DNA of 64,000 nt from Sphaerisporangium perillae (GTDB taxonomy: Bacteria; Actinomycetota; Actinomycetes; Streptosporangiales; Streptosporangiaceae), in contig NZ_JALLPO010000001.1 of NCBI RefSeq assembly GCF_023276435.1, positions 124,001-188,000 of the forward strand, read 5' to 3'. The position numbers and the translations under genes were made by a program. The notes under the pieces were generated by a model. The model was not told where the DNA came from, made no database searches, and saw nothing but the letters and a program-made list of their open reading frames with translations. Positions 1 through 64,000 of this stretch are shown piece after piece (the stretch's first letter is position 1; every line of letters starts with the position of its first letter).

Positions 1-861
1 ACCATCCACGCGGCGGGAGTGGTGCACCGCGACCTGAAACCGGCGAACGTCATCCTGGCCGACGGCGAACCGCACGTCATCGACTTCGGCATCGCGTGCG
101 CGCTGGACTCCGCGTCGGTGACCGCGTCGGGCGCCGTGCTCGGCACTCCTGGATACCTCGCGCCGGAGGTGCTGGAGGGCGGGGAGGCGGGCCCCGCCGC
201 CGACGTCTTCGCCTGGGGCGCGACGATGGCCTACGCCGCCTCGGGACGCCAGCCGTACGGGTCGGGACCGGCGCCCGCGGTCGCCTACCGCGTCGTCCAT
301 CACGATCCCGACCTGGCCGAGGTGCCGTCCTGGCTGCTCCCGCTGATAGAGCAGTGCCTGCGGCACGACCCGGCGGCCAGGCCGACGACGGCCGAGCTCT
401 GCGCCAGGCTGGGGGCGGCCGCTCCGCCGCCGCCGCCGCTCGCGGCCGAGCGGCGGCGCGCCACGGACTCCGTGGAGCCGCCGACGCAGGTGTGGCGGCG
501 GCCCGGGCGGCGGGAGGCGGCCGGCGCGGTCGACGACGCGCGGGCCCGCCATCGTGACAAGGTGCGCCGGCGCTGGGTGGTCGGTTCGGGGGTCGTCGCC
601 GGCTTGGTGGCCGCCGCCGTCCGGCAGTATGTTCCGGAGATGTCGCTGCTGGTCCTCGCGGCCTACGGCGTCGGCGTGCTGGTGGACGCGGGCATGGGCC
701 TGGCCGCCAGGGCACGGTCTCGCGTGGTGTTCGACCTGGTCAGCGGGGCGGGTGCCGTCGGTTTGTACGCGGCGTTGATCGCGGTTTTCAGTCCCTTCAC
801 GCTGCTGCTGGCCCTCGCCACCGTGATGGTCGTCCTGGTGATGGTCGCCTTCGCCGGCTGA
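1..861 (+). CDS. Ser/Thr protein kinase, C-terminal part (5' end outside window)
   Basis: The reading frame is open from base 1, so the N-terminal lobe and ATP-binding loop lie outside the window. The visible part begins in the catalytic loop (HRDLKPAN), followed by the DFG metal-binding motif and the activation-segment end (GTPGYLAPE), all intact, so an active Hanks-type kinase is expected. After the kinase core comes a Pro/Ala/Arg-rich linker and then a C-terminal set of about three to four hydrophobic segments ending at the stop codon. Bacterial kinases more often have one membrane segment followed by an extracellular sensor; here the membrane block is terminal, so no extracellular sensor domain is present. 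Substrate is unknown. Confidence 0.9.
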   Translation, partial: TIHAAGVVHRDLKPANVILADGEPHVIDFGIACALDSASVTASGAVLGTPGYLAPEVLEGGEAGPAADVFAWGATMAYAASGRQPYGSGPAPAVAYRVVHHDPDLAEVPSWLLPLIEQCLRHDPAARPTTAELCARLGAAAPPPPPLAAERRRATDSVEPPTQVWRRPGRREAAGAVDDARARHRDKVRRRWVVGSGVVAGLVAAAVRQYVPEMSLLVLAAYGVGVLVDAGMGLAARARSRVVFDLVSGAGAVGLYAALIAVFSPFTLLLALATVMVVLVMVAFAG

Positions 862-1198
862 GGCCATGGGGCGCATGAGCGTCTGGAATTAAGTTCGGTA
901 TGGTGGGGGACATCAACGCCGTGCGAGCGCCGCAGGCCGTACAGGTACGATATTGCCGCTAAGCTACTAGTGAGTAACATAATCTGGAGGGTAAGGGATG
1001 GACTTCCGACACGGAAACCGTCCCGGGCCACCCAACGTCACGGCGCCCGTGGGCGCATGACAGTCTGAAGGCGGCTCTCGGTGCCGGTCACCGGAGCAGC
1101 CGTACGACGTGCGCGTACCCCGCGCGTACGTGCCGAGGAATTCGGCGCCAACCCAGCGATGCGGTGGCGCCTGTGAAACGGGAGGTCGGCCACCGGCC
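862..1198. other. Intergenic region upstream of etfBA
   Basis: This 337-base gap separates the kinase gene from etfB. Its middle (about 940-990) is markedly AT-richer than its surroundings and includes a possible -10 box TACGAT at 947-952. One short reading frame with a strong ribosome site lies at 998-1060 and is listed separately. I see no RNA gene and no clear kinase terminator. Confidence 0.5.
998..1060 (+). CDS. Possible 20-residue small ORF upstream of etfB
   Basis: The ATG is preceded by a strong Shine-Dalgarno stretch (GGAGGG about eight bases upstream) and an AT-rich promoter-like segment. The predicted peptide is MDFRHGNRPGPPNVTAPVGA. It has no signal peptide and no run of a single amino acid that would mark an attenuator. 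It could be a small protein, or an upstream ORF on the etf transcript that ends 138 bases before etfB. I do not recognise the peptide; the ribosome site is the only real support. Confidence 0.3.
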   Translation: MDFRHGNRPGPPNVTAPVGA

Positions 1199-1978
1199 AT
1201 GAACATCGTCGTCTGCGTGAAGCAGGTCCCCGACACGGCGACCGAGCGCAAGCTGAGTTCCAAGGACAACACGCTCGACCGTGACGCCGCGGACGGTGTC
1301 ATCAACGAGCTGTGTGAATACGCCGTCGAAGAGGCGCTCAAGATCAAAGAGGCCCACGGCGGCGAGGTGACCGTACTCACCATGGGGCCGAGCAAGGCCT
1401 CGGACACGATCCGCAAGGCTCTGGCCATGGGCGCCGACAAGGCCGTCCACCTGGTCGACGACGCTCTGCACGGCTCGGACGCGCTCTCCACCTCCTACGC
1501 CCTGGCCCAGACGCTGAAGAAGATCGGGTACGACCTGGTCATCCTCGGCTCGGAGTCCACGGACGCGCGCACCGGCGTGCTGGCCGCCATGCTGGCCGAG
1601 CGCCTCGGCACGCCCCAGCTCACGCTGGCCCGCAAGGTCGACATCGAGGGATCCTCCGTCACGATCGAGCGGGTCACCGACTACGGCTACGACAAGGTCC
1701 AGGCCTCGCTGCCCGCCGTCGTCTCCGTGGTCGAGAAGATCAACGAGCCGCGTTACCCCTCCTTCAAGGGGATCATGGCCGCGAAGAAGAAGCCGGTGCA
1801 GACCCTCGGCGTCGCCGACGCCGAGATCGACACCGCCCAGGTCGGCCTGGGAGGCGCCTGGAGCGAGGTGACGGAGTTCGCCGTCGCCCCGCCGCGCGCG
1901 GCCGGCACCATCGTCAAGGACGAGGGCGACGGCGGCTCCAAGGCCGCCGACTTCCTCGCGTCGAAGAAGTTCATCTGA
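1199..1978 (+). CDS. etfB: Electron transfer flavoprotein beta subunit
   Basis: This 259-residue protein starts MNIVVCVKQVPDT, the usual start of EtfB, and has the usual length for the family. EtfB binds AMP and forms with EtfA the cytoplasmic heterodimer that takes electrons from acyl-CoA dehydrogenases and passes them toward the quinone pool. The chosen ATG has GGAGGT 12 bases upstream at 1181-1186; the same frame is open 30 codons further upstream but lacks a convincing ribosome site and family similarity. etfA follows after 12 bases, so the two are one operon. No fix-type partner genes are adjacent. Confidence 0.96.
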   Translation: MNIVVCVKQVPDTATERKLSSKDNTLDRDAADGVINELCEYAVEEALKIKEAHGGEVTVLTMGPSKASDTIRKALAMGADKAVHLVDDALHGSDALSTSYALAQTLKKIGYDLVILGSESTDARTGVLAAMLAERLGTPQLTLARKVDIEGSSVTIERVTDYGYDKVQASLPAVVSVVEKINEPRYPSFKGIMAAKKKPVQTLGVADAEIDTAQVGLGGAWSEVTEFAVAPPRAAGTIVKDEGDGGSKAADFLASKKFI

Positions 1979-1990
1979 GGGGCGCGACCG

Positions 1991-2944
1991 ATGGCTGAGA
2001 TTCTGGTTCTCGTCGAGCACGTCGACGGTGAGGTCAAGAAGGTCACCCTGGAGCTGCTGACGCTGGCGCGCTCGCTGGGTTCGCCGTCCGCAGTCTGGGC
2101 CGGTCCCGGCTACTCCGCCGAGGCCAAGGCCAGGCTCGGCGAGTACGGCGCGGAGAGGGTCTACGTCGCCGACTCCGCCGAGATCGTCGACCACGTCGTG
2201 GCGCCGAAGGCCGAGCTGCTCGCCCAGCTCGTGTCCTCCGCCACCCCCGCGGCGGTCCTGGTGGCCGCCACCGCCGAGGGCAAGGAGATCGCCGGGCGTC
2301 TGGCGATCAAGACCGACTCCGGCGTCATCACCGACGCGGTGGGCCTTGGTGACGGCTTCGTCGCCGAGCAGTCCATCTTCGGCGGCGGCGTCAACGTCAA
2401 GTCGCGCGTGAGCAAGGGCACCCCGATCGTCGCGGTCCGCCCGAACTCCACCGCCCCCGAGGCCTCCGCCGGAGCGGCGGCCGAGGAGCAGGTGGCGGTG
2501 TCGCTGTCCGACGCGGCCAAGGCGACCAAGGTCGTCGAGCGCGTCAAGCAGGAGAAGGGCGCCCGGCCCGAGCTCACCGAGGCCGCGATCGTGGTCTCCG
2601 GTGGCCGCGGCGTCGGCTCGGCCGAGAACTTCTCCATCATCGAGAAGCTGGCCGACTCCCTCGGCGCCGCCGTCGGCGCCTCGCGCGCCGCGACCGACGC
2701 CGGATGGTACCCGCACCAGTTCCAGGTCGGGCAGACCGGCAAGACGGTGTCGCCGCAGCTGTACATCGCGGCGGGCATCTCCGGCGCCATCCAGCACCGG
2801 GCCGGCATGCAGACCGCCAAGACGATCATCGCGATCAACAAGGACCCCGAGGCGCCGATCTTCGAGCTGGCCGACTTCGGCGTGGTGGGCGATCTGAACC
2901 AGATCGTCCCGCAGCTCACCGAAGAGGTCGGCAAGCGCAAGTAG
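1991..2944 (+). CDS. etfA: Electron transfer flavoprotein alpha subunit
   Basis: The 317-residue protein has the EtfA layout: an N-terminal alpha/beta domain starting MAEILVLVEHVDGEVKK, and a C-terminal FAD-binding domain from about residue 195. That domain contains VVSGGRGVGSAENF, QVGQTGKTVSPQLY and GISGAIQH, which contact the flavin. It pairs with the EtfB encoded 12 bases upstream and carries the redox FAD. The ATG follows a GAGGGGC ribosome site overlapping the etfB stop region, suggesting coupled translation. A strong hairpin terminator follows 20 bases after the stop. Confidence 0.97.
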   Translation: MAEILVLVEHVDGEVKKVTLELLTLARSLGSPSAVWAGPGYSAEAKARLGEYGAERVYVADSAEIVDHVVAPKAELLAQLVSSATPAAVLVAATAEGKEIAGRLAIKTDSGVITDAVGLGDGFVAEQSIFGGGVNVKSRVSKGTPIVAVRPNSTAPEASAGAAAEEQVAVSLSDAAKATKVVERVKQEKGARPELTEAAIVVSGGRGVGSAENFSIIEKLADSLGAAVGASRAATDAGWYPHQFQVGQTGKTVSPQLYIAAGISGAIQHRAGMQTAKTIIAINKDPEAPIFELADFGVVGDLNQIVPQLTEEVGKRK

Positions 2945-2964
2945 ACCTCGCACGGGCGTTCACC

Positions 2965-3016
2965 GGAACGGCGCCGCACCCCGCTCCGCAGCGGGTGCGG
3001 CGCCGTTCCGCGTTTT
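2965..3016 (+). terminator. Rho-independent terminator of etfBA
   Basis: A 17-bp perfect stem (2965-2981 pairing with 2993-3009, starting GGAACGGCGCCGCACCC) encloses a small loop that can extend by three more pairs. A short T run (GCGTTTT) follows at 3010-3016. It lies directly after etfA. Confidence 0.85.
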
Positions 3017-3135
3017 CCGGCCCCTGGCGGCCCCGGATCGTCCGTGCCTCATAGCCAGCCCGGGTAGACGCCGATATCACGGCAAGCGGATGACTCCCGT
3101 GCCCCGGCGACATGACATCCGTCAGGCCGTACCGA

Positions 3136-4350
3136 TCAGGCGGCGGTCTTCAGGGGCACGGGAGGCTGCAGCTCGCGGATCTCCGCGCCGGCCGTGTGCG
3201 GCTTCGGCAGGAAGTGGGCGGCCGCCGCGATGAGGACACCGAGGACGACCGCGATGCCGAGCGCGACCCTGAGCGTGGCGGCATGGGACAGGAACCCGAT
3301 CACGACCGGGCCGAGGAGCAGGCCCGCGTACCCCATCGCCCCGGTCTGGGCGATGGCCGGCCCGGGACTGCCGGTCGCCGTGCCCGCGAGCGAGATCGCC
3401 ATCGGGGACACCGTGGCGACGGTGAGGCCGATGAGGGCCATCCCGGCGACGGCGACCACGGGCGACGAGGTCGTGATCACCAGCGTGAAGGTGGCCGCCG
3501 TACCGAGGCCGGAGGCCATGATCAGGCGCCGGGCGCCGGCCCGCGAGCGCAGCCGGTCGCCGGCGAGCCGGGCGATGAGCATGCCGCCCTCGAAGATCGG
3601 GTACCCGAGGGCGGCGACCGCCTCGGGGGCGCCGATGGTGTCCCGCAGGAACAGGCCGTTCCAGTCGGCGACGGCGCCCTCGACCATGAACGCCCCGAAC
3701 GCGATCGCGCCGAGCAGGTACACCATCGCAGGCATCCTGCGCCGCGCCCCGCCGGAGGCCGCGTCACGCGAGGCCTGCTCGGCGGAGGTCCGGTCGGGCA
3801 GGAATCCGCGGCTGAGCACGTACGCCACCGGCGCCGAGACCAGGGCGACCAGCGCCAGGTTGGCCGTGAAGGAGACGCCGAAGGAGATGGCGGCGGTGCC
3901 GAGAAGCCCGGCCGACATGGCGCCCACGCACCATCCGGCGTGCATGCCGTTCATCAGTGGGCGGCCGTAGGCGCGCTCGACCGTCGAGCCCTGGGCGTTC
4001 ATCGCGACGTCGACCGCTCCGAACGCCATGCCGAACAGCGCCGCGGCCCCGATCAGCCACGGGAGCGAGGGGGCGAAGGCGACGCCGAGGAGCGACGTCG
4101 CGCAGAGAGGGGCTCCGACCCGCAGGACGGCGCGGCTGCCCGTCCGTGCCATCACACCCCGCATGGACTGCATGGTCACCAGCGCCCCGAGACCCCACGC
4201 CAGGAGCACGACACCGACCGATGCTTCGGATATGCCCAGCTTGTCGGTCAGCGCGGGGATGCGCACAGTGAACGTGCCGCACATCAGGCCGGCGAGGACG
4301 AAGGTGAGGATCGCCCGGGAACGGGCCACCCTCAGAACGCGGGTCATCAC
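3136..4350 (-). CDS. MFS transporter, YbjJ-like
   Basis: This 404-residue protein has about 12 hydrophobic segments and the layout of the major facilitator superfamily. The segment around residues 105-145 (DVAMNAQG, then MNGMHAGWCVG) resembles the YbjJ/FucP-like branch of small-molecule transporters. Substrate cannot be read from the sequence. The start is a doubled ATG preceded by AAAGGAAA, so initiation could be at either ATG. The upstream neighbour on the same strand is a TetR-family repressor 337 bases away, so this may be its exporter target, although no copy of the operator found upstream of tetR is obvious in front of this gene. Confidence 0.85.
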   Translation of the reverse strand: MMTRVLRVARSRAILTFVLAGLMCGTFTVRIPALTDKLGISEASVGVVLLAWGLGALVTMQSMRGVMARTGSRAVLRVGAPLCATSLLGVAFAPSLPWLIGAAALFGMAFGAVDVAMNAQGSTVERAYGRPLMNGMHAGWCVGAMSAGLLGTAAISFGVSFTANLALVALVSAPVAYVLSRGFLPDRTSAEQASRDAASGGARRRMPAMVYLLGAIAFGAFMVEGAVADWNGLFLRDTIGAPEAVAALGYPIFEGGMLIARLAGDRLRSRAGARRLIMASGLGTAATFTLVITTSSPVVAVAGMALIGLTVATVSPMAISLAGTATGSPGPAIAQTGAMGYAGLLLGPVVIGFLSHAATLRVALGIAVVLGVLIAAAAHFLPKPHTAGAEIRELQPPVPLKTAA

Positions 4351-4687
4351 GGTTTCCTTTCAAATGTTCTGTACACAGGTGTGGACGGTGTCGCACCGCA
4401 GGCGTGGGCCGCCTTCGGGCGTCGGCCGGCATGGGCAGGCAGCCGGCCGGACATGGGGACGGGCATGGGCATGGGAAGGCCGACCCGGAGAACGCGCGAC
4501 GGCGGGGGAGGCCGCCCGGCGAGGGAATGGTCACCACGGCCGGACGTCGCCCGCTCAGAAGCGGGACCCTGGGGTCACCGGCGCCAAGAACGGAGCGAAG
4601 ACTCGAAGATCACGGGTCCGGGGACCCGGCCTCAGGCACAACCAGGAAGCCGTACCCTTCGGCACGACTCGGGGCTCAGGTTCGGGG
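4351..4687. other. Gap between tetR and the MFS gene
   Basis: This holds no convincing gene. It contains imprecise GGCATGGG-like short repeats around 4430-4480 and a short inverted repeat CGGGTCC/GGACCCG at 4613-4628 that might end tetR transcription. The MFS promoter presumably lies near 4351-4400, where the sequence turns AT-richer. Confidence 0.4.
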
Positions 4688-5197
4688 TCATGGGTTCGGG
4701 AGCAGGGCGAGGAGGCGGCGGTGGAGTTCCTCGTACTGGGCCTCGTCGTAGAACCCGGGGTCGTGGGTCGCCACTTCCCACAGACCCTCGCAGGCCAGCC
4801 GGACGATCTGGGCCGCCATCCGGTCGGGCTCGGTCTCCATGCCCTCGCGATGCCAGCGGGCCATCGCCTCGCGCAGCGGGGCGAGGAGCTGGGGATCCCC
4901 GGCCGCGCCGGTGACGACGGCCCACCGTCTCAGCCGGCCGCTGCGGACCGCGGCCAAGGTGGCCGCCAGATAGGCGCGGGTGTACGAACTCTCACCTTGG
5001 GAGGCGACCAGCTCGTCGAAGTCCGCGACCAGGCGCTCGATCAGACCTTTGATCAGTGCTTCTTTGGTGCTGAAGTGGTAGAGAAGACCGCCTTTGCTCA
5101 CGCCGGCGCGCTCGGCCACGGCCGACAGCGTGAGGCACCCGGCCCCCTGGTCGGCCAGCAGCTCCTCCGCCGCGTTCAAAAGCTCGTCTTTTCTCAC
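4688..5197 (-). CDS. TetR-family transcriptional repressor
   Basis: The 169-residue protein has an N-terminal TetR helix-turn-helix (LSAVAERAGVSKGGLLYHF, about residues 25-45) and a C-terminal helical ligand-binding domain resembling TetR_C_6-type regulators. The frame extends to 5233, but the GTG at 5197 is preferred: it begins the normal family start (RKDELLNAAEELL), and a promoter (-35 TTGAGA at 5234-5229, -10 TATAGT at 5209-5204) would put the transcription start at or next to this GTG, giving a leaderless mRNA. A strong inverted repeat overlaps that promoter, implying autorepression. Likely controls itself, possibly the divergent cysteine desulfurase, and perhaps the MFS gene downstream. 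Confidence 0.88.
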   Translation of the reverse strand: MRKDELLNAAEELLADQGAGCLTLSAVAERAGVSKGGLLYHFSTKEALIKGLIERLVADFDELVASQGESSYTRAYLAATLAAVRSGRLRRWAVVTGAAGDPQLLAPLREAMARWHREGMETEPDRMAAQIVRLACEGLWEVATHDPGFYDEAQYEELHRRLLALLPNP

Positions 5198-5202
5198 ATC
5201 GT

Positions 5203-5228
5203 AACTATACCGGCTGGACGGTACAGTT
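5203..5228. promoter_or_regulatory. TetR-type operator between tetR and the cysteine desulfurase gene
   Basis: Two 10-bp arms, AACTATACCG (5203-5212) and CGGTACAGTT (5219-5228), are inverted with one mismatch and a 6-bp spacer. The element covers the -10 and spacer of the tetR promoter. It also lies in the expected -35 region of a plus-strand promoter with -10 TACTCT at 5240-5245. Position and symmetry fit autoregulation by the adjacent TetR protein. Confidence 0.75.
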
Positions 5229-5255
5229 CTCAAGCTGGGTACTCTGGACTACGCC

Positions 5256-6416
5256 ATGGCTTACCTAGACCACGCGGCGACCACGCCGATGCTCCCTGAG
5301 GCCGTCGAGGCGATGACCGCGCAACTCGTGCGCGTCGGGAACGCCTCGTCCCTTCACGCCGCCGGACGCCGCACCCGCAGGGTCGTCGAGGAGTCGCGCG
5401 AGACCATCGCCGGCGCCCTCGGCGCACGACCGAGCGAGGTCGTCTTCACCTCCGGGGGCACCGAGGCCGACAACCTCGCCATCAAGGGGCTCTTCTGGGC
5501 GCGCCAGGCGTCCTGCGGAGCCGACCGGATCCTGATCAGCGCCGTCGAGCACCACGCCGCCCTCGACCCGGCCCACTGGCTGGCCGACCGGCAGGGCGCG
5601 TCCGTCGAGCCGCTGGACGTCGACGAGTACGGCCGCGTCCACCCCGACACGCTGCGCGCCGCCATCGAGAAGGCTCCTGATCGCGTCGCCCTGGTCAGCG
5701 TGATGTGGGCCAACAACGAGGTCGGCACCATCCAGCCGATCCCCGAGCTGGCCGCGCTCGCCCGGGAGTACGGCATCCCGTTCCACAGCGACGCGGTCCA
5801 GGCCGTGGGACAGCTGCCGGTGTCGTTCTCCGGGTCCGGCGTGGAGGCCATGACCCTGTCGGGGCACAAGGTCGGCGGGCCGATGGGCGTCGGAGCCCTG
5901 CTGCTGGCCAGGGGTGTGGACCCGGTCCCGGTGCTCCACGGCGGCGGCCAGGAGCGCGACGTGCGCTCGGGCACCCTGGACGCGCCGGCGATCGCCGGTT
6001 TCGCGGCGGCCGTGCGGACCGCGGTCGAGCGCCAGGAGGAGAACGCCGCCCGGCTGCGCGCTCTGCGCGACCAGCTGATCGCCAGGATGCGTGAGGCGGT
6101 GCCGGACGTGGTCCTCAACGGCCATCCCGACGACCGCCTCCCCGGCAACGCCCACTTCTCCTTCCCCGGCTGCGAGGGCGACGCGCTGCTGATGCTGCTC
6201 GACGCCAAGGGAGTCGAGTGCTCGACGGGCTCGGCCTGCTCCGCGGGCGTCGCCCAGCCTTCCCACGTGCTGCTCGCCATGGGCGCCGACGCCGTACGGG
6301 CACGGGGGTCGCTGCGCTTCACCCTCGGCCACACCTCGACCGAGGCCGACATCGACGAGCTGATGCGGGTCATCGGCCCCGCCGCCGACCGCGCCCGCCG
6401 GGCCGGCCTCACCTAG
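5256..6416 (+). CDS. Cysteine desulfurase (IscS/NifS type)
   Basis: This PLP enzyme takes sulfur from cysteine as an enzyme-bound persulfide and releases alanine. The 386-residue protein starts [12 protein letters not shown], as the family does. The PLP lysine is in SGHK (K205), histidines 99-100 lie in the cofactor pocket, and the persulfide cysteine is C328 in STGSACSAG. The mobile catalytic loop is short-to-normal IscS length. In related actinobacteria this gene sits just before mnmA and is the likely sulfur donor for tRNA 2-thiouridine; here an L11 paralogue, a MerR gene and a conserved hypothetical separate them. Transcription is divergent from tetR and probably starts very near the ATG. 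Confidence 0.93.
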
Positions 6417-6463
6417 CCGTACCGACCTGGCCGTACCGATCCAGGGCCGGTGGGCCGTGGGGT

Positions 6464-6889
6464 TCAGTCCTTGATCTGGAGGCCCATTGAGCGGGCCGTG
6501 CCGGCGATGATCTTTTCGGCCTGGTCGAGGTCGGTGGTGTTGAGGTCGGGGAGCTTGGTGCGGGCGACCTCCCGCAACTGCTCCCGGCTGATCGTCGCGG
6601 CGGTGTGGTGGCCGGGGCGGGGACTGCCGCCGTCCAGGCCGGCGGCTCTGCGCAGGAGCGAGGCCGTGGTGGGCATCTTGGTGACGAGGTCGAACGACCG
6701 GTCCTCGTACACCGTGACCTCGGCAGGCACCACGAACCCGCGCTGCGCCTCCGTGGCGGCGTTGTACCGCCGGCAGAAGTCCATGAGGTTGATCCCCAGC
6801 GGGCCGAGGTCCTTGCCGACGGTCGCGGGCCCGGCCTCACCGGCTTTGAGCTGTATCTTCACGACCCTGGTGATCTTGTGCTTAGCCAT
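6464..6889 (-). CDS. Divergent second ribosomal protein L11 (rplK paralogue)
   Basis: The 141-residue product aligns along its full length with L11: [13 protein letters not shown] at the start, [20 protein letters not shown] and GTARSMG. It is not the housekeeping copy in a nusG-rplKA context. The linker normally reading NPSPPVGPALG reads [10 protein letters not shown] (residues 20-29): it loses the two adjacent prolines and has lysine at the proline equivalent to E. coli P26. From established work on bacterial L11, changes at P22 and P26 give resistance to thiostrepton and micrococcin. It is transcribed divergently from a MerR regulator with a palindromic operator between them. Probable role: an inducible, drug-insensitive L11 (inference). 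The frame is open to 6958, but the ATG at 6889 gives the family start. Confidence 0.9.
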
Positions 6890-6896
6890 GCCGGAA

Positions 6897-6927
6897 ACGG
6901 TAAACTGTCCAGTTACTGGAGACTCAA
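6897..6927 (-). promoter_or_regulatory. MerR-type promoter/operator between the L11 paralogue and merR
   Basis: A perfect palindrome TCCAGT-T-ACTGGA (6908-6920) sits between a -35 TTGAGT (6927-6922) and a possible -10 TACCGT (6902-6897) reading toward the L11 gene. The spacer is 19 bases, the stretched spacing typical of promoters activated by MerR proteins. A second -10 candidate, TTTACC at 6904-6899, would give a normal 17-base spacer. Toward merR, AATAAT (6931-6936) lies eight bases from the ATG, so that transcript is nearly leaderless. Confidence 0.7.
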
Positions 6928-6943
6928 CGGAATAATCGTCACC

Positions 6944-7888
6944 ATGGCCACGCAACACGAGAGGTACACGATCGGGCGGCTCTCCAAGCTGTCCGGGCTC
7001 CCGGTGAAGACGATCCGGTTCTACTCGGACGCCGGGGTCCTCCCCGAGCGCGACCGCACGGCGGGCGGCTACCGCGTGTACGGCGAGGAAGACCTGGCCC
7101 GGCTGGAGCTCATCCGCACCCTCCGCGAGATCGGCGTCGACCTGGCCACGATCCGCTCACTCGGCGAGCGCGATCTGCGGCAGGTGCTCACCCTCCAGCT
7201 GCGCACCGTGGAGACCCAGCTGAAGGCGCTCCAGCGCACCCGCGCCGTCCTGCGCGCCACGCTGGAGCGAGGCGAGCCCTCGGAGACGGACCTGCGCAGG
7301 CTCAACACGCTCGGCCGCCTCGGAGCGGCCGAGCGCGAGGCGCTGATGGACGCGTTCGTGTCCGAGGTCGGCGGGGGGAACCGCGCCCGCGAGCAGTGGC
7401 TCACCGGGCTGCGGGAGGCCATGGTGCCCGACCTTCCCTCCGAGCCCACCGTCGAACAGCTCGACGCGTGGCTGGAACTGGCCGAGCTGCTGTCCGACGA
7501 GGACTACCGGGCCGTCCTGCGCCGGGACGATTCCGGGTTCTGGGAGCGGTGGGCGAAGGCCGGAGGGGACGACCTGGCGGACTGGCAGCAGATCAACGAG
7601 GAGATCGCCGGCACGGTGCTCACCGCCATCGACCAAGGGGTGCAGCCGGATTCCGCGGCCGCCGGCCCGGTCCTCGACCATGTCGTCGCCCTCCTCGGCA
7701 GGATGCACGGCGCGGTGGACGCCGGCCCGGAGTTCCGGCGCTCGCTGGTCCGCGCGTACGACGAACACGACCCGCGCGCCGTACGCCACTGGGAGCTGGT
7801 GGCCGTGATCCAGCACACGCCCTGGCCGCCGCCGCAGACCATCGCCCACGGCTGGATCGCCGACGCACTGCGCGCGAGCCTTCGCTGA
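6944..7888 (+). CDS. MerR-family regulator with TipA-like C-terminal domain
   Basis: The 314-residue protein has a MerR winged helix-turn-helix at about residues 8-76 ([20 protein letters not shown]), a coiled coil near 78-105, and a long helical effector region. The segment around DWQQINEEI and [10 protein letters not shown] (about residues 206-235) resembles the antibiotic-recognition domain of TipA (PF07739), where an AGVPADSPEA-like turn occurs; this match is by eye and modest. TipA binds thiopeptides covalently through a cysteine, and this protein contains no cysteine, so any ligand would be held non-covalently. It most likely activates the divergent L11 paralogue and itself from the operator at 6908-6920. 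Confidence 0.82.
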
Positions 7889-7946
7889 CGCCCGTACGGA
7901 CCGGACGCCCGGCTCGGGCCGGTCCGGTCCGGCTGGACCGCCGGGG

Positions 7947-8990
7947 TCAGGTCAGGAAAGGCGAGATGGAGATCCAGCCCGGGTCGTCGTCGACCTCGAC
8001 CGTGGGGTGGCCTTCCTTCCAGCCCGCGACCAGCTCGCCGACCGTCGCGGCCGCGTTCGCGGCCGGGTCGGCGTAGATGTGCACCATGCGGGCGCCCTCG
8101 GAGCTGACGAGGACGGCGAGCAGCGCGGTGCCGCCGAGCCGGTCGACCAGGCCGGCCAGGTGCTCCTCGAACTCCCGGAGCGCCACCGCGGACTCCCCGG
8201 CCGGCAGGCCGTCCTCGTCGGACTCGGCGTACGGCAGCGTGATCGCGATGTGCTGGTCGAGGAGGGGGTGGTCGACCGGGCGCAGGGGATGGCGGGCGGT
8301 GACGATCAGGCGCGCCCCGCCGGCGGTCTGGCCCTCCATCAGCGCCCACTGCTCCTGCTGGTACTCCGAGGCGAGGTCGGCCACCACGGCGGGCAGGTGG
8401 ACGGCGGCCACGGCGTCGATGGGCGGAGCGGTGGCGGCGGTGATGTCCCCGACCCAGCGGGCGACCTCGTCCTCGCCGAGCAGTGTGTCCAGGGCCAGCA
8501 CGGCGGCCTCGGTGCGCGTCTCGTCGTCCAGGTCGGGAAATATCGGATGGTAGGCGGCGACGTCGATGCGGGGCGACCCGCTGGGCACCCGAAGCCCCAG
8601 CATCAGCAGGTCCAGGGCGAACTCCCGCCCCGCCACCTGCAGCGAGAGGTTCGCGGCGTCCGGGACGGCCGGCCGGGACGGGTGGAACTCCCACATCATG
8701 TCGGACGCCGGCGCGGCGAGCGCCCAGCGGTGGGCCAGCGGACGTAGCTCCGGGTTGCCCGCCGAGGACACGATCAGGGCGTGCAGTGCCGACCGGCCCG
8801 TCGTGACGCCCCACACCAGGTCGGGGCTCAGTGCCTCGACCGCGGGGGAGATCTCCTCCGCCAGCCCCGCGGTGTCGTCGGCCGCCAGCAGGGAGTCGAC
8901 CCTCGGCCGTGCCTGCGCCCACCATGTCCAGAAGCCGGCGATCGCGTCGGCTGGCCCACCCGGCTCGTCTTTCCGCCCGAACAGTCGCAT
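7947..8990 (-). CDS. Conserved actinobacterial hypothetical protein
   Basis: I do not assign a function. The 347-residue protein begins MRLFGRKDE, then has an N-terminal helical segment rich in Trp ([15 protein letters not shown]), and a soluble alpha/beta body without signal peptide or membrane segment. A similar protein occurs in this place, near mnmA and ligA, in other actinomycetes, so it belongs to the ancestral gene order. The ATG at 8990 was chosen over an 89-codon upstream extension because GGGAGGATC lies just before it. Transcription is divergent from mnmA. Confidence 0.75.
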
Positions 8991-9141
8991 GGCCCTCGAT
9001 CCTCCCAGGTGTCGGGCGCGAACGCGAACCCCGCGGCCGTGTGGCGGGTGCTCCTGCCGAGGGGTGACGGCGCCGGTACCGGGTCCGCGGAGGGCGTTGA
9101 TAGCGGCCGGGGGGCGCGGGGCGGGTAACCTCGGGAGTGTT

Positions 9142-10212
9142 ATGAGTCTTCGTGTGCTTGCCGCCATGTCCGGCGGCGTCGACTCCGCGGTGGCGGCCGC
9201 CCGCATCGCCGAGGCCGGCCATGACGTGACGGGCGTCCATCTCGCGCTGTCCGCCAACCCTCAGTCCTACCGTACGGGCGCGCGAGGCTGCTGCACGCTG
9301 GAGGACTCCCGGGACGCCCGGCGCGCCGCCGACGTCATCGGCATCCCCTTCTACGTGTGGGACATGGCCGAGCGGTTCCACCGCGACGTCGTCGAGGACT
9401 TCGTCAGCGAGTACGCCGCCGGGCGCACGCCCAACCCCTGCCTGCGCTGCAACGAGAAGATCAAGTTCGAGGCGGTGCTCGACCGGGCGCTCGCGCTCGG
9501 GTTCGACGCGGTGGCGACCGGCCACCACGCCCGCCTGACCGGCGGGGTGCTGCGCAGGAGCGTCGACGCGGGCAAGGACCAGTCGTACGTCCTCGGGGTC
9601 CTCACCCGCGAGCAGCTCTCGCACGCGATCTTCCCGCTGGGCGGCTCCACGAAGGCCGAAGTGCGCGAGGAGGCCGCCGTCCGAGGGCTGGCGGTGGCCG
9701 ACAAGCCCGACAGCCACGACATCTGCTTCATCGCCGACGGCGACACGCGCGGCTTCCTGGCCGAGCGGCTGGGCGCGGAGCGCGGCCCGATCGTCGACGA
9801 GTCCGGCGCCGTCCTCGGCACGCACGAGGGCGCGTACGGCTTCACCGTGGGCCAGCGCAAGGGTCTGCACATCGATCGGCCGACGCCCGACGGCCGTCCC
9901 CGGTACGTCCTGTCGATCGAGCCGGTGTCCAACACCGTGACGGTGGGCCCGCGCTCCTCCCTGGCGGTGAACTCGATCGTGGCCGAGCGTCCGGTCTGGA
10001 ACGGCCCGGTCGCCGAGCCGTACGAGCCGCTGGCCTGCCACGTGCAGCTCCGCGCGCACGGCGAGGTGTACGGCTGCCGCGCCCAGCTCTCCGGCGGGGT
10101 GCTGAACATCGAGCTGGACAGCCCGGCGACGGGCGTGGCGGCGGGCCAGGCGGCCGTCCTGTACAGCGGCGACACCGTCATCGGCTCCGCCACCATCGCC
10201 TCGTCCTCCTGA
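9142..10212 (+). CDS. mnmA: tRNA-specific 2-thiouridylase MnmA
   Basis: MnmA installs the 2-thio group on wobble uridine of tRNA Lys, Glu and Gln, using ATP and persulfide sulfur derived from a cysteine desulfurase. The 356-residue protein has the PP-loop SGGVDSAV (residues 10-17), the first catalytic cysteine in NPCLRCN (C100) and the second in SHDICFI (C195). The downstream part carries the tRNA-binding and beta-barrel domains ([10 protein letters not shown]). The frame runs open 192 codons upstream, but the ATG at 9142 is the family start; a TAACCT -10 ends 11 bases before it, so the leader is very short. The likely sulfur donor is encoded 2.7 kb upstream. Confidence 0.95.
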
Positions 10213-10221
10213 CGGCCGCGG

Positions 10222-10857
10222 TCAGCCGCTCAGGTCGACGCTCTCGCCGATCTTGAGACGCCGGAAGTCGGCCTTCTGGGCCTCGGCCCGGCGGCCGAGG
10301 ATGTTGTCGACCAGCATGAGCCCGATGTCGTTGTACAGGCCGTCGTGGATGGAGTAGGCCCGCCTGGGCGCCACCTCCAGCAGGTAGTCGACCATCTCGG
10401 AGGCCTTCATCCACGGGCCGCTGGTCGGCGTGAGCAGCGTGCCGACGGGCGTGCCGGGCACGGTGAACGCGTCGCCGGGGTGGAAGACCTCGCCGTCGAT
10501 CAGGAATCCCACGTTCTGCACGGGGGGCACGTCGAAGGCGATCCGCGCGTGCTCGCGGCCGGCGACCCCCACCTCGAAGCCCGCGGCCGTGAACGAGTCG
10601 CCCTCCCCGACGACGTTGACCTTGGTGCTCAGGCCTTCGAGCTGCCGGGCGGCCGCGGCGCAGGTCCAGATCCCCACGTCCGGCCGCAGGTTGGCGAGGC
10701 GCTTGGCGTCCAGGTGGTCGAAGTGCTCGTGGGTGATGAGGACGGCGTCGGCTCCTTCGAGCGCGGACTCCTCGGTGAGACCGCCGGGGTCGATGACCAG
10801 GACGGTGCCGTCCTTCTCCAGGCGCACGCACGCGTGACCATGTTTGGTGAGCTTCAT
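10222..10857 (-). CDS. Metallo-beta-lactamase-fold hydrolase, UlaG/UPF0173-like
   Basis: The 211-residue protein starts MKLTKHGHACVRLEKDG and has the metal-binding motif THEHFDHLD near residue 42, with further ligands near FHPGDAF and SIHDG. This is the single-domain UlaG-like metallohydrolase group; the substrate is unknown. Its ATG overlaps the stop of the upstream exporter gene by four bases (ATGA), so it is translationally coupled to a peptide exporter. That coupling makes a role in processing, modifying or giving immunity to the exported peptide possible, but the fold is also common in unrelated contexts. Confidence 0.85.
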   Translation of the reverse strand: MKLTKHGHACVRLEKDGTVLVIDPGGLTEESALEGADAVLITHEHFDHLDAKRLANLRPDVGIWTCAAAARQLEGLSTKVNVVGEGDSFTAAGFEVGVAGREHARIAFDVPPVQNVGFLIDGEVFHPGDAFTVPGTPVGTLLTPTSGPWMKASEMVDYLLEVAPRRAYSIHDGLYNDIGLMLVDNILGRRAEAQKADFRRLKIGESVDLSG

Positions 10858-13064
10858 CTCTCCATGATGGACCTGGCGGGGCGCTGACCCTCGACCAGAG
10901 TCGCGTACTCGCCACCGAGGGCCAGGAGCTCCTCGTGACCGCCGCGTTCGGCGATCCGGCCGTCGCGCAGGACGACGACGAGGTCGGCGTCCCTGATCGT
11001 GCTGAGCCGGTGGGCGATCACGATGCGGGTCTGCCGCAGTCCCGACAGGCGCGACTCGATCATGGCCTCGGTGGCGGTGTCGAGGTGGCTGGTGGCCTCG
11101 TCCAGCACGAGCAGCCGGGGCCCGGCGAGCAGCGCTCTGGCGAGGGCCAGCCGCTGGCGCTGGCCGCCGGACAGGCCGTGGCCCTCCGACAGCGGGGTGT
11201 CGTACCCCAGTGGCAGCCGGGCGATCTCCTCGTGGACGCAGGCCAGCCGGGCCGCGGCGACCACGCGCTCCAGGGGCGCGCCGGGGTCGGCGAGGGCGAT
11301 GTTCTCCCTGATCGTTCCGGTGAACAGCGACGGTTCCTGGGTGACGACCCCGAAGCGGCGCCGCAGCTCGGGCATCCTCCAGGCCGGCACGGCCACGCCG
11401 TCGTAGCGCACCTCGCCCTCCACAGGTGTGTACAACCCGAGCAGGATCCTCGCGAGCGTGCTCTTCCCCGACCCGGAACGGCCCACGAGGGCGATCTTCT
11501 GCCCCGGGCGGGCGGTGAGGGAGATCTCCCGTAGCGTCCAGACGCCCCTGGGGTCGTACCGGAACCCCACTCCGCGTAGCTCGACGGCGCCCCGCGGATC
11601 CACGACCACGGGCTCGCGCGGATCATCCATGCCCCTCGCCGCCGCCCCCACGGCCGCGCGGGGGAGCCCGGCCTCGGCCTCCGGCTCGCTGTCCAGGATG
11701 TCGGCCAGCCTGCCGATCGCGGCGCTCGCGACCTGGAGCCGCTGCAGGGCGCTCATCAGGGAGTTCAGCGGCGTCACCGTCGCGACCGCGATGGCGTTGA
11801 GCGCGAGCAGCGTGCCGAGCGTCATGCCGTGGTCGAGCACCCGCCAGGCACCCACCCAAAGGAGTGCCATGGGCGTCAGCACGTGGACGGCGTTCTGCGC
11901 GGCGACCACCGTGCCGACGGCCGTGTCCGCCCGGGCGGTGGCGTCGAGCTGGACTCCGAAGAGGGTGGACCAGCGGTCCAGGGCGCGCGGTTCGGCGCTC
12001 ATCGCCTTGAGCGACTCGATGCCCTTGATCGCCTCGATGAGCCGCCCCTGGGCGTCCGCCTGGGCGCCGAGCCGGCGCTGGACCAGGGCGCTCGTCCGGC
12101 GCCTGCTGCCGAACAGCAATAGCGCGTGCGCCGCGACGGCGGCCAGCAGACAGCCGCCCAGCACGGGATCTCCGGCAGTCACCAGGGCGATGTAGGCGGC
12201 GGTGAGCGGGCCGTCCAGGAGCGCGGGCAGCACCTGCCCGGTCGCGAGCTCGCGGATCGCGGTGACGCCCTCGGCGCGCGTCACCAGGTCGCCGGTGCCC
12301 CGCTGGGCGAAGAAGCGGTACGGCAGCGAGAACAGGTGACGCATGGTCTCGGTGGTGAGGTCCCGATCGGCCCGGACCTGGAGCGCCGACAGCATGCGGA
12401 CCCGCAGCAGGCCGAGGACCAGCTGGGCCGCAACGGCGACGGCGACGCCCGCGCCGAGCAGGGGGAGGAGGTCCGTCGTGCCCGAGGGCAGGACGCGGTC
12501 GACGATCAGACCCGAGCCGAGCGGAAGTACCAGCCCGAGCGCCTGGAGCAGCAGCGAGGCCAGCACGACCGAGATCACCAGCCCTCGCGAGCGCCGCAGG
12601 ATCCCCGCGGGCATCCGCCGGCGCCACGGGCGCGCAGGGAGATCGAGGCGCCGCGGGCGGAAGCCCGCCCCGGGGGTGGGCACCAGGACGACGCCGCTGA
12701 AACCGGCCGCGAACTCCTCGGCGCTCAGCAGGTGCCTTCCCCGTGCGGGATCGACGATCTCCACGCCGCCGCGCCGGCATCGCTCGACCACCACGAAGTG
12801 CTTGGACTCCCAGTGCGCGATGGCCGGCAGGGTCACCTCGCCCACGCGTCCGGGCGCGATCCGGAGCGCCTGGGTGGAAAGCCCGTACTCCCGGGCCGCG
12901 GTCACCAGGGCGCGGGCGGTCATCCCGTCGCGCGAGATGCCGATCCGCTCGGTGACCTCGTGGATGGTGGTCCGCAGCCCGTAGTGGTGCAGCACCATCG
13001 TCAGGCAGGCCGCTCCGCAGTCGGTCAGCGTGTTCTGCCGGACGACGCGCAGACGGCGGCTCAC
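10854..13064 (-). CDS. Peptidase-containing ABC transporter (C39 domain, PCAT)
   Basis: The 736-residue single-chain exporter removes double-glycine leaders and exports the mature peptide. Residues 1-125 are a C39 cysteine peptidase with Q10, C16 (NTLTDCGAAC), H89 (SKHFVVV) and D105, so it looks active. Residues about 155-435 form the six-helix ABC membrane domain. The nucleotide-binding domain follows, with Walker A GRSGSGKST, signature LSGGQRQRLA, Walker B LLVLDEATS and the H-loop IVIAHRLS. The GTG start has GGAGAGGAG just upstream. A GG-leader peptide gene lies 128 bases upstream on the same strand and an MBL-fold gene overlaps the 3' end. Confidence 0.93.
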   Translation of the reverse strand: MSRRLRVVRQNTLTDCGAACLTMVLHHYGLRTTIHEVTERIGISRDGMTARALVTAAREYGLSTQALRIAPGRVGEVTLPAIAHWESKHFVVVERCRRGGVEIVDPARGRHLLSAEEFAAGFSGVVLVPTPGAGFRPRRLDLPARPWRRRMPAGILRRSRGLVISVVLASLLLQALGLVLPLGSGLIVDRVLPSGTTDLLPLLGAGVAVAVAAQLVLGLLRVRMLSALQVRADRDLTTETMRHLFSLPYRFFAQRGTGDLVTRAEGVTAIRELATGQVLPALLDGPLTAAYIALVTAGDPVLGGCLLAAVAAHALLLFGSRRRTSALVQRRLGAQADAQGRLIEAIKGIESLKAMSAEPRALDRWSTLFGVQLDATARADTAVGTVVAAQNAVHVLTPMALLWVGAWRVLDHGMTLGTLLALNAIAVATVTPLNSLMSALQRLQVASAAIGRLADILDSEPEAEAGLPRAAVGAAARGMDDPREPVVVDPRGAVELRGVGFRYDPRGVWTLREISLTARPGQKIALVGRSGSGKSTLARILLGLYTPVEGEVRYDGVAVPAWRMPELRRRFGVVTQEPSLFTGTIRENIALADPGAPLERVVAAARLACVHEEIARLPLGYDTPLSEGHGLSGGQRQRLALARALLAGPRLLVLDEATSHLDTATEAMIESRLSGLRQTRIVIAHRLSTIRDADLVVVLRDGRIAERGGHEELLALGGEYATLVEGQRPARSIMER

Positions 13065-13101
13065 GGCTCTCCTCTCCGCGCCCTCGGCAGGCTCCGTCCG
13101 C

Positions 13102-13132
13102 GGGCCTGGAGCGGCGGCCCCGCCCCAGGCCC
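13102..13132 (-). other. Inverted repeat between peptide gene and exporter gene
   Basis: GGGCCTGG (13102-13109) and CCAGGCCC (13125-13132) are perfectly inverted around a 15-base loop. No T run follows in the direction of transcription. It could be an RNA hairpin that partly ends transcription or stabilises the peptide mRNA, making more peptide than exporter. Confidence 0.4.
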
Positions 13133-13186
13133 GGTCAATCGTGAACGGATAACCGGCCCCCGGGCATCAGGTCCCAGGTCGCCGGG

Positions 13187-13204
13187 GTTTCCTCACCCGG
13201 AAAC
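13187..13204 (-). other. Hairpin over the peptide stop codon
   Basis: GTTTCC and GGAAAC are perfectly inverted with a 6-base loop that contains the stop codon of the small peptide gene. It is too weak to be a convincing terminator by itself. Confidence 0.35.
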
Positions 13205-13318
13205 GCAGATGCCGGGCGGGTCGATGTAGATGCCGACCTCTACCTTGACCTGGCCGCCGCTGAGCTCGTCGAGCTCGGCGTCGTCGAGCACCTGCCCGGC
13301 CTTCTGCTGATCGTTCAA
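13193..13318 (-). CDS. Double-glycine leader peptide, likely cargo of the adjacent C39 exporter
   Basis: The gene encodes about 41 residues. The leader contains LDDAELDELSGG, the acidic/hydrophobic double-glycine type recognised by C39 peptidases. Cleavage after GG would release QVKVEVGIYIDPPGICVSG, 19 residues with a Pro-Pro pair and a single Cys. The TTG at 13318 is preferred because AAAGGAGG lies seven bases before it; a GTG two codons earlier is only two bases from that site. No lanthipeptide, radical-SAM, cyclodehydratase or lasso enzyme is encoded nearby, so the product may be unmodified, cysteine-dimerised or altered by the MBL-fold protein. I do not recognise the core from a known bacteriocin family. 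Confidence 0.78.
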   Translation of the reverse strand: MNDQQKAGQVLDDAELDELSGGQVKVEVGIYIDPPGICVSG

Positions 13319-13324
13319 GCTCAC

Positions 13325-13488
13325 CCCTCCTTTCGATGCCACTGGAAATACCAGCTCCAGGAATAGGCGGGCGCTCTTGGAATCGGCTTGGAGGAGGCTG
13401 GACGGGACGGGGCGGCCGGGCACGTCGTGCCTCTTCCCAGGCCGCTCGGTGCCAGAGGGCTGCCTGGCGGTCCCTAAGCTTGCGGTTC
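13325..13488. promoter_or_regulatory. Divergent promoter region, peptide gene / MetE-like gene
   Basis: The part nearest the peptide gene is AT-richer and contains CTGG-rich inverted repeats, for example CTGGA at 13340-13344 facing TCCAG downstream of it, that could be a regulator site. No regulator gene is adjacent, so the controlling protein is not evident. Confidence 0.35.
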
Positions 13489-14499
13489 GTGAGCGAGTTT
13501 CCGTGGAACGCGGCGAGTGCGACCGGTGTGGGTTCCCACCCCGGCGAGGATCATGTCGAGGCGCTGCGCATGGTGTTCGGCGAGCTGCCCGACCTGCCGT
13601 ACCTCCCGGAGCTGCCCGCTCGCGGCGTCGGCGCCGACACGGTCGGGCGCACGGCGTCGCTGCTGGTGGACATGCCGGTGGAGGTGCAGCCCTCCGGCTG
13701 GCGCTTCGCCGACCGGCCGGGCCGTGACGTGCGCCGGGCGAGGGACCACCTGGCGCGCGACCTGGACGCGCTGGAGGAGATCGCGCAAGGCTTCGAGGGC
13801 CGGCTGAAGATCCAGGTCTGCGGGCCGTGGACGCTTGCGGGCGCCGTCGAGCTGCGCTACGGGGACAAGACGCTCGCCGACCTGGGTGCCGTACGCGATC
13901 TCGCCGACTCCCTGGCCGAGGGGCTGGCGGTGCACCTGGCCGCCGTGCGCGCGCGGGTGCCGGGCGCCGAGGTGATCCTGCAACTGGACGAGCCGGGCCT
14001 GCCGGGGGTGCTCGCGGGCACCGTGCCGACCGCCTCGGGGTTCGGGCGGCTCCCCCCCGTGGAGCCCCCGGTCGCGGCCGAGCGGCTCCGCGCCGTGCTG
14101 CCCGCCGGGACGTTCACCATCGTGCACTGCTGCGCGCAGGATGTGCCGTTCGAGGTGCTGCGCAACGCGGGCGCGGGCGCGATCTCCCTGGACGCGAGCC
14201 TGCTGCGCCGCCGGGACGAGGAGCGCATCGGCGAGGCGATCGAGGCGGGGACGGCGCTGTTCATGGGGGTGGTCCCTGGCACGGACAGCAGGCTGGCGGA
14301 CCTCGGCGTGACCGCCAAGCCGGCCGTCGAGCTGTGGCGGCGGCTCGGCTTCGCGCCTTCCCGGCTCGCCGAGCAGGTGGTGCTGACCCCGTCCTGCGGC
14401 CTCGCGGGGGCCTCGCCCGCGTACGCCCGCGCGGCGCTGGCCCGGTGCCGGGAGGCGGCGCGCGTATTGAGCGAGGACCCGGAGCACACCTCCCGCTGA
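13489..14499 (+). CDS. Cobalamin-independent methionine synthase-like protein
   Basis: The 336-residue protein matches the catalytic (C-terminal) half of MetE in length and layout rather than the 750-residue full enzyme. Probable zinc ligands are visible in VHCCAQD (His and Cys) and in LTPSCGLAG (Cys). The usual Glu ligand position appears as Asp in ISLDASL, which may weaken or change activity. Such short MetE-like proteins, of uncertain methyl donor, sit between mnmA and ligA in many actinomycetes. The GTG at 13489 fits the start of that family (SEFPWNAASATGVGSHPG). Confidence 0.82.
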   Translation: MSEFPWNAASATGVGSHPGEDHVEALRMVFGELPDLPYLPELPARGVGADTVGRTASLLVDMPVEVQPSGWRFADRPGRDVRRARDHLARDLDALEEIAQGFEGRLKIQVCGPWTLAGAVELRYGDKTLADLGAVRDLADSLAEGLAVHLAAVRARVPGAEVILQLDEPGLPGVLAGTVPTASGFGRLPPVEPPVAAERLRAVLPAGTFTIVHCCAQDVPFEVLRNAGAGAISLDASLLRRRDEERIGEAIEAGTALFMGVVPGTDSRLADLGVTAKPAVELWRRLGFAPSRLAEQVVLTPSCGLAGASPAYARAALARCREAARVLSEDPEHTSR

Positions 14500-14627
14500 C
14501 CCGAGCACTCCGCCCGCTGCCGCGGTCCCGGACAGCTGGTCCCAAGTGGGATCAAGCCGCTTGCAAGGCCGGGGGCCTATCTCTTGATGTGCACGACAAC
14601 GACCGCACATCCAGGAGAAGGAAAGTC

Positions 14628-15080
14628 ATGCGTAGCGGACTTCGCGTACTGCTCGGGCTCACCACCGCCGCCACTCTGGGACTCGGCCTTCCCGCCGCGT
14701 CGGCCTCCGCCGCCGTCGCGTCAGGGGCCACCCAGGCGTCCGCGGCCGAGAAGTGGTCATGGGGTCCCACGGCCTCCTCGGACACCAAGGGGTGGGCGGG
14801 CGGCCAGATCCGCACCACCTCCTCCGGGCTGCGGATCACCGGCGACCTGTACGACGCCGGCGGCGCGCGCACGTGCTCGTGGTTGAAGATCAAGTGGCTG
14901 ACGGACCACGGCAGGTACCGCACCGCGACCTTCAAGAACTGCTCGCAGTCGACGCCCCGCTCGTTCCGGGTCAACGCCGGCTACATGCTGAGCTCGACGG
15001 CCAAGGTCTGCCGGGGCACCGCCACGAGGATCACCGGCAAGTGCTCGCACTGGGAAGGTGTCTGGGCGCAGGGCGGCTGA
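14628..15080 (+). CDS. Small secreted protein of unknown function
   Basis: The 150-residue protein begins with a Sec signal peptide (MRSGLRVLLGLTTAATLGLG, cleavage probably after the ASASA region near residue 27-30). The mature part has four cysteines (TCSW, NCSQ, VCRG, KCSH), enough for two disulfide bonds, and many Ser/Thr/Trp, suggesting a compact extracellular beta-rich domain. I do not recognise the family. The ATG is preceded by AGGAGAAGGAAAG, a strong ribosome site. It stands alone between the MetE-like gene and ligA. Confidence 0.8.
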   Translation: MRSGLRVLLGLTTAATLGLGLPAASASAAVASGATQASAAEKWSWGPTASSDTKGWAGGQIRTTSSGLRITGDLYDAGGARTCSWLKIKWLTDHGRYRTATFKNCSQSTPRSFRVNAGYMLSSTAKVCRGTATRITGKCSHWEGVWAQGG

Positions 15081-15225
15081 TCGACCTAGGGGTGCGAAGA
15101 AGGGTCCGTTTCGTACGGAAATGTCGGTGGTGGATGGCATGGTGGAAGTAACGATTCCCCAGGTAGGCCGTCTATGCGGGGGCGCGAACACTCGCCACAG
15201 CCCGTAGCGTTCTCCTTGGGGCTGA

Positions 15226-17523
<2,298 letters not shown>

Positions 17524-17618
17524 GCCTCCACCCCCTCACCCGCCGTACGGCGGCGCCGGCCCCGCCGCCCCACATCTCGCCGCCGCGGCGCCGACTCAAC
17601 GCCCCCCACCCGAGCGAA

Positions 17619-17647
17619 GACCCCCACCCGGAGGAGCGGGTGGGGTC
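17619..17647 (+). terminator. Probable ligA terminator
   Basis: GACCCCCACCC (17619-17629) can pair with GGGTGGGGTC (17638-17647), one base bulged, around an 8-base loop. No T run follows, as is common in high-GC actinomycetes. Confidence 0.6.
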
Positions 17648-17859
17648 GGCAGACGGGGACCGGCGTGGGACCGAAGGCCGGAGTCGTGTGGCAGGCAAGG
17701 CGCGGTGTGGGGGGAAGCGGCGAGGGGCGGGTCGGCGAGCGGGTGGGAGCGGGGGCGAGCGGTGTGGGCTGGCACGCCGGGAAGCTGTGGCATGTCGGGA
17801 GTTGGTCGGGTAGGCCGGGACTCTCTGGACTCTGTGGATTTCGGGAGCTGGATGGCGGG

Positions 17860-17920
17860 GCGGACCCCTGGGGGTGAGGCGGGGGGTTGGGGTGGCAGGT
17901 GGGGGAGGGATTGGAGGGGG
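17860..17920 (+). repeat. Dense G-tract block, potential G-quadruplex
   Basis: Within 60 bases there are at least five runs of four or more G (for example at 17871, 17881, 17889, 17901 and 17915) separated by short loops. This satisfies the usual G-quadruplex pattern on the plus strand, about 170 bases upstream of the next start codon. Confidence 0.6.
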
Positions 17921-18086
17921 TAGAAGAAGATTTTGCTGGGTTTTGGTCATCCGTGATCTTGGCTTGTCGCGAAGTACAACCGTCGGATGCCCGAAATTAC
18001 CGGTGACGGAACGTGCCCAACCGGTTTCGCGAAGTGGCCCAGAGGTCGTACCCTCCCATAGTGACCTCTTGGGGGTTTACTTGCTT

Positions 18087-20153
18087 ATGACGGATCCATC
18101 CGATACCCGGGACACCGCGCCGCGGCCCTTCTCCCCGCTGTGGACCTACCTGACGGGGGTCGTCGCCACGGGGCTCGCGGCGCTGCTCGTCGCCGAGATC
18201 CGGCTGGGCTTCAGCGACCTCGCCGATCTGACCCGCACCTCGCTGTTCTGGGTGCTCGTCGTTCTCGTCGTCCTCGGGGAGCTCCGGCCGATCGTGGTCT
18301 CCAGCTCGCGGCTGGCCGGGGGCACGGCCACCTCGACACTGTTCACCTTCGCCGTCCTGCTGTACCACGGGCTGTCGGTGGCCGTGCTGATCCACGCGCT
18401 GGCGCTGGTCGTCAGCGGCCTGTCCCATCGCAGGGCCTGGCACCGGACGCTGTTCAACGTCTCGCAGGTGACCCTCGCCTCGACGGCGGCGGCGGTGGTG
18501 CTCAGCGCGTTCGGCCACCATCCCCATCCCGCCACGCCATGGGTGCCGGAGGGCACCGACATCATGGCGGTCACGCTGGCGGCCGTCGCGTACTTCGTGA
18601 TGCGCGGCATCCTGGTGTGCGGGGCCGTGGCCCTGCACGAGCGCCGGTCGCTGCTCCGGGTGATCCGCACGACCATCGGATACCAGAGCCTGGTCTACGC
18701 CGCGCTCCTCGGCCTCGCCCCGCTCGTCGTGGTGGTCATGAGCCGCTCCCCGGCGCTGGTCCCCCTCTTCGTGGCGCCGCTCGCCACGATGTACTTCACC
18801 GCCTCGCTGTCAATGCGCCGCGACCACCAGGCCATGCACGACGGGCTGACCGCCCTGCCCAACCGCAAGCTGCTGATCCTGCGCACCGAGGAGGCGCTGG
18901 CCGAGGCCCGCGACGACGTCCGGGTGGGACTGCTCCTGCTCGACCTCGACCGGTTCAAGGAGGTCAACGACACCCTCGGGCATCCTGTGGGGGACCGGCT
19001 GCTGCAGATCGTCGCCCACCGCCTCACCCACAGCGTGCGGCCGGGGGACGTGGTGGCGCGGCTCGGGGGCGACGAGTTCGCCGTCCTCCTGCCGACCGTG
19101 CGGGACGCGGCCGCCGCCCGGGAGGTCGCCGCGCGGCTGCGGGCGGCGCTCACCGAGCCGGTACGGCTCGAAGGCATGACGTTCGACCTCGACGCGTCGG
19201 TCGGCATCGCGCTCTATCCCGACCACGCGCCCGACTTCGAGCTGCTCCTCCAGCGGTCCGACGTCGCGATGTACCTCGCCAAGGAGGGCCGCACCGGTGT
19301 GGAGATCTACCTCGCCGAGAAGGACCGCAACTCGCCCGAGCGGCTCAACCTGCTCGGCGACCTGCGCCGGGCCATCGGCGGCAGCGAGCTGGAGCTGCAC
19401 TACCAGCCCAAGGTGAGCCTCGCCTCGGGCATGGTGGAGGGCGTGGAGGCCCTGCTGCGGTGGTGGCATCCCGAGCGGGGCCCGATCTCCCCGGCCGACT
19501 TCATCCCCCTGGCCGAGCAGTCCTACCTGATGCGCCAGATCACCCAGCACGTCATCGACGCCGCGCTCGAGCAGGCCGCCCGCTGGTGGCACTCCGGGAT
19601 CGAGGTGCCGGTCTCGATCAACGTGTCGGCCCGCGACCTGCTCGACTCGTCGCTGCCCGACCTGCTGGAGGCCGGGCTCGACCGTCTCGGCCTTCCGCCG
19701 CGCGCGATCCAGCTCGAGGTCACCGAACGCATCCTGATGACCGACCAGGCATACACCGCCGATTCGGTCCACGCGCTGGTGGAGCTGGGCATCCCGCTCG
19801 CCCTGGACGACTTCGGGACCGGGTACTCCTCGCTGGTGCGCCTCCAGCGGCTGCCGGTGTGCGAGGTGAAGATCGACGGCTCGTTCGTCCAGCGGCTGGG
19901 CAAGACGGTGGACGACGAGCGCATCGTCCGCTCGATCGTCGACCTGGTGCGCTCACTCGGCCTGCGGTCGGTGGCCGAGGGCGTGGAGACCGAAGAGGTG
20001 GCCCAGCGCCTGCGCGATATGGGCTGTGACGCCGGCCAGGGGTGGCGGTTCGCCGAGCCGATGCCGGCGAGCGAGATGACCGTGTGGCTGCGCGAGCGGG
20101 TGAGCGCGCCGTCCTACGGCAGGTGCTCGTCCGCCGAGGTCACGGCCCTGTAG
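18087..20153 (+). CDS. Membrane GGDEF-EAL cyclic di-GMP protein (first copy)
   Basis: The 688-residue protein has about eight N-terminal membrane segments (residues 15-240), a diguanylate cyclase domain with an intact GGDEF (327-331), and a phosphodiesterase domain with an intact EAL (454-456, in VEALLRWW) and the DDFGTGYSS metal motif. Both activities are therefore possible, with the net direction of cyclic di-GMP turnover unknown. There is no PAS domain between membrane part and GGDEF, unlike the second copy at 28470. Start: ATG at 18087, with GGGGGT about 12 bases upstream; a TTG two codons earlier is also possible. Confidence 0.92.
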   Translation: MTDPSDTRDTAPRPFSPLWTYLTGVVATGLAALLVAEIRLGFSDLADLTRTSLFWVLVVLVVLGELRPIVVSSSRLAGGTATSTLFTFAVLLYHGLSVAVLIHALALVVSGLSHRRAWHRTLFNVSQVTLASTAAAVVLSAFGHHPHPATPWVPEGTDIMAVTLAAVAYFVMRGILVCGAVALHERRSLLRVIRTTIGYQSLVYAALLGLAPLVVVVMSRSPALVPLFVAPLATMYFTASLSMRRDHQAMHDGLTALPNRKLLILRTEEALAEARDDVRVGLLLLDLDRFKEVNDTLGHPVGDRLLQIVAHRLTHSVRPGDVVARLGGDEFAVLLPTVRDAAAAREVAARLRAALTEPVRLEGMTFDLDASVGIALYPDHAPDFELLLQRSDVAMYLAKEGRTGVEIYLAEKDRNSPERLNLLGDLRRAIGGSELELHYQPKVSLASGMVEGVEALLRWWHPERGPISPADFIPLAEQSYLMRQITQHVIDAALEQAARWWHSGIEVPVSINVSARDLLDSSLPDLLEAGLDRLGLPPRAIQLEVTERILMTDQAYTADSVHALVELGIPLALDDFGTGYSSLVRLQRLPVCEVKIDGSFVQRLGKTVDDERIVRSIVDLVRSLGLRSVAEGVETEEVAQRLRDMGCDAGQGWRFAEPMPASEMTVWLRERVSAPSYGRCSSAEVTAL

Positions 20154-20311
20154 ACGCCACTCGGCATGCCGGCGCCGGCCACGCGGGGGCCACCGGGTGG
20201 AGCATGGGCGGTCATGGCGGGGAGAACCCTGGTTAACGGTTCGGCCACCCTGGGTCACGCGCCCTAGGATGACACTGTCCAATTGCCATCCATGAAACGG
20301 GTTAACGACTC

Positions 20312-20611
20312 ATGTCCGCCATAACCCGCGACGAGGTCGCTCACCTCGCCCGGCTGTCCCGGCTGGCGCTGGCCGACGACGAGCTCGACCACTACGCCAC
20401 GCAGCTCGATGACATCATCGCCGCCGTCGCGCGCGTCGCCGAGGTCGCCACCGACGACATCCCGCCGTCGTCGCACGCGCTGCCGCTCACCAACGTCTAC
20501 CGTCCCGACGAGGCGCGGCGGAGCCTGACCCCGCAGCAGGCCCTGGCGGCCGCGCCGGCCGTCGAGGACGACCGTTTCCGCGTCCCGCGCATCCTCGGGG
20601 AGGAGGCATGA
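20312..20611 (+). CDS. gatC: Asp/Glu-tRNA amidotransferase subunit C
   Basis: The 99-residue protein starts [20 protein letters not shown], the usual GatC pattern, and wraps around the GatA-GatB interface in the complex that converts Glu-tRNA(Gln) and Asp-tRNA(Asn) to the amidated forms. The ribosome site is weak (AACGGG). The stop overlaps the gatA start by four bases (ATGA), so gatC, gatA and gatB are one translationally coupled operon. Confidence 0.95.
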
Positions 20612-22098
20612 GTCTCACCCGCAAGACCGCCGCGGAGCTGGGCGCCCTGATCGCCTCCGGCGAGGTCTCGGCCGTCGAGGTCACGCAGGCCCACCTCGAC
20701 CGCGTCGCCGAGGTCGACCCGCGGGTCAACGCCTTCCTGCACGTGGCGGCCGAGTCGGCGCTGGAGCAGGCCCGTTCCGTGGACGCGAGGCGCGCCGCCG
20801 GCGAGGAGCTCGGCCCGCTCGCGGGCGTGCCGATCGCCCACAAGGACGTCTTCACCACCAAGGACATGCCGACCACGGCCGGATCCAAGATCCTCGAGGG
20901 CTACCGCCCGCCGTACGACGCGACGGTCACCGCGCGGCTGCGCGAGGCCGGGCTGGTCATCCTCGGCAAGACCAACCTCGACGAGTTCGCGATGGGCTCC
21001 TCGACGGAGAACTCCGCGTACGGCCCGACGCGCAACCCGTGGGACCTCGACCGCATCCCGGGCGGTTCCTCGGGCGGTTCGAGCGCGGCCGTCGCCTCCT
21101 ACCAGGCTCCGCTGTCCACCGGCACCGACACGGGCGGCTCGATCCGCCAGCCCGCGGCCGTCACCGGCATCGTCGGGATGAAGCCCACCTACGGGGGCTC
21201 CTCGCGGTACGGGCTGATCGCCTTCGCCTCGTCGCTGGACACCCCGGGCCCGTTCGCGCGCAACGTCCTGGACGCGGCGCTGCTGCACGAGGCCTTCTCG
21301 GGTCATGACGTCATGGACTCCACCTCGATCCACGAGGAGGTGCCGCCGGTCGTCGAGGCCGCCCGCCGCGGGGACGTGGCCGGGCTGCGCGTCGGCGTGG
21401 TCAAGGAGTTCGGCGGCGAGGGCTACCAGCCGGGCGTGATCAACCGGTTCCGCGAGGCCGTCGACCTGCTGGAGTCCCTGGGCGCCAAGGTGGTCGAGGT
21501 CTCCTGCCCGAGCTTCACCTACGCGCTCCCGGCGTACTACCTCATCGCCCCGTCCGAGGCCTCGTCCAACCTGGCCAGGTTCGACGGCATGCGCTACGGC
21601 CTGCGCGTCGGCGACGACGGCACCCGCAGCGCCGAGGAGGTCATGGCGCTGACCAGGGCCGCCGGGTTCGGGCCCGAGGTCAAGCGGCGCATCATGCTCG
21701 GCACCTACGCCCTCTCCAGCGGCTACTACGACGCCTACTACGGCTCGGCGCAGAAGGTCCGCACCCTCATCGCGCGCGACTTCGAGGCGGCCTTCCACCA
21801 GGTGGACGTCCTGGTCTCGCCCACGACGCCGACCACGGCGTTCCCGATCGGCGAGCGCGCCGACGACCCGATGGCGATGTACCTCGCCGACCTGTGCACG
21901 ATCCCCGCCAACCTGGCGGGCAACGCCGCGATCTCGGTGCCCTGTGGTCTCGCGGAGGAGGACGGCCTGCCGGTCGGCCTGCAGATCATGGCTCCCGTGC
22001 TGGGCGACGACCGTTGCTACCGGGTGGGCGCCGCCGTTGAGAAGGCCTTTGAGGACCGCTGGGGCGGCCCGCTGCTGAAGGAGGCTCCGTCCCTGTGA
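20608..22098 (+). CDS. gatA: Asp/Glu-tRNA amidotransferase subunit A
   Basis: GatA is the glutaminase of the amidotransferase: it frees ammonia that GatB uses on the charged tRNA. The 496-residue protein has the amidase-signature catalytic triad at K79 ([10 protein letters not shown]), S154 ([11 protein letters not shown]) and S178 ([10 protein letters not shown]), exactly at the positions known in GatA. Length is normal. It overlaps gatC at the start and gatB at the end (stop TGA within GTGA). Confidence 0.97.
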
Positions 22099-23603
22099 CC
22101 ACCACTCACACGGTCATGCCGTACGACGAGGCGCTGGAGCGCTTCGAGCCGGTGCTCGGCCTTGAGACCCACGTCGAGATGGGCACGACGACCAAGATGT
22201 TCTGCGGGTGCTCGACCACTTTCGGCGCCCCGCCGAACACCCACGTGTGCCCGGTCTGCCTGGCGCTGCCGGGCTCGCTGCCGGTGGCGAACGACAAGGC
22301 GATCGAGTCGACGATCCGCATCGGCCTGGCGCTGAACTGCACGATCGCCGAATGGTGCCGCTTCGCCCGGAAGAATTACTTCTATCCGGACATGCCGAAG
22401 AACTACCAGATCAGCCAGTACGACGAGCCGCTGTGCACCAACGGCTACCTCGACGTCGAAGTGGGCGGCAAGACGGTCCGGATCGAGATCGAGCGGGTCC
22501 ACCTGGAGGAGGACACCGGCAAGTCCACGCACGTGGGCGGCGCGACCGGCCGCATCCACGGCGCCGACTACTCGATCGTCGACTACAACCGCGCGGGCAT
22601 CCCGCTGGTGGAGATCGTCACCAAGCCGATCCCGGGCACCGACCGGCTCGCGCCCGAGGTCGCCAAGGCTTATGTCACCGAGCTGCGCGAGCTGCTGCGC
22701 ACGCTGGGGGTGTCCGACGTCCGCATGGAGGAGGGCTCCCTGCGGTGCGACGTCAACGTCTCCCTCATGCCGCGCGGGTCGAGCGAGTGGGGCACCCGCA
22801 CCGAGACCAAGAACGTCAACTCGCTGCGGAGCGTCGAGCGGGCGGTGCGCGGCGAGATCGAGCGTCAGGCGGCGATCCTCGCCGACGGCGGCCGCATCGT
22901 GCAGGAGACCCGCCACTTCCACGAGGACACCGGCGCCACCACGTCCGGTCGCTCCAAGGAGGAGGCGCAGGACTACCGCTACTTCCCCGAGCCCGACCTG
23001 CTGCCGATCGCGCCGAGCCCCGAGTGGGTCGCCGAGCTGAAGTCGGAGCTGCCCGAGCTGCCGACCGCGCGGCGCAGGCGGCTGCAGGCCGAGTGGGGCG
23101 TCTCCGACCTGGACATGGCGGCGATGCACAACGCCGACGCCATCGACCTGGTGGAGGCGACGGTCGCGGCCGGAGTGCCGGCGGCCGACGCGCGCAAGTG
23201 GTGGATGGGCGAGCTGGCGCGGCGCGCCAACGAGTCCGGCACGCCGCTCGCCGACCTCGCGATCACGCCCGAGCAGATCGCCCGGGTCGTCGAGCTGGTG
23301 TCCTCCGGCGCGCTGAACGACAAGCTGGCCCGCCAGGTGCTCGAGGGCGTGCTGGCCGGCGAGGGGTCTCCCGACGAGGTCGTCGAGAAGCGGGGCCTGC
23401 GCATCGTCAGCGACGAGGGCGAGCTGTCCTCGATCATCGACCAGGTGCTGGCCTCGAACGCCGACGCGGCGGACAAGGTGCGCTCCGGCAAGATCGCCGC
23501 GGTGGGCGCGCTCGTCGGCGGCGTGATGAAGGCCAGCCGGGGCAAGGCCGACGCCGGGCGTGCCCGCGAGCTGATCCTGGAGAAGCTGGGCGTCTCGGAG
23601 TAG
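22095..23603 (+). CDS. gatB: Asp/Glu-tRNA amidotransferase subunit B
   Basis: GatB phosphorylates the misacylated Glu or Asp on tRNA and completes transamidation with ammonia from GatA. The 502-residue protein begins at a GTG overlapping the gatA stop. It has the cradle-domain signature (GLETHVEM and [18 protein letters not shown]), conserved metal/ATP site residues ([25 protein letters not shown]) and the C-terminal YqeY-like helical domain that contacts tRNA. A strong terminator follows. Confidence 0.97.
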
Positions 23604-23627
23604 ACATCCGGCCGGGCGCACGCGCAC

Positions 23628-23654
23628 GGGCCTCGCGGATCTTCCGCGAGGCCC
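23628..23654 (+). terminator. Terminator of gatCAB
   Basis: A perfect 12-bp stem GGGCCTCGCGGA / TCCGCGAGGCCC with a 3-base loop lies 25 bases after gatB. No T run, as is usual here. Confidence 0.85.
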
Positions 23655-23683
23655 ACCCGCGTTATGCAGGGACAATGTCTCTT

Positions 23684-23698
23684 CCGTACTTAGTACGG
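23684..23698. promoter_or_regulatory. Perfect 7-1-7 palindrome upstream of the VanW-family gene
   Basis: CCGTACT-T-AGTACGG lies in an unusually AT-rich stretch (about 23660-23790) that must contain the promoter of the VanW-family gene. The symmetry suggests an operator; the protein is not identifiable from the neighbours. Confidence 0.5.
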
Positions 23699-23821
23699 GT
23701 TTCGCGTATAAGTTCTCCATACCTGGGACTGGATTCATCTACCGATGTAGAAGAATTTGCGAGTGTTGTTGGTTTAGGGTGATACGGGGGAATCGGTACG
23801 GACCCGGGAGGAGACGAGGGC

Positions 23822-26080
23822 GTGCGGAACGCCGGAGCGTCCATCGACCCGCCGCCCGACCCGTTCGCGGCGGTGCGCCCGGACTCGCCCGTCGCGCTCC
23901 CTGTCGACCGGCAGTACTCCAAGGACGACCAGGATCAGGCACGCGGACGCCCGTCAGGTGCCCGCAAGAAGCTCCCGCGCGGCGTCTCCCCTCTGCCACC
24001 GGGCGTGTCGCCCGACATCTTCGCCTCGACCCCGCCACCCGGTAACGGCGGCCCGTCCAGCCCTGCGGTGACCCTGCCTCCTCCCGTCGGCCCGCCCGAG
24101 CCGTGGCCGATGACGGGGAGCGTGCGGGTACGCAGGCCCGATGGCGAGCCGAGGGCCGAGTCACTGGCCGCCGCCGAGACCGAGCCGGCCGAGGGCCGCG
24201 GCAGGTTACGGGTCCCCTTGATGGTCTTCGGCGCGATCAGCCTGCTGTTCCTCCTCGCCTACGGCGTGCCGGCCACGTACATGTGGGGCAAGGTGCTGCC
24301 GGGAACGCACGTCGGAGACGTGCGCATCGGCGGCCTCAACGCGACCCAGGCCATCGACCGCCTGCACCGCCGCTACGACGGCAACGACCAGGAGGCCGTC
24401 GGCCTCATGCTGGACGGGCGGCGCGTGGCGGTGCTCGACCCGCGCGACGCCGGGCTGACCATCGACGTCGAGGCCACGGTCGCCGACGCGGAGACCGGGT
24501 TCCCCGGCCCGTTCGCCGTCTGGCAGGCCCTCACCGGGGACCGTGACCTGCCGCTGCGCGTCTCCTTGAACCAGGTCAAGCTCACCGAGCGGGTCGGCAA
24601 GATCGCCAAGGAGATCGACCGGCCGGCCCGCGAAGGTGCGATCGTCTACAAGGGCACCACGCCGGAACTCCTCACCCCGAGGGAGGGCGTCGTCCTCGAC
24701 CAGGCGGCGACAGGGAGCGCGATCAGGCGCGCCTTCGTCAACGCCCCGGCCTCCGTCACGCTGCCGGTGGCCCCAGTACGGCCGAAAGCGACCGCGGAGG
24801 AGTTCGACAAGGCCCTGGTGACGGCCCGCCACGCCGTCGCCGAGCCGATCACCCTGGTCAACGGCGGCAGGCGGGTGCGCCTGTCCCCGAAGGTCATCGC
24901 GGCCAACCTGACGTTCACGGCCGACGATTACGGCTGGGTGCGCCCGGTGTTCGACGCGCGCAAGGCGGTCGCCGGCCTGGAGACCAAGCTGGTCGGGGTC
25001 GCGGAGGCGCCCCGCGAGGCGGGTTTCGTCATCGAGAACCAGGTCCCGAAGCTGGTCCACGCCAGGACGGGCAAGGGCGTCGACACCGACCGGCTCGCCG
25101 AGGCGGTCGGCAAGGTGATCACCGCCGGCGGGAGCCGCACGATCCCGGTGTCCCTGGCCATCACCGAGCCCACGCTCAGCGACCAGGAGGCCATGCAGCT
25201 CGGCGTGGCCGAGAAGGTCAGCGAGTTCGCCACCTCCTACACGTGCTGCGCCGCCAGGGTCACCAACATCCACAAGGCCGCCGATCTGGTGGACGGAATG
25301 CTCGTGCGGCCCGGCCAGACCTTCTCGCTGAACGAGGTCATCGGCGACCCGGACGCCTCGCGCGGGTTCGTCCCGGCGCAGTCCATCGAGGACGACCGCC
25401 TCGTCGTCGCCATGGGCGGCGGGCTCTCGCAGTTCGCGACGACGATGTACAACGCGGCCTTCCTCGCGGGCATGGAGGACGTCGAGCACACCCCTTATCC
25501 GTTCCACGTCGCGAGCTACCCGGCCGGGCGTGACGCGACGCTGTCGTATCCCGAGACGGACCTGCGGTGGCGGAACGACACCGAGTACGGCGTCCTGATC
25601 AAGGCCTCGTACACCGGCACCTCGGTGACGGTGGCCCTGTGGAGCACCCAGAAGTACGACCGGATCGACGCCGACACCTCTGAGCACTCCAGCCCCACCC
25701 AGCCGGAGACCGTGACCGACAGCGAGCCGGGCTGCCTTCCCATGCAAGGGACGCCCGGATTCACGGTCACGGTCACGCGGGTCTTCCTCAAGGACGGCAA
25801 GGTCTTCAAGAAGGACCGCGCGAGGACCACGGAGTACGCGCCCGCGCCGAAGGTGATCTGCCAGCAGGCGCGGTCAGCGGTCAAGCAGGACCAGCGGCCC
25901 GGCAACGGCGCCGTGCAGCCGCAACCTCCGGGCCAGGCCCTCGACGTGAGCGCCTCCACCAAGCAACGCCGCAAGAACGCCAAGAAGGCCGTCAAGTCGA
26001 ACAACGGCAACGGCAACGGCAAGACCAAGACCAAGACCAAGAGCAACAACGGCAACGGCAACGGCAACGGCAAGCATTAG
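23822..26080 (+). CDS. VanW-family membrane-anchored cell-wall protein
   Basis: The 752-residue protein has a Pro-rich cytoplasmic segment (residues 1-130), one membrane helix near 137-160 (VPLMVFGAISLLFLLAYGVP), two YoaR-like presumed peptidoglycan-binding regions, and a VanW domain at about 460-600 with TSYTCCAARVTNI, RPGQTFSLNEVIG and GGGLSQFATTMYNAAF. VanW proteins are linked to the cell envelope, but their reaction is not established; the presence of VanW alone does not mean glycopeptide resistance. The C-terminus ends in a repetitive Lys/Asn/Gly/Thr tail encoded by near-identical hexamers. GTG start with GGAGGAGA 10 bases upstream. Confidence 0.88.
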   Translation: MRNAGASIDPPPDPFAAVRPDSPVALPVDRQYSKDDQDQARGRPSGARKKLPRGVSPLPPGVSPDIFASTPPPGNGGPSSPAVTLPPPVGPPEPWPMTGSVRVRRPDGEPRAESLAAAETEPAEGRGRLRVPLMVFGAISLLFLLAYGVPATYMWGKVLPGTHVGDVRIGGLNATQAIDRLHRRYDGNDQEAVGLMLDGRRVAVLDPRDAGLTIDVEATVADAETGFPGPFAVWQALTGDRDLPLRVSLNQVKLTERVGKIAKEIDRPAREGAIVYKGTTPELLTPREGVVLDQAATGSAIRRAFVNAPASVTLPVAPVRPKATAEEFDKALVTARHAVAEPITLVNGGRRVRLSPKVIAANLTFTADDYGWVRPVFDARKAVAGLETKLVGVAEAPREAGFVIENQVPKLVHARTGKGVDTDRLAEAVGKVITAGGSRTIPVSLAITEPTLSDQEAMQLGVAEKVSEFATSYTCCAARVTNIHKAADLVDGMLVRPGQTFSLNEVIGDPDASRGFVPAQSIEDDRLVVAMGGGLSQFATTMYNAAFLAGMEDVEHTPYPFHVASYPAGRDATLSYPETDLRWRNDTEYGVLIKASYTGTSVTVALWSTQKYDRIDADTSEHSSPTQPETVTDSEPGCLPMQGTPGFTVTVTRVFLKDGKVFKKDRARTTEYAPAPKVICQQARSAVKQDQRPGNGAVQPQPPGQALDVSASTKQRRKNAKKAVKSNNGNGNGKTKTKTKSNNGNGNGNGKH
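25999..26077 (+). repeat. Short-unit repeat encoding the NGNG/KTKT tail
   Basis: The last 80 coding bases of the VanW-family gene consist of AACGGC units and AAGACC units, giving repeated Asn-Gly and Lys-Thr pairs. Units are nearly identical at DNA level, so copy number is likely to vary by slippage, and the changes stay in frame. Confidence 0.75.
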
Positions 26081-26104
26081 TGCTCCGGACGAGGGTCTGA
26101 CACC

Positions 26105-26122
26105 TCCGGCCATGAGGCCGGA
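26105..26122. terminator. Shared hairpin between convergent genes
   Basis: TCCGGCC-ATGA-GGCCGGA, a perfect 7-bp stem, lies between the stops of the VanW-family gene and the convergent sugar dehydrogenase gene. CTTCTATTT follows on the plus strand. It can end transcription from both sides. Confidence 0.7.
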
Positions 26123-26128
26123 CGGCTT

Positions 26129-27256
26129 CTATTTCACCGGGATGACCAGGATGCGGTCGTCGCCGGACTTGGGAGAGCCGCGGCCGTCCTTGTTGCTGGT
26201 GCTGACGTAGACGGTGGAGCCGTCGGGAGAGGTGGTCACGGCCCGGAGGCGGCCGAACTCGCCCTCGTAGCGGGAGATGGGCTTGCCCGTGCGGCCGTCG
26301 CCGGTGAGCGGGATCTGCCACAGGCGTGTCCCGCGCAGCGCCGCCACCCACAGGGAGCCGTTCGCGTAGGCCATGCCTGACGGGGACGCCTCGTCGGTGG
26401 ACCAGGTGAGCAGGGGATCGGCGAAGGTGTCGCCGCCGCCGAAGCCCTCGACCTCGGGCCAGCCGTAGTTCCTGCCCTTCTTGATGAGGTTGACCTCGTC
26501 GTAGGTGTTCTGGCCGAACTCCGAGGCGTACATCCGCCCGGCGGAGTCCCAGGCGATGCCCTGGACGTTGCGGTGGCCGTAGCTCCAGATCACGTTCTGG
26601 AACGGGTTACCGGGGGCGGCCTTGCCGTCGACGGTCATGCGCAGGATCTTGCCGCCCAGCGAGCCGGCGGCCTGGGCGAGGGGTCGGTCACCGGTCTCGC
26701 CGGTCGTGGCGTACAGGTACCGGTCGGGGCCGAACGCGAGCCGCCCGCCGTTGTGGATGCCGCCCTTCGGGATGCCGCTGAGGATGGTCACCGGGTCGGT
26801 CAGGCGGTCGTCGTAGCGGTAGCGGACGATGCGGTTCTCGGTCGCCGCCGTGAAGTACACGAAGACGTAGTGGTCCTGCGCGAACCGGGGGGAGACCGCG
26901 ACGCCGAGCAGGCCGCCCTCCCCGCTCGGGGACACGCCGTCGATGACGCCCACCTGGCTCAACTTCCCGGACGGGGTGACCCGCAGGAGCCGCGCGGAGT
27001 CGCGCTCGGTGACCAGCGCGTCGCCGCCGGGCAGGAAGGCGATGGCCCACGGCACGGTCAGGCCCTCGACGAGCGTCCGGGGGGTGCCGGGAGCGGCGGC
27101 TTCGGGGACGGCGCCGGCCGGCAGAGGAGACGAGCCGTCGCCGTCCCTGCGCTCCGCCGTCCCAGGGGTGCATCCCGCCGCCAGCACGACCGCGGCGATC
27201 GCGGCGATGGCGGTGTGGCGTCCCCCGCCGGTGGGGCGGGGCGATCGGTTGGACAT
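26129..27256 (-). CDS. PQQ-type soluble sugar dehydrogenase, lipoprotein
   Basis: The 375-residue protein belongs to the glucose/sorbosone dehydrogenase family, a six-bladed beta-propeller that oxidises sugars at the cell surface using pyrroloquinoline quinone. Family motifs are visible: LTVPWAIAFLPGGDALVTER, GIHNGGRLAFGPD and YGHRNVQGIAWD. The N-terminus carries a lipoprotein signal with lipobox LAAGC, so it is anchored outside the membrane. The ATG at 27256 has GGAGG six bases upstream; the 73-codon upstream extension is not supported. No PQQ biosynthesis gene is nearby, so the cofactor source and substrate are open. Confidence 0.88.
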   Translation of the reverse strand: MSNRSPRPTGGGRHTAIAAIAAVVLAAGCTPGTAERRDGDGSSPLPAGAVPEAAAPGTPRTLVEGLTVPWAIAFLPGGDALVTERDSARLLRVTPSGKLSQVGVIDGVSPSGEGGLLGVAVSPRFAQDHYVFVYFTAATENRIVRYRYDDRLTDPVTILSGIPKGGIHNGGRLAFGPDRYLYATTGETGDRPLAQAAGSLGGKILRMTVDGKAAPGNPFQNVIWSYGHRNVQGIAWDSAGRMYASEFGQNTYDEVNLIKKGRNYGWPEVEGFGGGDTFADPLLTWSTDEASPSGMAYANGSLWVAALRGTRLWQIPLTGDGRTGKPISRYEGEFGRLRAVTTSPDGSTVYVSTSNKDGRGSPKSGDDRILVIPVK

Positions 27257-27338
27257 GGTGGACCTCCTCGATGACTCCATACTGATGCCCGAGCCGGAAG
27301 GTTCCGGCCCGTCGAGGGGATCGTTAGGGTTGACGCTC

Positions 27339-28247
27339 ATGAAGATTTGGGCTCCCTCGCAGGCCATCGTCGAAGTCTTGACCGATCTCCCCGACGTGGA
27401 ATGCGTCCTGTACGACGGCCGCGCGCAGCCGCCGAAGGGGGCCGAGGAGGTCGAGGTGTGGATCCCCCCGCTCATCCCGCCGCGCCTGACCCGCGACCTG
27501 CTCGGGCGGATGTCCGGGCTCCGCCTCCTGCAGACGGTGACGGCGGGCGTGGAGGCCTACCGGCCCCACCTGCCGGAGGGCGTCGTCCTGTGCAACGCGC
27601 GCGGGGTCCACGACGCGGGCACCGCCGAGTGGGCCGTCGGCGCGATGATCGCGGTGCTGCGCGACTTCCCGGCGTTCGGGGCGGCACAGGAGCGCGGCGA
27701 GTGGACCTACCGCCACACCGGGGTGCTGGCCGACTCCACCGTGCTGATCATCGGGTACGGCTCCATCGGCGAGGCTCTGGAGCGCCGGCTGGGCGGGTTC
27801 GAGGTGGAGGTCGTCCGGGTGGCGCGTACGGCGCGCGAGGGCGTGCACGGCGAGGAGGATCTGCCGGAGCTGCTGCCCGAGGCGGACGTGGTGGTGCTGC
27901 TCGTGCCCTCGACGTCCGGCACGGCGGGCATGGTGGACGCGGGGTTCCTCGCCCGGATGAAGGACGGCGCGGTGCTGGTGAACGCGGCGAGGGGCCCGGT
28001 GGTCGACACCGACGCCCTCGTCGCCGAGCTTCGCGAGGGCCGGCTCAGGGCCGCACTGGACGTGACCGATCCTGAGCCCCTTCCGAAGGACCACCCGCTG
28101 TGGACGGCGCCGGGGGTCTTCATCACGCCGCACGTGGCCGGCAGCACCCCCGCGTCGCTGCGGCGGATGAGCAAGCTCATGCGATCTCAGATGCTGAGAT
28201 ACCTGTCCGGAGAACCGCTGAACAACGTGATCACGGGGTCGTACTGA
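27339..28247 (+). CDS. D-isomer 2-hydroxyacid dehydrogenase
   Basis: The 302-residue NAD(P)-dependent oxidoreductase has the Rossmann motif IIGYGSIG (about residue 135), the catalytic Arg in VNAARGPVVD, Glu in DVTDPEPLP and His in FITPHVAGSTP, so the catalytic set is complete. The substrate (for example phosphoglycerate, glyoxylate or hydroxypyruvate) cannot be told. It lacks the ACT and ASB domains of the SerA in this window. Divergent from the sugar dehydrogenase with 82 bases between. A TAGGGT -10 ends nine bases before the ATG, so the mRNA is probably nearly leaderless. Confidence 0.9.
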   Translation: MKIWAPSQAIVEVLTDLPDVECVLYDGRAQPPKGAEEVEVWIPPLIPPRLTRDLLGRMSGLRLLQTVTAGVEAYRPHLPEGVVLCNARGVHDAGTAEWAVGAMIAVLRDFPAFGAAQERGEWTYRHTGVLADSTVLIIGYGSIGEALERRLGGFEVEVVRVARTAREGVHGEEDLPELLPEADVVVLLVPSTSGTAGMVDAGFLARMKDGAVLVNAARGPVVDTDALVAELREGRLRAALDVTDPEPLPKDHPLWTAPGVFITPHVAGSTPASLRRMSKLMRSQMLRYLSGEPLNNVITGSY

Positions 28248-28469
28248 TCGGCTTGACTGTGATTTCTGACTCGTAACGATAGGAAAGCAAACCCAAGCCG
28301 TGGCTGCCTCGTGACCTCCGATGCGTACGGTGAATCTCATCGCGCCACCGTTCGGTAAGCACCCAGGCGGTTATCAGATCGGTGACGACTGAGCGGTTGT
28401 CGCCTCATGCGCCGCCGGGCGGGCGCGACACTGGCGAAGTGACAGGGATGAGCCGCATGGGCGACGACG

Positions 28470-31154
28470 TTGAACGGCCTTCGTGACCCAAGGGTCCCGT
28501 TGACCGCCGCCGCCGGGCTCGGCGCGGTGGTCTTGGCGGCTGCCCTTCTCGCCGACATGTCCTCCACGGTCGTCACGGCGGTCGCCGGAGTGGTGGCCGG
28601 GCTCATCGCGGCCGCCTCCCTCCTGGTCGCCTCCGTGCGCGTCAAGCCCGGCTCGGACCACCGTTCGTCGGCCTGGCGCTGGCTCGCCGCCGGCGCGATC
28701 ACCTGGCTGGCCGGGGTGGGCCTGCGGCCGCTCGCGGAGGGCACGCCGTTCGTGCTGACCTTCGCCGACGTCCTGCTGCTCGTGGGCACCGTGCTGCTCG
28801 CCATCGGCTGCGGCCGCACGGCCAGGCGCCCCGCGTACGGCAGGTCGCTGCTCCATTACGTCACCAGCGCCTACATCAGCGCCGCGTCGCTGTTCACGAT
28901 CTCCTGGATCGCGCTGCTGGCGCCGCTGTACGCCAGGGCGGACGAGCCGAGCACGCTGGCCGCGCCCGTGGTGTGCCTGCTCGCGACGTGCGCCGTCGCG
29001 CCGGCCGTGCTGGCCTCGCGGTCCGCCGGGCGGCGGGTCGGGATGGCGGCGCTGGCCGTGCTCGCGGCCATCACGGTGGAGGAGCTCGCCACGGCGGTCG
29101 CGCGGCTGACCGTGGGCGGCACTCCTCCCTTGCTGGCCGGGGTGCTGGCCCCGATCGCGTTGCTGCTGCTCGCCGCCATGCCCTGGGTGAGCCGTGCCTG
29201 CGCCCGTCCGGTGCGGGCGGCCTCCTCGGCGATCGTGGACGGGGCGCCGCTCGCCCTGGCCGCCGTCGCCACCGTCGTCCTGGTCGTGCGCGTGCTCGCG
29301 GGACGGCCCGAGCAGCCGATGGCGGTGCTGCCGGTCGTCGTCGGCTCGGTGGTGGTCGTGCTGCTCGCCAAGGTGTTCGTGCTGGCGGTGGAGACCGCCG
29401 GCATGCGCGGCGGCCTCGACTCCAGCGAGCGCCGCCTGGTCCACCTCGCCGAGAGCGCCGGGGACGTGGTCCTCGTCTGCGACCACGACGGGCTGGTACG
29501 CGAGATGGGGGCGGGGGTCGAGTCGCTGTACGGCTACCGCCCCGAGGATCTCGTCGGAAGCTCGATCTTCGACTACGTGCACCCCGAGGACGTGCCCGGC
29601 GTCCAGGCCGCGCTGCGGGTGATGGCGGCCGACGAGGACGCCACCCTCGACCGCCAGAGCGCGTGCCGGCTCGCCTGCCGGGTACGCGCGGCGGACGGCA
29701 CCTGGCGTCCCGCCGAGTCCGTCGCCACCCGGCATCCCTCCGAGGGGGAGGATCTCGTCCTCGTCTCCACGCGGGATGTCAGCGACCAGGTGGCGCTGCG
29801 CAACCAGGTCGCGCATCTGACCTTCCACGACGGCGTGACCGGCCTGCCCAACCGCGCCTACTTCGAGGAGCGCACCCGCGAGGTGCTGGCGCGCCGGGGA
29901 GGCGGCACCACGGCGGTGGTCTTCGTCGACCTCGACGGGTTCACCGGCGTGAACGACTCCGTGGGCCACGCCGGCGGTGACTACCTGCTCAGCCAGGCGG
30001 CACGGCGGCTGCGTGCGGCCGTGAACGCCGACGACACCCTCGCCCGCTGGGGCGGCGACGAGTTCGCCGTGCTGCTGGAGTCGGGCGGCTCGGGCGGTTC
30101 TTCTGGCGCGTCGGCGAGTTCCGGCACGGCGGACGCGCAGTCCGCGATCGACCTCGCCGAGCGGCTGGTGCGCGCGGTGTCCTCCGAGCCGTTCCGCGTG
30201 GCCGACCGCGACATCGCGCTGACCGCCAGCGTCGGCGTGGCGTTCGCCGAGGACGGCGTCCCGTCCGGCGACCTGATCCGCAACGCCGACGTGGCGACGA
30301 CCCGGGCCAAGGAGCTCGGCGGGCGGCGGGTCGAGGTGTTCGCCGCGCACATGCACGCCGACGTCGTACGCCGCCTGGAGCTGGCCGCCGACCTGCAGCG
30401 GGCGCTGCTGGCCGACCAGTTCGCCGTGGAGTACCAGCCGGTGGTCGATCTCGCGACCTCGCGGGTGACGGCCGTGGAGGCGCTCGTGCGCTGGTGCCGG
30501 GGGAGCACGCTCGTGCCGCCGCAGCAGTTCCTCGGCGCGGCCGAGGACACCGGGCTGATCGTCCCGCTCGGCGAGTGGATCCTGCGCGAGGCCTGCCGCG
30601 AGGTGGCGGCCTGGCGGGCGTCGTCCTGGGACATCGGGCTGTCGCTGAACCTGTCCAGCCGCCAGATCACCGCGCCCCGGTTCGTGGAGACCGTCGAGGC
30701 GGCCCTCGCCGAGAGTGGCCTGCCCGCGAGCGCCCTCACCCTCGAAGTGATCGAGGAGATGCTCGTCGAGGACGCCGAGGAGATCATCAACCGGCTCTCC
30801 GAGCTGCGCGCGCTGGGCGTACGGCTGGCGATCGACGACTTCGGCACCGGGTACGCCTCCCTGGCGTTCCTCGGCCGGCTCCCGGTCGACATGATCAAGA
30901 TAGATCCGTCGTTCGTGTCGGGCCTCGGCCGTGACGAGACGCGGACGCTGCTGACCCGCACGATCGTGCGGCTCGGCCATGACCTCGGCCTGATCGTGGT
31001 GGCCGAGGGCATCGAACGCCCCGAGCAGCTGGAGCTGCTGCGCGAGATGGGCTGTACGCGCGGCCAGGGCTACCTCGTGGCGCGGCCGATGGCCGCGCGC
31101 GGCGTCGACTCGCTGATGCGCACGAGCCTGTCGCCGCTACAGAACACCGCCTGA
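28470..31154 (+). CDS. Membrane PAS-GGDEF-EAL cyclic di-GMP protein (second copy)
   Basis: The 894-residue protein has about nine membrane segments (residues 10-310), a PAS domain (about 325-445, VCDHDGLVREMGAGVESLYG), a diguanylate cyclase domain with intact GGDEF (528-532) and a phosphodiesterase domain with intact EAL (670-672, VEALVRW) plus IDDFGTGYASL. A Gly/Ser-rich insert (about 535-548) follows the GGDEF motif. The start is uncertain: the TTG at 28470 is the first possible codon after an in-frame stop and has a poor ribosome site. It has the same general plan as the copy at 18087 but with an added PAS sensor. Confidence 0.9.
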   Translation: MNGLRDPRVPLTAAAGLGAVVLAAALLADMSSTVVTAVAGVVAGLIAAASLLVASVRVKPGSDHRSSAWRWLAAGAITWLAGVGLRPLAEGTPFVLTFADVLLLVGTVLLAIGCGRTARRPAYGRSLLHYVTSAYISAASLFTISWIALLAPLYARADEPSTLAAPVVCLLATCAVAPAVLASRSAGRRVGMAALAVLAAITVEELATAVARLTVGGTPPLLAGVLAPIALLLLAAMPWVSRACARPVRAASSAIVDGAPLALAAVATVVLVVRVLAGRPEQPMAVLPVVVGSVVVVLLAKVFVLAVETAGMRGGLDSSERRLVHLAESAGDVVLVCDHDGLVREMGAGVESLYGYRPEDLVGSSIFDYVHPEDVPGVQAALRVMAADEDATLDRQSACRLACRVRAADGTWRPAESVATRHPSEGEDLVLVSTRDVSDQVALRNQVAHLTFHDGVTGLPNRAYFEERTREVLARRGGGTTAVVFVDLDGFTGVNDSVGHAGGDYLLSQAARRLRAAVNADDTLARWGGDEFAVLLESGGSGGSSGASASSGTADAQSAIDLAERLVRAVSSEPFRVADRDIALTASVGVAFAEDGVPSGDLIRNADVATTRAKELGGRRVEVFAAHMHADVVRRLELAADLQRALLADQFAVEYQPVVDLATSRVTAVEALVRWCRGSTLVPPQQFLGAAEDTGLIVPLGEWILREACREVAAWRASSWDIGLSLNLSSRQITAPRFVETVEAALAESGLPASALTLEVIEEMLVEDAEEIINRLSELRALGVRLAIDDFGTGYASLAFLGRLPVDMIKIDPSFVSGLGRDETRTLLTRTIVRLGHDLGLIVVAEGIERPEQLELLREMGCTRGQGYLVARPMAARGVDSLMRTSLSPLQNTA

Positions 31155-31289
31155 CCCGGCGTCCGCGCGGCCGCTCGGCATGTGGTGCGCCGGTCCGGCC
31201 CCCGGTGCCGGGCCCCGGGATCCCCGTGCCGGGCGCCGATTGCCGCTCGGACTCCGATATCCCATATGGTGAGACATGTGTCCGGGGAT

Positions 31290-31320
31290 TTGACACGTCG
31301 GATGTGTCAGGGGCTATCGT
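31290..31320 (+). promoter_or_regulatory. Promoter of ilvBHC with inverted repeat
   Basis: -35 TTGACA (31290-31295) and -10 TATCGT (31315-31320), 19 bases apart, place the start of transcription at about the leader-peptide ATG (31327). An inverted repeat TGACAC-N7-GTGTCA (31291-31309) overlaps the -35 and spacer, so a repressor or activator site is likely in addition to attenuation. A second small palindrome, GACATGTGTC, lies at 31273-31282. Confidence 0.65.
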
Positions 31321-31326
31321 TGCGGC

Positions 31327-31410
31327 ATGCGTATCACTGGGGACTCGATTGCCGGGCTCATGCGGGCCTGGCTTGACGGTGTAGTACTTCGCCGGCGCGC
31401 GGGTCGCTGA
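31327..31410 (+). CDS. ilvB leader peptide
   Basis: This 27-codon ORF has tandem Val-Val-Leu codons GTA GTA CTT (31381-31389), all rare in this GC-rich genome, followed by Arg codons and the ending RRRAGR. It probably starts at or next to the transcription start, so it is translated leaderless. Ribosome stalling at the Val/Leu codons when these amino acids are scarce would change RNA folding ahead of the terminator at 31435-31473. Similar leader-peptide attenuation of ilvB operons is known in actinobacteria. Confidence 0.75.
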
Positions 31411-31473
31411 CGAAGAGTCCCCAGCCTGCGCGCAGCCCCAGCACCGCCTCGATGGCGGGGCGGGGCATTTTTT
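31337..31473 (+). promoter_or_regulatory. Attenuator RNA of ilvBHC, ending in a terminator
   Basis: Three pairings are visible: CTGGGGACTC (31337-31346) with GAGTCCCCAG (31415-31424), perfect 10 bp; GCGCGCGGG (31395-31403) with CCTGCGCGC (31425-31433), 9 bp with one G-U; and a terminator, GCCCC/GGGGC plus CCGCC/GGCGG at 31435-31466 followed by six T. The first two cross each other in order and so are alternatives or a pseudoknot. The terminator lies 40 bases before ilvB, so full-length transcription depends on preventing it. Confidence 0.75.
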
Positions 31474-31513
31474 ATGGCCACACCCCAGCTCAGCCACGCA
31501 AGGAAACGAGCCG

Positions 31514-33265
31514 ATGACCGAAGAGATGACAGGTGCGCAGGCCCTCGTCAGGGCACTGGAGCAGGTCGGGGTCGACACGGTGTTCGGGATCCCCGGCGGT
31601 GCGATCCTCCCCGCCTACGACCCGCTCTACGACTCCACCAAGGTCAGGCACGTGCTCGTACGCCACGAGCAGGGCGCCGGCCATGCCGCCGAGGGGTACG
31701 CCCAGGCGACCGGCCGCGTCGGGGTCTGCATGGCCACGAGCGGCCCTGGCGCGACCAACCTGGTGACCGCGATCGCGGACGCGTACATGGACTCGGTGCC
31801 GATCGTGGCGATCACCGGCCAGGTCGCGGCGCCGCTCATCGGCACGGACGCCTTCCAGGAAGCCGACATCTCCGGCATCACCATGCCGATCACCAAGCAC
31901 AACTTCCTGGTGACCGATGCCGACGACATCCCGCGCATCATCGCCGAGGCGTTCCACATCGCCTCCACCGGCCGTCCCGGCCCCGTCCTGGTCGACATCT
32001 CCAAGGACGCGCTGCAGGCGACCACCGTCTTCTCCTGGCCGCCGACCATGCGCCTTCCGGGCTACCGCCCGGTCACCCGGCCGCACTCCAAGCAGATCAG
32101 GGAGGCCGCGCGCCTCATGGTCGAGGCGAAGCGCCCGGTGCTGTACGTCGGCGGCGGTGTGCACAAGGCGCGGGCCTCTGCCGAGCTGGCCCAGCTTGCG
32201 GAGCTCACCGGCATCCCGGTGGTCACCACGCTGACGGCCAGGGGCACCTTCCCCGACAGCCACGCCCAGCACCTGGGCATGCCCGGCATGCACGGCACGG
32301 TCGCGGCCGTGGGGGCCCTCCAGCGCAGCGACCTGATCATCGCGCTCGGCACCCGGTTCGACGACCGGGTGACCGGCAGGCTGGACACCTTCGCCCCGCT
32401 CGCCAAGATCATCCACGCCGACATCGACCCGGCCGAGATCTCCAAGAACCGCCACGCGGACGTCCCGATCGTGGGCGACTGCCGTGAGGTGCTGACCGAT
32501 CTGGTCGGCGCCGTCAAGCACGAGCACGCCGAGGGCCACGTCGGCGACTACACCGCCTGGTGGACGGTGCTCAACGGCTACAAGAGCACCTACCCCCTCG
32601 GCTACGACATCCCCGACGACGGCTCCCTGTCGCCGCAGTACGTCATCGAGCGGCTCAGCGAGATCGTCGGGCCCGAGGCCTACTACCTGGCGGGCGTCGG
32701 CCAGCACCAGATGTGGGCCGCCCAGTTCATCGGCTACGAGAACCCGGGCTCGTTCATCAACTCGGGCGGCGCGGGCACGATGGGCTTCGCGGTCCCGGCG
32801 GCGATGGGCGCCAAGATGGGCGTCCCCGACGCCACGGTGTGGGCCATCGACGGTGACGGCTGCTTCCAGATGACCAACCAGGAGCTCGCCACCTGCGCCC
32901 TCGAAGGCGTGCCGATCAAGGTGGCCGTCATCAACAACGGCAACCTCGGCATGGTCAGGCAGTGGCAGACGCTGTTCTACAACCAGCGCTACTCCAGCAC
33001 CGACCTGCAGTCGCCCCGCCGCATCCCCGACTTCGTCAAGCTGGCCGAGGCGTACGGATGCGTCGGCCTGCGGTGCGAGCGGCCCGAGGACGTCGACGCG
33101 ACGATCCGCAAGGCCATGGAGATCAACGACGTGCCCGTGGTGGTCGACTTCGTCGTCCACAAGGACGCCATGGTCTGGCCCATGGTCGCCGCCGGAACCG
33201 GCAACGACGAGATCAAGATCGCGCGGGACATGGCTCCCGTGTGGGACAACGAGGAGGAGTCGTGA
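31514..33265 (+). CDS. ilvB: Acetolactate synthase, large (catalytic) subunit
   Basis: IlvB is the thiamine-diphosphate enzyme that condenses two pyruvates to acetolactate (valine/leucine) or pyruvate with 2-ketobutyrate (isoleucine). The 583-residue protein has the catalytic Glu in [11 protein letters not shown] (E52), the FAD-binding middle domain, and the ThDP/Mg motif from AIDGDGCFQ to INNGN. Length and order are those of anabolic AHAS. It is first in ilvB-ilvH-ilvC and is preceded by the attenuator. The ilvH start is 64 bases downstream. Confidence 0.96.
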
Positions 33266-34894
<1,629 letters not shown>

Positions 34895-34940
34895 CCCTTC
34901 CTCCCGAGCACCCGGCTCCCGCGGCGAGACCGTCCGCGGG

Positions 34941-34970
34941 CGGGCCGGGCCGGGCCGGGCCGGGCCGGGT
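34941..34970 (+). repeat. CGGGC tandem repeat after ilvC
   Basis: Six units of CGGGC (the last CGGGT) in a row lie 46 bases after the ilvC stop, outside any gene. It is a simple slippage-prone repeat. Confidence 0.8.
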
Positions 34971-34998
34971 GGGTGCCACCCTGTGGCCGTGAACGCGA

Positions 34999-35037
34999 AC
35001 CGGCTCCGTCCCCTTTCTGTGCGGGGACGGAGCCGGT
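34999..35037. terminator. Bidirectional terminator between ilvC and dacB
   Basis: ACCGGCTCCGTCCCC (34999-35013) pairs perfectly with GGGGACGGAGCCGGT (35023-35037) over 15 bp with a 9-base loop. It lies between convergent ilvC and the carboxypeptidase gene and can serve both. Confidence 0.85.
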
Positions 35038-35079
35038 CGTCGTTCCGGAGGGCGGCGGCGCCTCACGGCACCGTCCGCG

Positions 35080-36645
35080 TCAGCACTGGGCGGGCTTGAC
35101 CCAGGAGCACTCCAGGCCCAGGTCTTCTCCCGCCGGGGGCGCGCTCCTGAGCTGGGCGGTGGCGTCCACCGGGGTGTCCCGCTTGAACTGCGCGAGCCTG
35201 ACCGCGATGGCGTCCTCGACGGTGGTCTTCGGGTTGCCGGTCAGGTAGTTGTTGGTCAGGATGGAGAACACCAGCGGCTCGCCGTCGGCGCTGGTCACAT
35301 AGCCCGACAGCCCGGTGACGCTGGTCAGCGAGCCGGTCTTGGCGTGCACGTTGTCGGCCGCCGCGGTGCCCCGCATGCGGCTGCGCAGGGTGCCGCCGGT
35401 GAACCGGTCGGCGTTGCCGGCGATCGGCAGGGCGTCGTACCAGGTCGTGAACCACGGCTTGGCGCGCAGGGTGATGAGGTACGCCGTCAGCTCGCCCGGG
35501 GTCACGCCGTCGAGCCGGGACAGGCCCGAGCCGTCGCGCAGCCGCACGTTCTTGATCCCGTTGGCCTTGGCGAACGCGGTGGTGACCGCGAGCCCGGCGT
35601 CCCAGGTGCCCTTGCCGGAGACCTTCCGGCCCATCGCCTTGGTGAGGATCTCGGCGTGCATGTTGTTGCTGAGCTTCAGGAACGGCACCAGCAGCTCGCC
35701 GAGCGGCATGGACTGGCGCTCGGCGACGCTCTTGGCCTCCGCCGGCGTCGCGCCCCGGCCGGTCGCGCCGAGCACGCGCACCCCGTGATTGGCGAGCGCC
35801 TTCCTGAACAGCGAGGCGGCGTACCCGGTGGGGTCGTTGACGGCGACCCACTCGTCGTAGGTGCCGGCCACCGTGCCGGTGATCACGACCGTGTTGGTGC
35901 CGTGCACGCGGTTCACCAGGACGTCGGTCTCGGCGCCGGTGGTGGCGTGGTTCTCGATCTTGATGTAGTCGGTCTCCGGCGTGGTGGTCACCTTGGCGGG
36001 CGCGCCCGCCTTGTCGCCGGGGGCGACGGAGACGATCACCGAGCCGGCGTCGTAGTCGGTGTCGGGTGAGGCGGTCAGCGCCGAGATCTGGCCGGCGTAG
36101 TAGTAGGGCTCGTCGTCCCACGCCCAGTCGGTGCCGAGCCGGACGTCGTCGAACCAGGTGTCGTCGGCGACCAGTTCGCCGGTGACGAGCTTGACGCCCG
36201 CGCCGGCGACCTTGGCGGCGAGCGCGTCGTAGTCCGCCGCGAGCATGGTCGGGTCGCCGGTCCCCCTGAGGTAGAGATCGCCGACCACGGTCGAGCCCGC
36301 GCGCCGTCCCGAGCTCAGCACGCCGGTGGTGAAGCGGTAGTCCAGGCCGAGGGTGTCGGTGGCGGCCGCGGAGGTGAGCAGCTTGGTGTTGGAGGCCGGG
36401 AGGAAGATCTTCCCGGCGTCCTGCGCGTACAGCTGCTCGCCGGTCGCGGCGCTCTTGACGACCACGCCGGAGCGGGCGACGGCCAGGTTGGAGGCGTTGA
36501 GGATCTTGTCGAGGTCCTGGGTGAGGTCGGCCACGCCGGGGGCCGGGTCGGCCGCGCTCGCCGGAGTGCCGTTGGCCGCCTGCGTCAGCGTCGCCGCCAT
36601 GAGGGCGGTCGCCAGCAGCGTGGTCAGTTGTCTGCGTTTTTGCAA
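35080..36645 (-). CDS. dacB: D-alanyl-D-alanine carboxypeptidase/endopeptidase (PBP4 type)
   Basis: This secreted serine enzyme trims or cleaves peptidoglycan cross-links. The 521-residue protein has the three penicillin-binding motifs: SxxK in LPASNTKLL (S85, K88), SxN in LKLSNNMHAE and KTG in NVHAKTGSL, with the large insert between the first two typical of the DacB/PBP4 class. The TTG at 36645 is chosen because GGAGG lies six bases before it and the protein then starts with a normal signal peptide (KRR, then LLATALMAATL). Promoter-like AT-rich sequence lies at 36690-36740. Confidence 0.92.
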   Translation of the reverse strand: MQKRRQLTTLLATALMAATLTQAANGTPASAADPAPGVADLTQDLDKILNASNLAVARSGVVVKSAATGEQLYAQDAGKIFLPASNTKLLTSAAATDTLGLDYRFTTGVLSSGRRAGSTVVGDLYLRGTGDPTMLAADYDALAAKVAGAGVKLVTGELVADDTWFDDVRLGTDWAWDDEPYYYAGQISALTASPDTDYDAGSVIVSVAPGDKAGAPAKVTTTPETDYIKIENHATTGAETDVLVNRVHGTNTVVITGTVAGTYDEWVAVNDPTGYAASLFRKALANHGVRVLGATGRGATPAEAKSVAERQSMPLGELLVPFLKLSNNMHAEILTKAMGRKVSGKGTWDAGLAVTTAFAKANGIKNVRLRDGSGLSRLDGVTPGELTAYLITLRAKPWFTTWYDALPIAGNADRFTGGTLRSRMRGTAAADNVHAKTGSLTSVTGLSGYVTSADGEPLVFSILTNNYLTGNPKTTVEDAIAVRLAQFKRDTPVDATAQLRSAPPAGEDLGLECSWVKPAQC

Positions 36646-36795
36646 GGGGTGCCTCCAGAGGGCTGGGCCTGGGGGGATCATCGACAACACCGCTGCCGCA
36701 GACAATACGAAAACCTACGTATGTCCACAGGAACTTACGTTTCCCAGCATTCCAGGCAGGCCGCTGCGGCCTCCGTGCGGTGCCGCCGAAGTGTC

Positions 36796-37338
36796 CTAGG
36801 CGACCGGGGCGGCGACCAAGAAGGCGCACTCGCCGAAGGAGATCTCGTCGCCCTCGCGGACGCGGGCCGGGCCGACCAGGCGCCAGCCGTTCAGCCGGGT
36901 GCCGTTGAGCGAGCCGAGGTCCACCAGGAGCCAGGTCTCGCTGTCGCGGCGCAGCTCGGCGTGCACGCGCGAGACCGTGAGGTCGGTCAGGATCAGGTCG
37001 CACTCGGAGCCCCGGCCCACGACGTACCGGGTGCGGCTGTCGACCGGCAGGGCGAGCCGGGGCAGGCGGGGGCGGCGCCAGGCGGTCTCGATGCGCGTTG
37101 TGAGGTCGGACACCGAGGCCACGGCGTCGGTCAGCCTGCGCCGCCACCTGCTGGACGGAGGCAGGTCGGAGACCAGGTCGGTCAGCTCGACACGGCTGCG
37201 CGCGCGCAGCGCGCGATCAACCCGTCCGAGGAAGGTGTCGTGCGAGATCTGCCCCTCGACGGCGTGATCGCGGAGCTCGCTGATCGCGCGATCACGGTCC
37301 CCGTCGGAGGCGCGCACAGGCGGGTGCGTCGAGCTCAT
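36796..37338 (-). CDS. DUF1707 and FHA domain protein
   Basis: The 180-residue cytoplasmic protein has an N-terminal DUF1707 segment (VRASDGDRDRAISELRDHAV, residues 8-60) and a C-terminal FHA domain (about 95-175) with YVVGRGSECDLIL, SRVHAEL and LGSLNGTRLNG, the residues that bind phosphothreonine. It probably recognises a target of a Ser/Thr kinase; the partner is not evident. The ATG at 37338 is preferred over a longer frame because it begins at the domain. Divergent from padR, so the palindrome at 37401-37426 may control both. Confidence 0.87.
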   Translation of the reverse strand: MSSTHPPVRASDGDRDRAISELRDHAVEGQISHDTFLGRVDRALRARSRVELTDLVSDLPPSSRWRRRLTDAVASVSDLTTRIETAWRRPRLPRLALPVDSRTRYVVGRGSECDLILTDLTVSRVHAELRRDSETWLLVDLGSLNGTRLNGWRLVGPARVREGDEISFGECAFLVAAPVA

Positions 37339-37400
37339 GTCCCGAGTATCAGGCTGGCAACGGCAAGGTGTCCAGAATATGCGGGATCTGTTGCGGAGGA

Positions 37401-37426
37401 CATACTGAGTATGCATACTCAGTATG
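37401..37426. promoter_or_regulatory. Perfect 26-bp palindrome, PadR operator
   Basis: CATACTGAGTATG (37401-37413) is followed directly by its exact reverse complement CATACTCAGTATG (37414-37426). Each half is itself nearly symmetric, ATACT-S-AGTAT, so two dimers could bind side by side. It ends one base before the padR ATG, which means a bound repressor would block the transcription start of a leaderless padR mRNA. Confidence 0.88.
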
Positions 37427-37427
37427 C

Positions 37428-37946
37428 ATGTCGATCCGCCATGGCCTGCTCGCCCTCCTGACCCAGGGGCCGCGCTACGGCTACCAGCTACGCGTGGAGT
37501 TCGAGGCGTCCACGGGGGCGACCTGGCCGCTCAACATCGGCCAGGTCTACACGACGCTCTCCCGCATGGAGCGCGACGGTCTCGTGGCCCCGGGCGAGCA
37601 GGACGACCAGGGCCGGGTCGTCCACGCCATCACCGAGAAGGGCCGGTCGGAGCTGTCGCGATGGTTCGCCACCCCCGTCGCCCAGGCCGACCGGCCCCGC
37701 GACGAGCTGGCCATCAAGCTCGCCATGGCCGTCACCGCGCCCGGCGTGGACGTCCGCCAGGTCGTCCAGGCACAGCGCACCGCCACCATGCGCACCTTGC
37801 AGGAGCTGACGCGCACCAAGCGCGCCGAGGCGGGGGCCGCGCAGCGGCTCGTCATCGATTCCATGATCTTCCAGGCCGAGGCCGAGCAACGCTGGCTCGA
37901 CCACTGCGAGGCCGTCCTCGCCAACTCCCAGGAGACCCCCAGATGA
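37428..37946 (+). CDS. PadR-family transcriptional regulator
   Basis: The 172-residue protein has a PadR winged helix (SIRHGLLALLTQGPRYGYQL through GQVYTTLSRMERDGLV, residues 2-50), and a C-terminal helical dimerisation domain (about 95-165), the layout of PadR subfamily 1 with Vir_act_alpha_C. Such regulators typically sit upstream of the drug-type ABC transporter they control. Its stop overlaps an ATG that begins the remnant of exactly such a transporter. The ATG at 37428 is chosen at the domain start beside the operator. Confidence 0.92.
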   Translation: MSIRHGLLALLTQGPRYGYQLRVEFEASTGATWPLNIGQVYTTLSRMERDGLVAPGEQDDQGRVVHAITEKGRSELSRWFATPVAQADRPRDELAIKLAMAVTAPGVDVRQVVQAQRTATMRTLQELTRTKRAEAGAAQRLVIDSMIFQAEAEQRWLDHCEAVLANSQETPR

Positions 37947-38034
37947 CCACCGAACCGGTACTCCGGTTGACCGCCGTGTCCCGCGTGCACGGCGAAGGCC
38001 CGCAGGCCGTTCACCCCCTCCAGGAGGTGAGCGC
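37943..38034 (+). pseudogene. Stub of an ABC-transporter ATPase gene
   Basis: The frame overlapping padR by four bases begins MTTEPVLRLTAVSRVHG, then EGPQAVHPLQEVS. This is the normal start of MacB/LolD-type ABC ATPases, which continue with the Walker A loop. Here homology stops after about 30 codons, before Walker A; the frame then runs without similarity into the antisense of the convergent symporter gene up to 38227. The rest of the ATPase and any permease are absent. A deletion joined to the symporter locus is the simplest reading. Confidence 0.72.
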
Positions 38035-38070
38035 AGCGGGCGGCGGTGTTCGCGCGGACGAGGATCACGC

Positions 38071-39438
38071 TCACGCGCCGGGTGACGCGACCTGCGGCGT
38101 CGTGACCTCGGCGAGGTGGTCGGCGGTGAGGCGGTACTTCAGGGTCATCAGGATGCCGATGCCGACGATGATCGCCGGGATGATGGCCTGGGACAGGATG
38201 ATGGCGGTGAGCGCGCTGCCGGGCTGAGTGACGGGGTGCTCGGGGTCGGAGGAGATGAACCCCCCGGCGGCGAGCACCGCGCCGACCACCAGGGCTCCCA
38301 GGGCGGCGACCGCGCTTTCCACGGCCGTCCACAGGCCGGTGAACACCCCGCCCCTGCGCTTGCCGCTGCGGGCGGAGTCGTGGGCGATCACGTCGGCCAG
38401 CATGGAGAACTGCAGGAGCTGCAGGCCGGCGTACCCGACGCCGATGACCAGCGTCGCCAGGTGGGCGTAGAGCGCGCCGAAGACCGGGGTGAGGGAGGCC
38501 GCCAGGCCTCCGATGAGGAACAGCGAGCTGGAGAGGATCATCGCGCCGCGCTTGTCCATCTTGCGGGCCACCCACACCCACAGCGGCATGGTGACCAGCA
38601 TGGGGCCGACCAGGGCGGCGAACAGGGTGCTGGTGGCGTCGGGGTCGCCGACGATGTACGAGGCGAAGTACGGCGCGCCCGCCAGCATCACGCCCGCCGC
38701 CAGCGTCTGCGCGCTGGACAGGCCGAGCAGCCACAGGAACGGGCGGCTGGCGCGGGCGGCCGCGAGCTGGGTCCGCAGGTTCGCCTCGGGCTCGACCGCA
38801 CCCGTCATCGGGGCCCTGGCCGTGCCCAGGAAGGACGCCAGCATGGCCACCAGCAGCAGGCCCGCGAAGGCGATGCCCATCGTCCGGTAGCCCTCCAGCG
38901 AGTGCGCCGCGATGGCCGGGGCGATGATGCCGCTCAGCGCCACGGCGAGCGCGACGAAGATCATGCGCCACTGCAGCAGCGAGGTGCGCTCGTGGTAGTC
39001 GCCGGTCATCTCGGCGGGCATCGCCTTGTACGGCACCTCGTACAGCGCGTACCCGGTGGCGGCGAGCAGGAAGAACGCGCCGACGAAGAGGGCGGCGGGC
39101 GTGCCGGTCAGCGCGGGGCCGGAGAAAGTGAGAGCGAAGGCCACCGGCAGGACCACGGTCCCGGCGAGCATCCACGGCCGCCGCGGGCCCCAGCGGGACT
39201 CCGTTCGGTCCGACCACTGGCCCACCAGCGGGTTGATGACCAGGTCCCATGCCTTCGGCGCGAAGACCACGAGGCCGGCCAGCCACGCCGGCACCGCGAG
39301 GATGTTGGTCATGTAGAACAGCAGGAGCAGGCCGGGGATGGCGCTGAACGTGGCGGTGCAGAAAGATCCCACACCGTAGCCGAGTCGGACGCTGCGCGAG
39401 ACGGCCTTGGCCGGAGTCGCCGTGGTCGAGGGAACCAT
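38071..39438 (-). CDS. GPH-family (MelB-like) sugar/cation symporter
   Basis: The 455-residue protein has 12 hydrophobic segments and GPH signatures in the N-terminal half: LVFYMTN-like LLLLFYMTN, WDLVINPLVGQWSDRTESRWGRR-like DLVINPLVGQWSDRT and YEVPYKAM. The family couples uptake of glycosides or oligosaccharides to H+ or Na+. Substrate is unknown and no glycosidase is adjacent. The ATG at 39438 is taken; a TTG seven codons earlier is possible. A CAAGCGCTTG palindrome lies 19 bases upstream, typical of LacI-family operators. Its 3' end abuts the ABC-ATPase stub. Confidence 0.87.
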   Translation of the reverse strand: MVPSTTATPAKAVSRSVRLGYGVGSFCTATFSAIPGLLLLFYMTNILAVPAWLAGLVVFAPKAWDLVINPLVGQWSDRTESRWGPRRPWMLAGTVVLPVAFALTFSGPALTGTPAALFVGAFFLLAATGYALYEVPYKAMPAEMTGDYHERTSLLQWRMIFVALAVALSGIIAPAIAAHSLEGYRTMGIAFAGLLLVAMLASFLGTARAPMTGAVEPEANLRTQLAAARASRPFLWLLGLSSAQTLAAGVMLAGAPYFASYIVGDPDATSTLFAALVGPMLVTMPLWVWVARKMDKRGAMILSSSLFLIGGLAASLTPVFGALYAHLATLVIGVGYAGLQLLQFSMLADVIAHDSARSGKRRGGVFTGLWTAVESAVAALGALVVGAVLAAGGFISSDPEHPVTQPGSALTAIILSQAIIPAIIVGIGILMTLKYRLTADHLAEVTTPQVASPGA

Positions 39439-39456
39439 TGCGCCATTACAAACCAG

Positions 39457-39466
39457 CAAGCGCTTG
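39457..39466. promoter_or_regulatory. LacI-type operator upstream of the symporter
   Basis: CAAGCGCTTG is a perfect 10-bp palindrome with the AAGCGCTT core usual for LacI/GalR repressors. It lies in the promoter region of the sugar symporter. No LacI gene is in the window, so the regulator is encoded elsewhere. Confidence 0.6.
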
Positions 39467-39664
39467 GCCGCCAGCCCTTCCGGGACGCAGCTCGGTGACG
39501 ATCTCCCGCGGCCGCCACCCAGCCGCGCCGCAGGCCCCTCTTTCCCGGGCTGGGACGGTGGTGCGGGTCCGGGGCCGGTAGTCAGGGACTGGAGTCAGGA
39601 GGCGGGTGGCGGAGCGGGTTTCACGGGGTGGCCGGGAGGCTGGCGGGCCGGATCCCGGTCCGGT

Positions 39665-40561
39665 TCAGGAGTCAGAGACGTCGGCGCATACGACGTGCGC
39701 GCCCAGTTCGATCATGCGGCGTTCGGTGTTGGCGTCCGCCACGCGCGCCATGAGCACCGGCGCCTCGCTGGCCGCGAGCTGCGGCAGCCGGGCGCGGACC
39801 ATGCGGTGCAGATCGCGGACGATGTCCTCGGCCGCCCGGGTGTGCACCTTGACGTGCAGCATGATCCCCGAGGAGCCCGAGACCGTGCGGGCCTCGGAGA
39901 TCCACACATGGTGCACCAGCGGGAAGTCGCGGAGCAGCTCGGAGATCGCCACGCGCAGCGCCGGGAGGATCGGGTGGACGCAGCGCTTGTACCCGGGGTC
40001 CACCTGCTGCATCGGGCCCGACAGGTGGGGCCGCGGCGCCGGGATCCATGCCCGCGAGGGCGCGTCCGCCGTGTCCTGCGGCACGGGTGCGGTCAGTGTC
40101 TCGTTCCGCCCGAAAGGCGGCGCGCTGGGCACCGTGGTGCGCGACACCGAGGCCATGGCGCCGGTGGCGTAGGCGGTCGGCAACGCGCTGGACAGGGCCG
40201 GCGCCTGTCGGCCGCTGCGCGTGGAGGCGAGGTAGCGCTGCAGGTCCTCGATCGGCACGGCCGCCGCCGCCGGCCCCGCCGCGTCGATGACGATCTCTCG
40301 CACACCGGTGACGCGCTGGATGTCGAGGATGGTGTCGGCGTCGCAGGCCGACAGCGAGTGGTTGCCGCGGTGCCGCGCGTAGGTGCCCGGGCCGGTGTAG
40401 CCGAGGAGCACGCGCTCGCCGGCCTGCGTCGTGCCGAGCACGACGGAACGGTCGGGCCGCACGGCCACCAGGATGCCCCATTCGGCAAGAGCCGCCAGTA
40501 GCCGGTGCGGGCTGCCGTGCTGCGCGAGCACTTCTCCGAGAGCGGGGTTCCCGATGCTCAT
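39665..40561 (-). CDS. SseB-like hypothetical protein
   Basis: The 298-residue protein is soluble. Its N-terminal half (MSIGNPALGEVLAQHGS, then LLAALAEWGILVAVRPD) resembles the SseB N-terminal domain weakly, with a Ser/Pro/Ala-rich linker around residues 120-170, and a C-terminal alpha/beta domain (FPLVHHVWISEARTVSG) of unknown kind. I would not assign a function. In E. coli sseB overexpression causes serine sensitivity, and here the gene is divergent from serA, but that may be chance. The ATG at 40561 begins the conserved region. Confidence 0.6.
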   Translation of the reverse strand: MSIGNPALGEVLAQHGSPHRLLAALAEWGILVAVRPDRSVVLGTTQAGERVLLGYTGPGTYARHRGNHSLSACDADTILDIQRVTGVREIVIDAAGPAAAAVPIEDLQRYLASTRSGRQAPALSSALPTAYATGAMASVSRTTVPSAPPFGRNETLTAPVPQDTADAPSRAWIPAPRPHLSGPMQQVDPGYKRCVHPILPALRVAISELLRDFPLVHHVWISEARTVSGSSGIMLHVKVHTRAAEDIVRDLHRMVRARLPQLAASEAPVLMARVADANTERRMIELGAHVVCADVSDS

Positions 40562-40670
40562 ACGACAAACGATAGGTAGTGGGACACGGCTTATCAGCCT
40601 AATCGTCAAGAAATGTTGTGAGCAATACCAAGATGGCGGCTTGCGCGTTAAATCCGGGAGACGTGGGTAT

Positions 40671-40727
40671 GGGGCGCCGTCTCAGATGCCGGAAGCGGCG
40701 GGGGCGGGGCGCCGTCTCGGATGCCGG
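40671..40727 (+). repeat. Pair of 22-bp direct repeats upstream of serA
   Basis: Copies at 40671-40692 and 40706-40727 (core GCGCCGTCTC, then GATGCCGG or AGATGCCGG) differ at one base and are 35 bases apart. They lie just upstream of the presumed serA promoter. They may be two binding sites or a small duplication. Confidence 0.65.
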
Positions 40728-40737
40728 GCGCTCGTGA

Positions 40738-40762
40738 GTGCTTTCACAAGCACGGATACACT
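40738..40762 (+). promoter_or_regulatory. Probable serA promoter with internal palindrome
   Basis: GTGCTT-TCAC-AAGCAC (40738-40753) is a perfect inverted repeat. It lies between a weak -35 (GTGAGT, 40734-40739) and a -10 TACACT (40757-40762), where a regulator would act directly on RNA polymerase. Confidence 0.5.
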
Positions 40763-40804
40763 CGAACCTTGTCCGTGCATCCGCACTTCCCAAAGGACCC
40801 ACCA

Positions 40805-42394
40805 GTGAACAAGCCCGTCGTCCTGGTCGCAGAGGAGCTCTCGGAAGCAGGTCTCGCCGTGCTCGGGGCGGACTTCGAGGTCCGTCACACCGACGGCGCC
40901 GACCGCTCGCAGTTCCTGCCCGCACTCGCCGAGGTGGACGCGCTCATAGTGCGCAGCGCCACCCAGGTGGACGCAGAGGCGCTGTCCCACGCGCCTCGCC
41001 TGCGCGTCGTCGCCCGAGCCGGGGTCGGCCTGGACAACGTCGACGTGGAGTCCGCCACCAAGGCCGGTGTCATGGTCGTCAACGCGCCGACTTCGAACAT
41101 CACCAGTGCCGCCGAGCACACCATCGCGCTGATCCTGGCCAGCGCCCGCAACGTGGCCCAGGGCCACGGCGCGCTCAAGGCCGGCGAGTGGAAGCGATCG
41201 AAGTACACCGGCATCGAGCTCGACGAGAAGGTGATCGGCATCCTCGGCCTCGGCCGCATCGGCCAGCTCGTGGCCCAGCGCCTCGCGCCCTTCGGCGTCG
41301 AGCTGATCGCCTACGACCCCTACCTCCAGCCGGCCCGCGCGGCGCAGATGGGCGTGCGCCTGGTCTCCCTGGAGGAGCTGCTCAAGCAGGCCGACTTCAT
41401 CACCGTGCACCTGCCGAAGTCCAAGGAGACCGTCGGTCTCATCGGCGACAAGGAGCTGCACGCGGTCAAGCCGTCGGTCCGCATCGTCAACGTCGCCCGT
41501 GGCGGCATCGTGGACGAGGCCGCGCTGTACTCCGCTCTGAAGGAGGGCAGGGTCGCCGGCGCCGGCATCGACGTCTTCGCCAAGGAGCCCTGCACCGACA
41601 GCCCGCTGTTCGAGCTGGACAACGTCGTGGTCACCCCGCACCTGGGGGCCTCCACGCACGAGGCGCAGGAGAAGGCCGGCACCCAGGTCGCCCGCAGCGT
41701 CAAGCTCGCGCTGGCCGGTGAGTTCGTGCCGGACGCGGTGAACGTCCAGGGCGGCGCCGTGGCCGAGGACGTCAAGCCCGGCCTCCCGCTCGCCGAGAAG
41801 CTCGGCCGGGTCTTCACCGCCCTCGCCGGGGAGGTGGCCACCCGCCTCGACGTCGAGATCCGCGGCGAGATCGCCGCCCACGACGTGCGGGTGCTGGAGC
41901 TGGCCGCGCTCAAGGGCGTGTTCACCGACGTGGTCGAGGACGCCGTGACCTACGTCAACGCCCCGCTGGTCGCCAAGGACCGCGGCGTGACGGTCGAGCT
42001 GGTCACCAGCGACGAGAGCCCCGACTGGCGCAACGTCGTCACCGTCAGGGGCGTGCTCGCCGACGGCCGCACGGTCTCGGTGTCGGGCACGCTGTCCGGC
42101 CCCCGCCAGATCACCAAGATCGTGGAGGTCAACGGCTTCCAGATGGAGATCGAGCCGACCGACCACCTGGCCTTCTTCACCTACGCCGACCGGCCGGGCA
42201 TCGTGGGCATCGTCGGCAAGATCCTCGGCGAGCGCGAGGTGAACATCGCCTCGATGCAGGTGGCCCGGGACGCCAAGGGCGGCAGGGCGCTGATCGCGCT
42301 GACCGTCGACTCCGCGATCCCCGCCGACGTCACCGAGCAGATCGCGCAGGAGATCGGCGCCGAGGCCGGCCGCACGGTCGACCTCACCGACTGA
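40805..42394 (+). CDS. serA: D-3-phosphoglycerate dehydrogenase
   Basis: SerA oxidises 3-phosphoglycerate to phosphohydroxypyruvate, the first step of serine synthesis. The 529-residue protein is the long actinobacterial type: catalytic and NAD domains (GLGRIGQLVAQRL, about 145-157; catalytic Arg in VNVARGGIVDE, Glu in FAKEPCTDSP, His in TPHLGAST), then the ASB domain and a C-terminal ACT domain (FTYADRPGIVGIVG) that binds serine. GTG start with AAAGGA eight bases upstream. Between ilvC and leuB in gene order, as in other actinomycetes, but separated here by accessory genes. Confidence 0.96.
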   Translation: MNKPVVLVAEELSEAGLAVLGADFEVRHTDGADRSQFLPALAEVDALIVRSATQVDAEALSHAPRLRVVARAGVGLDNVDVESATKAGVMVVNAPTSNITSAAEHTIALILASARNVAQGHGALKAGEWKRSKYTGIELDEKVIGILGLGRIGQLVAQRLAPFGVELIAYDPYLQPARAAQMGVRLVSLEELLKQADFITVHLPKSKETVGLIGDKELHAVKPSVRIVNVARGGIVDEAALYSALKEGRVAGAGIDVFAKEPCTDSPLFELDNVVVTPHLGASTHEAQEKAGTQVARSVKLALAGEFVPDAVNVQGGAVAEDVKPGLPLAEKLGRVFTALAGEVATRLDVEIRGEIAAHDVRVLELAALKGVFTDVVEDAVTYVNAPLVAKDRGVTVELVTSDESPDWRNVVTVRGVLADGRTVSVSGTLSGPRQITKIVEVNGFQMEIEPTDHLAFFTYADRPGIVGIVGKILGEREVNIASMQVARDAKGGRALIALTVDSAIPADVTEQIAQEIGAEAGRTVDLTD

Positions 42395-42430
42395 TCCCTC
42401 GCCTCGCCTCGGCTCGCGCCGGGCAGGCCA

Positions 42431-42462
42431 AGGCCCGCCGTCCCACTGGGGGCGGCGGGCCT
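42431..42462 (+). terminator. serA terminator
   Basis: AGGCCCGCCG pairs with CGGCGGGCCT around a 12-base loop, followed by a T-rich tail (CTGTCGTTCTCTGTCG). It lies 37 bases after serA. Confidence 0.8.
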
Positions 42463-42783
42463 CTGTCGTTCTCTGTCGTCTCACATAGCGAGATACTAGG
42501 TCGTCCTACAAGACAGGTCGGCTACCGGCAGGTAACGTGGACCGTGATGACGCGCCAGGTGCTCGTACTCATTACCTGCCGCGGCGGGGCCTGATCAGGG
42601 CAGGCCGGCGACCCGCCGCGGTGCTTCGGCGTTCGTCCGGCCGTGAGACCCGGCCTCCTGCTCCCGACCCGCGATCCGGATCAGGGAGAGGAACCCGGTG
42701 CGGATTCGCAGACCCGGAATCCGCCTGACCCGTCCGAACCGTGTGCGCCTGAACGCATGCCCTCAAGCGAGCGAGACCTTGCC
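42463..42783. other. Gap after serA
   Basis: Apart from a promoter-like AGATACTAGG at about 42490-42500, no gene or RNA is evident here. The segment precedes the small ORF at 42784. Confidence 0.4.
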
Positions 42784-42903
42784 ATGTACGACATGTATCC
42801 CTGGAACCGTCCCTCCGACGAGCACCGCCATGAGGACGAGACGCCCGACCCCGTGCAGACGGCGCTCGACCGCCGCGACAACGGCGGCGTGCCGACCCAC
42901 TAG
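42784..42903 (+). CDS. Small acidic protein, 39 residues
   Basis: The predicted peptide starts MYDMYPWNRPSDEHRHED and ends VQTALDRRDNGGVPTH. The ending VQxALDRRDNGG looks like a recurring motif of short actinomycete proteins, which is why I keep it, but this is recall rather than a search. The ribosome site is weak and an in-frame ATG nine codons earlier (42757) is possible. It converges with the ROK kinase gene three bases away. Confidence 0.45.
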   Translation: MYDMYPWNRPSDEHRHEDETPDPVQTALDRRDNGGVPTH

Positions 42904-42906
42904 CCA

Positions 42907-43839
42907 TCAAGCTCCTCCCGGCCGGCTCGCGTCTTCCTGTGCCGGCCGGTCGCCCGCGGTCAGGGCCAGCGCCAGCGCGCCGAACAGCGGCGCGTCGTCG
43001 ACGAACCTGGCCGCCGTGATCTCGGGCGGGAACGGGACAGTCCGGCGGATCTCGGCCGTCAGCCGGGGCAGGATGTGGCGCGACGAGCCCATCAACCCTC
43101 CGCCGATCACCACGCGTTCGGGGTCGAGCACCACGCACGCGTTGGCCACCGCCATCGCGAGTGCCGCGACGGCCTTGTCCAGCAGCGCGCGCACCGCCGG
43201 GTCGCCGTCGGCCTCGAAGAGCGAGGCGGCGCTCATCGGCCGTCCCATGAGTGCCGTCCCCTGCTGCGCCAGCGCGTGCCCGGAGACGATCTCCTCCAGC
43301 GGCGCGTGGCCTTCGGCGAACGCGGGCTCGCCCGGCTCGCTGAGCAGGTATCCGATCTCGCCCGCCGCGCCGTGCGCCCCCGGCACCACCGTCCCGTCGA
43401 CCACGAGCGCCGCCGCGAGGCCGGTGCCGAGGTTGAGGTAGAGCCCCGTGCCGACGCCGCGGAGCGCGCCCCAGCGCAGTTCCGCCGCGGCCGCCGCGTT
43501 GACGTCGTTGTCGATCGCGACCGGCGTGTCGCCGAACTCCTCGCGGAGCAGCCGGGGGAGCTCCAGGCCCTCCCAGCCGGGCACGGTCGGCGCGAGCCGC
43601 ACGGTCTCGCCCCTGACCACGCCGAACGTGGACACCCCGACCGCCTGGAGCGTTCCCGACCGGTCCGCCAGCTCACTGGCGGCGTCGAGCGACCTCCGCA
43701 GCACCTGCTGGGCGCCCTCGCCGCCCCGGGTCGGCAGCCGCATCTTGCGCAGCGGCCGGTCGACACTGTCCGCCGAGGCGGTGGCGAGGGCGACCTTGGT
43801 GCCGCCGAAGTCGATGCCGAGCACGAACCGCCGGCTCAC
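42907..43839 (-). CDS. ROK-family sugar kinase
   Basis: The 310-residue protein starts SRRFVLGIDFGGTK, with the ROK phosphate loop, and has the catalytic Asp region AIDNDVNAAAAAE and LNLGTGLAAALV. The glucokinase-like fold is complete, but the CxCGxxGC zinc motif of most ROK sugar kinases is absent: the segment reads GAHGAAGEIGYLL. The start GTG overlaps the permease stop (GTGA), making this the last gene of a four-gene operon with a XylFGH-like importer. It probably phosphorylates the imported sugar; glucose is the family default but not proven. Confidence 0.88.
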   Translation of the reverse strand: MSRRFVLGIDFGGTKVALATASADSVDRPLRKMRLPTRGGEGAQQVLRRSLDAASELADRSGTLQAVGVSTFGVVRGETVRLAPTVPGWEGLELPRLLREEFGDTPVAIDNDVNAAAAAELRWGALRGVGTGLYLNLGTGLAAALVVDGTVVPGAHGAAGEIGYLLSEPGEPAFAEGHAPLEEIVSGHALAQQGTALMGRPMSAASLFEADGDPAVRALLDKAVAALAMAVANACVVLDPERVVIGGGLMGSSRHILPRLTAEIRRTVPFPPEITAARFVDDAPLFGALALALTAGDRPAQEDASRPGGA

Positions 43840-45029
43840 GGGGTGCTTCCACGGCGGGCCAGCGAGTCGATGGCCACGGCGAGGGCGAGCACGCTCGCGG
43901 TGACCATGTAGCGCACCGAGGAGTCGACGTTCAGCAGCAGCATGCCGTTGGTGATCGACTGGATCACCAGGATGCCGAGCAGCGCCGCGTACGTCCGCCC
44001 CCGGCCGCCGAACAGGGACGTGCCTCCGATGACGGCCGCCGCGATGGCCATCAGCAGCATGTCGCTGCCGCCGGAACTCTGGTTGACCGCCGACAGGCGG
44101 CTGGCCGCGAGGATGCCGCCGAACGCGGCGAGGCTCCCGGAGAGCACGAAGGCGAGCACGCGGATGCGGGTCACGTTGATGCCCGCGCGCCGGGCCGCCT
44201 CGGCGTTGCCGCCCACGGCGTACATCCAGCGCCCGAAGGTGGTGTGCCGCAGCACCAGGTCGAGGAGCACGACGAGCGCCGCGAAGATGACCAGCAGCAA
44301 CGGCACGCCCCGGTCGGCCTGCAGGACGGCGACCGCCGCCGCGAGCACCACGGCGAGGAAGCCGGCCCGTACCACCGCCCAGTAGGCGGGCCCGACGGGC
44401 AGGTCGGCGGCGAGCCGGAGCCGCCGGCCGAGCAGCAGGGAGCCGCCGTAGGCGCCGACCAGCGCCACCGCGAGTGTCCAGGCGAGCCACGGCGGCAGCC
44501 ACGTGTCGCTCAGTTTCGCGACGAATCCGTCGAAGGGCAGGTTGATGGTGCCGCCCTCGCCGAGCAGGAATAGCAGCAGCCCCTGCCATCCGATCAGCCC
44601 GGCCAGCGTGACCACGAAGGACGGCATCCGGATCCGGGTGAACAGCAGGCCGTGCAGCAGCCCGATCGCCGCGCCCGCCGCGACCGCCACCACGATGGCG
44701 AGCAGCGGGTTCCAGCCGTGCCGGACGTTCATGATGGTCATGATGACCGCGCACAGGCCGCTCACCGAGCCGGCGGCCAGGTCGATCTCGCCGAGCAGCA
44801 GCACCATGATGATGCCCAGCGAGATCGTGCCGGTGGCCGCCATCTGCAGGGCCAGGTTGGTCAGGTTCTCCGGTGACAGGAAGTGCTCGTTCAGCGACCC
44901 GAAGACGACGGCGATCGCGATCAGCCCGCCGACGACGGGCCAGGCGCCGAGGTCGCCGCGCCGCATCCGTTCCACGGCCTGCTTCGGGCTGTACGGCTTG
45001 CGCGTGGGGTGCACGGTCGTCGCGCTCAT
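43836..45029 (-). CDS. Sugar ABC transporter permease (XylH/RbsC type)
   Basis: The 397-residue protein has about 10-12 hydrophobic segments and family motifs (LGEIDLAAGSVSGL near the N-terminus, GGNAEAARRAGINV and GGTSLFGGRGRTYAALLG toward the C-terminus). It forms the channel of a monosaccharide importer. The extra N-terminal length relative to RbsC (about 320) matches XylH. Its ATG overlaps the ATPase stop by four bases, and its stop overlaps the kinase start. Confidence 0.92.
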   Translation of the reverse strand: MSATTVHPTRKPYSPKQAVERMRRGDLGAWPVVGGLIAIAVVFGSLNEHFLSPENLTNLALQMAATGTISLGIIMVLLLGEIDLAAGSVSGLCAVIMTIMNVRHGWNPLLAIVVAVAAGAAIGLLHGLLFTRIRMPSFVVTLAGLIGWQGLLLFLLGEGGTINLPFDGFVAKLSDTWLPPWLAWTLAVALVGAYGGSLLLGRRLRLAADLPVGPAYWAVVRAGFLAVVLAAAVAVLQADRGVPLLLVIFAALVVLLDLVLRHTTFGRWMYAVGGNAEAARRAGINVTRIRVLAFVLSGSLAAFGGILAASRLSAVNQSSGGSDMLLMAIAAAVIGGTSLFGGRGRTYAALLGILVIQSITNGMLLLNVDSSVRYMVTASVLALAVAIDSLARRGSTP

Positions 45030-45745
45030 GCGGCGGCTCCGGTGATGGCGGCCACGATGGACTCCTGCGAGGCGTCGGCCGTGCGGAACTCTCCGGCGTT
45101 GCGCCCGAGGCGCAGCACCACGACGCGGTCGCTGACGGCCCGTACGTCGGCGAGGTTGTGGGAGATGAGCAGGACGGCCAGCCCGCGGTCGCGCAGCCGC
45201 CGGATCAGGCCGAGGACCTGGGCGGTCTGCTCGACGCCGAGGGCGGCGGTGGGCTCGTCGAGAATGACGAGCTTGGGCTCGCCGATCAGGGCACGGGCGA
45301 TCGCCACCGACTGCCGCTGGCCGCCCGACAGCATGGCGACCGGCACCCGGATGTCACGGATGCGCACGTCGAGCTGGGTGAGCAGGTCGCGGGTCGCCCG
45401 TTCCATGCGGATGTGGCTGAGCACCGACCAGCGCCGCCGCTCGGAGCCGAGGAACAGGTTGGCCACCACGTCGAGGTTCTCGCAGAGGGCGAGGTCCTGG
45501 TAGACGGTGGAGATGCCCAGGGCCTGCGCGTCGTGCGGGTTGCCGATGCGGACCGGCCGCTCGTCTATGGTGATCTCCCCGCTGTCCGGTGAGATGACGC
45601 CGGAGATGGCCTTGACCAGGGTGGACTTGCCCGCTCCGTTGTCGCCGACCAGGGCCACCACTTCGCCGGGGCGCAGGTCCAGGCTCACCCCTTCGAGCGC
45701 CTGGACCGCGCCGTACCGCTTGGAGATGTCTTCGGCGCGGATCAC
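45026..45745 (-). CDS. Sugar ABC transporter ATPase, single-domain
   Basis: The 239-residue ATPase has Walker A GDNGAGKST, signature LSGGQRQS, Walker B LVILDEPTAAL and the H-loop LLISHNLAD. Importers of this class usually have a fused double ATPase of about 500 residues; this one has a single domain and must work as a homodimer. The GTG start overlaps the substrate-binding-protein stop by one base (TAGTG). The long frame reading upstream into the binding-protein gene is out of frame with it and is not a fusion. Confidence 0.92.
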   Translation of the reverse strand: MIRAEDISKRYGAVQALEGVSLDLRPGEVVALVGDNGAGKSTLVKAISGVISPDSGEITIDERPVRIGNPHDAQALGISTVYQDLALCENLDVVANLFLGSERRRWSVLSHIRMERATRDLLTQLDVRIRDIRVPVAMLSGGQRQSVAIARALIGEPKLVILDEPTAALGVEQTAQVLGLIRRLRDRGLAVLLISHNLADVRAVSDRVVVLRLGRNAGEFRTADASQESIVAAITGAAA

Positions 45746-46845
45746 TAGCTGATGCCCGCCTTGGCGCACGCGGCGGCCACCTCGCCCTTGCAGATGTCGG
45801 CCGCGGTGTAGAAGCCGTCCTTCACGATGGTGTCCTTCACCTTGTCCGCGGTGACCGCGAGCGGGTCGAGGAGGAAGGAGGGGATGGCGGCGGTGCCGTT
45901 GTCGACGGTGGTGGCGGCCGCGGGCTTCTCGCCCCTGCCCACCGCGACCGCCAGCTCGGCCGACTTCTCCGCCTCGCTCCTGATGTCGAGGTAGATGGTC
46001 ATGTACTGCTCGCCGGTGAGGATGCGCTGGACCGCCGCCAGTTCGGCGTCCTGGCCGGTGATGGGAAGCGTCGGCTTGTACCCGGCGCGCTTCATCGCGG
46101 CGATCGCGCCGCCGGCCATGCCGTCGTTCGCGGACACCACGCCGACGATCTTGTCGCGGCCGAGGGCGGTGATGGCCTGCTCCATCTCCTGCTGGGCCTT
46201 GTCGGGGCTCCAGTCCGGGGTGTCGAACTCCCGGCCGATCTTGACCTTGCCGTCGAGGACGTTGTGGGCGCCCTTCTTGTAGTCGGCCGAGCTGGGGTCG
46301 GTCGGCGAGCCGTTGATCATGACGATCTGGCCCTTGTCGGTGGTGCCCCTGGCGTTGAGCGCGTCCAGCAGCGCCTGGCCCTGCATCTCGCCGACCCGCA
46401 CGTTGTTGAACGACACGAAGTAGTCGTAGCCGATGCCGGAGATCAGCCGGTCGTAGGCGATGACCGGGACCTTCTTCTGCTTGGCCTGGTTGACCAGCGG
46501 CGCGACCGCGGCGGCGTCCACGGCGTCGAGCACGAGCACGTCGGCGCCCTGGGTGAGGGCGGCCTCGACCTGCTGTTGCTGCTTGGCGGCGTCCTGGTCG
46601 GCGTTGGAGTAGAGCAGCTTGCAGTCGGGGCAGAGAGCCTTCACCTTGGCCTCGAACAGCGGCCTGTCGAAAGCCTCGTACCGGGTGGTCTTGGACTCGG
46701 GGAGGAAGAGCGCGATCGTCGGTGACTTCCCGGCCGCGCCTGCGCCGGTCTGCCCGCCGGTGGCGGTGGCCTTGTCGGTGGAGCCGCCGCAGCCGGTGGC
46801 CAGTACGGCTATCGCGAAGGGAACCGCGAACCATTTCGCTCGCAT
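45745..46845 (-). CDS. Sugar-binding lipoprotein of the ABC importer (XylF-like)
   Basis: The 366-residue protein has a lipoprotein signal (lipobox LATGC) and a periplasmic-binding-protein type 1 fold: SPTIALFLPESKTTRYEAFD, LVLDAVDAAAVAPLV, VIAYDRLI and GVVSANDGMAGGAIAAMK. It resembles XylF/ChvE, pointing to xylose, glucose or a related aldose. First gene of the operon; RBS GAGAGGCAAGC before the ATG. Divergent from the ROK repressor at 46984. Confidence 0.92.
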   Translation of the reverse strand: MRAKWFAVPFAIAVLATGCGGSTDKATATGGQTGAGAAGKSPTIALFLPESKTTRYEAFDRPLFEAKVKALCPDCKLLYSNADQDAAKQQQQVEAALTQGADVLVLDAVDAAAVAPLVNQAKQKKVPVIAYDRLISGIGYDYFVSFNNVRVGEMQGQALLDALNARGTTDKGQIVMINGSPTDPSSADYKKGAHNVLDGKVKIGREFDTPDWSPDKAQQEMEQAITALGRDKIVGVVSANDGMAGGAIAAMKRAGYKPTLPITGQDAELAAVQRILTGEQYMTIYLDIRSEAEKSAELAVAVGRGEKPAAATTVDNGTAAIPSFLLDPLAVTADKVKDTIVKDGFYTAADICKGEVAAACAKAGIS

Positions 46846-46918
46846 GCTTGCCTCTCAGGGGGTTCGGGGGAGGTTACTCCAGGTGCATGGCAGCATGCTC
46901 GATCCTGCGTGCCCATTT

Positions 46919-46955
46919 GGCAAGGTCTCTTACAAAGTTCCTTCGAGGCCTTGCC
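46919..46955. promoter_or_regulatory. Possible ROK-repressor site between the sugar operon and its regulator
   Basis: GGCAAGG (46919-46925) and CCTTGCC (46949-46955) are perfectly inverted, 23 bases apart, around an AT-richer centre (CTTACAAAG). The position, between two divergent genes, fits control of both by the ROK repressor, but the arm spacing is wide. Confidence 0.4.
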
Positions 46956-46983
46956 GCGGCGAACCGTGTGCCAGTCTGGGGGC

Positions 46984-48189
46984 GTGGTGAGCATCGGCGG
47001 TACGGCCAGCACGACAGCGGTGCTGCGCGTCATGAATGAGCGTGCGGTCTTCGCGGAGATCTTCAAGCTGGGGAAGGTGTCCCGGCCCGAGCTCGCGCAG
47101 GCCACCGGGCTGTCCAAGCCGACGATCTCCATGGCCCTCACCGATCTCGAACGCGCCCGCCTGGTACGGCCCGTCGGCCTGCGCACCGGCAGCACCGGGC
47201 GCGCCGCCCTGCTGTACGAGATCCGGCCCCAGGCCGGCTGGGTGCTCGCCGTCGACGTGGGAAGGGAGTTCGTCCGGCTGGCCCTCGCCGATCTCGTCGG
47301 CGACATCGCCGCCCGCAGGGACGAGCACCGCAAGGGCGGCGAGACCCCGGACGAGCTCGTCGCCTGGCTCGGCGGCCTGACCCGCGAACTGGTCGACGAG
47401 GCGGGGGCGGCACTCGGAGACATCACGCTGACGGTCTTCGGCACGCCCGGCATCCACGACAAGGAGACCGGCTCGCTCCAGCTCGCCCCGAACCTCCCTG
47501 GCTGGGATCGGCCGGGAGCGATCGAACTGCTGGCGGGCGTCGCCGCCGACGCGCCGTACGTCGTGGAGAACGACGTCGACCTCGCCGCCGTGGGAGAGGG
47601 CGCCTACGGCCTCGGGCAGGGCGTCGACCACTTCGCCCTGGTCTGGATCGGCACCGGCATCGGCATGGGCGTCGTCATCGACGGCAAGCTCTACCGCGGC
47701 GCGCAGGGCGCCGCCGGAGAGATCTCCTACCTGCCGGTCGGCGAGGGCGATCCGCTGGTCAACCGCGGCCGGGGCATGCTGGAGTCCGTGGCGTCCGCCG
47801 ACGGCGTGGTCGCGCTCGCCACCCGGCTCGGCATGAAGGGCGTGACCAGCGCGAAGGACGTCTTCGACGCCGCCCGCGCGGCCGACCCGGTCGCCTGCCG
47901 GGTCGTCGCCACCGAGGCCGACCACATCGCGCACGCCCTGGCCGGCGTCATCGCCGTGCTCGACCCCCAGCTCGTCGTGCTGGGCGGCGGCATCGGCGTC
48001 CAGGCAGGCGACCTGCTGATCGGCCCGGTCACCGACTGCCTGCGCGACCTGGTGGCGCTGCGCGTCCCGATGATCAAAGCGTCCACCCTCGGCACGGAGG
48101 CGGTGCTGCTCGGCGCGATGGCCGTGGGCCTGACCACGGCCCGCGACCTGGTCTTCGAGCGGGCCGTCGCCCAGGTTCCTCCCGATTGA
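46984..48189 (+). CDS. ROK-family transcriptional repressor
   Basis: The 401-residue protein has an N-terminal winged helix-turn-helix (AEIFKLGKVSRPELAQATGL, then SKPTISMALTDLERA, residues 20-60) joined to a ROK domain (VLAVDVGREFVRLALAD; ENDVDLAAVGE; GTGIGMGVVIDGKLYRGAQG). This is the XylR/NagC type, which leaves DNA on binding a sugar. It lacks the CxCGxxGC zinc motif, as does the ROK kinase it faces. Start: GTG at 46984 or the next GTG. Divergent from the sugar ABC operon, its probable target. Confidence 0.9.
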   Translation: MVSIGGTASTTAVLRVMNERAVFAEIFKLGKVSRPELAQATGLSKPTISMALTDLERARLVRPVGLRTGSTGRAALLYEIRPQAGWVLAVDVGREFVRLALADLVGDIAARRDEHRKGGETPDELVAWLGGLTRELVDEAGAALGDITLTVFGTPGIHDKETGSLQLAPNLPGWDRPGAIELLAGVAADAPYVVENDVDLAAVGEGAYGLGQGVDHFALVWIGTGIGMGVVIDGKLYRGAQGAAGEISYLPVGEGDPLVNRGRGMLESVASADGVVALATRLGMKGVTSAKDVFDAARAADPVACRVVATEADHIAHALAGVIAVLDPQLVVLGGGIGVQAGDLLIGPVTDCLRDLVALRVPMIKASTLGTEAVLLGAMAVGLTTARDLVFERAVAQVPPD

Positions 48190-48258
48190 CGACCACGGGT
48201 TCCGTGCGAATCGTGTCCGATCGGTGAGATGTCGTGTTCGACCACCGAGACGGACCGG

Positions 48259-48264
48259 TAGGGT
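48259..48264 (+). promoter_or_regulatory. -10 box of leuB, leaderless transcript
   Basis: TAGGGT (48259-48264) lies six bases before the leuB ATG with TTCGAC (48237-48242) 16 bases upstream. The transcription start would fall at or within a base or two of the start codon. No ribosome site is present. GGTGAGATGTC (48223-48233) just upstream resembles GGTGAGACATG upstream of ilvB (31268-31278). Confidence 0.55.
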
Positions 48265-48270
48265 ACGAGC

Positions 48271-49335
48271 ATGCGGGAATCTCACGACATTCGTCTCGCC
48301 GTCATCCCGGGAGACGGCATCGGCAGTGAAGTGGTCGCCGAAGGGCTCAAGGTCCTCGACGCCGTCGGGCTCAAGGTGGAGACCACCACCTACGACCTCG
48401 GCGCCAAGCGCTACCACGCCACCGGCGAGACCCTTCCCGACGAGACCCTCGCCGAGCTGCGCGGATACGACGCGATCCTGCTGGGCGCGGTCGGCGACCC
48501 GAGCGTGCCGCCCGGCGTCCTCGAGCGCGACCTGCTGCTCAAGCTCCGCTTCGAGTTCGACCACTACGTCAACCTGCGCCCGGTCAAGCTCTTCCCCGGT
48601 GTCGAGACCCCCCTCGCCAAGGCCCGCCCCGAGGACATCGACATGATCGTCGTGCGTGAGGGCACCGAGGGCCCCTACGCCGGAGCCGGCGGCACCTTGC
48701 GGCGCGGCACCTCGCAGGAGATCGCCACCCAGGAGAGCCTCAACACCGCCTTCGGCGTCGAGCGCGTCGTGCGCTTCGCGTTCGACAAGGCCATGACCAG
48801 GCCCCGCCGGAAGCTGACGCTGGTCCACAAGACCAACGTCCTGACCTACGCGGGCGACCTGTGGGCACGCGTCGTCGAGCGCGTCTCCGCCGAGTATCCC
48901 GAGGTCACCACCGACTACTGCCATGTCGACGCGGCCTCGATGTTCTTCGTGTCGCAGCCGCAGCGGTTCGACGTGGTCGTCACCGACAACCTGTTCGGCG
49001 ACATCCTCACCGACCTCGGCGCCGCCATCGCCGGCGGCATCGGCCTGGCCGCCAGCGGCAACGTCAACCCCGCGCGTCCAGGGTCCGACTCCTGGGCGCC
49101 GAGCATGTTCGAGCCCGTCCACGGCAGCGCCCCCGACATCGCCGGGCGGGGCAAGGCCGACCCGACGGCCACGATCCTGTCCGTCGCCATGCTCCTCGAC
49201 CACCTCGGCCTCGCCGAGGAGGCCGCCCGGGTCGAGCAGGCCGTGGCCACCGACCTCGTCGAGCGGCAGGTCGACTGGATCTCCCGCACCACCCGCGAGG
49301 TCGGCGACGACATCACCGCACGAGTAACCGGCTGA
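48271..49335 (+). CDS. leuB: 3-isopropylmalate dehydrogenase
   Basis: LeuB oxidatively decarboxylates 3-isopropylmalate in leucine synthesis with NAD and Mg or Mn. The 354-residue protein has the family start [15 protein letters not shown], the substrate-binding arginines and [10 protein letters not shown], the catalytic Tyr/Lys pair region, metal-binding [11 protein letters not shown] and the nucleotide loop [13 protein letters not shown]. Length is normal for the actinobacterial type. ilvE follows 231 bases later. Confidence 0.94.
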
Positions 49336-49357
49336 GGGGCCGCCCGACGCCGACCGA

Positions 49358-49398
49358 CGCGCATGGTGGCCCCCGTGACGGGCCGCCGTGCGCGTTTT
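49358..49398 (+). terminator. leuB terminator
   Basis: A 15-bp stem with two G-U pairs (49358-49372 with 49380-49394; CGCGCA outer arm pairing TGCGCG) and a 7-base loop is followed by TTTT. It lies 22 bases after leuB. Confidence 0.8.
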
Positions 49399-49566
49399 CG
49401 CGTTCCAGGAGCCGCCGGCACCCGTCAGGCGCCATAGGAGGTCGGGCAAGGGGGAGGCCGAACGGCCAGACTCCCGTATGTCCAGATGATGCAGTAGTTT
49501 CCCGTTACCTGGTCCGTCGCAGAATGGATGCAGGCGAGACCGACAGAGAAGAGAAGGATCTTCGAC

Positions 49567-50664
49567 ATGACCACCGCTCAGCAGCTCAGCTTCGACGTGC
49601 AGCTCTCCGACGCCGCTCGCACTCCGGCCGAGCGCGAGCGGGTACTGGCGGATCCCGGTTTCGGGCAGACCTTCACCGATCACATGATCTCGGTCGACTA
49701 CACCGAGGGACGCGGCTGGCACGACGCCCGCCTCCTGCCGTACGGGCCGCTCACGCTGGACCCGGCCACCGCCGTCTTCCACTACGCGCAGGAGCTGTTC
49801 GAGGGGCTCAAGGCCTACCGGCAGGAGGGCGGTTCGATCGTCACCTTCCGGCCCTTCGCCAACGCGGGGCGCTTCAACAGGTCGGCCGCCCGCATGGCGA
49901 TGCCCGAGCTGCCCGAGGAGGCCTTCGTCGAGTCGCTGGAGCTGCTCGTCCAGACCGACCGCGAGTGGGTGCCGACCGCGGAGGGCCACAGCCTCTACCT
50001 GCGCCCGTTCATGATCGCGACTCAGTCGGGGCTGGGCGTCAACTACCCCTCGAGGACCTTCAAGTACATGGTGATCGCCTCGCCCGCCGCCGCGTACTTC
50101 TCGGGGGGCGTCAAGCCCGTCTCGGTCTGGCTCTCCCAGGACTACACCCGCGCGGCGCCCGGCGGCACCGGCTTCGCCAAGTGCGGCGGCAACTACGCCG
50201 CCGCGTTCGTGGCGCAGCGACAGGCTGTCGAGAACGGCTGTGACCAGGTCGTCTGGCTCGACGCCTTCGAGCACCGCTACGTCGAGGAGATGGGCGGGAT
50301 GAACCTGTTCTTCGTGTTCGGTGACCGCCTGCTCACCCCCGACCTGACCGGGACGCTCCTTCCCGGCGTCACCCGCGACTCCCTGCTCACCATGGCCGCC
50401 GACCTCGGGCTGACCGCCGAGGAGGGCAAGATCTCCATCGACGAGTGGCGGGCCGGCTGCGAGTCCGGCGAGCTGACCGAGGTCTTCGCCTGCGGCACGG
50501 CCGCGGTGATCACCCCGGTGGGTTCGGTCAAGGGCGTGGAGGGCGGCTGGACGATCGGTGACGGCACCGCCGGCAAGCTCACGCTCCGGCTGCGCGACGA
50601 GCTGATGGGCATCCAGTACGGCACCCGCCCCGACCCGCACAACTGGGTCCACAAGATCTGCTGA
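49567..50664 (+). CDS. ilvE: Branched-chain amino acid aminotransferase
   Basis: IlvE makes the last, reversible transamination to leucine, isoleucine and valine with PLP and glutamate. The 365-residue protein is the long, fold-IV actinobacterial/eukaryotic type: [17 protein letters not shown], then [13 protein letters not shown], the PLP lysine in [15 protein letters not shown], and [13 protein letters not shown]. The ATG at 49567 has GAAGGAT upstream. Convergent with the methyltransferase gene. Confidence 0.95.
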
Positions 50665-50675
50665 TCACGCGTTCA

Positions 50676-50709
50676 GAGCCCGGTCGAGCCTGCCTGGCCG
50701 GCCGGGCTC
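50676..50709. terminator. Hairpin between ilvE and the methyltransferase gene
   Basis: GAGCCCGG (50676-50683) and CCGGGCTC (50702-50709) are perfectly inverted around an 18-base loop in the 55-base gap between the two convergent stops. Confidence 0.6.
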
Positions 50710-50719
50710 CTGCTCGCCG

Positions 50720-51370
50720 TCAACGTTTGCGGATGAGGGTCAGGCCGTCGGCGATGGGCAGGAGGGTGCTGGTCACGCGGTCGTCCGCCCTGACCAGGTC
50801 GTTGAACCCGCGCATCGTCGCGGCCTCCCCGTCGGTGTAGTCGGCGACGGTGCCGTGGCGCAGCGTGTTGTCGACCAGGATGATGCCGCCGGGGGCGAGC
50901 CGCGACATGACGGCCTCGTAGTAGACCGGATAGCCGGCCTTGTCGGCGTCGATGAACGCGAGGTCCACCTCGGGCCGCACGGGGAACTCCCGCAGGGTCT
51001 CCGCCGCCGGGCCGAGCCGCAGCTCGATGAGACCGGCGACCCCCGCCCTCTCCCAGTACCTGCGGGCGATCGACGTCCATTCCGCGCTGACGTCGAAGCA
51101 GGTCAGCCTGCCGCCGGCGGGCAGCCCGCGGGCGATGCAGATCGACGAGTAGCCGGTGAACGTGCCGATCTCGACGGCGTTCCGCGCGCCGCTGATCTGC
51201 GTGATCATCGTCAGGAGGGTGCCCTGCTCGGGGGATATCTGCATCTCGGCGTCGTCACCCGCGGCCTTGAGCGTCTCCTCGGCCAGGTCCCTGAGGACGT
51301 CGTCGGGGGCCGTCGTGTGCTCGGCGGTGTACCGGGCGACGTCGGCGGTGATGAACGAGAAAGCCTTCAT
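50720..51370 (-). CDS. SAM-dependent class I O-methyltransferase
   Basis: The 216-residue protein belongs to the cation-dependent O-methyltransferase family (Methyltransf_3, caffeoyl-CoA/catechol type). The SAM site is VEIGTFTGYSSICIA, the acidic loop is CFDVSAEW, and the metal ligands are in FIDADKAGY and ILVDNTLRHG. Natural substrates in bacteria are usually catechols. This gene sits next to cimA in related actinomycetes without a known link to isoleucine synthesis. The ATG at 51370 begins the family start (MKAFSFI). Confidence 0.9.
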   Translation of the reverse strand: MKAFSFITADVARYTAEHTTAPDDVLRDLAEETLKAAGDDAEMQISPEQGTLLTMITQISGARNAVEIGTFTGYSSICIARGLPAGGRLTCFDVSAEWTSIARRYWERAGVAGLIELRLGPAAETLREFPVRPEVDLAFIDADKAGYPVYYEAVMSRLAPGGIILVDNTLRHGTVADYTDGEAATMRGFNDLVRADDRVTSTLLPIADGLTLIRKR

Positions 51371-51522
51371 GGCGTCATTGTCGTCCCAATGAGGGCCGCG
51401 AACCCGTGGATCGGCCGGTACCGGCCACCTCAGGATCTCAGTGACGGCTCGTTGCCACGCTGTCCCGAAATCTGAGATCAATGTGCCACATGGTGGCGGC
51501 GTGTGGCAGACTACGTTGCACC
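51371..51522. promoter_or_regulatory. Promoter region of cimA leader with inverted repeat
   Basis: TGCCACA (51484-51490) and TGTGGCA (51502-51508) are perfectly inverted with an 11-base spacer. A -10-like TACGTT (51512-51517) follows, five bases before the leader ATG, so the repeat sits where a repressor would block polymerase. Confidence 0.55.
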
Positions 51523-51564
51523 ATGTTCTACGGTCTGCTCATTATCAGCAGGCGCGCTGGCTGA
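51523..51564 (+). CDS. cimA leader peptide MFYGLLIISRRAG
   Basis: This 13-residue ORF has four consecutive Leu-Leu-Ile-Ile codons (CTG CTC ATT ATC) and ends RRAG, the same ending as the ilvB leader in this window. It lies between the promoter and a terminator 100 bases before cimA, and is very likely an attenuation sensor for leucine and isoleucine. Confidence 0.78.
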   Translation: MFYGLLIISRRAG

Positions 51565-51615
51565 AAAGGGACACCGCCAGCGCGCAGACCTCTCACGTCC
51601 GTGAGGGGTCTTTTT
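51532..51615 (+). promoter_or_regulatory. Attenuator RNA of cimA
   Basis: GCGCGCTGGC (51552-51561, end of the leader ORF) pairs perfectly with GCCAGCGCGC (51576-51585). GACCTCTCAC (51587-51596) pairs with GTGAGGGGTC (51601-51610), one G-U, followed by TTTTTGTTTG: a classic terminator. GGTCTGC (51532-51538, Gly-Leu-Leu codons) is complementary to GCAGACC (51584-51590), which overlaps the terminator's 5' arm, so this long-range pair and the terminator exclude each other. Confidence 0.78.
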
Positions 51616-51691
51616 GTTTGGGCCAGGTTCCGGCCCCCAGGCGGAAACCGCGCGCGGCGAACGTAGAAGAACCCCGCGAAGGAGACAAACC

Positions 51692-53266
51692 ATGGCCGAC
51701 GACCGCTTCCATGTGTACGACACGACGCTGCGCGACGGCGCGCAACAGGAGGGGCTCTCCCTCACCGTCGCCGACAAGCTCGCCGTCGCGCGCCACCTGG
51801 ACGACCTGGGCGTCGGCTTCATCGAAGGGGGCTGGCCGGGGGCCAACCCCAAGGACACAGAGTTCTTCCGGCGGGCTCAGACCGAGCTCGACCTGAAGCA
51901 CGCGCAGCTCGCCGCGTTCGGCGCGACCCGCCGGGCCGGAGTGAAGGCAGCCGACGACCCATTGGTGGCCGCTCTGCGCGAATCCGGCGCGCCGGTCGTG
52001 ACGCTTGTCGCCAAGAGTCACGACCGGCACGTGGAGCTGGCCCTTCGTACGACCCTCCAGGAGAACCTCGCGATGATCCGCGACACGGTCTCCCACCTTC
52101 GTGCGGAGGGACAGCGGGTCTTCCTCGACGCCGAGCACTTCTTCGACGGATACAGGTCCAACCCGGCGTACGCGCTGGAGGTCCTGCGCACCGCCGCCGA
52201 GGCCGGGGCGTCGGTGATCGCCCTGTGCGACACCAACGGCGGCATGCTCCCCGACGAGCTGGCCGACGTCGTGAACGAGGCCGTGGGGACCGGCGCGCGC
52301 ATCGGCATCCACTGCCACGACGACACCGGCTGCGCGGTCGCCAACTCCCTGGCGGCCGTCAAGGCGGGCGCCACCCACGTACAGGGCTGCGCCAACGGCT
52401 ACGGCGAGCGGTCCGGCAACGCCAACCTGTTCACCGTCGTCGCCAACCTCCAGCTCAAGAGGGGCTTCGACCTCGTGCCGCGGGAGTCCCTGGCCGATAT
52501 GACCCGCATCGCCCACGCGATCACCGAGGTCACCAACGTCACCCCGAACTCCCACCAGCCCTACGTCGGCGTCTCGGCGTTCGCCCACAAGGCCGGGCTG
52601 CACGCCAGCGCGATCAAGGTCGACCCGAACCTCTACCAGCACATCGACCCGTCCCAGGTCGGCAACGACATGCGCATGCTCGTCTCGGACATGGCCGGGC
52701 GCGCGTCGGTGGAGCTCAAGGGCAAGGCGCTCGGATACGACCTGACCTCGGCGCAGTCGCGCGAGCTGGTCGACCGGGTGAAGGACCTGGAGTCCCAGGG
52801 ACACACCTTCGAGGCCGCCGACGCCTCCTTCGAGCTGCTGCTCCGCGACACCGTCACCGGCGAGCGCCGCAGGCACTTCACCGTCGAGTCCTGGCGGGTC
52901 ATCGTCGAGCGCCGGCCCGGCGGGGACGTGGTAAGCGAGGCGACGGTCAAGCTGCACGCCAAGGACGAGCGCATCGTCGCCACCGGCGAGGGCAACGGCC
53001 CCGTCAACGCCCTCGACCGGGCCGTGCGCCTGGCGCTGGAGAAGCTCTACCCGGAACTCGCCGAGGTCGAGCTGATCGACTTCAAGGTCCGCATCCTGGA
53101 GGGCACCCACGGCACCGACGCCATCACCCGCGTCCTGATCACCTCCAGCGACGCCAGCGGCGAGTGGGCCACGGTCGGCGTCGGCGAGAACATCATCGAA
53201 GCCTCCTGGCAGGCCCTCGAACAGGCCGTCACTTTCGGCCTCCTCCGCGCCGGCCACCAGGCCTGA
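51692..53266 (+). CDS. cimA: Citramalate synthase
   Basis: CimA condenses acetyl-CoA with pyruvate to (R)-citramalate, starting the threonine-independent route to 2-ketobutyrate and isoleucine. The 524-residue protein has the DRE-TIM metallolyase core ([38 protein letters not shown]) and a LeuA-type dimer domain at the C-terminus that binds a feedback amino acid. GGWPG near residue 45 and the overall length fit the CimA group rather than 2-isopropylmalate synthase. ATG with GAAGGAG upstream. It is under its own Leu/Ile leader-peptide attenuator. Confidence 0.92.
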
Positions 53267-53333
53267 CCGGCCCGACGCCGTCGGCCCCGGCCCCGGCGCC
53301 GGCCACCAGGCCTGACCGTCCCGACGCCGTCGG
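53247..53333 (+). repeat. 38-bp tandem duplication over the end of cimA
   Basis: The bases 53247-53284, which include the cimA stop codon, recur at 53296-53333 with one mismatch, a 49-base period. The copy is non-coding. It looks like a recent slippage or short tandem duplication that left cimA intact. Confidence 0.8.
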
Positions 53334-53569
53334 ACGCGGCCCCGGCCATCCCGTCCGACCTGGTCCATCCTCCCCGCCTGGATGGTCTTGCCTTGATCGG
53401 CGCCGGTATGGCGGGTCGTGGGGCGGTGGGATCGGCGCCGTTCACGGTCGGCAACCGGTCCTTGCCCAGGGAGCCGGTCGTTCAGCAGAAGAGCCCTCGC
53501 CGCAGCGAGGGCTCTCATTTCCGGCTCGGCGTCTGGCCGGACAGCGGTCGTAGGCGTTGCCGCCTGCAC
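53334..53569. other. Gap between cimA and the DUF397 gene
   Basis: Nothing coding is visible. The only structured element is the hairpin at 53490-53515, listed separately. Confidence 0.5.
53490..53520. terminator. Terminator downstream of cimA
   Basis: AGAGCCCTCGC-CGCA-GCGAGGGCTCT is a perfect 11-bp stem with a 4-base loop, followed by CATTT. It lies 224 bases after cimA, near the end of the converging DUF397 gene, and can serve both. Confidence 0.85.
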
Positions 53570-53773
53570 TCACACGCCGAGGGCGCCGTCCTTGACCTCG
53601 CTCAGGAACGCCGACCACTCGCCAGGCGTGAAGACGAGCGCCGGACCGGCCAGGTTCTTGCTGTCGCGCACGGCGACGATGCCCGGCAGATTCGACGCCA
53701 CCTCAACACAGTTCCCGCCGTCGCCACCGCTGTAGCTGCTCTTACGCCACAGAGCATCCCGAAGATCATCCAT
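53570..53773 (-). CDS. DUF397 small protein
   Basis: The 67-residue protein has the DUF397 signature: WRKSSYSGGDGGNCVEVA followed by VAVRDSKN and FTPGEWSAFL. In streptomycetes such proteins are encoded next to WhiJ-type XRE regulators and act with them as small partners in development-linked regulation. Its start overlaps the 3' end of the upstream XRE gene by eight bases, so the two are coupled. Confidence 0.92.
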   Translation of the reverse strand: MDDLRDALWRKSSYSGGDGGNCVEVASNLPGIVAVRDSKNLAGPALVFTPGEWSAFLSEVKDGALGV

Positions 53774-54587
53774 CGTGATCCACCACCTCATGTATGAGCT
53801 TGAGCGACTGTTTGTACGGTACGGCCTCCGAACTGAGCGCGTCATACCTACGGAGCAGCCTGACGATCGTCGGGCGATCCTCCACGATGCGGCCGTTGGG
53901 CTGCCCTTCCACGTATGCGGCATACGACGAACCGTTCCGCTCCGCGACGATGAAGCCGCCGAGTAGCCCGCAGAGCGCCTGAGCCGTCTGGGGGACGACC
54001 TGAATCGTCACCTGGGGGCGCTGGGCCACCTCCAGGAGGTGTTTCAACTGCTCTCTGCGAACTTCCGCATCCCCGATCGGCCTATGAAGCACGGCTTCGT
54101 CGATCAGCGCAACGACGAACGGGGGGTCGTCGCGGTCGAGGACCGACTGTCTTTGCATGCGGCCGGCGATGCGCTCGTCCACCTCATCGCCGCTGATGCC
54201 GGGCTCGGCCGCGAACAGCTCCCGTGCGTATGCCTCTGTCTGGAGGAGACCAGGGATCAGCATTGGCTCCCAGCCCTTGAGGGCTGTGGCGTCCTGTTCC
54301 TCTTCCAGCCATGGCCTGAAGTGCTCCGGCGCCCTGTGCCAGGTGGTGGCGACGTGCAGCCTGGTCATGGTGCCGTCCAGGCCGAAGGCTCGGTCGCACA
54401 GTTCCGCGAAGCGCTGTGACGGGGCGCGCTTGAGCGACTCGATCATGGCGACCATGGACTCCGAGAACCCGATGCGTTCGGCGAGCTGCTTCTGGGTGAG
54501 GTTCGCGGCGGTCCGGTAACGCCGCAGTTCGAAGACAAACAGGGCACGTGGTGACTCATGGGGATCAATTTCGCTAACCGGGGTCAT
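53766..54587 (-). CDS. XRE-family regulator with DUF5753 (WhiJ-like)
   Basis: The 273-residue protein has an N-terminal XRE helix-turn-helix (FELRRYRTAANLTQKQLAER, then IGFSESMVAMIESLKRAPS, residues 17-60) and the DUF5753 domain (WLEEEQDATALKGWEPMLIP, PGLLQTEAYAREL) of unknown ligand. This is the WhiJ type. The ATG at 54587 has GGGAGGTG seven bases upstream. It is divergent from an anti-sigma-type ATPase gene and overlaps the DUF397 gene, reproducing the three-gene arrangement seen at whiJ/abaA-like loci. Confidence 0.92.
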   Translation of the reverse strand: MTPVSEIDPHESPRALFVFELRRYRTAANLTQKQLAERIGFSESMVAMIESLKRAPSQRFAELCDRAFGLDGTMTRLHVATTWHRAPEHFRPWLEEEQDATALKGWEPMLIPGLLQTEAYARELFAAEPGISGDEVDERIAGRMQRQSVLDRDDPPFVVALIDEAVLHRPIGDAEVRREQLKHLLEVAQRPQVTIQVVPQTAQALCGLLGGFIVAERNGSSYAAYVEGQPNGRIVEDRPTIVRLLRRYDALSSEAVPYKQSLKLIHEVVDHDG

Positions 54588-54765
54588 TTGCACCTCCCAT
54601 TTTGAACAGGGGATATGGGAGTGGCGCCTCACCCCCTGAGTCACCCCTACTGTGCCTAGGGTGTGAGCCGATTTCGCCACCGATCGTAGTCGCTCGTTGA
54701 CAATCTGGTAAGGCGAAGTCTTCAGGACGCGTGAACCTTCCCGGCGGACGAAAAGGTGTTTGCGC

Positions 54766-55293
54766 ATGGCGGCAGGTCGCCTATTGGGCGTTACCGAACT
54801 CCTCGGTTCTCCCGAGTCGGTCTCGCGGGCACGCGAATATGTCAGGCGGAAACTGGGCGACGCCCATCCCGCCATTGACGACGTGACACTGCTGGTCTCC
54901 GAAGTCGTCACCAACGCCGTCCTTCATTCGGATTCCAAGAACGGCGGGAAGGTGACCCTGGCCATCGCGGACTGCCATGACTTCGTCCACGTCGACGTGG
55001 TGGACGAGGGCGGTGAGTGCTCTCCACGCCTGTGCGGGGACCTGCTCGCCGAAGGGGGGCGAGGGTTGGTGCTCGTCGACCTGATCTCTCATCAATGGAG
55101 CGTTCGCGAGGACGACACCGGGCGAACCGTCTGGTTCGACGTGAAATACAAGTGCGGGAGTGACGGCACGACGAGGCACGGTTCCTCGTCCCCGGACAAT
55201 CCCCATCCGAGCGGGGGCGGCGGCGCGGGAGAATCACCGGCAACGGAGCCGGACGATTCACTTCCCCCCGGTCCGCGCTGTCGCCCCACTTGA
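54766..55293 (+). CDS. Anti-sigma-factor-type HATPase
   Basis: The 175-residue protein has a GHKL ATPase fold of the RsbW/SpoIIAB class: VTLLVSEVVTNAVLHSDS (N box, residues 42-59), VDVVDEGGE (G1) and GGRGLVLVDLIS (G2). A 50-residue Ser/Gly/Pro tail follows without similarity. Proteins of this kind inhibit sigma factors or act as kinases of anti-anti-sigma proteins; streptomycete whiJ-type loci carry a similar one. Start: ATG at 54766 with AAAAGG 10 bases upstream; a TTG two codons earlier is possible. Confidence 0.85.
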   Translation: MAAGRLLGVTELLGSPESVSRAREYVRRKLGDAHPAIDDVTLLVSEVVTNAVLHSDSKNGGKVTLAIADCHDFVHVDVVDEGGECSPRLCGDLLAEGGRGLVLVDLISHQWSVREDDTGRTVWFDVKYKCGSDGTTRHGSSSPDNPHPSGGGGAGESPATEPDDSLPPGPRCRPT

Positions 55294-55349
55294 TACGACC
55301 CGGCGTGCGAGTGAATGAGGGGCCGGAATGTTCTGACGCGGGCGCGCCG

Positions 55350-55390
55350 GTGCCCGGCATGGGGAATTCCCTTCCCCGGATGCCGGGCAC
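55350..55390 (+). terminator. Strong hairpin after the HATPase gene
   Basis: GTGCCCGGCAT (55350-55360) and ATGCCGGGCAC (55380-55390) pair perfectly; inside, GGGGAA pairs TTCCCC with a 2-base bulge and a 5-base loop. The total is 17 paired bases. It is followed by a C/T-rich tail. Confidence 0.8.
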
Positions 55391-55624
55391 AGTCTGGCCC
55401 TTTCCCCATTGTGATCACGAATGCAAGCTCATCGGAGCCGCGTGCGACTCCCTCGATCATGCGATACCCCGATTGGGAGGGGTTTGTCGGATTCAAAACG
55501 GGCTGGCAATTAACGTCAGAACGGCACGAATCGGGTGGTCGATCTGCCGATTGGAGCGGTCGATCTTGCAGGGGTGATCCATTGGGCGGTTCGGGTTTCG
55601 GGCGGCTCAAAGGGCTCCAACGGA
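55391..55624. other. Gap between the HATPase gene and the ABC operon
   Basis: No gene is convincing here. This stretch is noticeably AT-richer than its surroundings; the open frame of about 95 codons that crosses it (from 55290) has codon use unlike the neighbours. Nothing mobile is recognisable. Confidence 0.5.
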
Positions 55625-56817
55625 TTAGACGGTTCGGAGGGCCTCGGTGGGTTGCATGCGGGCTGCGCGTAGTGCGGGGAGCAGGCCGGCGACGGCGCCG
55701 ATGGCGACGGCGGCGCCGAGCCCGCCGCCCCAGGCGAGCGGGGGGACCACCGTGGCCCATTCCTTGACATTGGCGTAGATCGCTGTGGCGATCACGCCCA
55801 TCGCGACTCCGGCGGCACCGCCGAGCGCGGCGAGCAGGATCGCCTCGGACAGGAACTGAAGGCGGATGTGGCCCTTGGTCGCGCCGAGGGAGCGCCGCAG
55901 CCCGATCTCGGAACGGCGTTCGAGGACCGAGATGACCATGGTGTTGGCCACCCCGATGCCGCCGACGAGCAAGGCCACCGCCCCGAGCCCGAGGAACAGC
56001 CCGCTCAGCGCGGACTGCGCCGCGGCGCGGGCCACCAGAGCGGCCGACGGCCGGCTGACGCTGACCTCGCCGGCGTTCTGCGGGTTGGCCGTCGCGGCCA
56101 GCACCTTGTAGACGGCCTCGACCTGATCGGTCTGGGCCCGTACGTAGACCATGGACGGATGGCCGTCGAAGTGCAGGTACTTGCGCGCGGCCGGGTAGCC
56201 GACCAGCACCGAGGAGTCGATCTCGGGGGTCAGGGTCGCTGGGTTGAGGATCCCCGCGACGTAGAACCACATGCCGCCGACCCAGATGCGCATCCCCGGG
56301 TGGATACGGGCGATGCCGAGGCGGCTTGCGGCGGCCGAGCCGAGCACGGCGACCGGTCGGCCGGCGGTGGCGGCGTTGAGGTAGCCGCCCTGGGCGAGAC
56401 TCGTGCGCACGGCGGCGGGCAGGTCCAGGCTTGCGGCCCTGACCGTCAGGGCGTTGGTGTTGAAGCTCGGGATGTAGGGGCTGCGGTAGGCGTTGCTCTT
56501 GGTCTTGCCGGTGTGCTGGACCGTTTCCACCGGTCCGATCCGGGCGATCATCGCGGGAGCGTCGAGGGGGAGCGTGGCGTCCCCGCCCATCATGGTCTGT
56601 CCCGGGGTGACGGTCAGCAGGTTGGTGCCCAGCTTGTCGATCTCGGCCAGCAGCCCGGCCTGGGAGGAGGCGGACAACCCGAGCACCGCGACCATCGCCG
56701 CCACTCCGATGGCGATGCCCAGCGCCGACAGTGCGGCCCGCGTCCGCCGGGTGCGCAGCCCCACGCTCGCGGTGCGGGCCAGGTCGGCCGGATGCAGCCG
56801 CCGAGGAGCCGTGGTGA

Positions 56818-56821
<4 letters not shown>
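55625..56821 (-). CDS. MacB/FtsX-type ABC transporter permease
   Basis: The 398-residue protein has the MacB plan: one N-terminal membrane helix (ALSALGIAIGVAAMVAVLG), a large extracytoplasmic domain (residues 65-265) and three C-terminal helices with the FtsX motif (VANTMVISVLERRSEIGLRR, SLGATKGHIRLQFL). It forms the mechanotransmission exporter with the ATPase encoded just upstream (4-base overlap) and the HlyD-like partner. Substrate is unknown. Confidence 0.92.
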
Positions 56822-57626
<805 letters not shown>

Positions 57627-57630
<4 letters not shown>

Positions 57631-58772
57631 GTGGCCGGCACCACGATGTTCTGGCCGGCCGCCAGGCCGTCACCGGCGATCTCGACCTTGCCCGCGCTGT
57701 CGTCGAACAGCCCGAGCCGCACCGGGATCAGGCGATGGGCGCCGCCGGCCTCGACGACCTCGACCGCGTATCCGCCGCCGGCCAGCGCCAGCAGCGCGTT
57801 CACCGGTGCCGACAGGACGTTCTTCACGGTCTCCGACACGATGGACACCTGGACCGGCGCCTGATCGAGCTTCCCTGTCTCTTTCGGCTTGGACGGGGTG
57901 ATCTGGACGTCGATGGTCGTGCTGTTGTCCACCTTGGTCGCGACCTTGCCCACCGAGGAGACCACGCCCGGCGTGGTCCTGCCGTTGGGCAGCGAGATGG
58001 TCACCTTGTCACCGGCCGCGACCTGGGACTGCTGGTTCGCGCTCAGCGCGACGGTGACCTGCCGCCGGGTCGAGGAGGCGTGCACAACCACCATTCCCGG
58101 CGCCACCGAGGCGCCGCGCACCGCGGTGACCTTGGTGATCCTGATCGTCCTGGCCGGTACGAACACCGCCTGGCCGAGCGTCAGCTCCCCGGTCTCTTCC
58201 AGGCCCACCTCGTCCTGCAGCTTCTCGAGGGCGTAGTAGGTCTGCCGGCCGAAATAGGCCGAATCGGGGTCCAGGTCGTCCTTGGCGGCATACCCCAGGG
58301 CGACCAGCGCGGCGTTCAGCTGCCGGACATCGGCGCCCTCCATCCCCCACGACAGGTCCCGGTAGACCGGCACCGCGCCGTACAGCAGGATCACCGGCTT
58401 ACCGTCGACCCGGTACAGCGCCTTGCCCTGACCGGCCACCTGGCCCACCGCGGGCAGCCTCGTGACCGTGCCATCGGCCTTGTTGACCACCTGATGGTCA
58501 CCCGCGTAGCCCAGCTTCCCGTTCTCCAGGGTCCGGGCGGACAGGGTTCCCTTGGTCACCTGCGCCAGCCCCGTCGAGGGCGTGCCGGCGACCGGCGCGG
58601 GCATGGCGCGGGAACCGAACGGATCGGTGACGACGACTCCCACGCCCGCCGCGACCACGACCGCCACGACGACCGCCGACACCCGTCCGGCCCTCCCACG
58701 GCGCGGGTTCCGGCCCTTCCCGCTCGGCGGCCCGACATCCGTGTCTTCGACCGGCGTACGCGTGGTACTCAT
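57627..58772 (-). CDS. Membrane-fusion/HlyD-like protein with peptidoglycan-binding domain
   Basis: The 381-residue protein has one N-terminal membrane helix (VSAVVVAVVVAAGVGVVV), a PG_binding_1-like module (GADVRQLNAALVALGY through YALEKLQDEVGL) and beta-rich HlyD/MFP segments (VRGASVAPGMVVVHASS, VTISLPNGRTTPGVV). In Gram-positive bacteria this type of protein works with a MacB-type ABC pair to span the wall. It overlaps the lipoprotein gene upstream and the ATPase gene downstream by four bases each. Confidence 0.9.
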
Positions 58773-59389
58773 GACCCGCCTCCGGGCACCTGCCTGTTGG
58801 GGGTCATGTTCCTGAGGTTCTGCGGCTGGTACTTCGCGCAGGTGGCCTCCGCCTTCTTGAACTGTGGCGAGGTGGGGTCGGCGCCGCTGCCCTCAAGGAT
58901 CGCGAAGCCGCCGTCGGGGCCGGGGTCGGGGAACTTCGGCACGCCGTTCTCACGCATGCACTTGGCGTACTTGAGCTTGTCGGCGGAGGACCATGATTCC
59001 TGCGGACCCGTCCCATGGACGCCCTCATCGGGGGTCGGCATGTATTTCTTGCACTGTTTCTCCGCCGTCTTGAACTGCGGGGAGTTGCCGAGCGCGGCGG
59101 GAATGCCCACTCCGGGCTTGGGATCCGGGAAGCCCGGCACGCCGTTCTCACGCATGCACTTTGCGAAGACCACCGGGTCGCCCTTCCCCGTGGCGGCCGG
59201 TGTGGCGGCGGACGTCGAATCGGCCCCGGCCGCCACGGACGCCACGGTCCTGCCCGGCTGTTCGCTCCTCGCGCACGCCCCGGCGACCAGGGCGACGGTC
59301 GTCAGCAGGACGGCCGTCGCACCGGCCCGGCGCGCCCGCCCCTTCCCGTGCGTATCCCGATCGGGGCCACGACCTGTGGTGCTTCGCAT
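58769..59389 (-). CDS. Lipoprotein with two copies of a Cys-containing repeat
   Basis: The 206-residue protein has a signal peptide with lipobox LVAGAC. The mature part has two related units, each starting AKCMRENGVP, followed by a FPDP turn and SPQFK, and a second Cys (QCKKYMP, TCAKYQP). Each unit probably has one disulfide. I do not know the function; first gene of the export operon, so a surface sensor or substrate-capturing role is plausible. The ATG at 59389 has GGAGAG four bases upstream; ATG/GTG codons up to 59404 are alternatives. Confidence 0.82.
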   Translation of the reverse strand: MRSTTGRGPDRDTHGKGRARRAGATAVLLTTVALVAGACARSEQPGRTVASVAAGADSTSAATPAATGKGDPVVFAKCMRENGVPGFPDPKPGVGIPAALGNSPQFKTAEKQCKKYMPTPDEGVHGTGPQESWSSADKLKYAKCMRENGVPKFPDPGPDGGFAILEGSGADPTSPQFKKAEATCAKYQPQNLRNMTPNRQVPGGGS

Positions 59390-59604
59390 ATCGCTCTCCA
59401 TCACTCGCTGGACTTCCGGCAGGCGCCATTTCTACGGGGGCAGCGGTTTCGACAAGGTTTCGCCGCACCGCGGGCCTCGTCGGCTGAGCCCCGACATGCG
59501 GCCCGCCGGGTGAAACGTCGCGGAAACCACGGGTGGAAGATGCTGGGAGAGGTCGTCAGGGTGGTGTCGTCGGATGTGCGGATCGAGGAGGAGGGGGGCG
59601 GCGG

Positions 59605-60258
59605 ATGCGAGTGCTCGTGGTGGAGGACGACGAGGAGATGGCCCAGACGGTGGCCGTCGGCCTGCGCCGGGCGCAAATGGCCGTCGACGTGGCGTTCGAC
59701 GGCCCGGGCGGGCTGGAACGCGCACTGCACAACGACTACGACGTGATCGTGCTCGACCGGGACCTGCCCGGGATGCACGGCGACACCGTGTGCGCCGAGC
59801 TGATCACGGCCGGATGCCGGAGCCGGGTGCTGATGCTGACCGCCGCGGCGACGACGGATGATCTGGTCGACGGCCTCAGCCTGGGAGCCGACGACTACCT
59901 CCCCAAGCCGTTCGACTTCCCCGCCCTGGTCGCGCGGATCACCGCGCTGGCGCGCCGCGCCCACCCGATCGTGCCGCCGGTGCTCCGCCACGGTGACCTC
60001 GTGGTCGACACCGCGCGGCGCAAGGCCGGCCGGGGAGACCGGCGGCTGGAGCTCGCGCCCAAGGAGTTCGGCGTCCTGGAGCTGCTCCTGGCCTCCAAGG
60101 GCCGGGCCGTCTCGGCCGAGGAACTGCTCGAACGGGTCTGGGACGAGGCCGCCGACCCCTTCACCAACGCCGTGAAGATCACGATCAGCCGGCTGCGGGC
60201 CAAGCTCGGCGATCCGCCGATCATCGAGACCGTGGCCAAGAGCGGCTATCGGATCTGA
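59605..60258 (+). CDS. OmpR-family response regulator
   Basis: The 217-residue protein has a receiver domain with acidic pocket EDDE and phosphoacceptor D51 (VIVLDRDLPG), Thr and Lys at LMLTA and LPKPF, and a C-terminal OmpR-type winged helix (ELAPKEFGVLELLL, TISRLRAKL). The ATG at 59605 follows GAGGAGGAGGGG. It pairs with the histidine kinase gene 70 bases downstream and is divergent from the four-gene export operon, its probable target. Confidence 0.93.
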   Translation: MRVLVVEDDEEMAQTVAVGLRRAQMAVDVAFDGPGGLERALHNDYDVIVLDRDLPGMHGDTVCAELITAGCRSRVLMLTAAATTDDLVDGLSLGADDYLPKPFDFPALVARITALARRAHPIVPPVLRHGDLVVDTARRKAGRGDRRLELAPKEFGVLELLLASKGRAVSAEELLERVWDEAADPFTNAVKITISRLRAKLGDPPIIETVAKSGYRI

Positions 60259-60328
60259 GGCCCCATGCCCGCCGTCAGCCGTCAGCCGTGCCCGCCGTCA
60301 CCCGCCACGAACAGGAGCCGAGAAGCCC

Positions 60329-61675
60329 ATGTCGGGTAAGCGCCCGGTTCGCCGGCCGTATCTGAGGACGCCCATGTCTGTCATCACCTGGCTCGCCGGC
60401 CGCATCGCCCGTCCGCACCTGCCGCGTCGCACCGTCCGGCTGCGGATGACCCTGCTGTACGGAGGGCTGTTCCTGGTCTCCGGGGCCGCCCTGCTGGCGG
60501 TCACCTACGTCCTGATGCGCCACGCCGTCAGCGGTCCCATCAAGGCCGCCGGCTTCATACTCGCCCCTGGTACCGAGGCCGGCCGCACGCCGTCCCCGAA
60601 CCCTGAGGGTCCCTTCCTGGCGCCGCCTGACCTGCTCGGCGGGCAGTCCGCCTTCAACATTCTGTCGGCCAAGGCGGCGGCGGCTCTGGAACGCCAGCAG
60701 TCCGCCGTCCTCCAGCAGCTCCTCATCCAGTCCGGGATCGCGCTCGCACTCATGTCGCTGATCGCGCTCGTGCTGGGCTGGATCGTCGCGGGCCGCATCC
60801 TGCGCCCGCTACGGACGATCACGGCCGCCGCGCGGGACATCTCGGCGACCAGCCTGCACCAGCGCCTGGCCCTCGACGGCCCCGGCGACGAGCTCAAGGA
60901 GCTGGGCGACACCTTCGACGGCCTGCTGAGCAGGCTCGAGGCCTCCTTTCAGGCCCAGCGCCAGTTCGTCGCCAACGCCTCACACGAACTGCGCACGCCC
61001 CTGGCCCGCCAGCGGGCGCTCGGCCAGGTCGCCCTGTCCGACCCCGACGCGACGGCTGCGTCCCTGCGGGAGGCCCACGAACGGATCATCGCTGCGGGCG
61101 CCCAGCAGGAACGGCTCATTGAGGCGCTCCTCACCCTGACCCGCGGCCAGGCGGGCATCGACGCCCGCCACCCCTTCGACCTCGCCCGGCTCACCCGCGA
61201 GGTCGTCGACGCGCGGAGATCGGAGGCCGGTTTCCGGGACGTGACGATCCGGCCGTCGATCTCCGCGGCCACGGCGGCCGGTCACCGGCCCCTCGCCGAA
61301 CGTCTCGTCGTCAACCTCGTGGACAACGCGCTGCGGCACAACACGCCCGGCGGCCGGGTGGAGGTCACCACCCGGGCCGTGGACGGTCACGCCGTCCTCA
61401 CCGTCGCCAACACCGGTCCCGTCGTGCCGCCGGAAGCCGTCGAGCAGATCTTCGAGCCGTTCCAGCGACTCGGCACGGCCCGCACGGGGCGCGGCGAGGG
61501 CCTCGGGCTCGGGCTGTCCATCGTGCGGGCCATCGCGACCGCCCACGACGCGACCGTCACCACCACGGCCAGGCCGGAGGGCGGCCTGACCGTGGTGGTC
61601 ACCTTCCCGGCCATGAGCACCCACGCACCGCTCACCTCGCCCCGGCTGGAGCAGGTCACCGCACGGACGCGGTAG
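60329..61675 (+). CDS. Sensor histidine kinase
   Basis: The 448-residue kinase has membrane helices at about 42-62 and 133-154, a short extracytoplasmic segment between them (about 70 residues), a HAMP domain (158-210), the dimerisation domain with phosphoacceptor H219 in NASHELRTPL, and a catalytic domain with N box NLVDNALRHNT, and G boxes GEGLGLGLSIV. It is complete and should phosphorylate the regulator encoded upstream. The small sensor loop suggests it detects a membrane or envelope signal, such as an envelope-active compound. An ATG 15 codons into the frame could also start it. Confidence 0.93.
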   Translation: MSGKRPVRRPYLRTPMSVITWLAGRIARPHLPRRTVRLRMTLLYGGLFLVSGAALLAVTYVLMRHAVSGPIKAAGFILAPGTEAGRTPSPNPEGPFLAPPDLLGGQSAFNILSAKAAAALERQQSAVLQQLLIQSGIALALMSLIALVLGWIVAGRILRPLRTITAAARDISATSLHQRLALDGPGDELKELGDTFDGLLSRLEASFQAQRQFVANASHELRTPLARQRALGQVALSDPDATAASLREAHERIIAAGAQQERLIEALLTLTRGQAGIDARHPFDLARLTREVVDARRSEAGFRDVTIRPSISAATAAGHRPLAERLVVNLVDNALRHNTPGGRVEVTTRAVDGHAVLTVANTGPVVPPEAVEQIFEPFQRLGTARTGRGEGLGLGLSIVRAIATAHDATVTTTARPEGGLTVVVTFPAMSTHAPLTSPRLEQVTARTR

Positions 61676-61718
61676 TCCGCGCCGGCCCGCCGGGCGGTCA
61701 CCCTCGGGGCCGGCTCGC

Positions 61719-61743
61719 CCCGCTCGCGATAGACGAGAGCGGG
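61719..61743. terminator. Hairpin between the histidine kinase and the lyase gene
   Basis: CCCGCTC (61719-61725) and GAGCGGG (61737-61743) are perfectly inverted around an 11-base loop between the two convergent genes. Confidence 0.6.
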
Positions 61744-61785
61744 AATCCGTGAGAGGTCCCGATCGTGGGACGAGGCCCCGATCGG

Positions 61786-63489
61786 TCAGGAAAGGGTTCC
61801 CGAGGCGCTCGCGCGGAAGGCGGTCTTGCCTTCGGAGGTCTCGACGGTGACGCGGGAGCCGGAGCAGGTGACGTCGGGCTTGTCGGTGCCGGGGACGACG
61901 ACGGTGAGCAGCGATCCGGCGGCGGGGGAGACGACCACCGAGGCGGGCACCTTGCTCATGTAGGAGGGAGAGATCCAGCCCTGGTAGGGGTTGGTCGCGC
62001 CGCGCACCACCGACTGGCCCGAGATCGGCTTGCACGATGGCATGGCGAGCTGGACGAGCGTGGCCTTCCAGCCCGACTTGTCCTTCACCACGACGCGCCC
62101 GCCGCTGGTGGACACCGGGGTCAGCGCCGCGTCCAGGTGCCAGTAGCTGCGGGCCTTCGCGCCGGAGGGCACGGTGTCGAGCACGGCCATCAGGTCGTCG
62201 CCGTGGTTGACCAGCACCGCGCGGTTCCGGCTCACGCCGTAGGCCTTGTCGGTGAGCTTGTACGCCTGCCGGTCGTCCTTGATCGAGGAGTGGACGAGCG
62301 ATGTCGCCGTACGCCCCCGGAACGGTCTGCCCACGACGGCAGGCACGTTGTGCGCCTCGGGGGACATCGTCCAGTAGCGGTAGGCGGTCCGCTCATAGGA
62401 GTGGAACCCGGCCTCCACCAGCACGTCGTGCCCCTGCGCGTAGTACGTCACGCCCATGTGGTCCTCGTGCCCGTGGAACTTCAGGGCGGGGCCGAACCTG
62501 ATCGAATAGTACGCCGACTCGGGCTTGTCCCACGCGGTGCGGCCGAAGACGTACCCGGCCTTGAACACCTGCACGGTCTTCTTCGAGTGCTTGTACCCGA
62601 ACGGCTTGACGTCGGCGCCGCCGTCACCGATCGGCACCATGAAGCCGCTGGGCTCGGTGGCGTGGGTGATGTACCCCTCCAGTGACTCCCAGCGCTTCTC
62701 GATCTCGGAAGGCACCTTGCGGCCGCAGTCGGAGATGGCCTCCATGCCGACCTTAAGCCGCTCGTGCACGTAGATGCCGTAGCGCGGGGCCTGCTCCTGG
62801 AGCGCGCCCTGGGAGTCGATGTCGAGCTTCACCGATCCGGTCATGCGGCGGATGGCGAGGTCGGTCCACTCCTTGTGGCCGGTGCGGCAGCCGATGCGGA
62901 GCAGCGCGATGTCCTGGTCCATGCCGTGGTTGTGGCCCTTCTCGTACAGGGCCGGGTTCGACAGCATCTTGGCGTGGTCCACCAGGCTGGAGGTGAGCCA
63001 GGACGCCTTGACGTGCCGGCTGAGGCAGACCAGCACGGGGGCGCGCAGCGCGATCGGGTGCTCGTCCCAGGCGTACGAGCTGGCGCCCGAGCCGCCCCGG
63101 GGGTTGCTCTCCACCCAGCTCTTGACGAGTTCGGTGGCGCGGCCGAGCAGCTTCTCGTCCCCGGAGGTCTCGTAGTCGGCGACCAGCCGGCCGACCCAGC
63201 GCAGGGAGGAGAAGACCATGTCCCAGGAGCGGTTCTTGTACGGGCTCCAGCGCCAGTTGATCGTCTTGCCGATCTTGACGGGCGGGAGGTCGAGGAACTG
63301 CACCTCGCCCGACATGACCTGTGCCGAGGTGGGCGTGGCGGGCAGCCAGTCGCCCTGGCACTCGGCCGTGCGCTTGGCGGCGGCCGGGGCTTCGAGGCCG
63401 CCGGCGCTCGCCGGCGCGGCCTGGAGGATCCCGCCCCCGGTCAGGAGGAGGGTGATGAGAAGACCGAGGGCTCGTGTCCGGCGGCGCAC
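61786..63489 (-). CDS. Secreted heparinase II/III-like polysaccharide lyase
   Basis: The 567-residue protein has a Sec signal peptide (MRRRTRALGLLITLLLTGGG, cleavage near ASA-G at about residue 29), an alpha/alpha toroid like that of alginate lyases (about 60-330, with ALRAPVLVCLSRH and KGHNHGMDQDIALLRIG) and a C-terminal beta-sheet domain of the heparinase II/III type (KFHGHEDHMGVTYYAQGHD). NHG and HGHEDHMG supply the usual catalytic and metal residues. It likely cuts an acidic polysaccharide outside the cell; the exact substrate is unknown. GTG start with GGAAGGA six bases upstream. Confidence 0.88.
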   Translation of the reverse strand: MRRRTRALGLLITLLLTGGGILQAAPASAGGLEAPAAAKRTAECQGDWLPATPTSAQVMSGEVQFLDLPPVKIGKTINWRWSPYKNRSWDMVFSSLRWVGRLVADYETSGDEKLLGRATELVKSWVESNPRGGSGASSYAWDEHPIALRAPVLVCLSRHVKASWLTSSLVDHAKMLSNPALYEKGHNHGMDQDIALLRIGCRTGHKEWTDLAIRRMTGSVKLDIDSQGALQEQAPRYGIYVHERLKVGMEAISDCGRKVPSEIEKRWESLEGYITHATEPSGFMVPIGDGGADVKPFGYKHSKKTVQVFKAGYVFGRTAWDKPESAYYSIRFGPALKFHGHEDHMGVTYYAQGHDVLVEAGFHSYERTAYRYWTMSPEAHNVPAVVGRPFRGRTATSLVHSSIKDDRQAYKLTDKAYGVSRNRAVLVNHGDDLMAVLDTVPSGAKARSYWHLDAALTPVSTSGGRVVVKDKSGWKATLVQLAMPSCKPISGQSVVRGATNPYQGWISPSYMSKVPASVVVSPAAGSLLTVVVPGTDKPDVTCSGSRVTVETSEGKTAFRASASGTLS

Positions 63490-63847
63490 GCCAGTTCCTT
63501 CCGTACCAAAGATGGGGGCGGATCATGCTGTCGGAATCACATCGAATCGGTCAAGCCGCAGGAGTCTCTTCGGTCACATCGTTAACAAGCAGATGCGCGG
63601 GGCCCAGGGTTCTCCCAGGTGCGGTTCATGAAAAGGTGCCTCCAGGGCCGATAGCGGCCGGTTTCCGACCTGAATGACGAGCACGCTGAGGACATGGCGA
63701 ACACGAGCCCTCGACGCTGTACGGCCCACCTCCGTGACTGGGCCGCCCGCCTCATCCGCGCCACGGACGCCTGAGCGCGCTCCGGCTCAGGGTTCTCGGG
63801 GCGGCTTCCCGGGAGGCGGCGCCGCCCCGCCCGGCGCGACCGGGGCT
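63490..63847. other. Gap upstream of the lyase gene
   Basis: It contains the lyase promoter region (AT-richer at 63520-63600) and a 26-codon ORF at 63694-63774, listed separately. A short inverted repeat CTGAGC/GCTCAG (about 63769-63788) directly follows that ORF. Confidence 0.5.
63694..63774 (+). CDS. Possible 26-residue small ORF
   Basis: The predicted peptide starts MANTSPRRCTAHLRDWAARL and is basic and helical. GAGG lies only two bases before the ATG, which is poor spacing. The stop overlaps a small CTGAGC/GCTCAG hairpin. No similarity is recognised, so support is weak. Confidence 0.2.
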   Translation: MANTSPRRCTAHLRDWAARLIRATDA

Positions 63848-64000
63848 TCAGGCCTGCTTGCGGCCGGCGCTCTGCACGACCTCGAAGGACCACAGCTCCG
63901 AGCCGGTCGCGGCCGGTCCCTGCCCGTGACCGTGCCCCTGACCATGCCCGGGACCGGCCGCCTGGCCGTGACCGTGGCCTTCGGCGGCGCCCTGGGCGGC
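63848..64000 (-). CDS. C-terminal end of a His/Gly-rich protein (5' end outside window)
   Basis: The minus-strand frame is open from the window edge to a TGA at 63848 and gives 50 residues. The visible part has a His-Gly-Gln-rich run (GHGHGQ, GPGHGQGHGHGQGP) that could bind metal ions, followed by the ending SELWSFEVVQSAGRKQA. The rest of the protein lies beyond 64000, so the family cannot be told. Confidence 0.65.
   Translation of the reverse strand, partial: AAQGAAEGHGHGQAAGPGHGQGHGHGQGPAATGSELWSFEVVQSAGRKQA

Follow-up and report, generated by a model that had tools for sequence, protein, structure and literature searches.

A short stretch of DNA upstream of a citramalate synthase gene of Sphaerisporangium perillae (Actinomycetes; Streptosporangiales) raises the question of how a leader that looks like a leader-peptide attenuator, yet has no visible antiterminator, could control entry into threonine-independent isoleucine synthesis. 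The gene, cimA, occupies positions 51692-53266 on the forward strand of the window (the whole 64,000-nucleotide stretch analysed here); its product matches the TIGR00977 citramalate synthase model at 649.8 bits (cut-off 450), and it is the putative target of the elements that precede it on the same strand. These include a predicted leader peptide ORF of 13 codons (MFYGLLIISRRAG followed by stop; 51523-51564, with ATG at 51523 and TGA at 51564), whose control codons as suggested by leader comparison, ATT ATC for Ile-Ile (51541-51546), end 5 nt before a hairpin, H1 (51552-51585), in which GCGCGCTGGC (51552-51561) and GCCAGCGCGC (51576-51585) form ten base pairs without mismatch. H1 adjoins, with a spacer of 0 nt, a predicted intrinsic terminator, T (51586-51619), whose stem of 11 pairs (AGACCTCTCAC/GTGAGGGGTCT, 51586-51611) carries the tail TTTTGTTT and lies 80 nt from cimA. 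A first-pass annotation had placed an attenuator with a perfect 10-bp hairpin and a tailed terminator at 51484-51615, and each of these parts is present; its coordinates take in the unit but begin 39 nt ahead of the ORF, so as to include a -10-like element, CAGACT (51507-51512). Folding of 51523-51620 predicts three tandem hairpins, namely H0 (51535-51551), a weak CUGCU/AGCAG hairpin with the Ile codons in its loop, followed by H1 and T, at -46.8 kcal/mol compared with -29.6 +/- 3.5 for shuffled sequences (z -4.95; 0 of 200 as low). A scan of 51300-51800 returned T as the sole terminator site, a count that by itself does not exceed the shuffle level (mean 0.5, sd 0.6), and the terminator between ORF and gene is predicted from sequence, folding and covariation together.

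The genes leuB and ilvE lie upstream of the leader on the same strand, and between ilvE and the leader is a gene on the opposite strand that is O-methyltransferase-like by eye (CbiT, 20 bits, below cut-off). The leader DNA occurs in a single copy in its own genome, and the window contains no match at gathering score to Rfam (release 15); Atu_C8, at 27.6 bits against a required 50 (E 0.0012), was set aside as subthreshold. Of 142 distinct leaders, 114 have the pattern [CT]ANN[ACT]T ending 4-12 nt upstream of the start codon, compared with 5, 2 and 18 when the interval is shifted by 20, 30 and 40 nt; a near-leaderless transcript, beginning no more than a few nt from the leader ATG, is probable. 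Upstream of the -10-like element lies the stretch TGAGATCAATGTGCCA (51473-51488), of which near relatives (rows L001-L004) have altered copies; it may contain a -35 element or a regulator site.

The spread of the unit was examined at loci gathered by CimA protein, the leader itself not serving as query. The resulting CimA-selected set comprises 169 loci, of which 79 (of 80) are from named genomes and 90 are from 150 genomes of the order, the window's own included; two loci occur in both sets (L003/L124 and L021/L163). A rule requiring an H1-like hairpin with GCGC, CGCG or GCGG at its end and a U-tailed hairpin within 0-3 nt found the unit at 119 of the 169 loci, or 30 of 79 named-genome loci and 89 of 90 order loci (own genome counted), and the ninetieth order locus, L168, is cut by a contig end with its unit visible by eye. 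The 49 named-genome loci without a unit by this rule lie partly inside the class; loci without a unit include one Streptomyces copy (L032) and many from outside the class, and at some of them the upstream 250 nt resembles, by eye, the end of an ilvE-like frame. A covariance model, R1, built from 36 leaders (alignment A1) with Ile leaders as its training set, matches the scaffold in 243 of 394 genomes of the class and in 106 of 138 genera, not always upstream of cimA. Forty class matches chosen for diversity (the class set) include 37 before cimA by best panel match, two before ilvB and one before a non-panel gene. Of 159 annotated loci, 158 have a gap of 0 or 1 nt between H1 and T and one has a gap of 2 nt, under a rule that allowed 0-3 nt.

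Both hairpins covary in an alignment of upstream regions, the comparison that the first-pass annotation had proposed. The 19 pairs of H1 and T in A1 are paired in 97.8% of cells, against 89.3% in shuffles, and include 68 two-sided changes, where shuffled alignments give 18.0 +/- 3.8 and alignments with partners slid give 2-8. The upper five base pairs of H1 all covary and the lower five are invariant in A1, a constancy that is partly imposed because the leader search for A1 required the arms GCG[CT][GC] and [GC]GCGC; 89 of the 90 order loci also meet a GC-end rule of similar kind. T covaries in five of nine pairs, with a frequent U-G pair in its lower part (27 UG, 8 UA and 1 CG). H0 is a lineage-level feature: in a swap test its native energy was -2.84 kcal/mol compared with -2.35 kcal/mol after swapping (n = 55), and swaps as low as native arose in 1 of 400 (n = 77), 3 of 400 (n = 55) and 13 of 400 (n = 39). 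A role for H0 as a universal anti-antiterminator was rejected, many rows having no H0 (and a few rows being misplaced by rule), as was a kissing contact between GGAC of the H1 loop and GUCC of the T loop, which is seen by eye in many order rows and missing in L022, L024 and L151.

The predicted leader peptides carry runs of codons for the amino acid of the pathway. An ORF was found by rule in 104 of 105 distinct CimA-selected leaders, and within 25 nt of H1 there are two Ile codons in 62 of these, three in 41 and one in the remaining leader, so that 103 of 104 have two or three; the ORF picker gives preference to Ile codons and can set the start codon wrongly, the loci themselves not having been chosen for Ile. 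The last Ile codon lies 5 nt from H1 in 102 leaders and 8 nt in two. The residues that precede the Ile codons differ (GLL, SLV, SQV, RSRS), and Leu, being lineage-specific, is therefore not part of the sensor; of the Leu-Leu-Ile-Ile control run proposed in the first-pass annotation, the Ile half is retained and the Leu half is not. In the class set, which R1 selected after training on Ile leaders, an ORF is present in 39 of 40 loci and 37 of these have Ile codons, spaced from H1 by 3 nt (two leaders), 5 nt (22), 6 nt (6), 7 nt (3) or 8 nt (4). The stems and the Ile codons are thus conserved in relatives, the point on which that annotation had made its own reading depend.

The same layout stands before other genes with other codons. 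Downstream genes were assigned by best match to a five-protein panel for 62 R1 matches in 22 genomes, picked for multiple matches or as checks, and are cimA in 20 cases, ilvB in 17, leuS in 14, leuA in two and none of the panel in nine; L196 was assigned by position rather than by panel match, and eight of the 14 leuS assignments rest on identities of 36-40%. Two of the nine without a panel gene have an Ile leader, and the other seven, at E 4.6e-4 or worse, look like chance matches. Automatic annotation succeeded for 26 of the 35 non-cimA leaders (13 ilvB, 11 leuS, 2 leuA), with a codon picker that favours Ile, Leu and Val jointly. All 13 ilvB leaders contain mixtures of Ile, Leu and Val that include Val, one having Val and Leu only; all 11 leuS leaders contain a Leu run, some with adjacent Val or Ile, and both leuA leaders contain Leu runs. 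The control codons, read from sequence, thus match the downstream gene: Ile for cimA, Ile/Leu/Val for ilvB, and Leu for leuS and leuA. The H1-T gap is 0-1 nt in 26 of 26 and the last branched-chain codon lies 5 nt before H1 in 19 of 26. The leuS leader of the window's own genome (MRGRTLLLSGPRRPS followed by stop; L207, minus strand of its locus, E 9.7e-6) has H1-T and follows the same plan, and leader L304, before a leuS-like gene, translates letter for letter to the published LeuL2. As defined here, an ilvB/leuS-type H1-T unit has its codons mostly 5 nt before H1, a stop codon at or in H1 and a gap of 0-1 nt, and the cimA leaders have all three under search rules that permitted gaps of 0-3 nt and required GC-rich H1 ends.

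How might such a unit switch? The geometry of the ribosome on the leader is more constant than any alternative pairing. Relative to the start of H1, the leader stop codon lies at -2, +10, +13 or +16 in the CimA-selected set; the class set has it at -4 to -2 or from +10 to +23, and 9 of 11 leuS leaders have it at +7. Later stop codons accompany longer H1 hairpins (rho 0.72 over 73 representatives, phylogeny uncorrected), and none of these 73 has its stop codon less than 17 nt from T (range 17-54 nt), with L220, L250, L073 and L219 excluded as having H1 misplaced or no ORF by rule. The front edge of a ribosome lies about 12 nt beyond its A site, and with these stop positions a finishing ribosome would therefore cover the 5' arm of H1; the 17-nt floor agrees with a need to keep that ribosome off T. 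In classical attenuators, as PMC1183508 describes them, a fast ribosome over the control codons prevents the antiterminator from forming, and by this logic H1 would be an antiterminator or a pause hairpin that forms on an Ile stall and is removed when the ribosome finishes.

We consider it rather probable that the unit is a ribosome-mediated transcription attenuator tying cimA expression to charged tRNA-Ile, and to judge from its layout the leader probably switches the pathway on when Ile is short. The transcript would start with the leader ATG or a few nt ahead of it. When Ile is ample, a ribosome translating the leader would pass the Ile codons and reach the stop, which lies in the H1 loop or at the edge of the hairpin; there it would mask the 5' arm of H1 at a distance of at least 17 nt from T, so that T would form and transcription end. 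With Ile scarce, the ribosome would halt on the Ile codons with its front edge at or just inside H1, and H1 could form; once formed, and flush with T, it would hinder T or pause RNA polymerase, giving read-through into cimA. The most conjectural of these steps is the blocking of T by formed H1. H1 and T have no nucleotide in common, and no conserved antiterminator that would exclude T by pairing was found; mutual exclusion by pairing is thus absent, and we infer that any effect of H1 on T must be steric, through the polymerase exit channel, or kinetic. The role that fits H1 best would be that of a ribosome-gated antiterminator or pause hairpin acting on T. Against this model, a ribosome whose A site is occupied by the last Ile codon would, by the usual footprint, cover about 5 nt of H1, and H1 would therefore be weakened just when it is needed. 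Since competing pairs are absent, the claim is limited to a unit that would work like a leader-peptide attenuator and that groups with the actinobacterial ilvB/leuS-type leaders.

The search for a conventional antiterminator bears on two other readings. In this genome GGTCTGC (51532-51538), within the Gly-Leu-Leu codons, is complementary to GCAGACC (51584-51590) over seven perfect pairs, and the first-pass annotation had taken this helix for the antiterminator of a leader sensing both Leu and Ile. Of the 119 annotated CimA-selected loci, 47 retain the pairing (34 of the 105 distinct ones); nearly all of these come from the order to which the window belongs, and the pairing could have been added locally among close genera. 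It occurs, however, in none of the 40 class loci and in only 4 of 77 dereplicated leaders, against 2.7 expected when leaders and terminators are swapped, which is chance level. The Leu codons moreover vary across leaders, and GGUCUGC sits under a ribosome stalled on the control codons, all of which makes this reading very improbable; the doubt that accompanied it, over how stalling could favour antitermination, was well placed. Neither the swap test nor folding of the RNA left exposed beside a stalled ribosome, which had also been proposed as a check, revealed a conserved or consistent pairing that excludes T. A different arrangement would make H1 itself an anti-antiterminator, a stalled ribosome covering GCGCG so that the freed CGCGC of the 3' arm pairs with the 5' arm or loop of T and blocks it, with both H1 and T folding once the ribosome has gone. 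The 5-nt spacing would indeed place a stalled ribosome over roughly the lower half of H1, and in the exposed-RNA folds of many species the 5' arm of T pairs with other segments, the mean pairing reaching up to 0.65. These pairings nevertheless differ in register by lineage, average only 0.07-0.13 in L011, L020, L022, L028 and L043, and yield no conserved antiterminator; pairing of the freed H1 3' arm elsewhere was rejected as inconsistent between lineages. In 13 of 37 class Ile leaders the spacing is 6-8 nt (and 3 nt in two), which leaves less or none of H1 covered, and ten of those 13 keep the stop at -4 to -2. On this evidence an anti-antiterminator role for H1 is unlikely.

Two further readings dispense with an RNA switch gated at H1. 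T could terminate constitutively and so fix expression at a low basal level, the peptide having ceased to sense Ile and regulation lying elsewhere, for example at the promoter. It is supported by the S. coelicolor ilvB leader, for which PMC1262725 reports that changing the candidate control codons left regulation unaffected, a result that warns that units of this kind may not work as they look; however, 103 of 104 cimA leaders have retained two or more Ile codons in peptides that otherwise drift, and similar units before other genes carry other codons, which makes this reading decidedly improbable. Alternatively, the ribosome could act on T directly by being close to RNA polymerase, as happens at tR2 and pyrBI of E. 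coli. According to PMC4824070, tR2 is repressed by a nearby stop codon, with large sequence-dependent differences below 30 bp, and the stop-to-T distances found here are 17-54 nt. Such an effect predicts read-through at plentiful Ile and termination behind a lagging ribosome, the opposite of what the cell would need, and the 17-nt floor looks like avoidance of it, so that this reading too is most improbable. Direct binding of tRNA-Ile in the manner of a T-box, through complementarity to its anticodon arm beyond codon and anticodon, was put to a weak test and dropped; the two pattern hits (CTGATAAGGAAGAGG, candidate tRNA genes) lack the GCGCG that such pairing would need.

The reading of the unit as a ribosome-gated attenuator places it beside several described systems. 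The Streptomyces ilvB and leuS attenuators (IlvL, MRTRILVLGKRVG, and LeuL2, MRAVRLLLSEPR; PMC8079986, PMC1262725) are described as having, as here, a short leaderless ORF with cognate codons, hairpins and a U-rich terminator, the LeuL2 peptide being leaderless by RNA-seq (PMC8079986). R1 also matches units before ilvB and leuS-like genes; the present unit differs in that the gene is cimA and the codons are for Ile only, and leuS units start H1 with GCCGCG whereas cimA units start it with GCGCG. The three-hairpin ilvBNC attenuator of Corynebacterium glutamicum, as presented in PMC11857589, resembles the proposed cimA unit in its leaderless peptide, its ribosome gating and an antiterminator adjacent to the terminator, but its antiterminator and terminator share a GCC trinucleotide where H1 and T of cimA share none; it corresponds to the ilvB-II motif (PMC10272879). 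In the E. coli trp and his leaders (PMC1183508) a ribosome at or before the leader stop chooses between hairpins upstream of the terminator, as proposed here, but antiterminator and terminator compete for one segment, and none such was found at cimA. The actinobacterial LEU element likewise has cognate codons in a leader ORF, in this case ahead of leuA, whose product belongs to the enzyme superfamily of CimA (PMC1262725). It is described there as a candidate pseudoknot whose base stem involves the leuA Shine-Dalgarno box, unlike H1-T, and in S. lividans as being without a typical terminator (PMC8079986). In genus g49, the leuA of L274 and L277 (identified by NCBIfam at 538 and 589 bits, cut-off 532) has a Leu-Leu-Leu leader and an H1-T unit where other actinobacterial leuA has the LEU element of PMC1262725.

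The kind of element is therefore known, as are its ilvB and leuS members; what is new is the cimA member, its spread, the shared layout with gene-matched codons and the missing antiterminator. The 2005 survey (PMC1262725) and the S. lividans survey (PMC8079986) name trp, ilvB, leuA, leuS and others; the eight leader peptides named in the latter do not include cimA, and its main text contains neither "cimA" nor "citramalate". Searches of the open-access literature found no cimA attenuator. In much of one class, a likely tRNA-Ile sensor would thus govern the entry step of threonine-independent isoleucine synthesis, and cimA, ilvB, leuS and some leuA leaders are united in one layout that differs in control codons. 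A broader proposal, which we hold only tentatively, is a modular actinobacterial attenuator class in which the codons before H1 retarget the switch and an abutting, ribosome-gated H1 antiterminates with no competing pairs; if true, a hairpin that directly adjoins a terminator stem would act as an antiterminator in its own right. The question of how actinobacterial attenuators switch with no visible antiterminator is in any case reduced to a 90-nt element, one that may also offer a practical handle in strains producing branched-chain amino acids or antibiotics derived from them.

Some related leaders show features of their own. In genus g101, L270 and L272 have a three-Ile leader and H1-T before a non-panel gene; the L270 leader reads MFTPRIII followed by stop, L246 is at the same place, and the gene that follows the L270 leader encodes what is by eye a small stand-alone ACT-domain-like protein, with no NCBIfam match. 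The window itself contains an ilvB leader (31327-31473) that the automatic rule did not annotate, where by eye Val-Val-Leu codons are followed, after 5 nt, by a GCGCGC hairpin that adjoins a terminator; in its predicted fold a 10-bp long-range helix, CUGGGGACUC/GAGUCCCCAG, displaces the GCGCGC hairpin.
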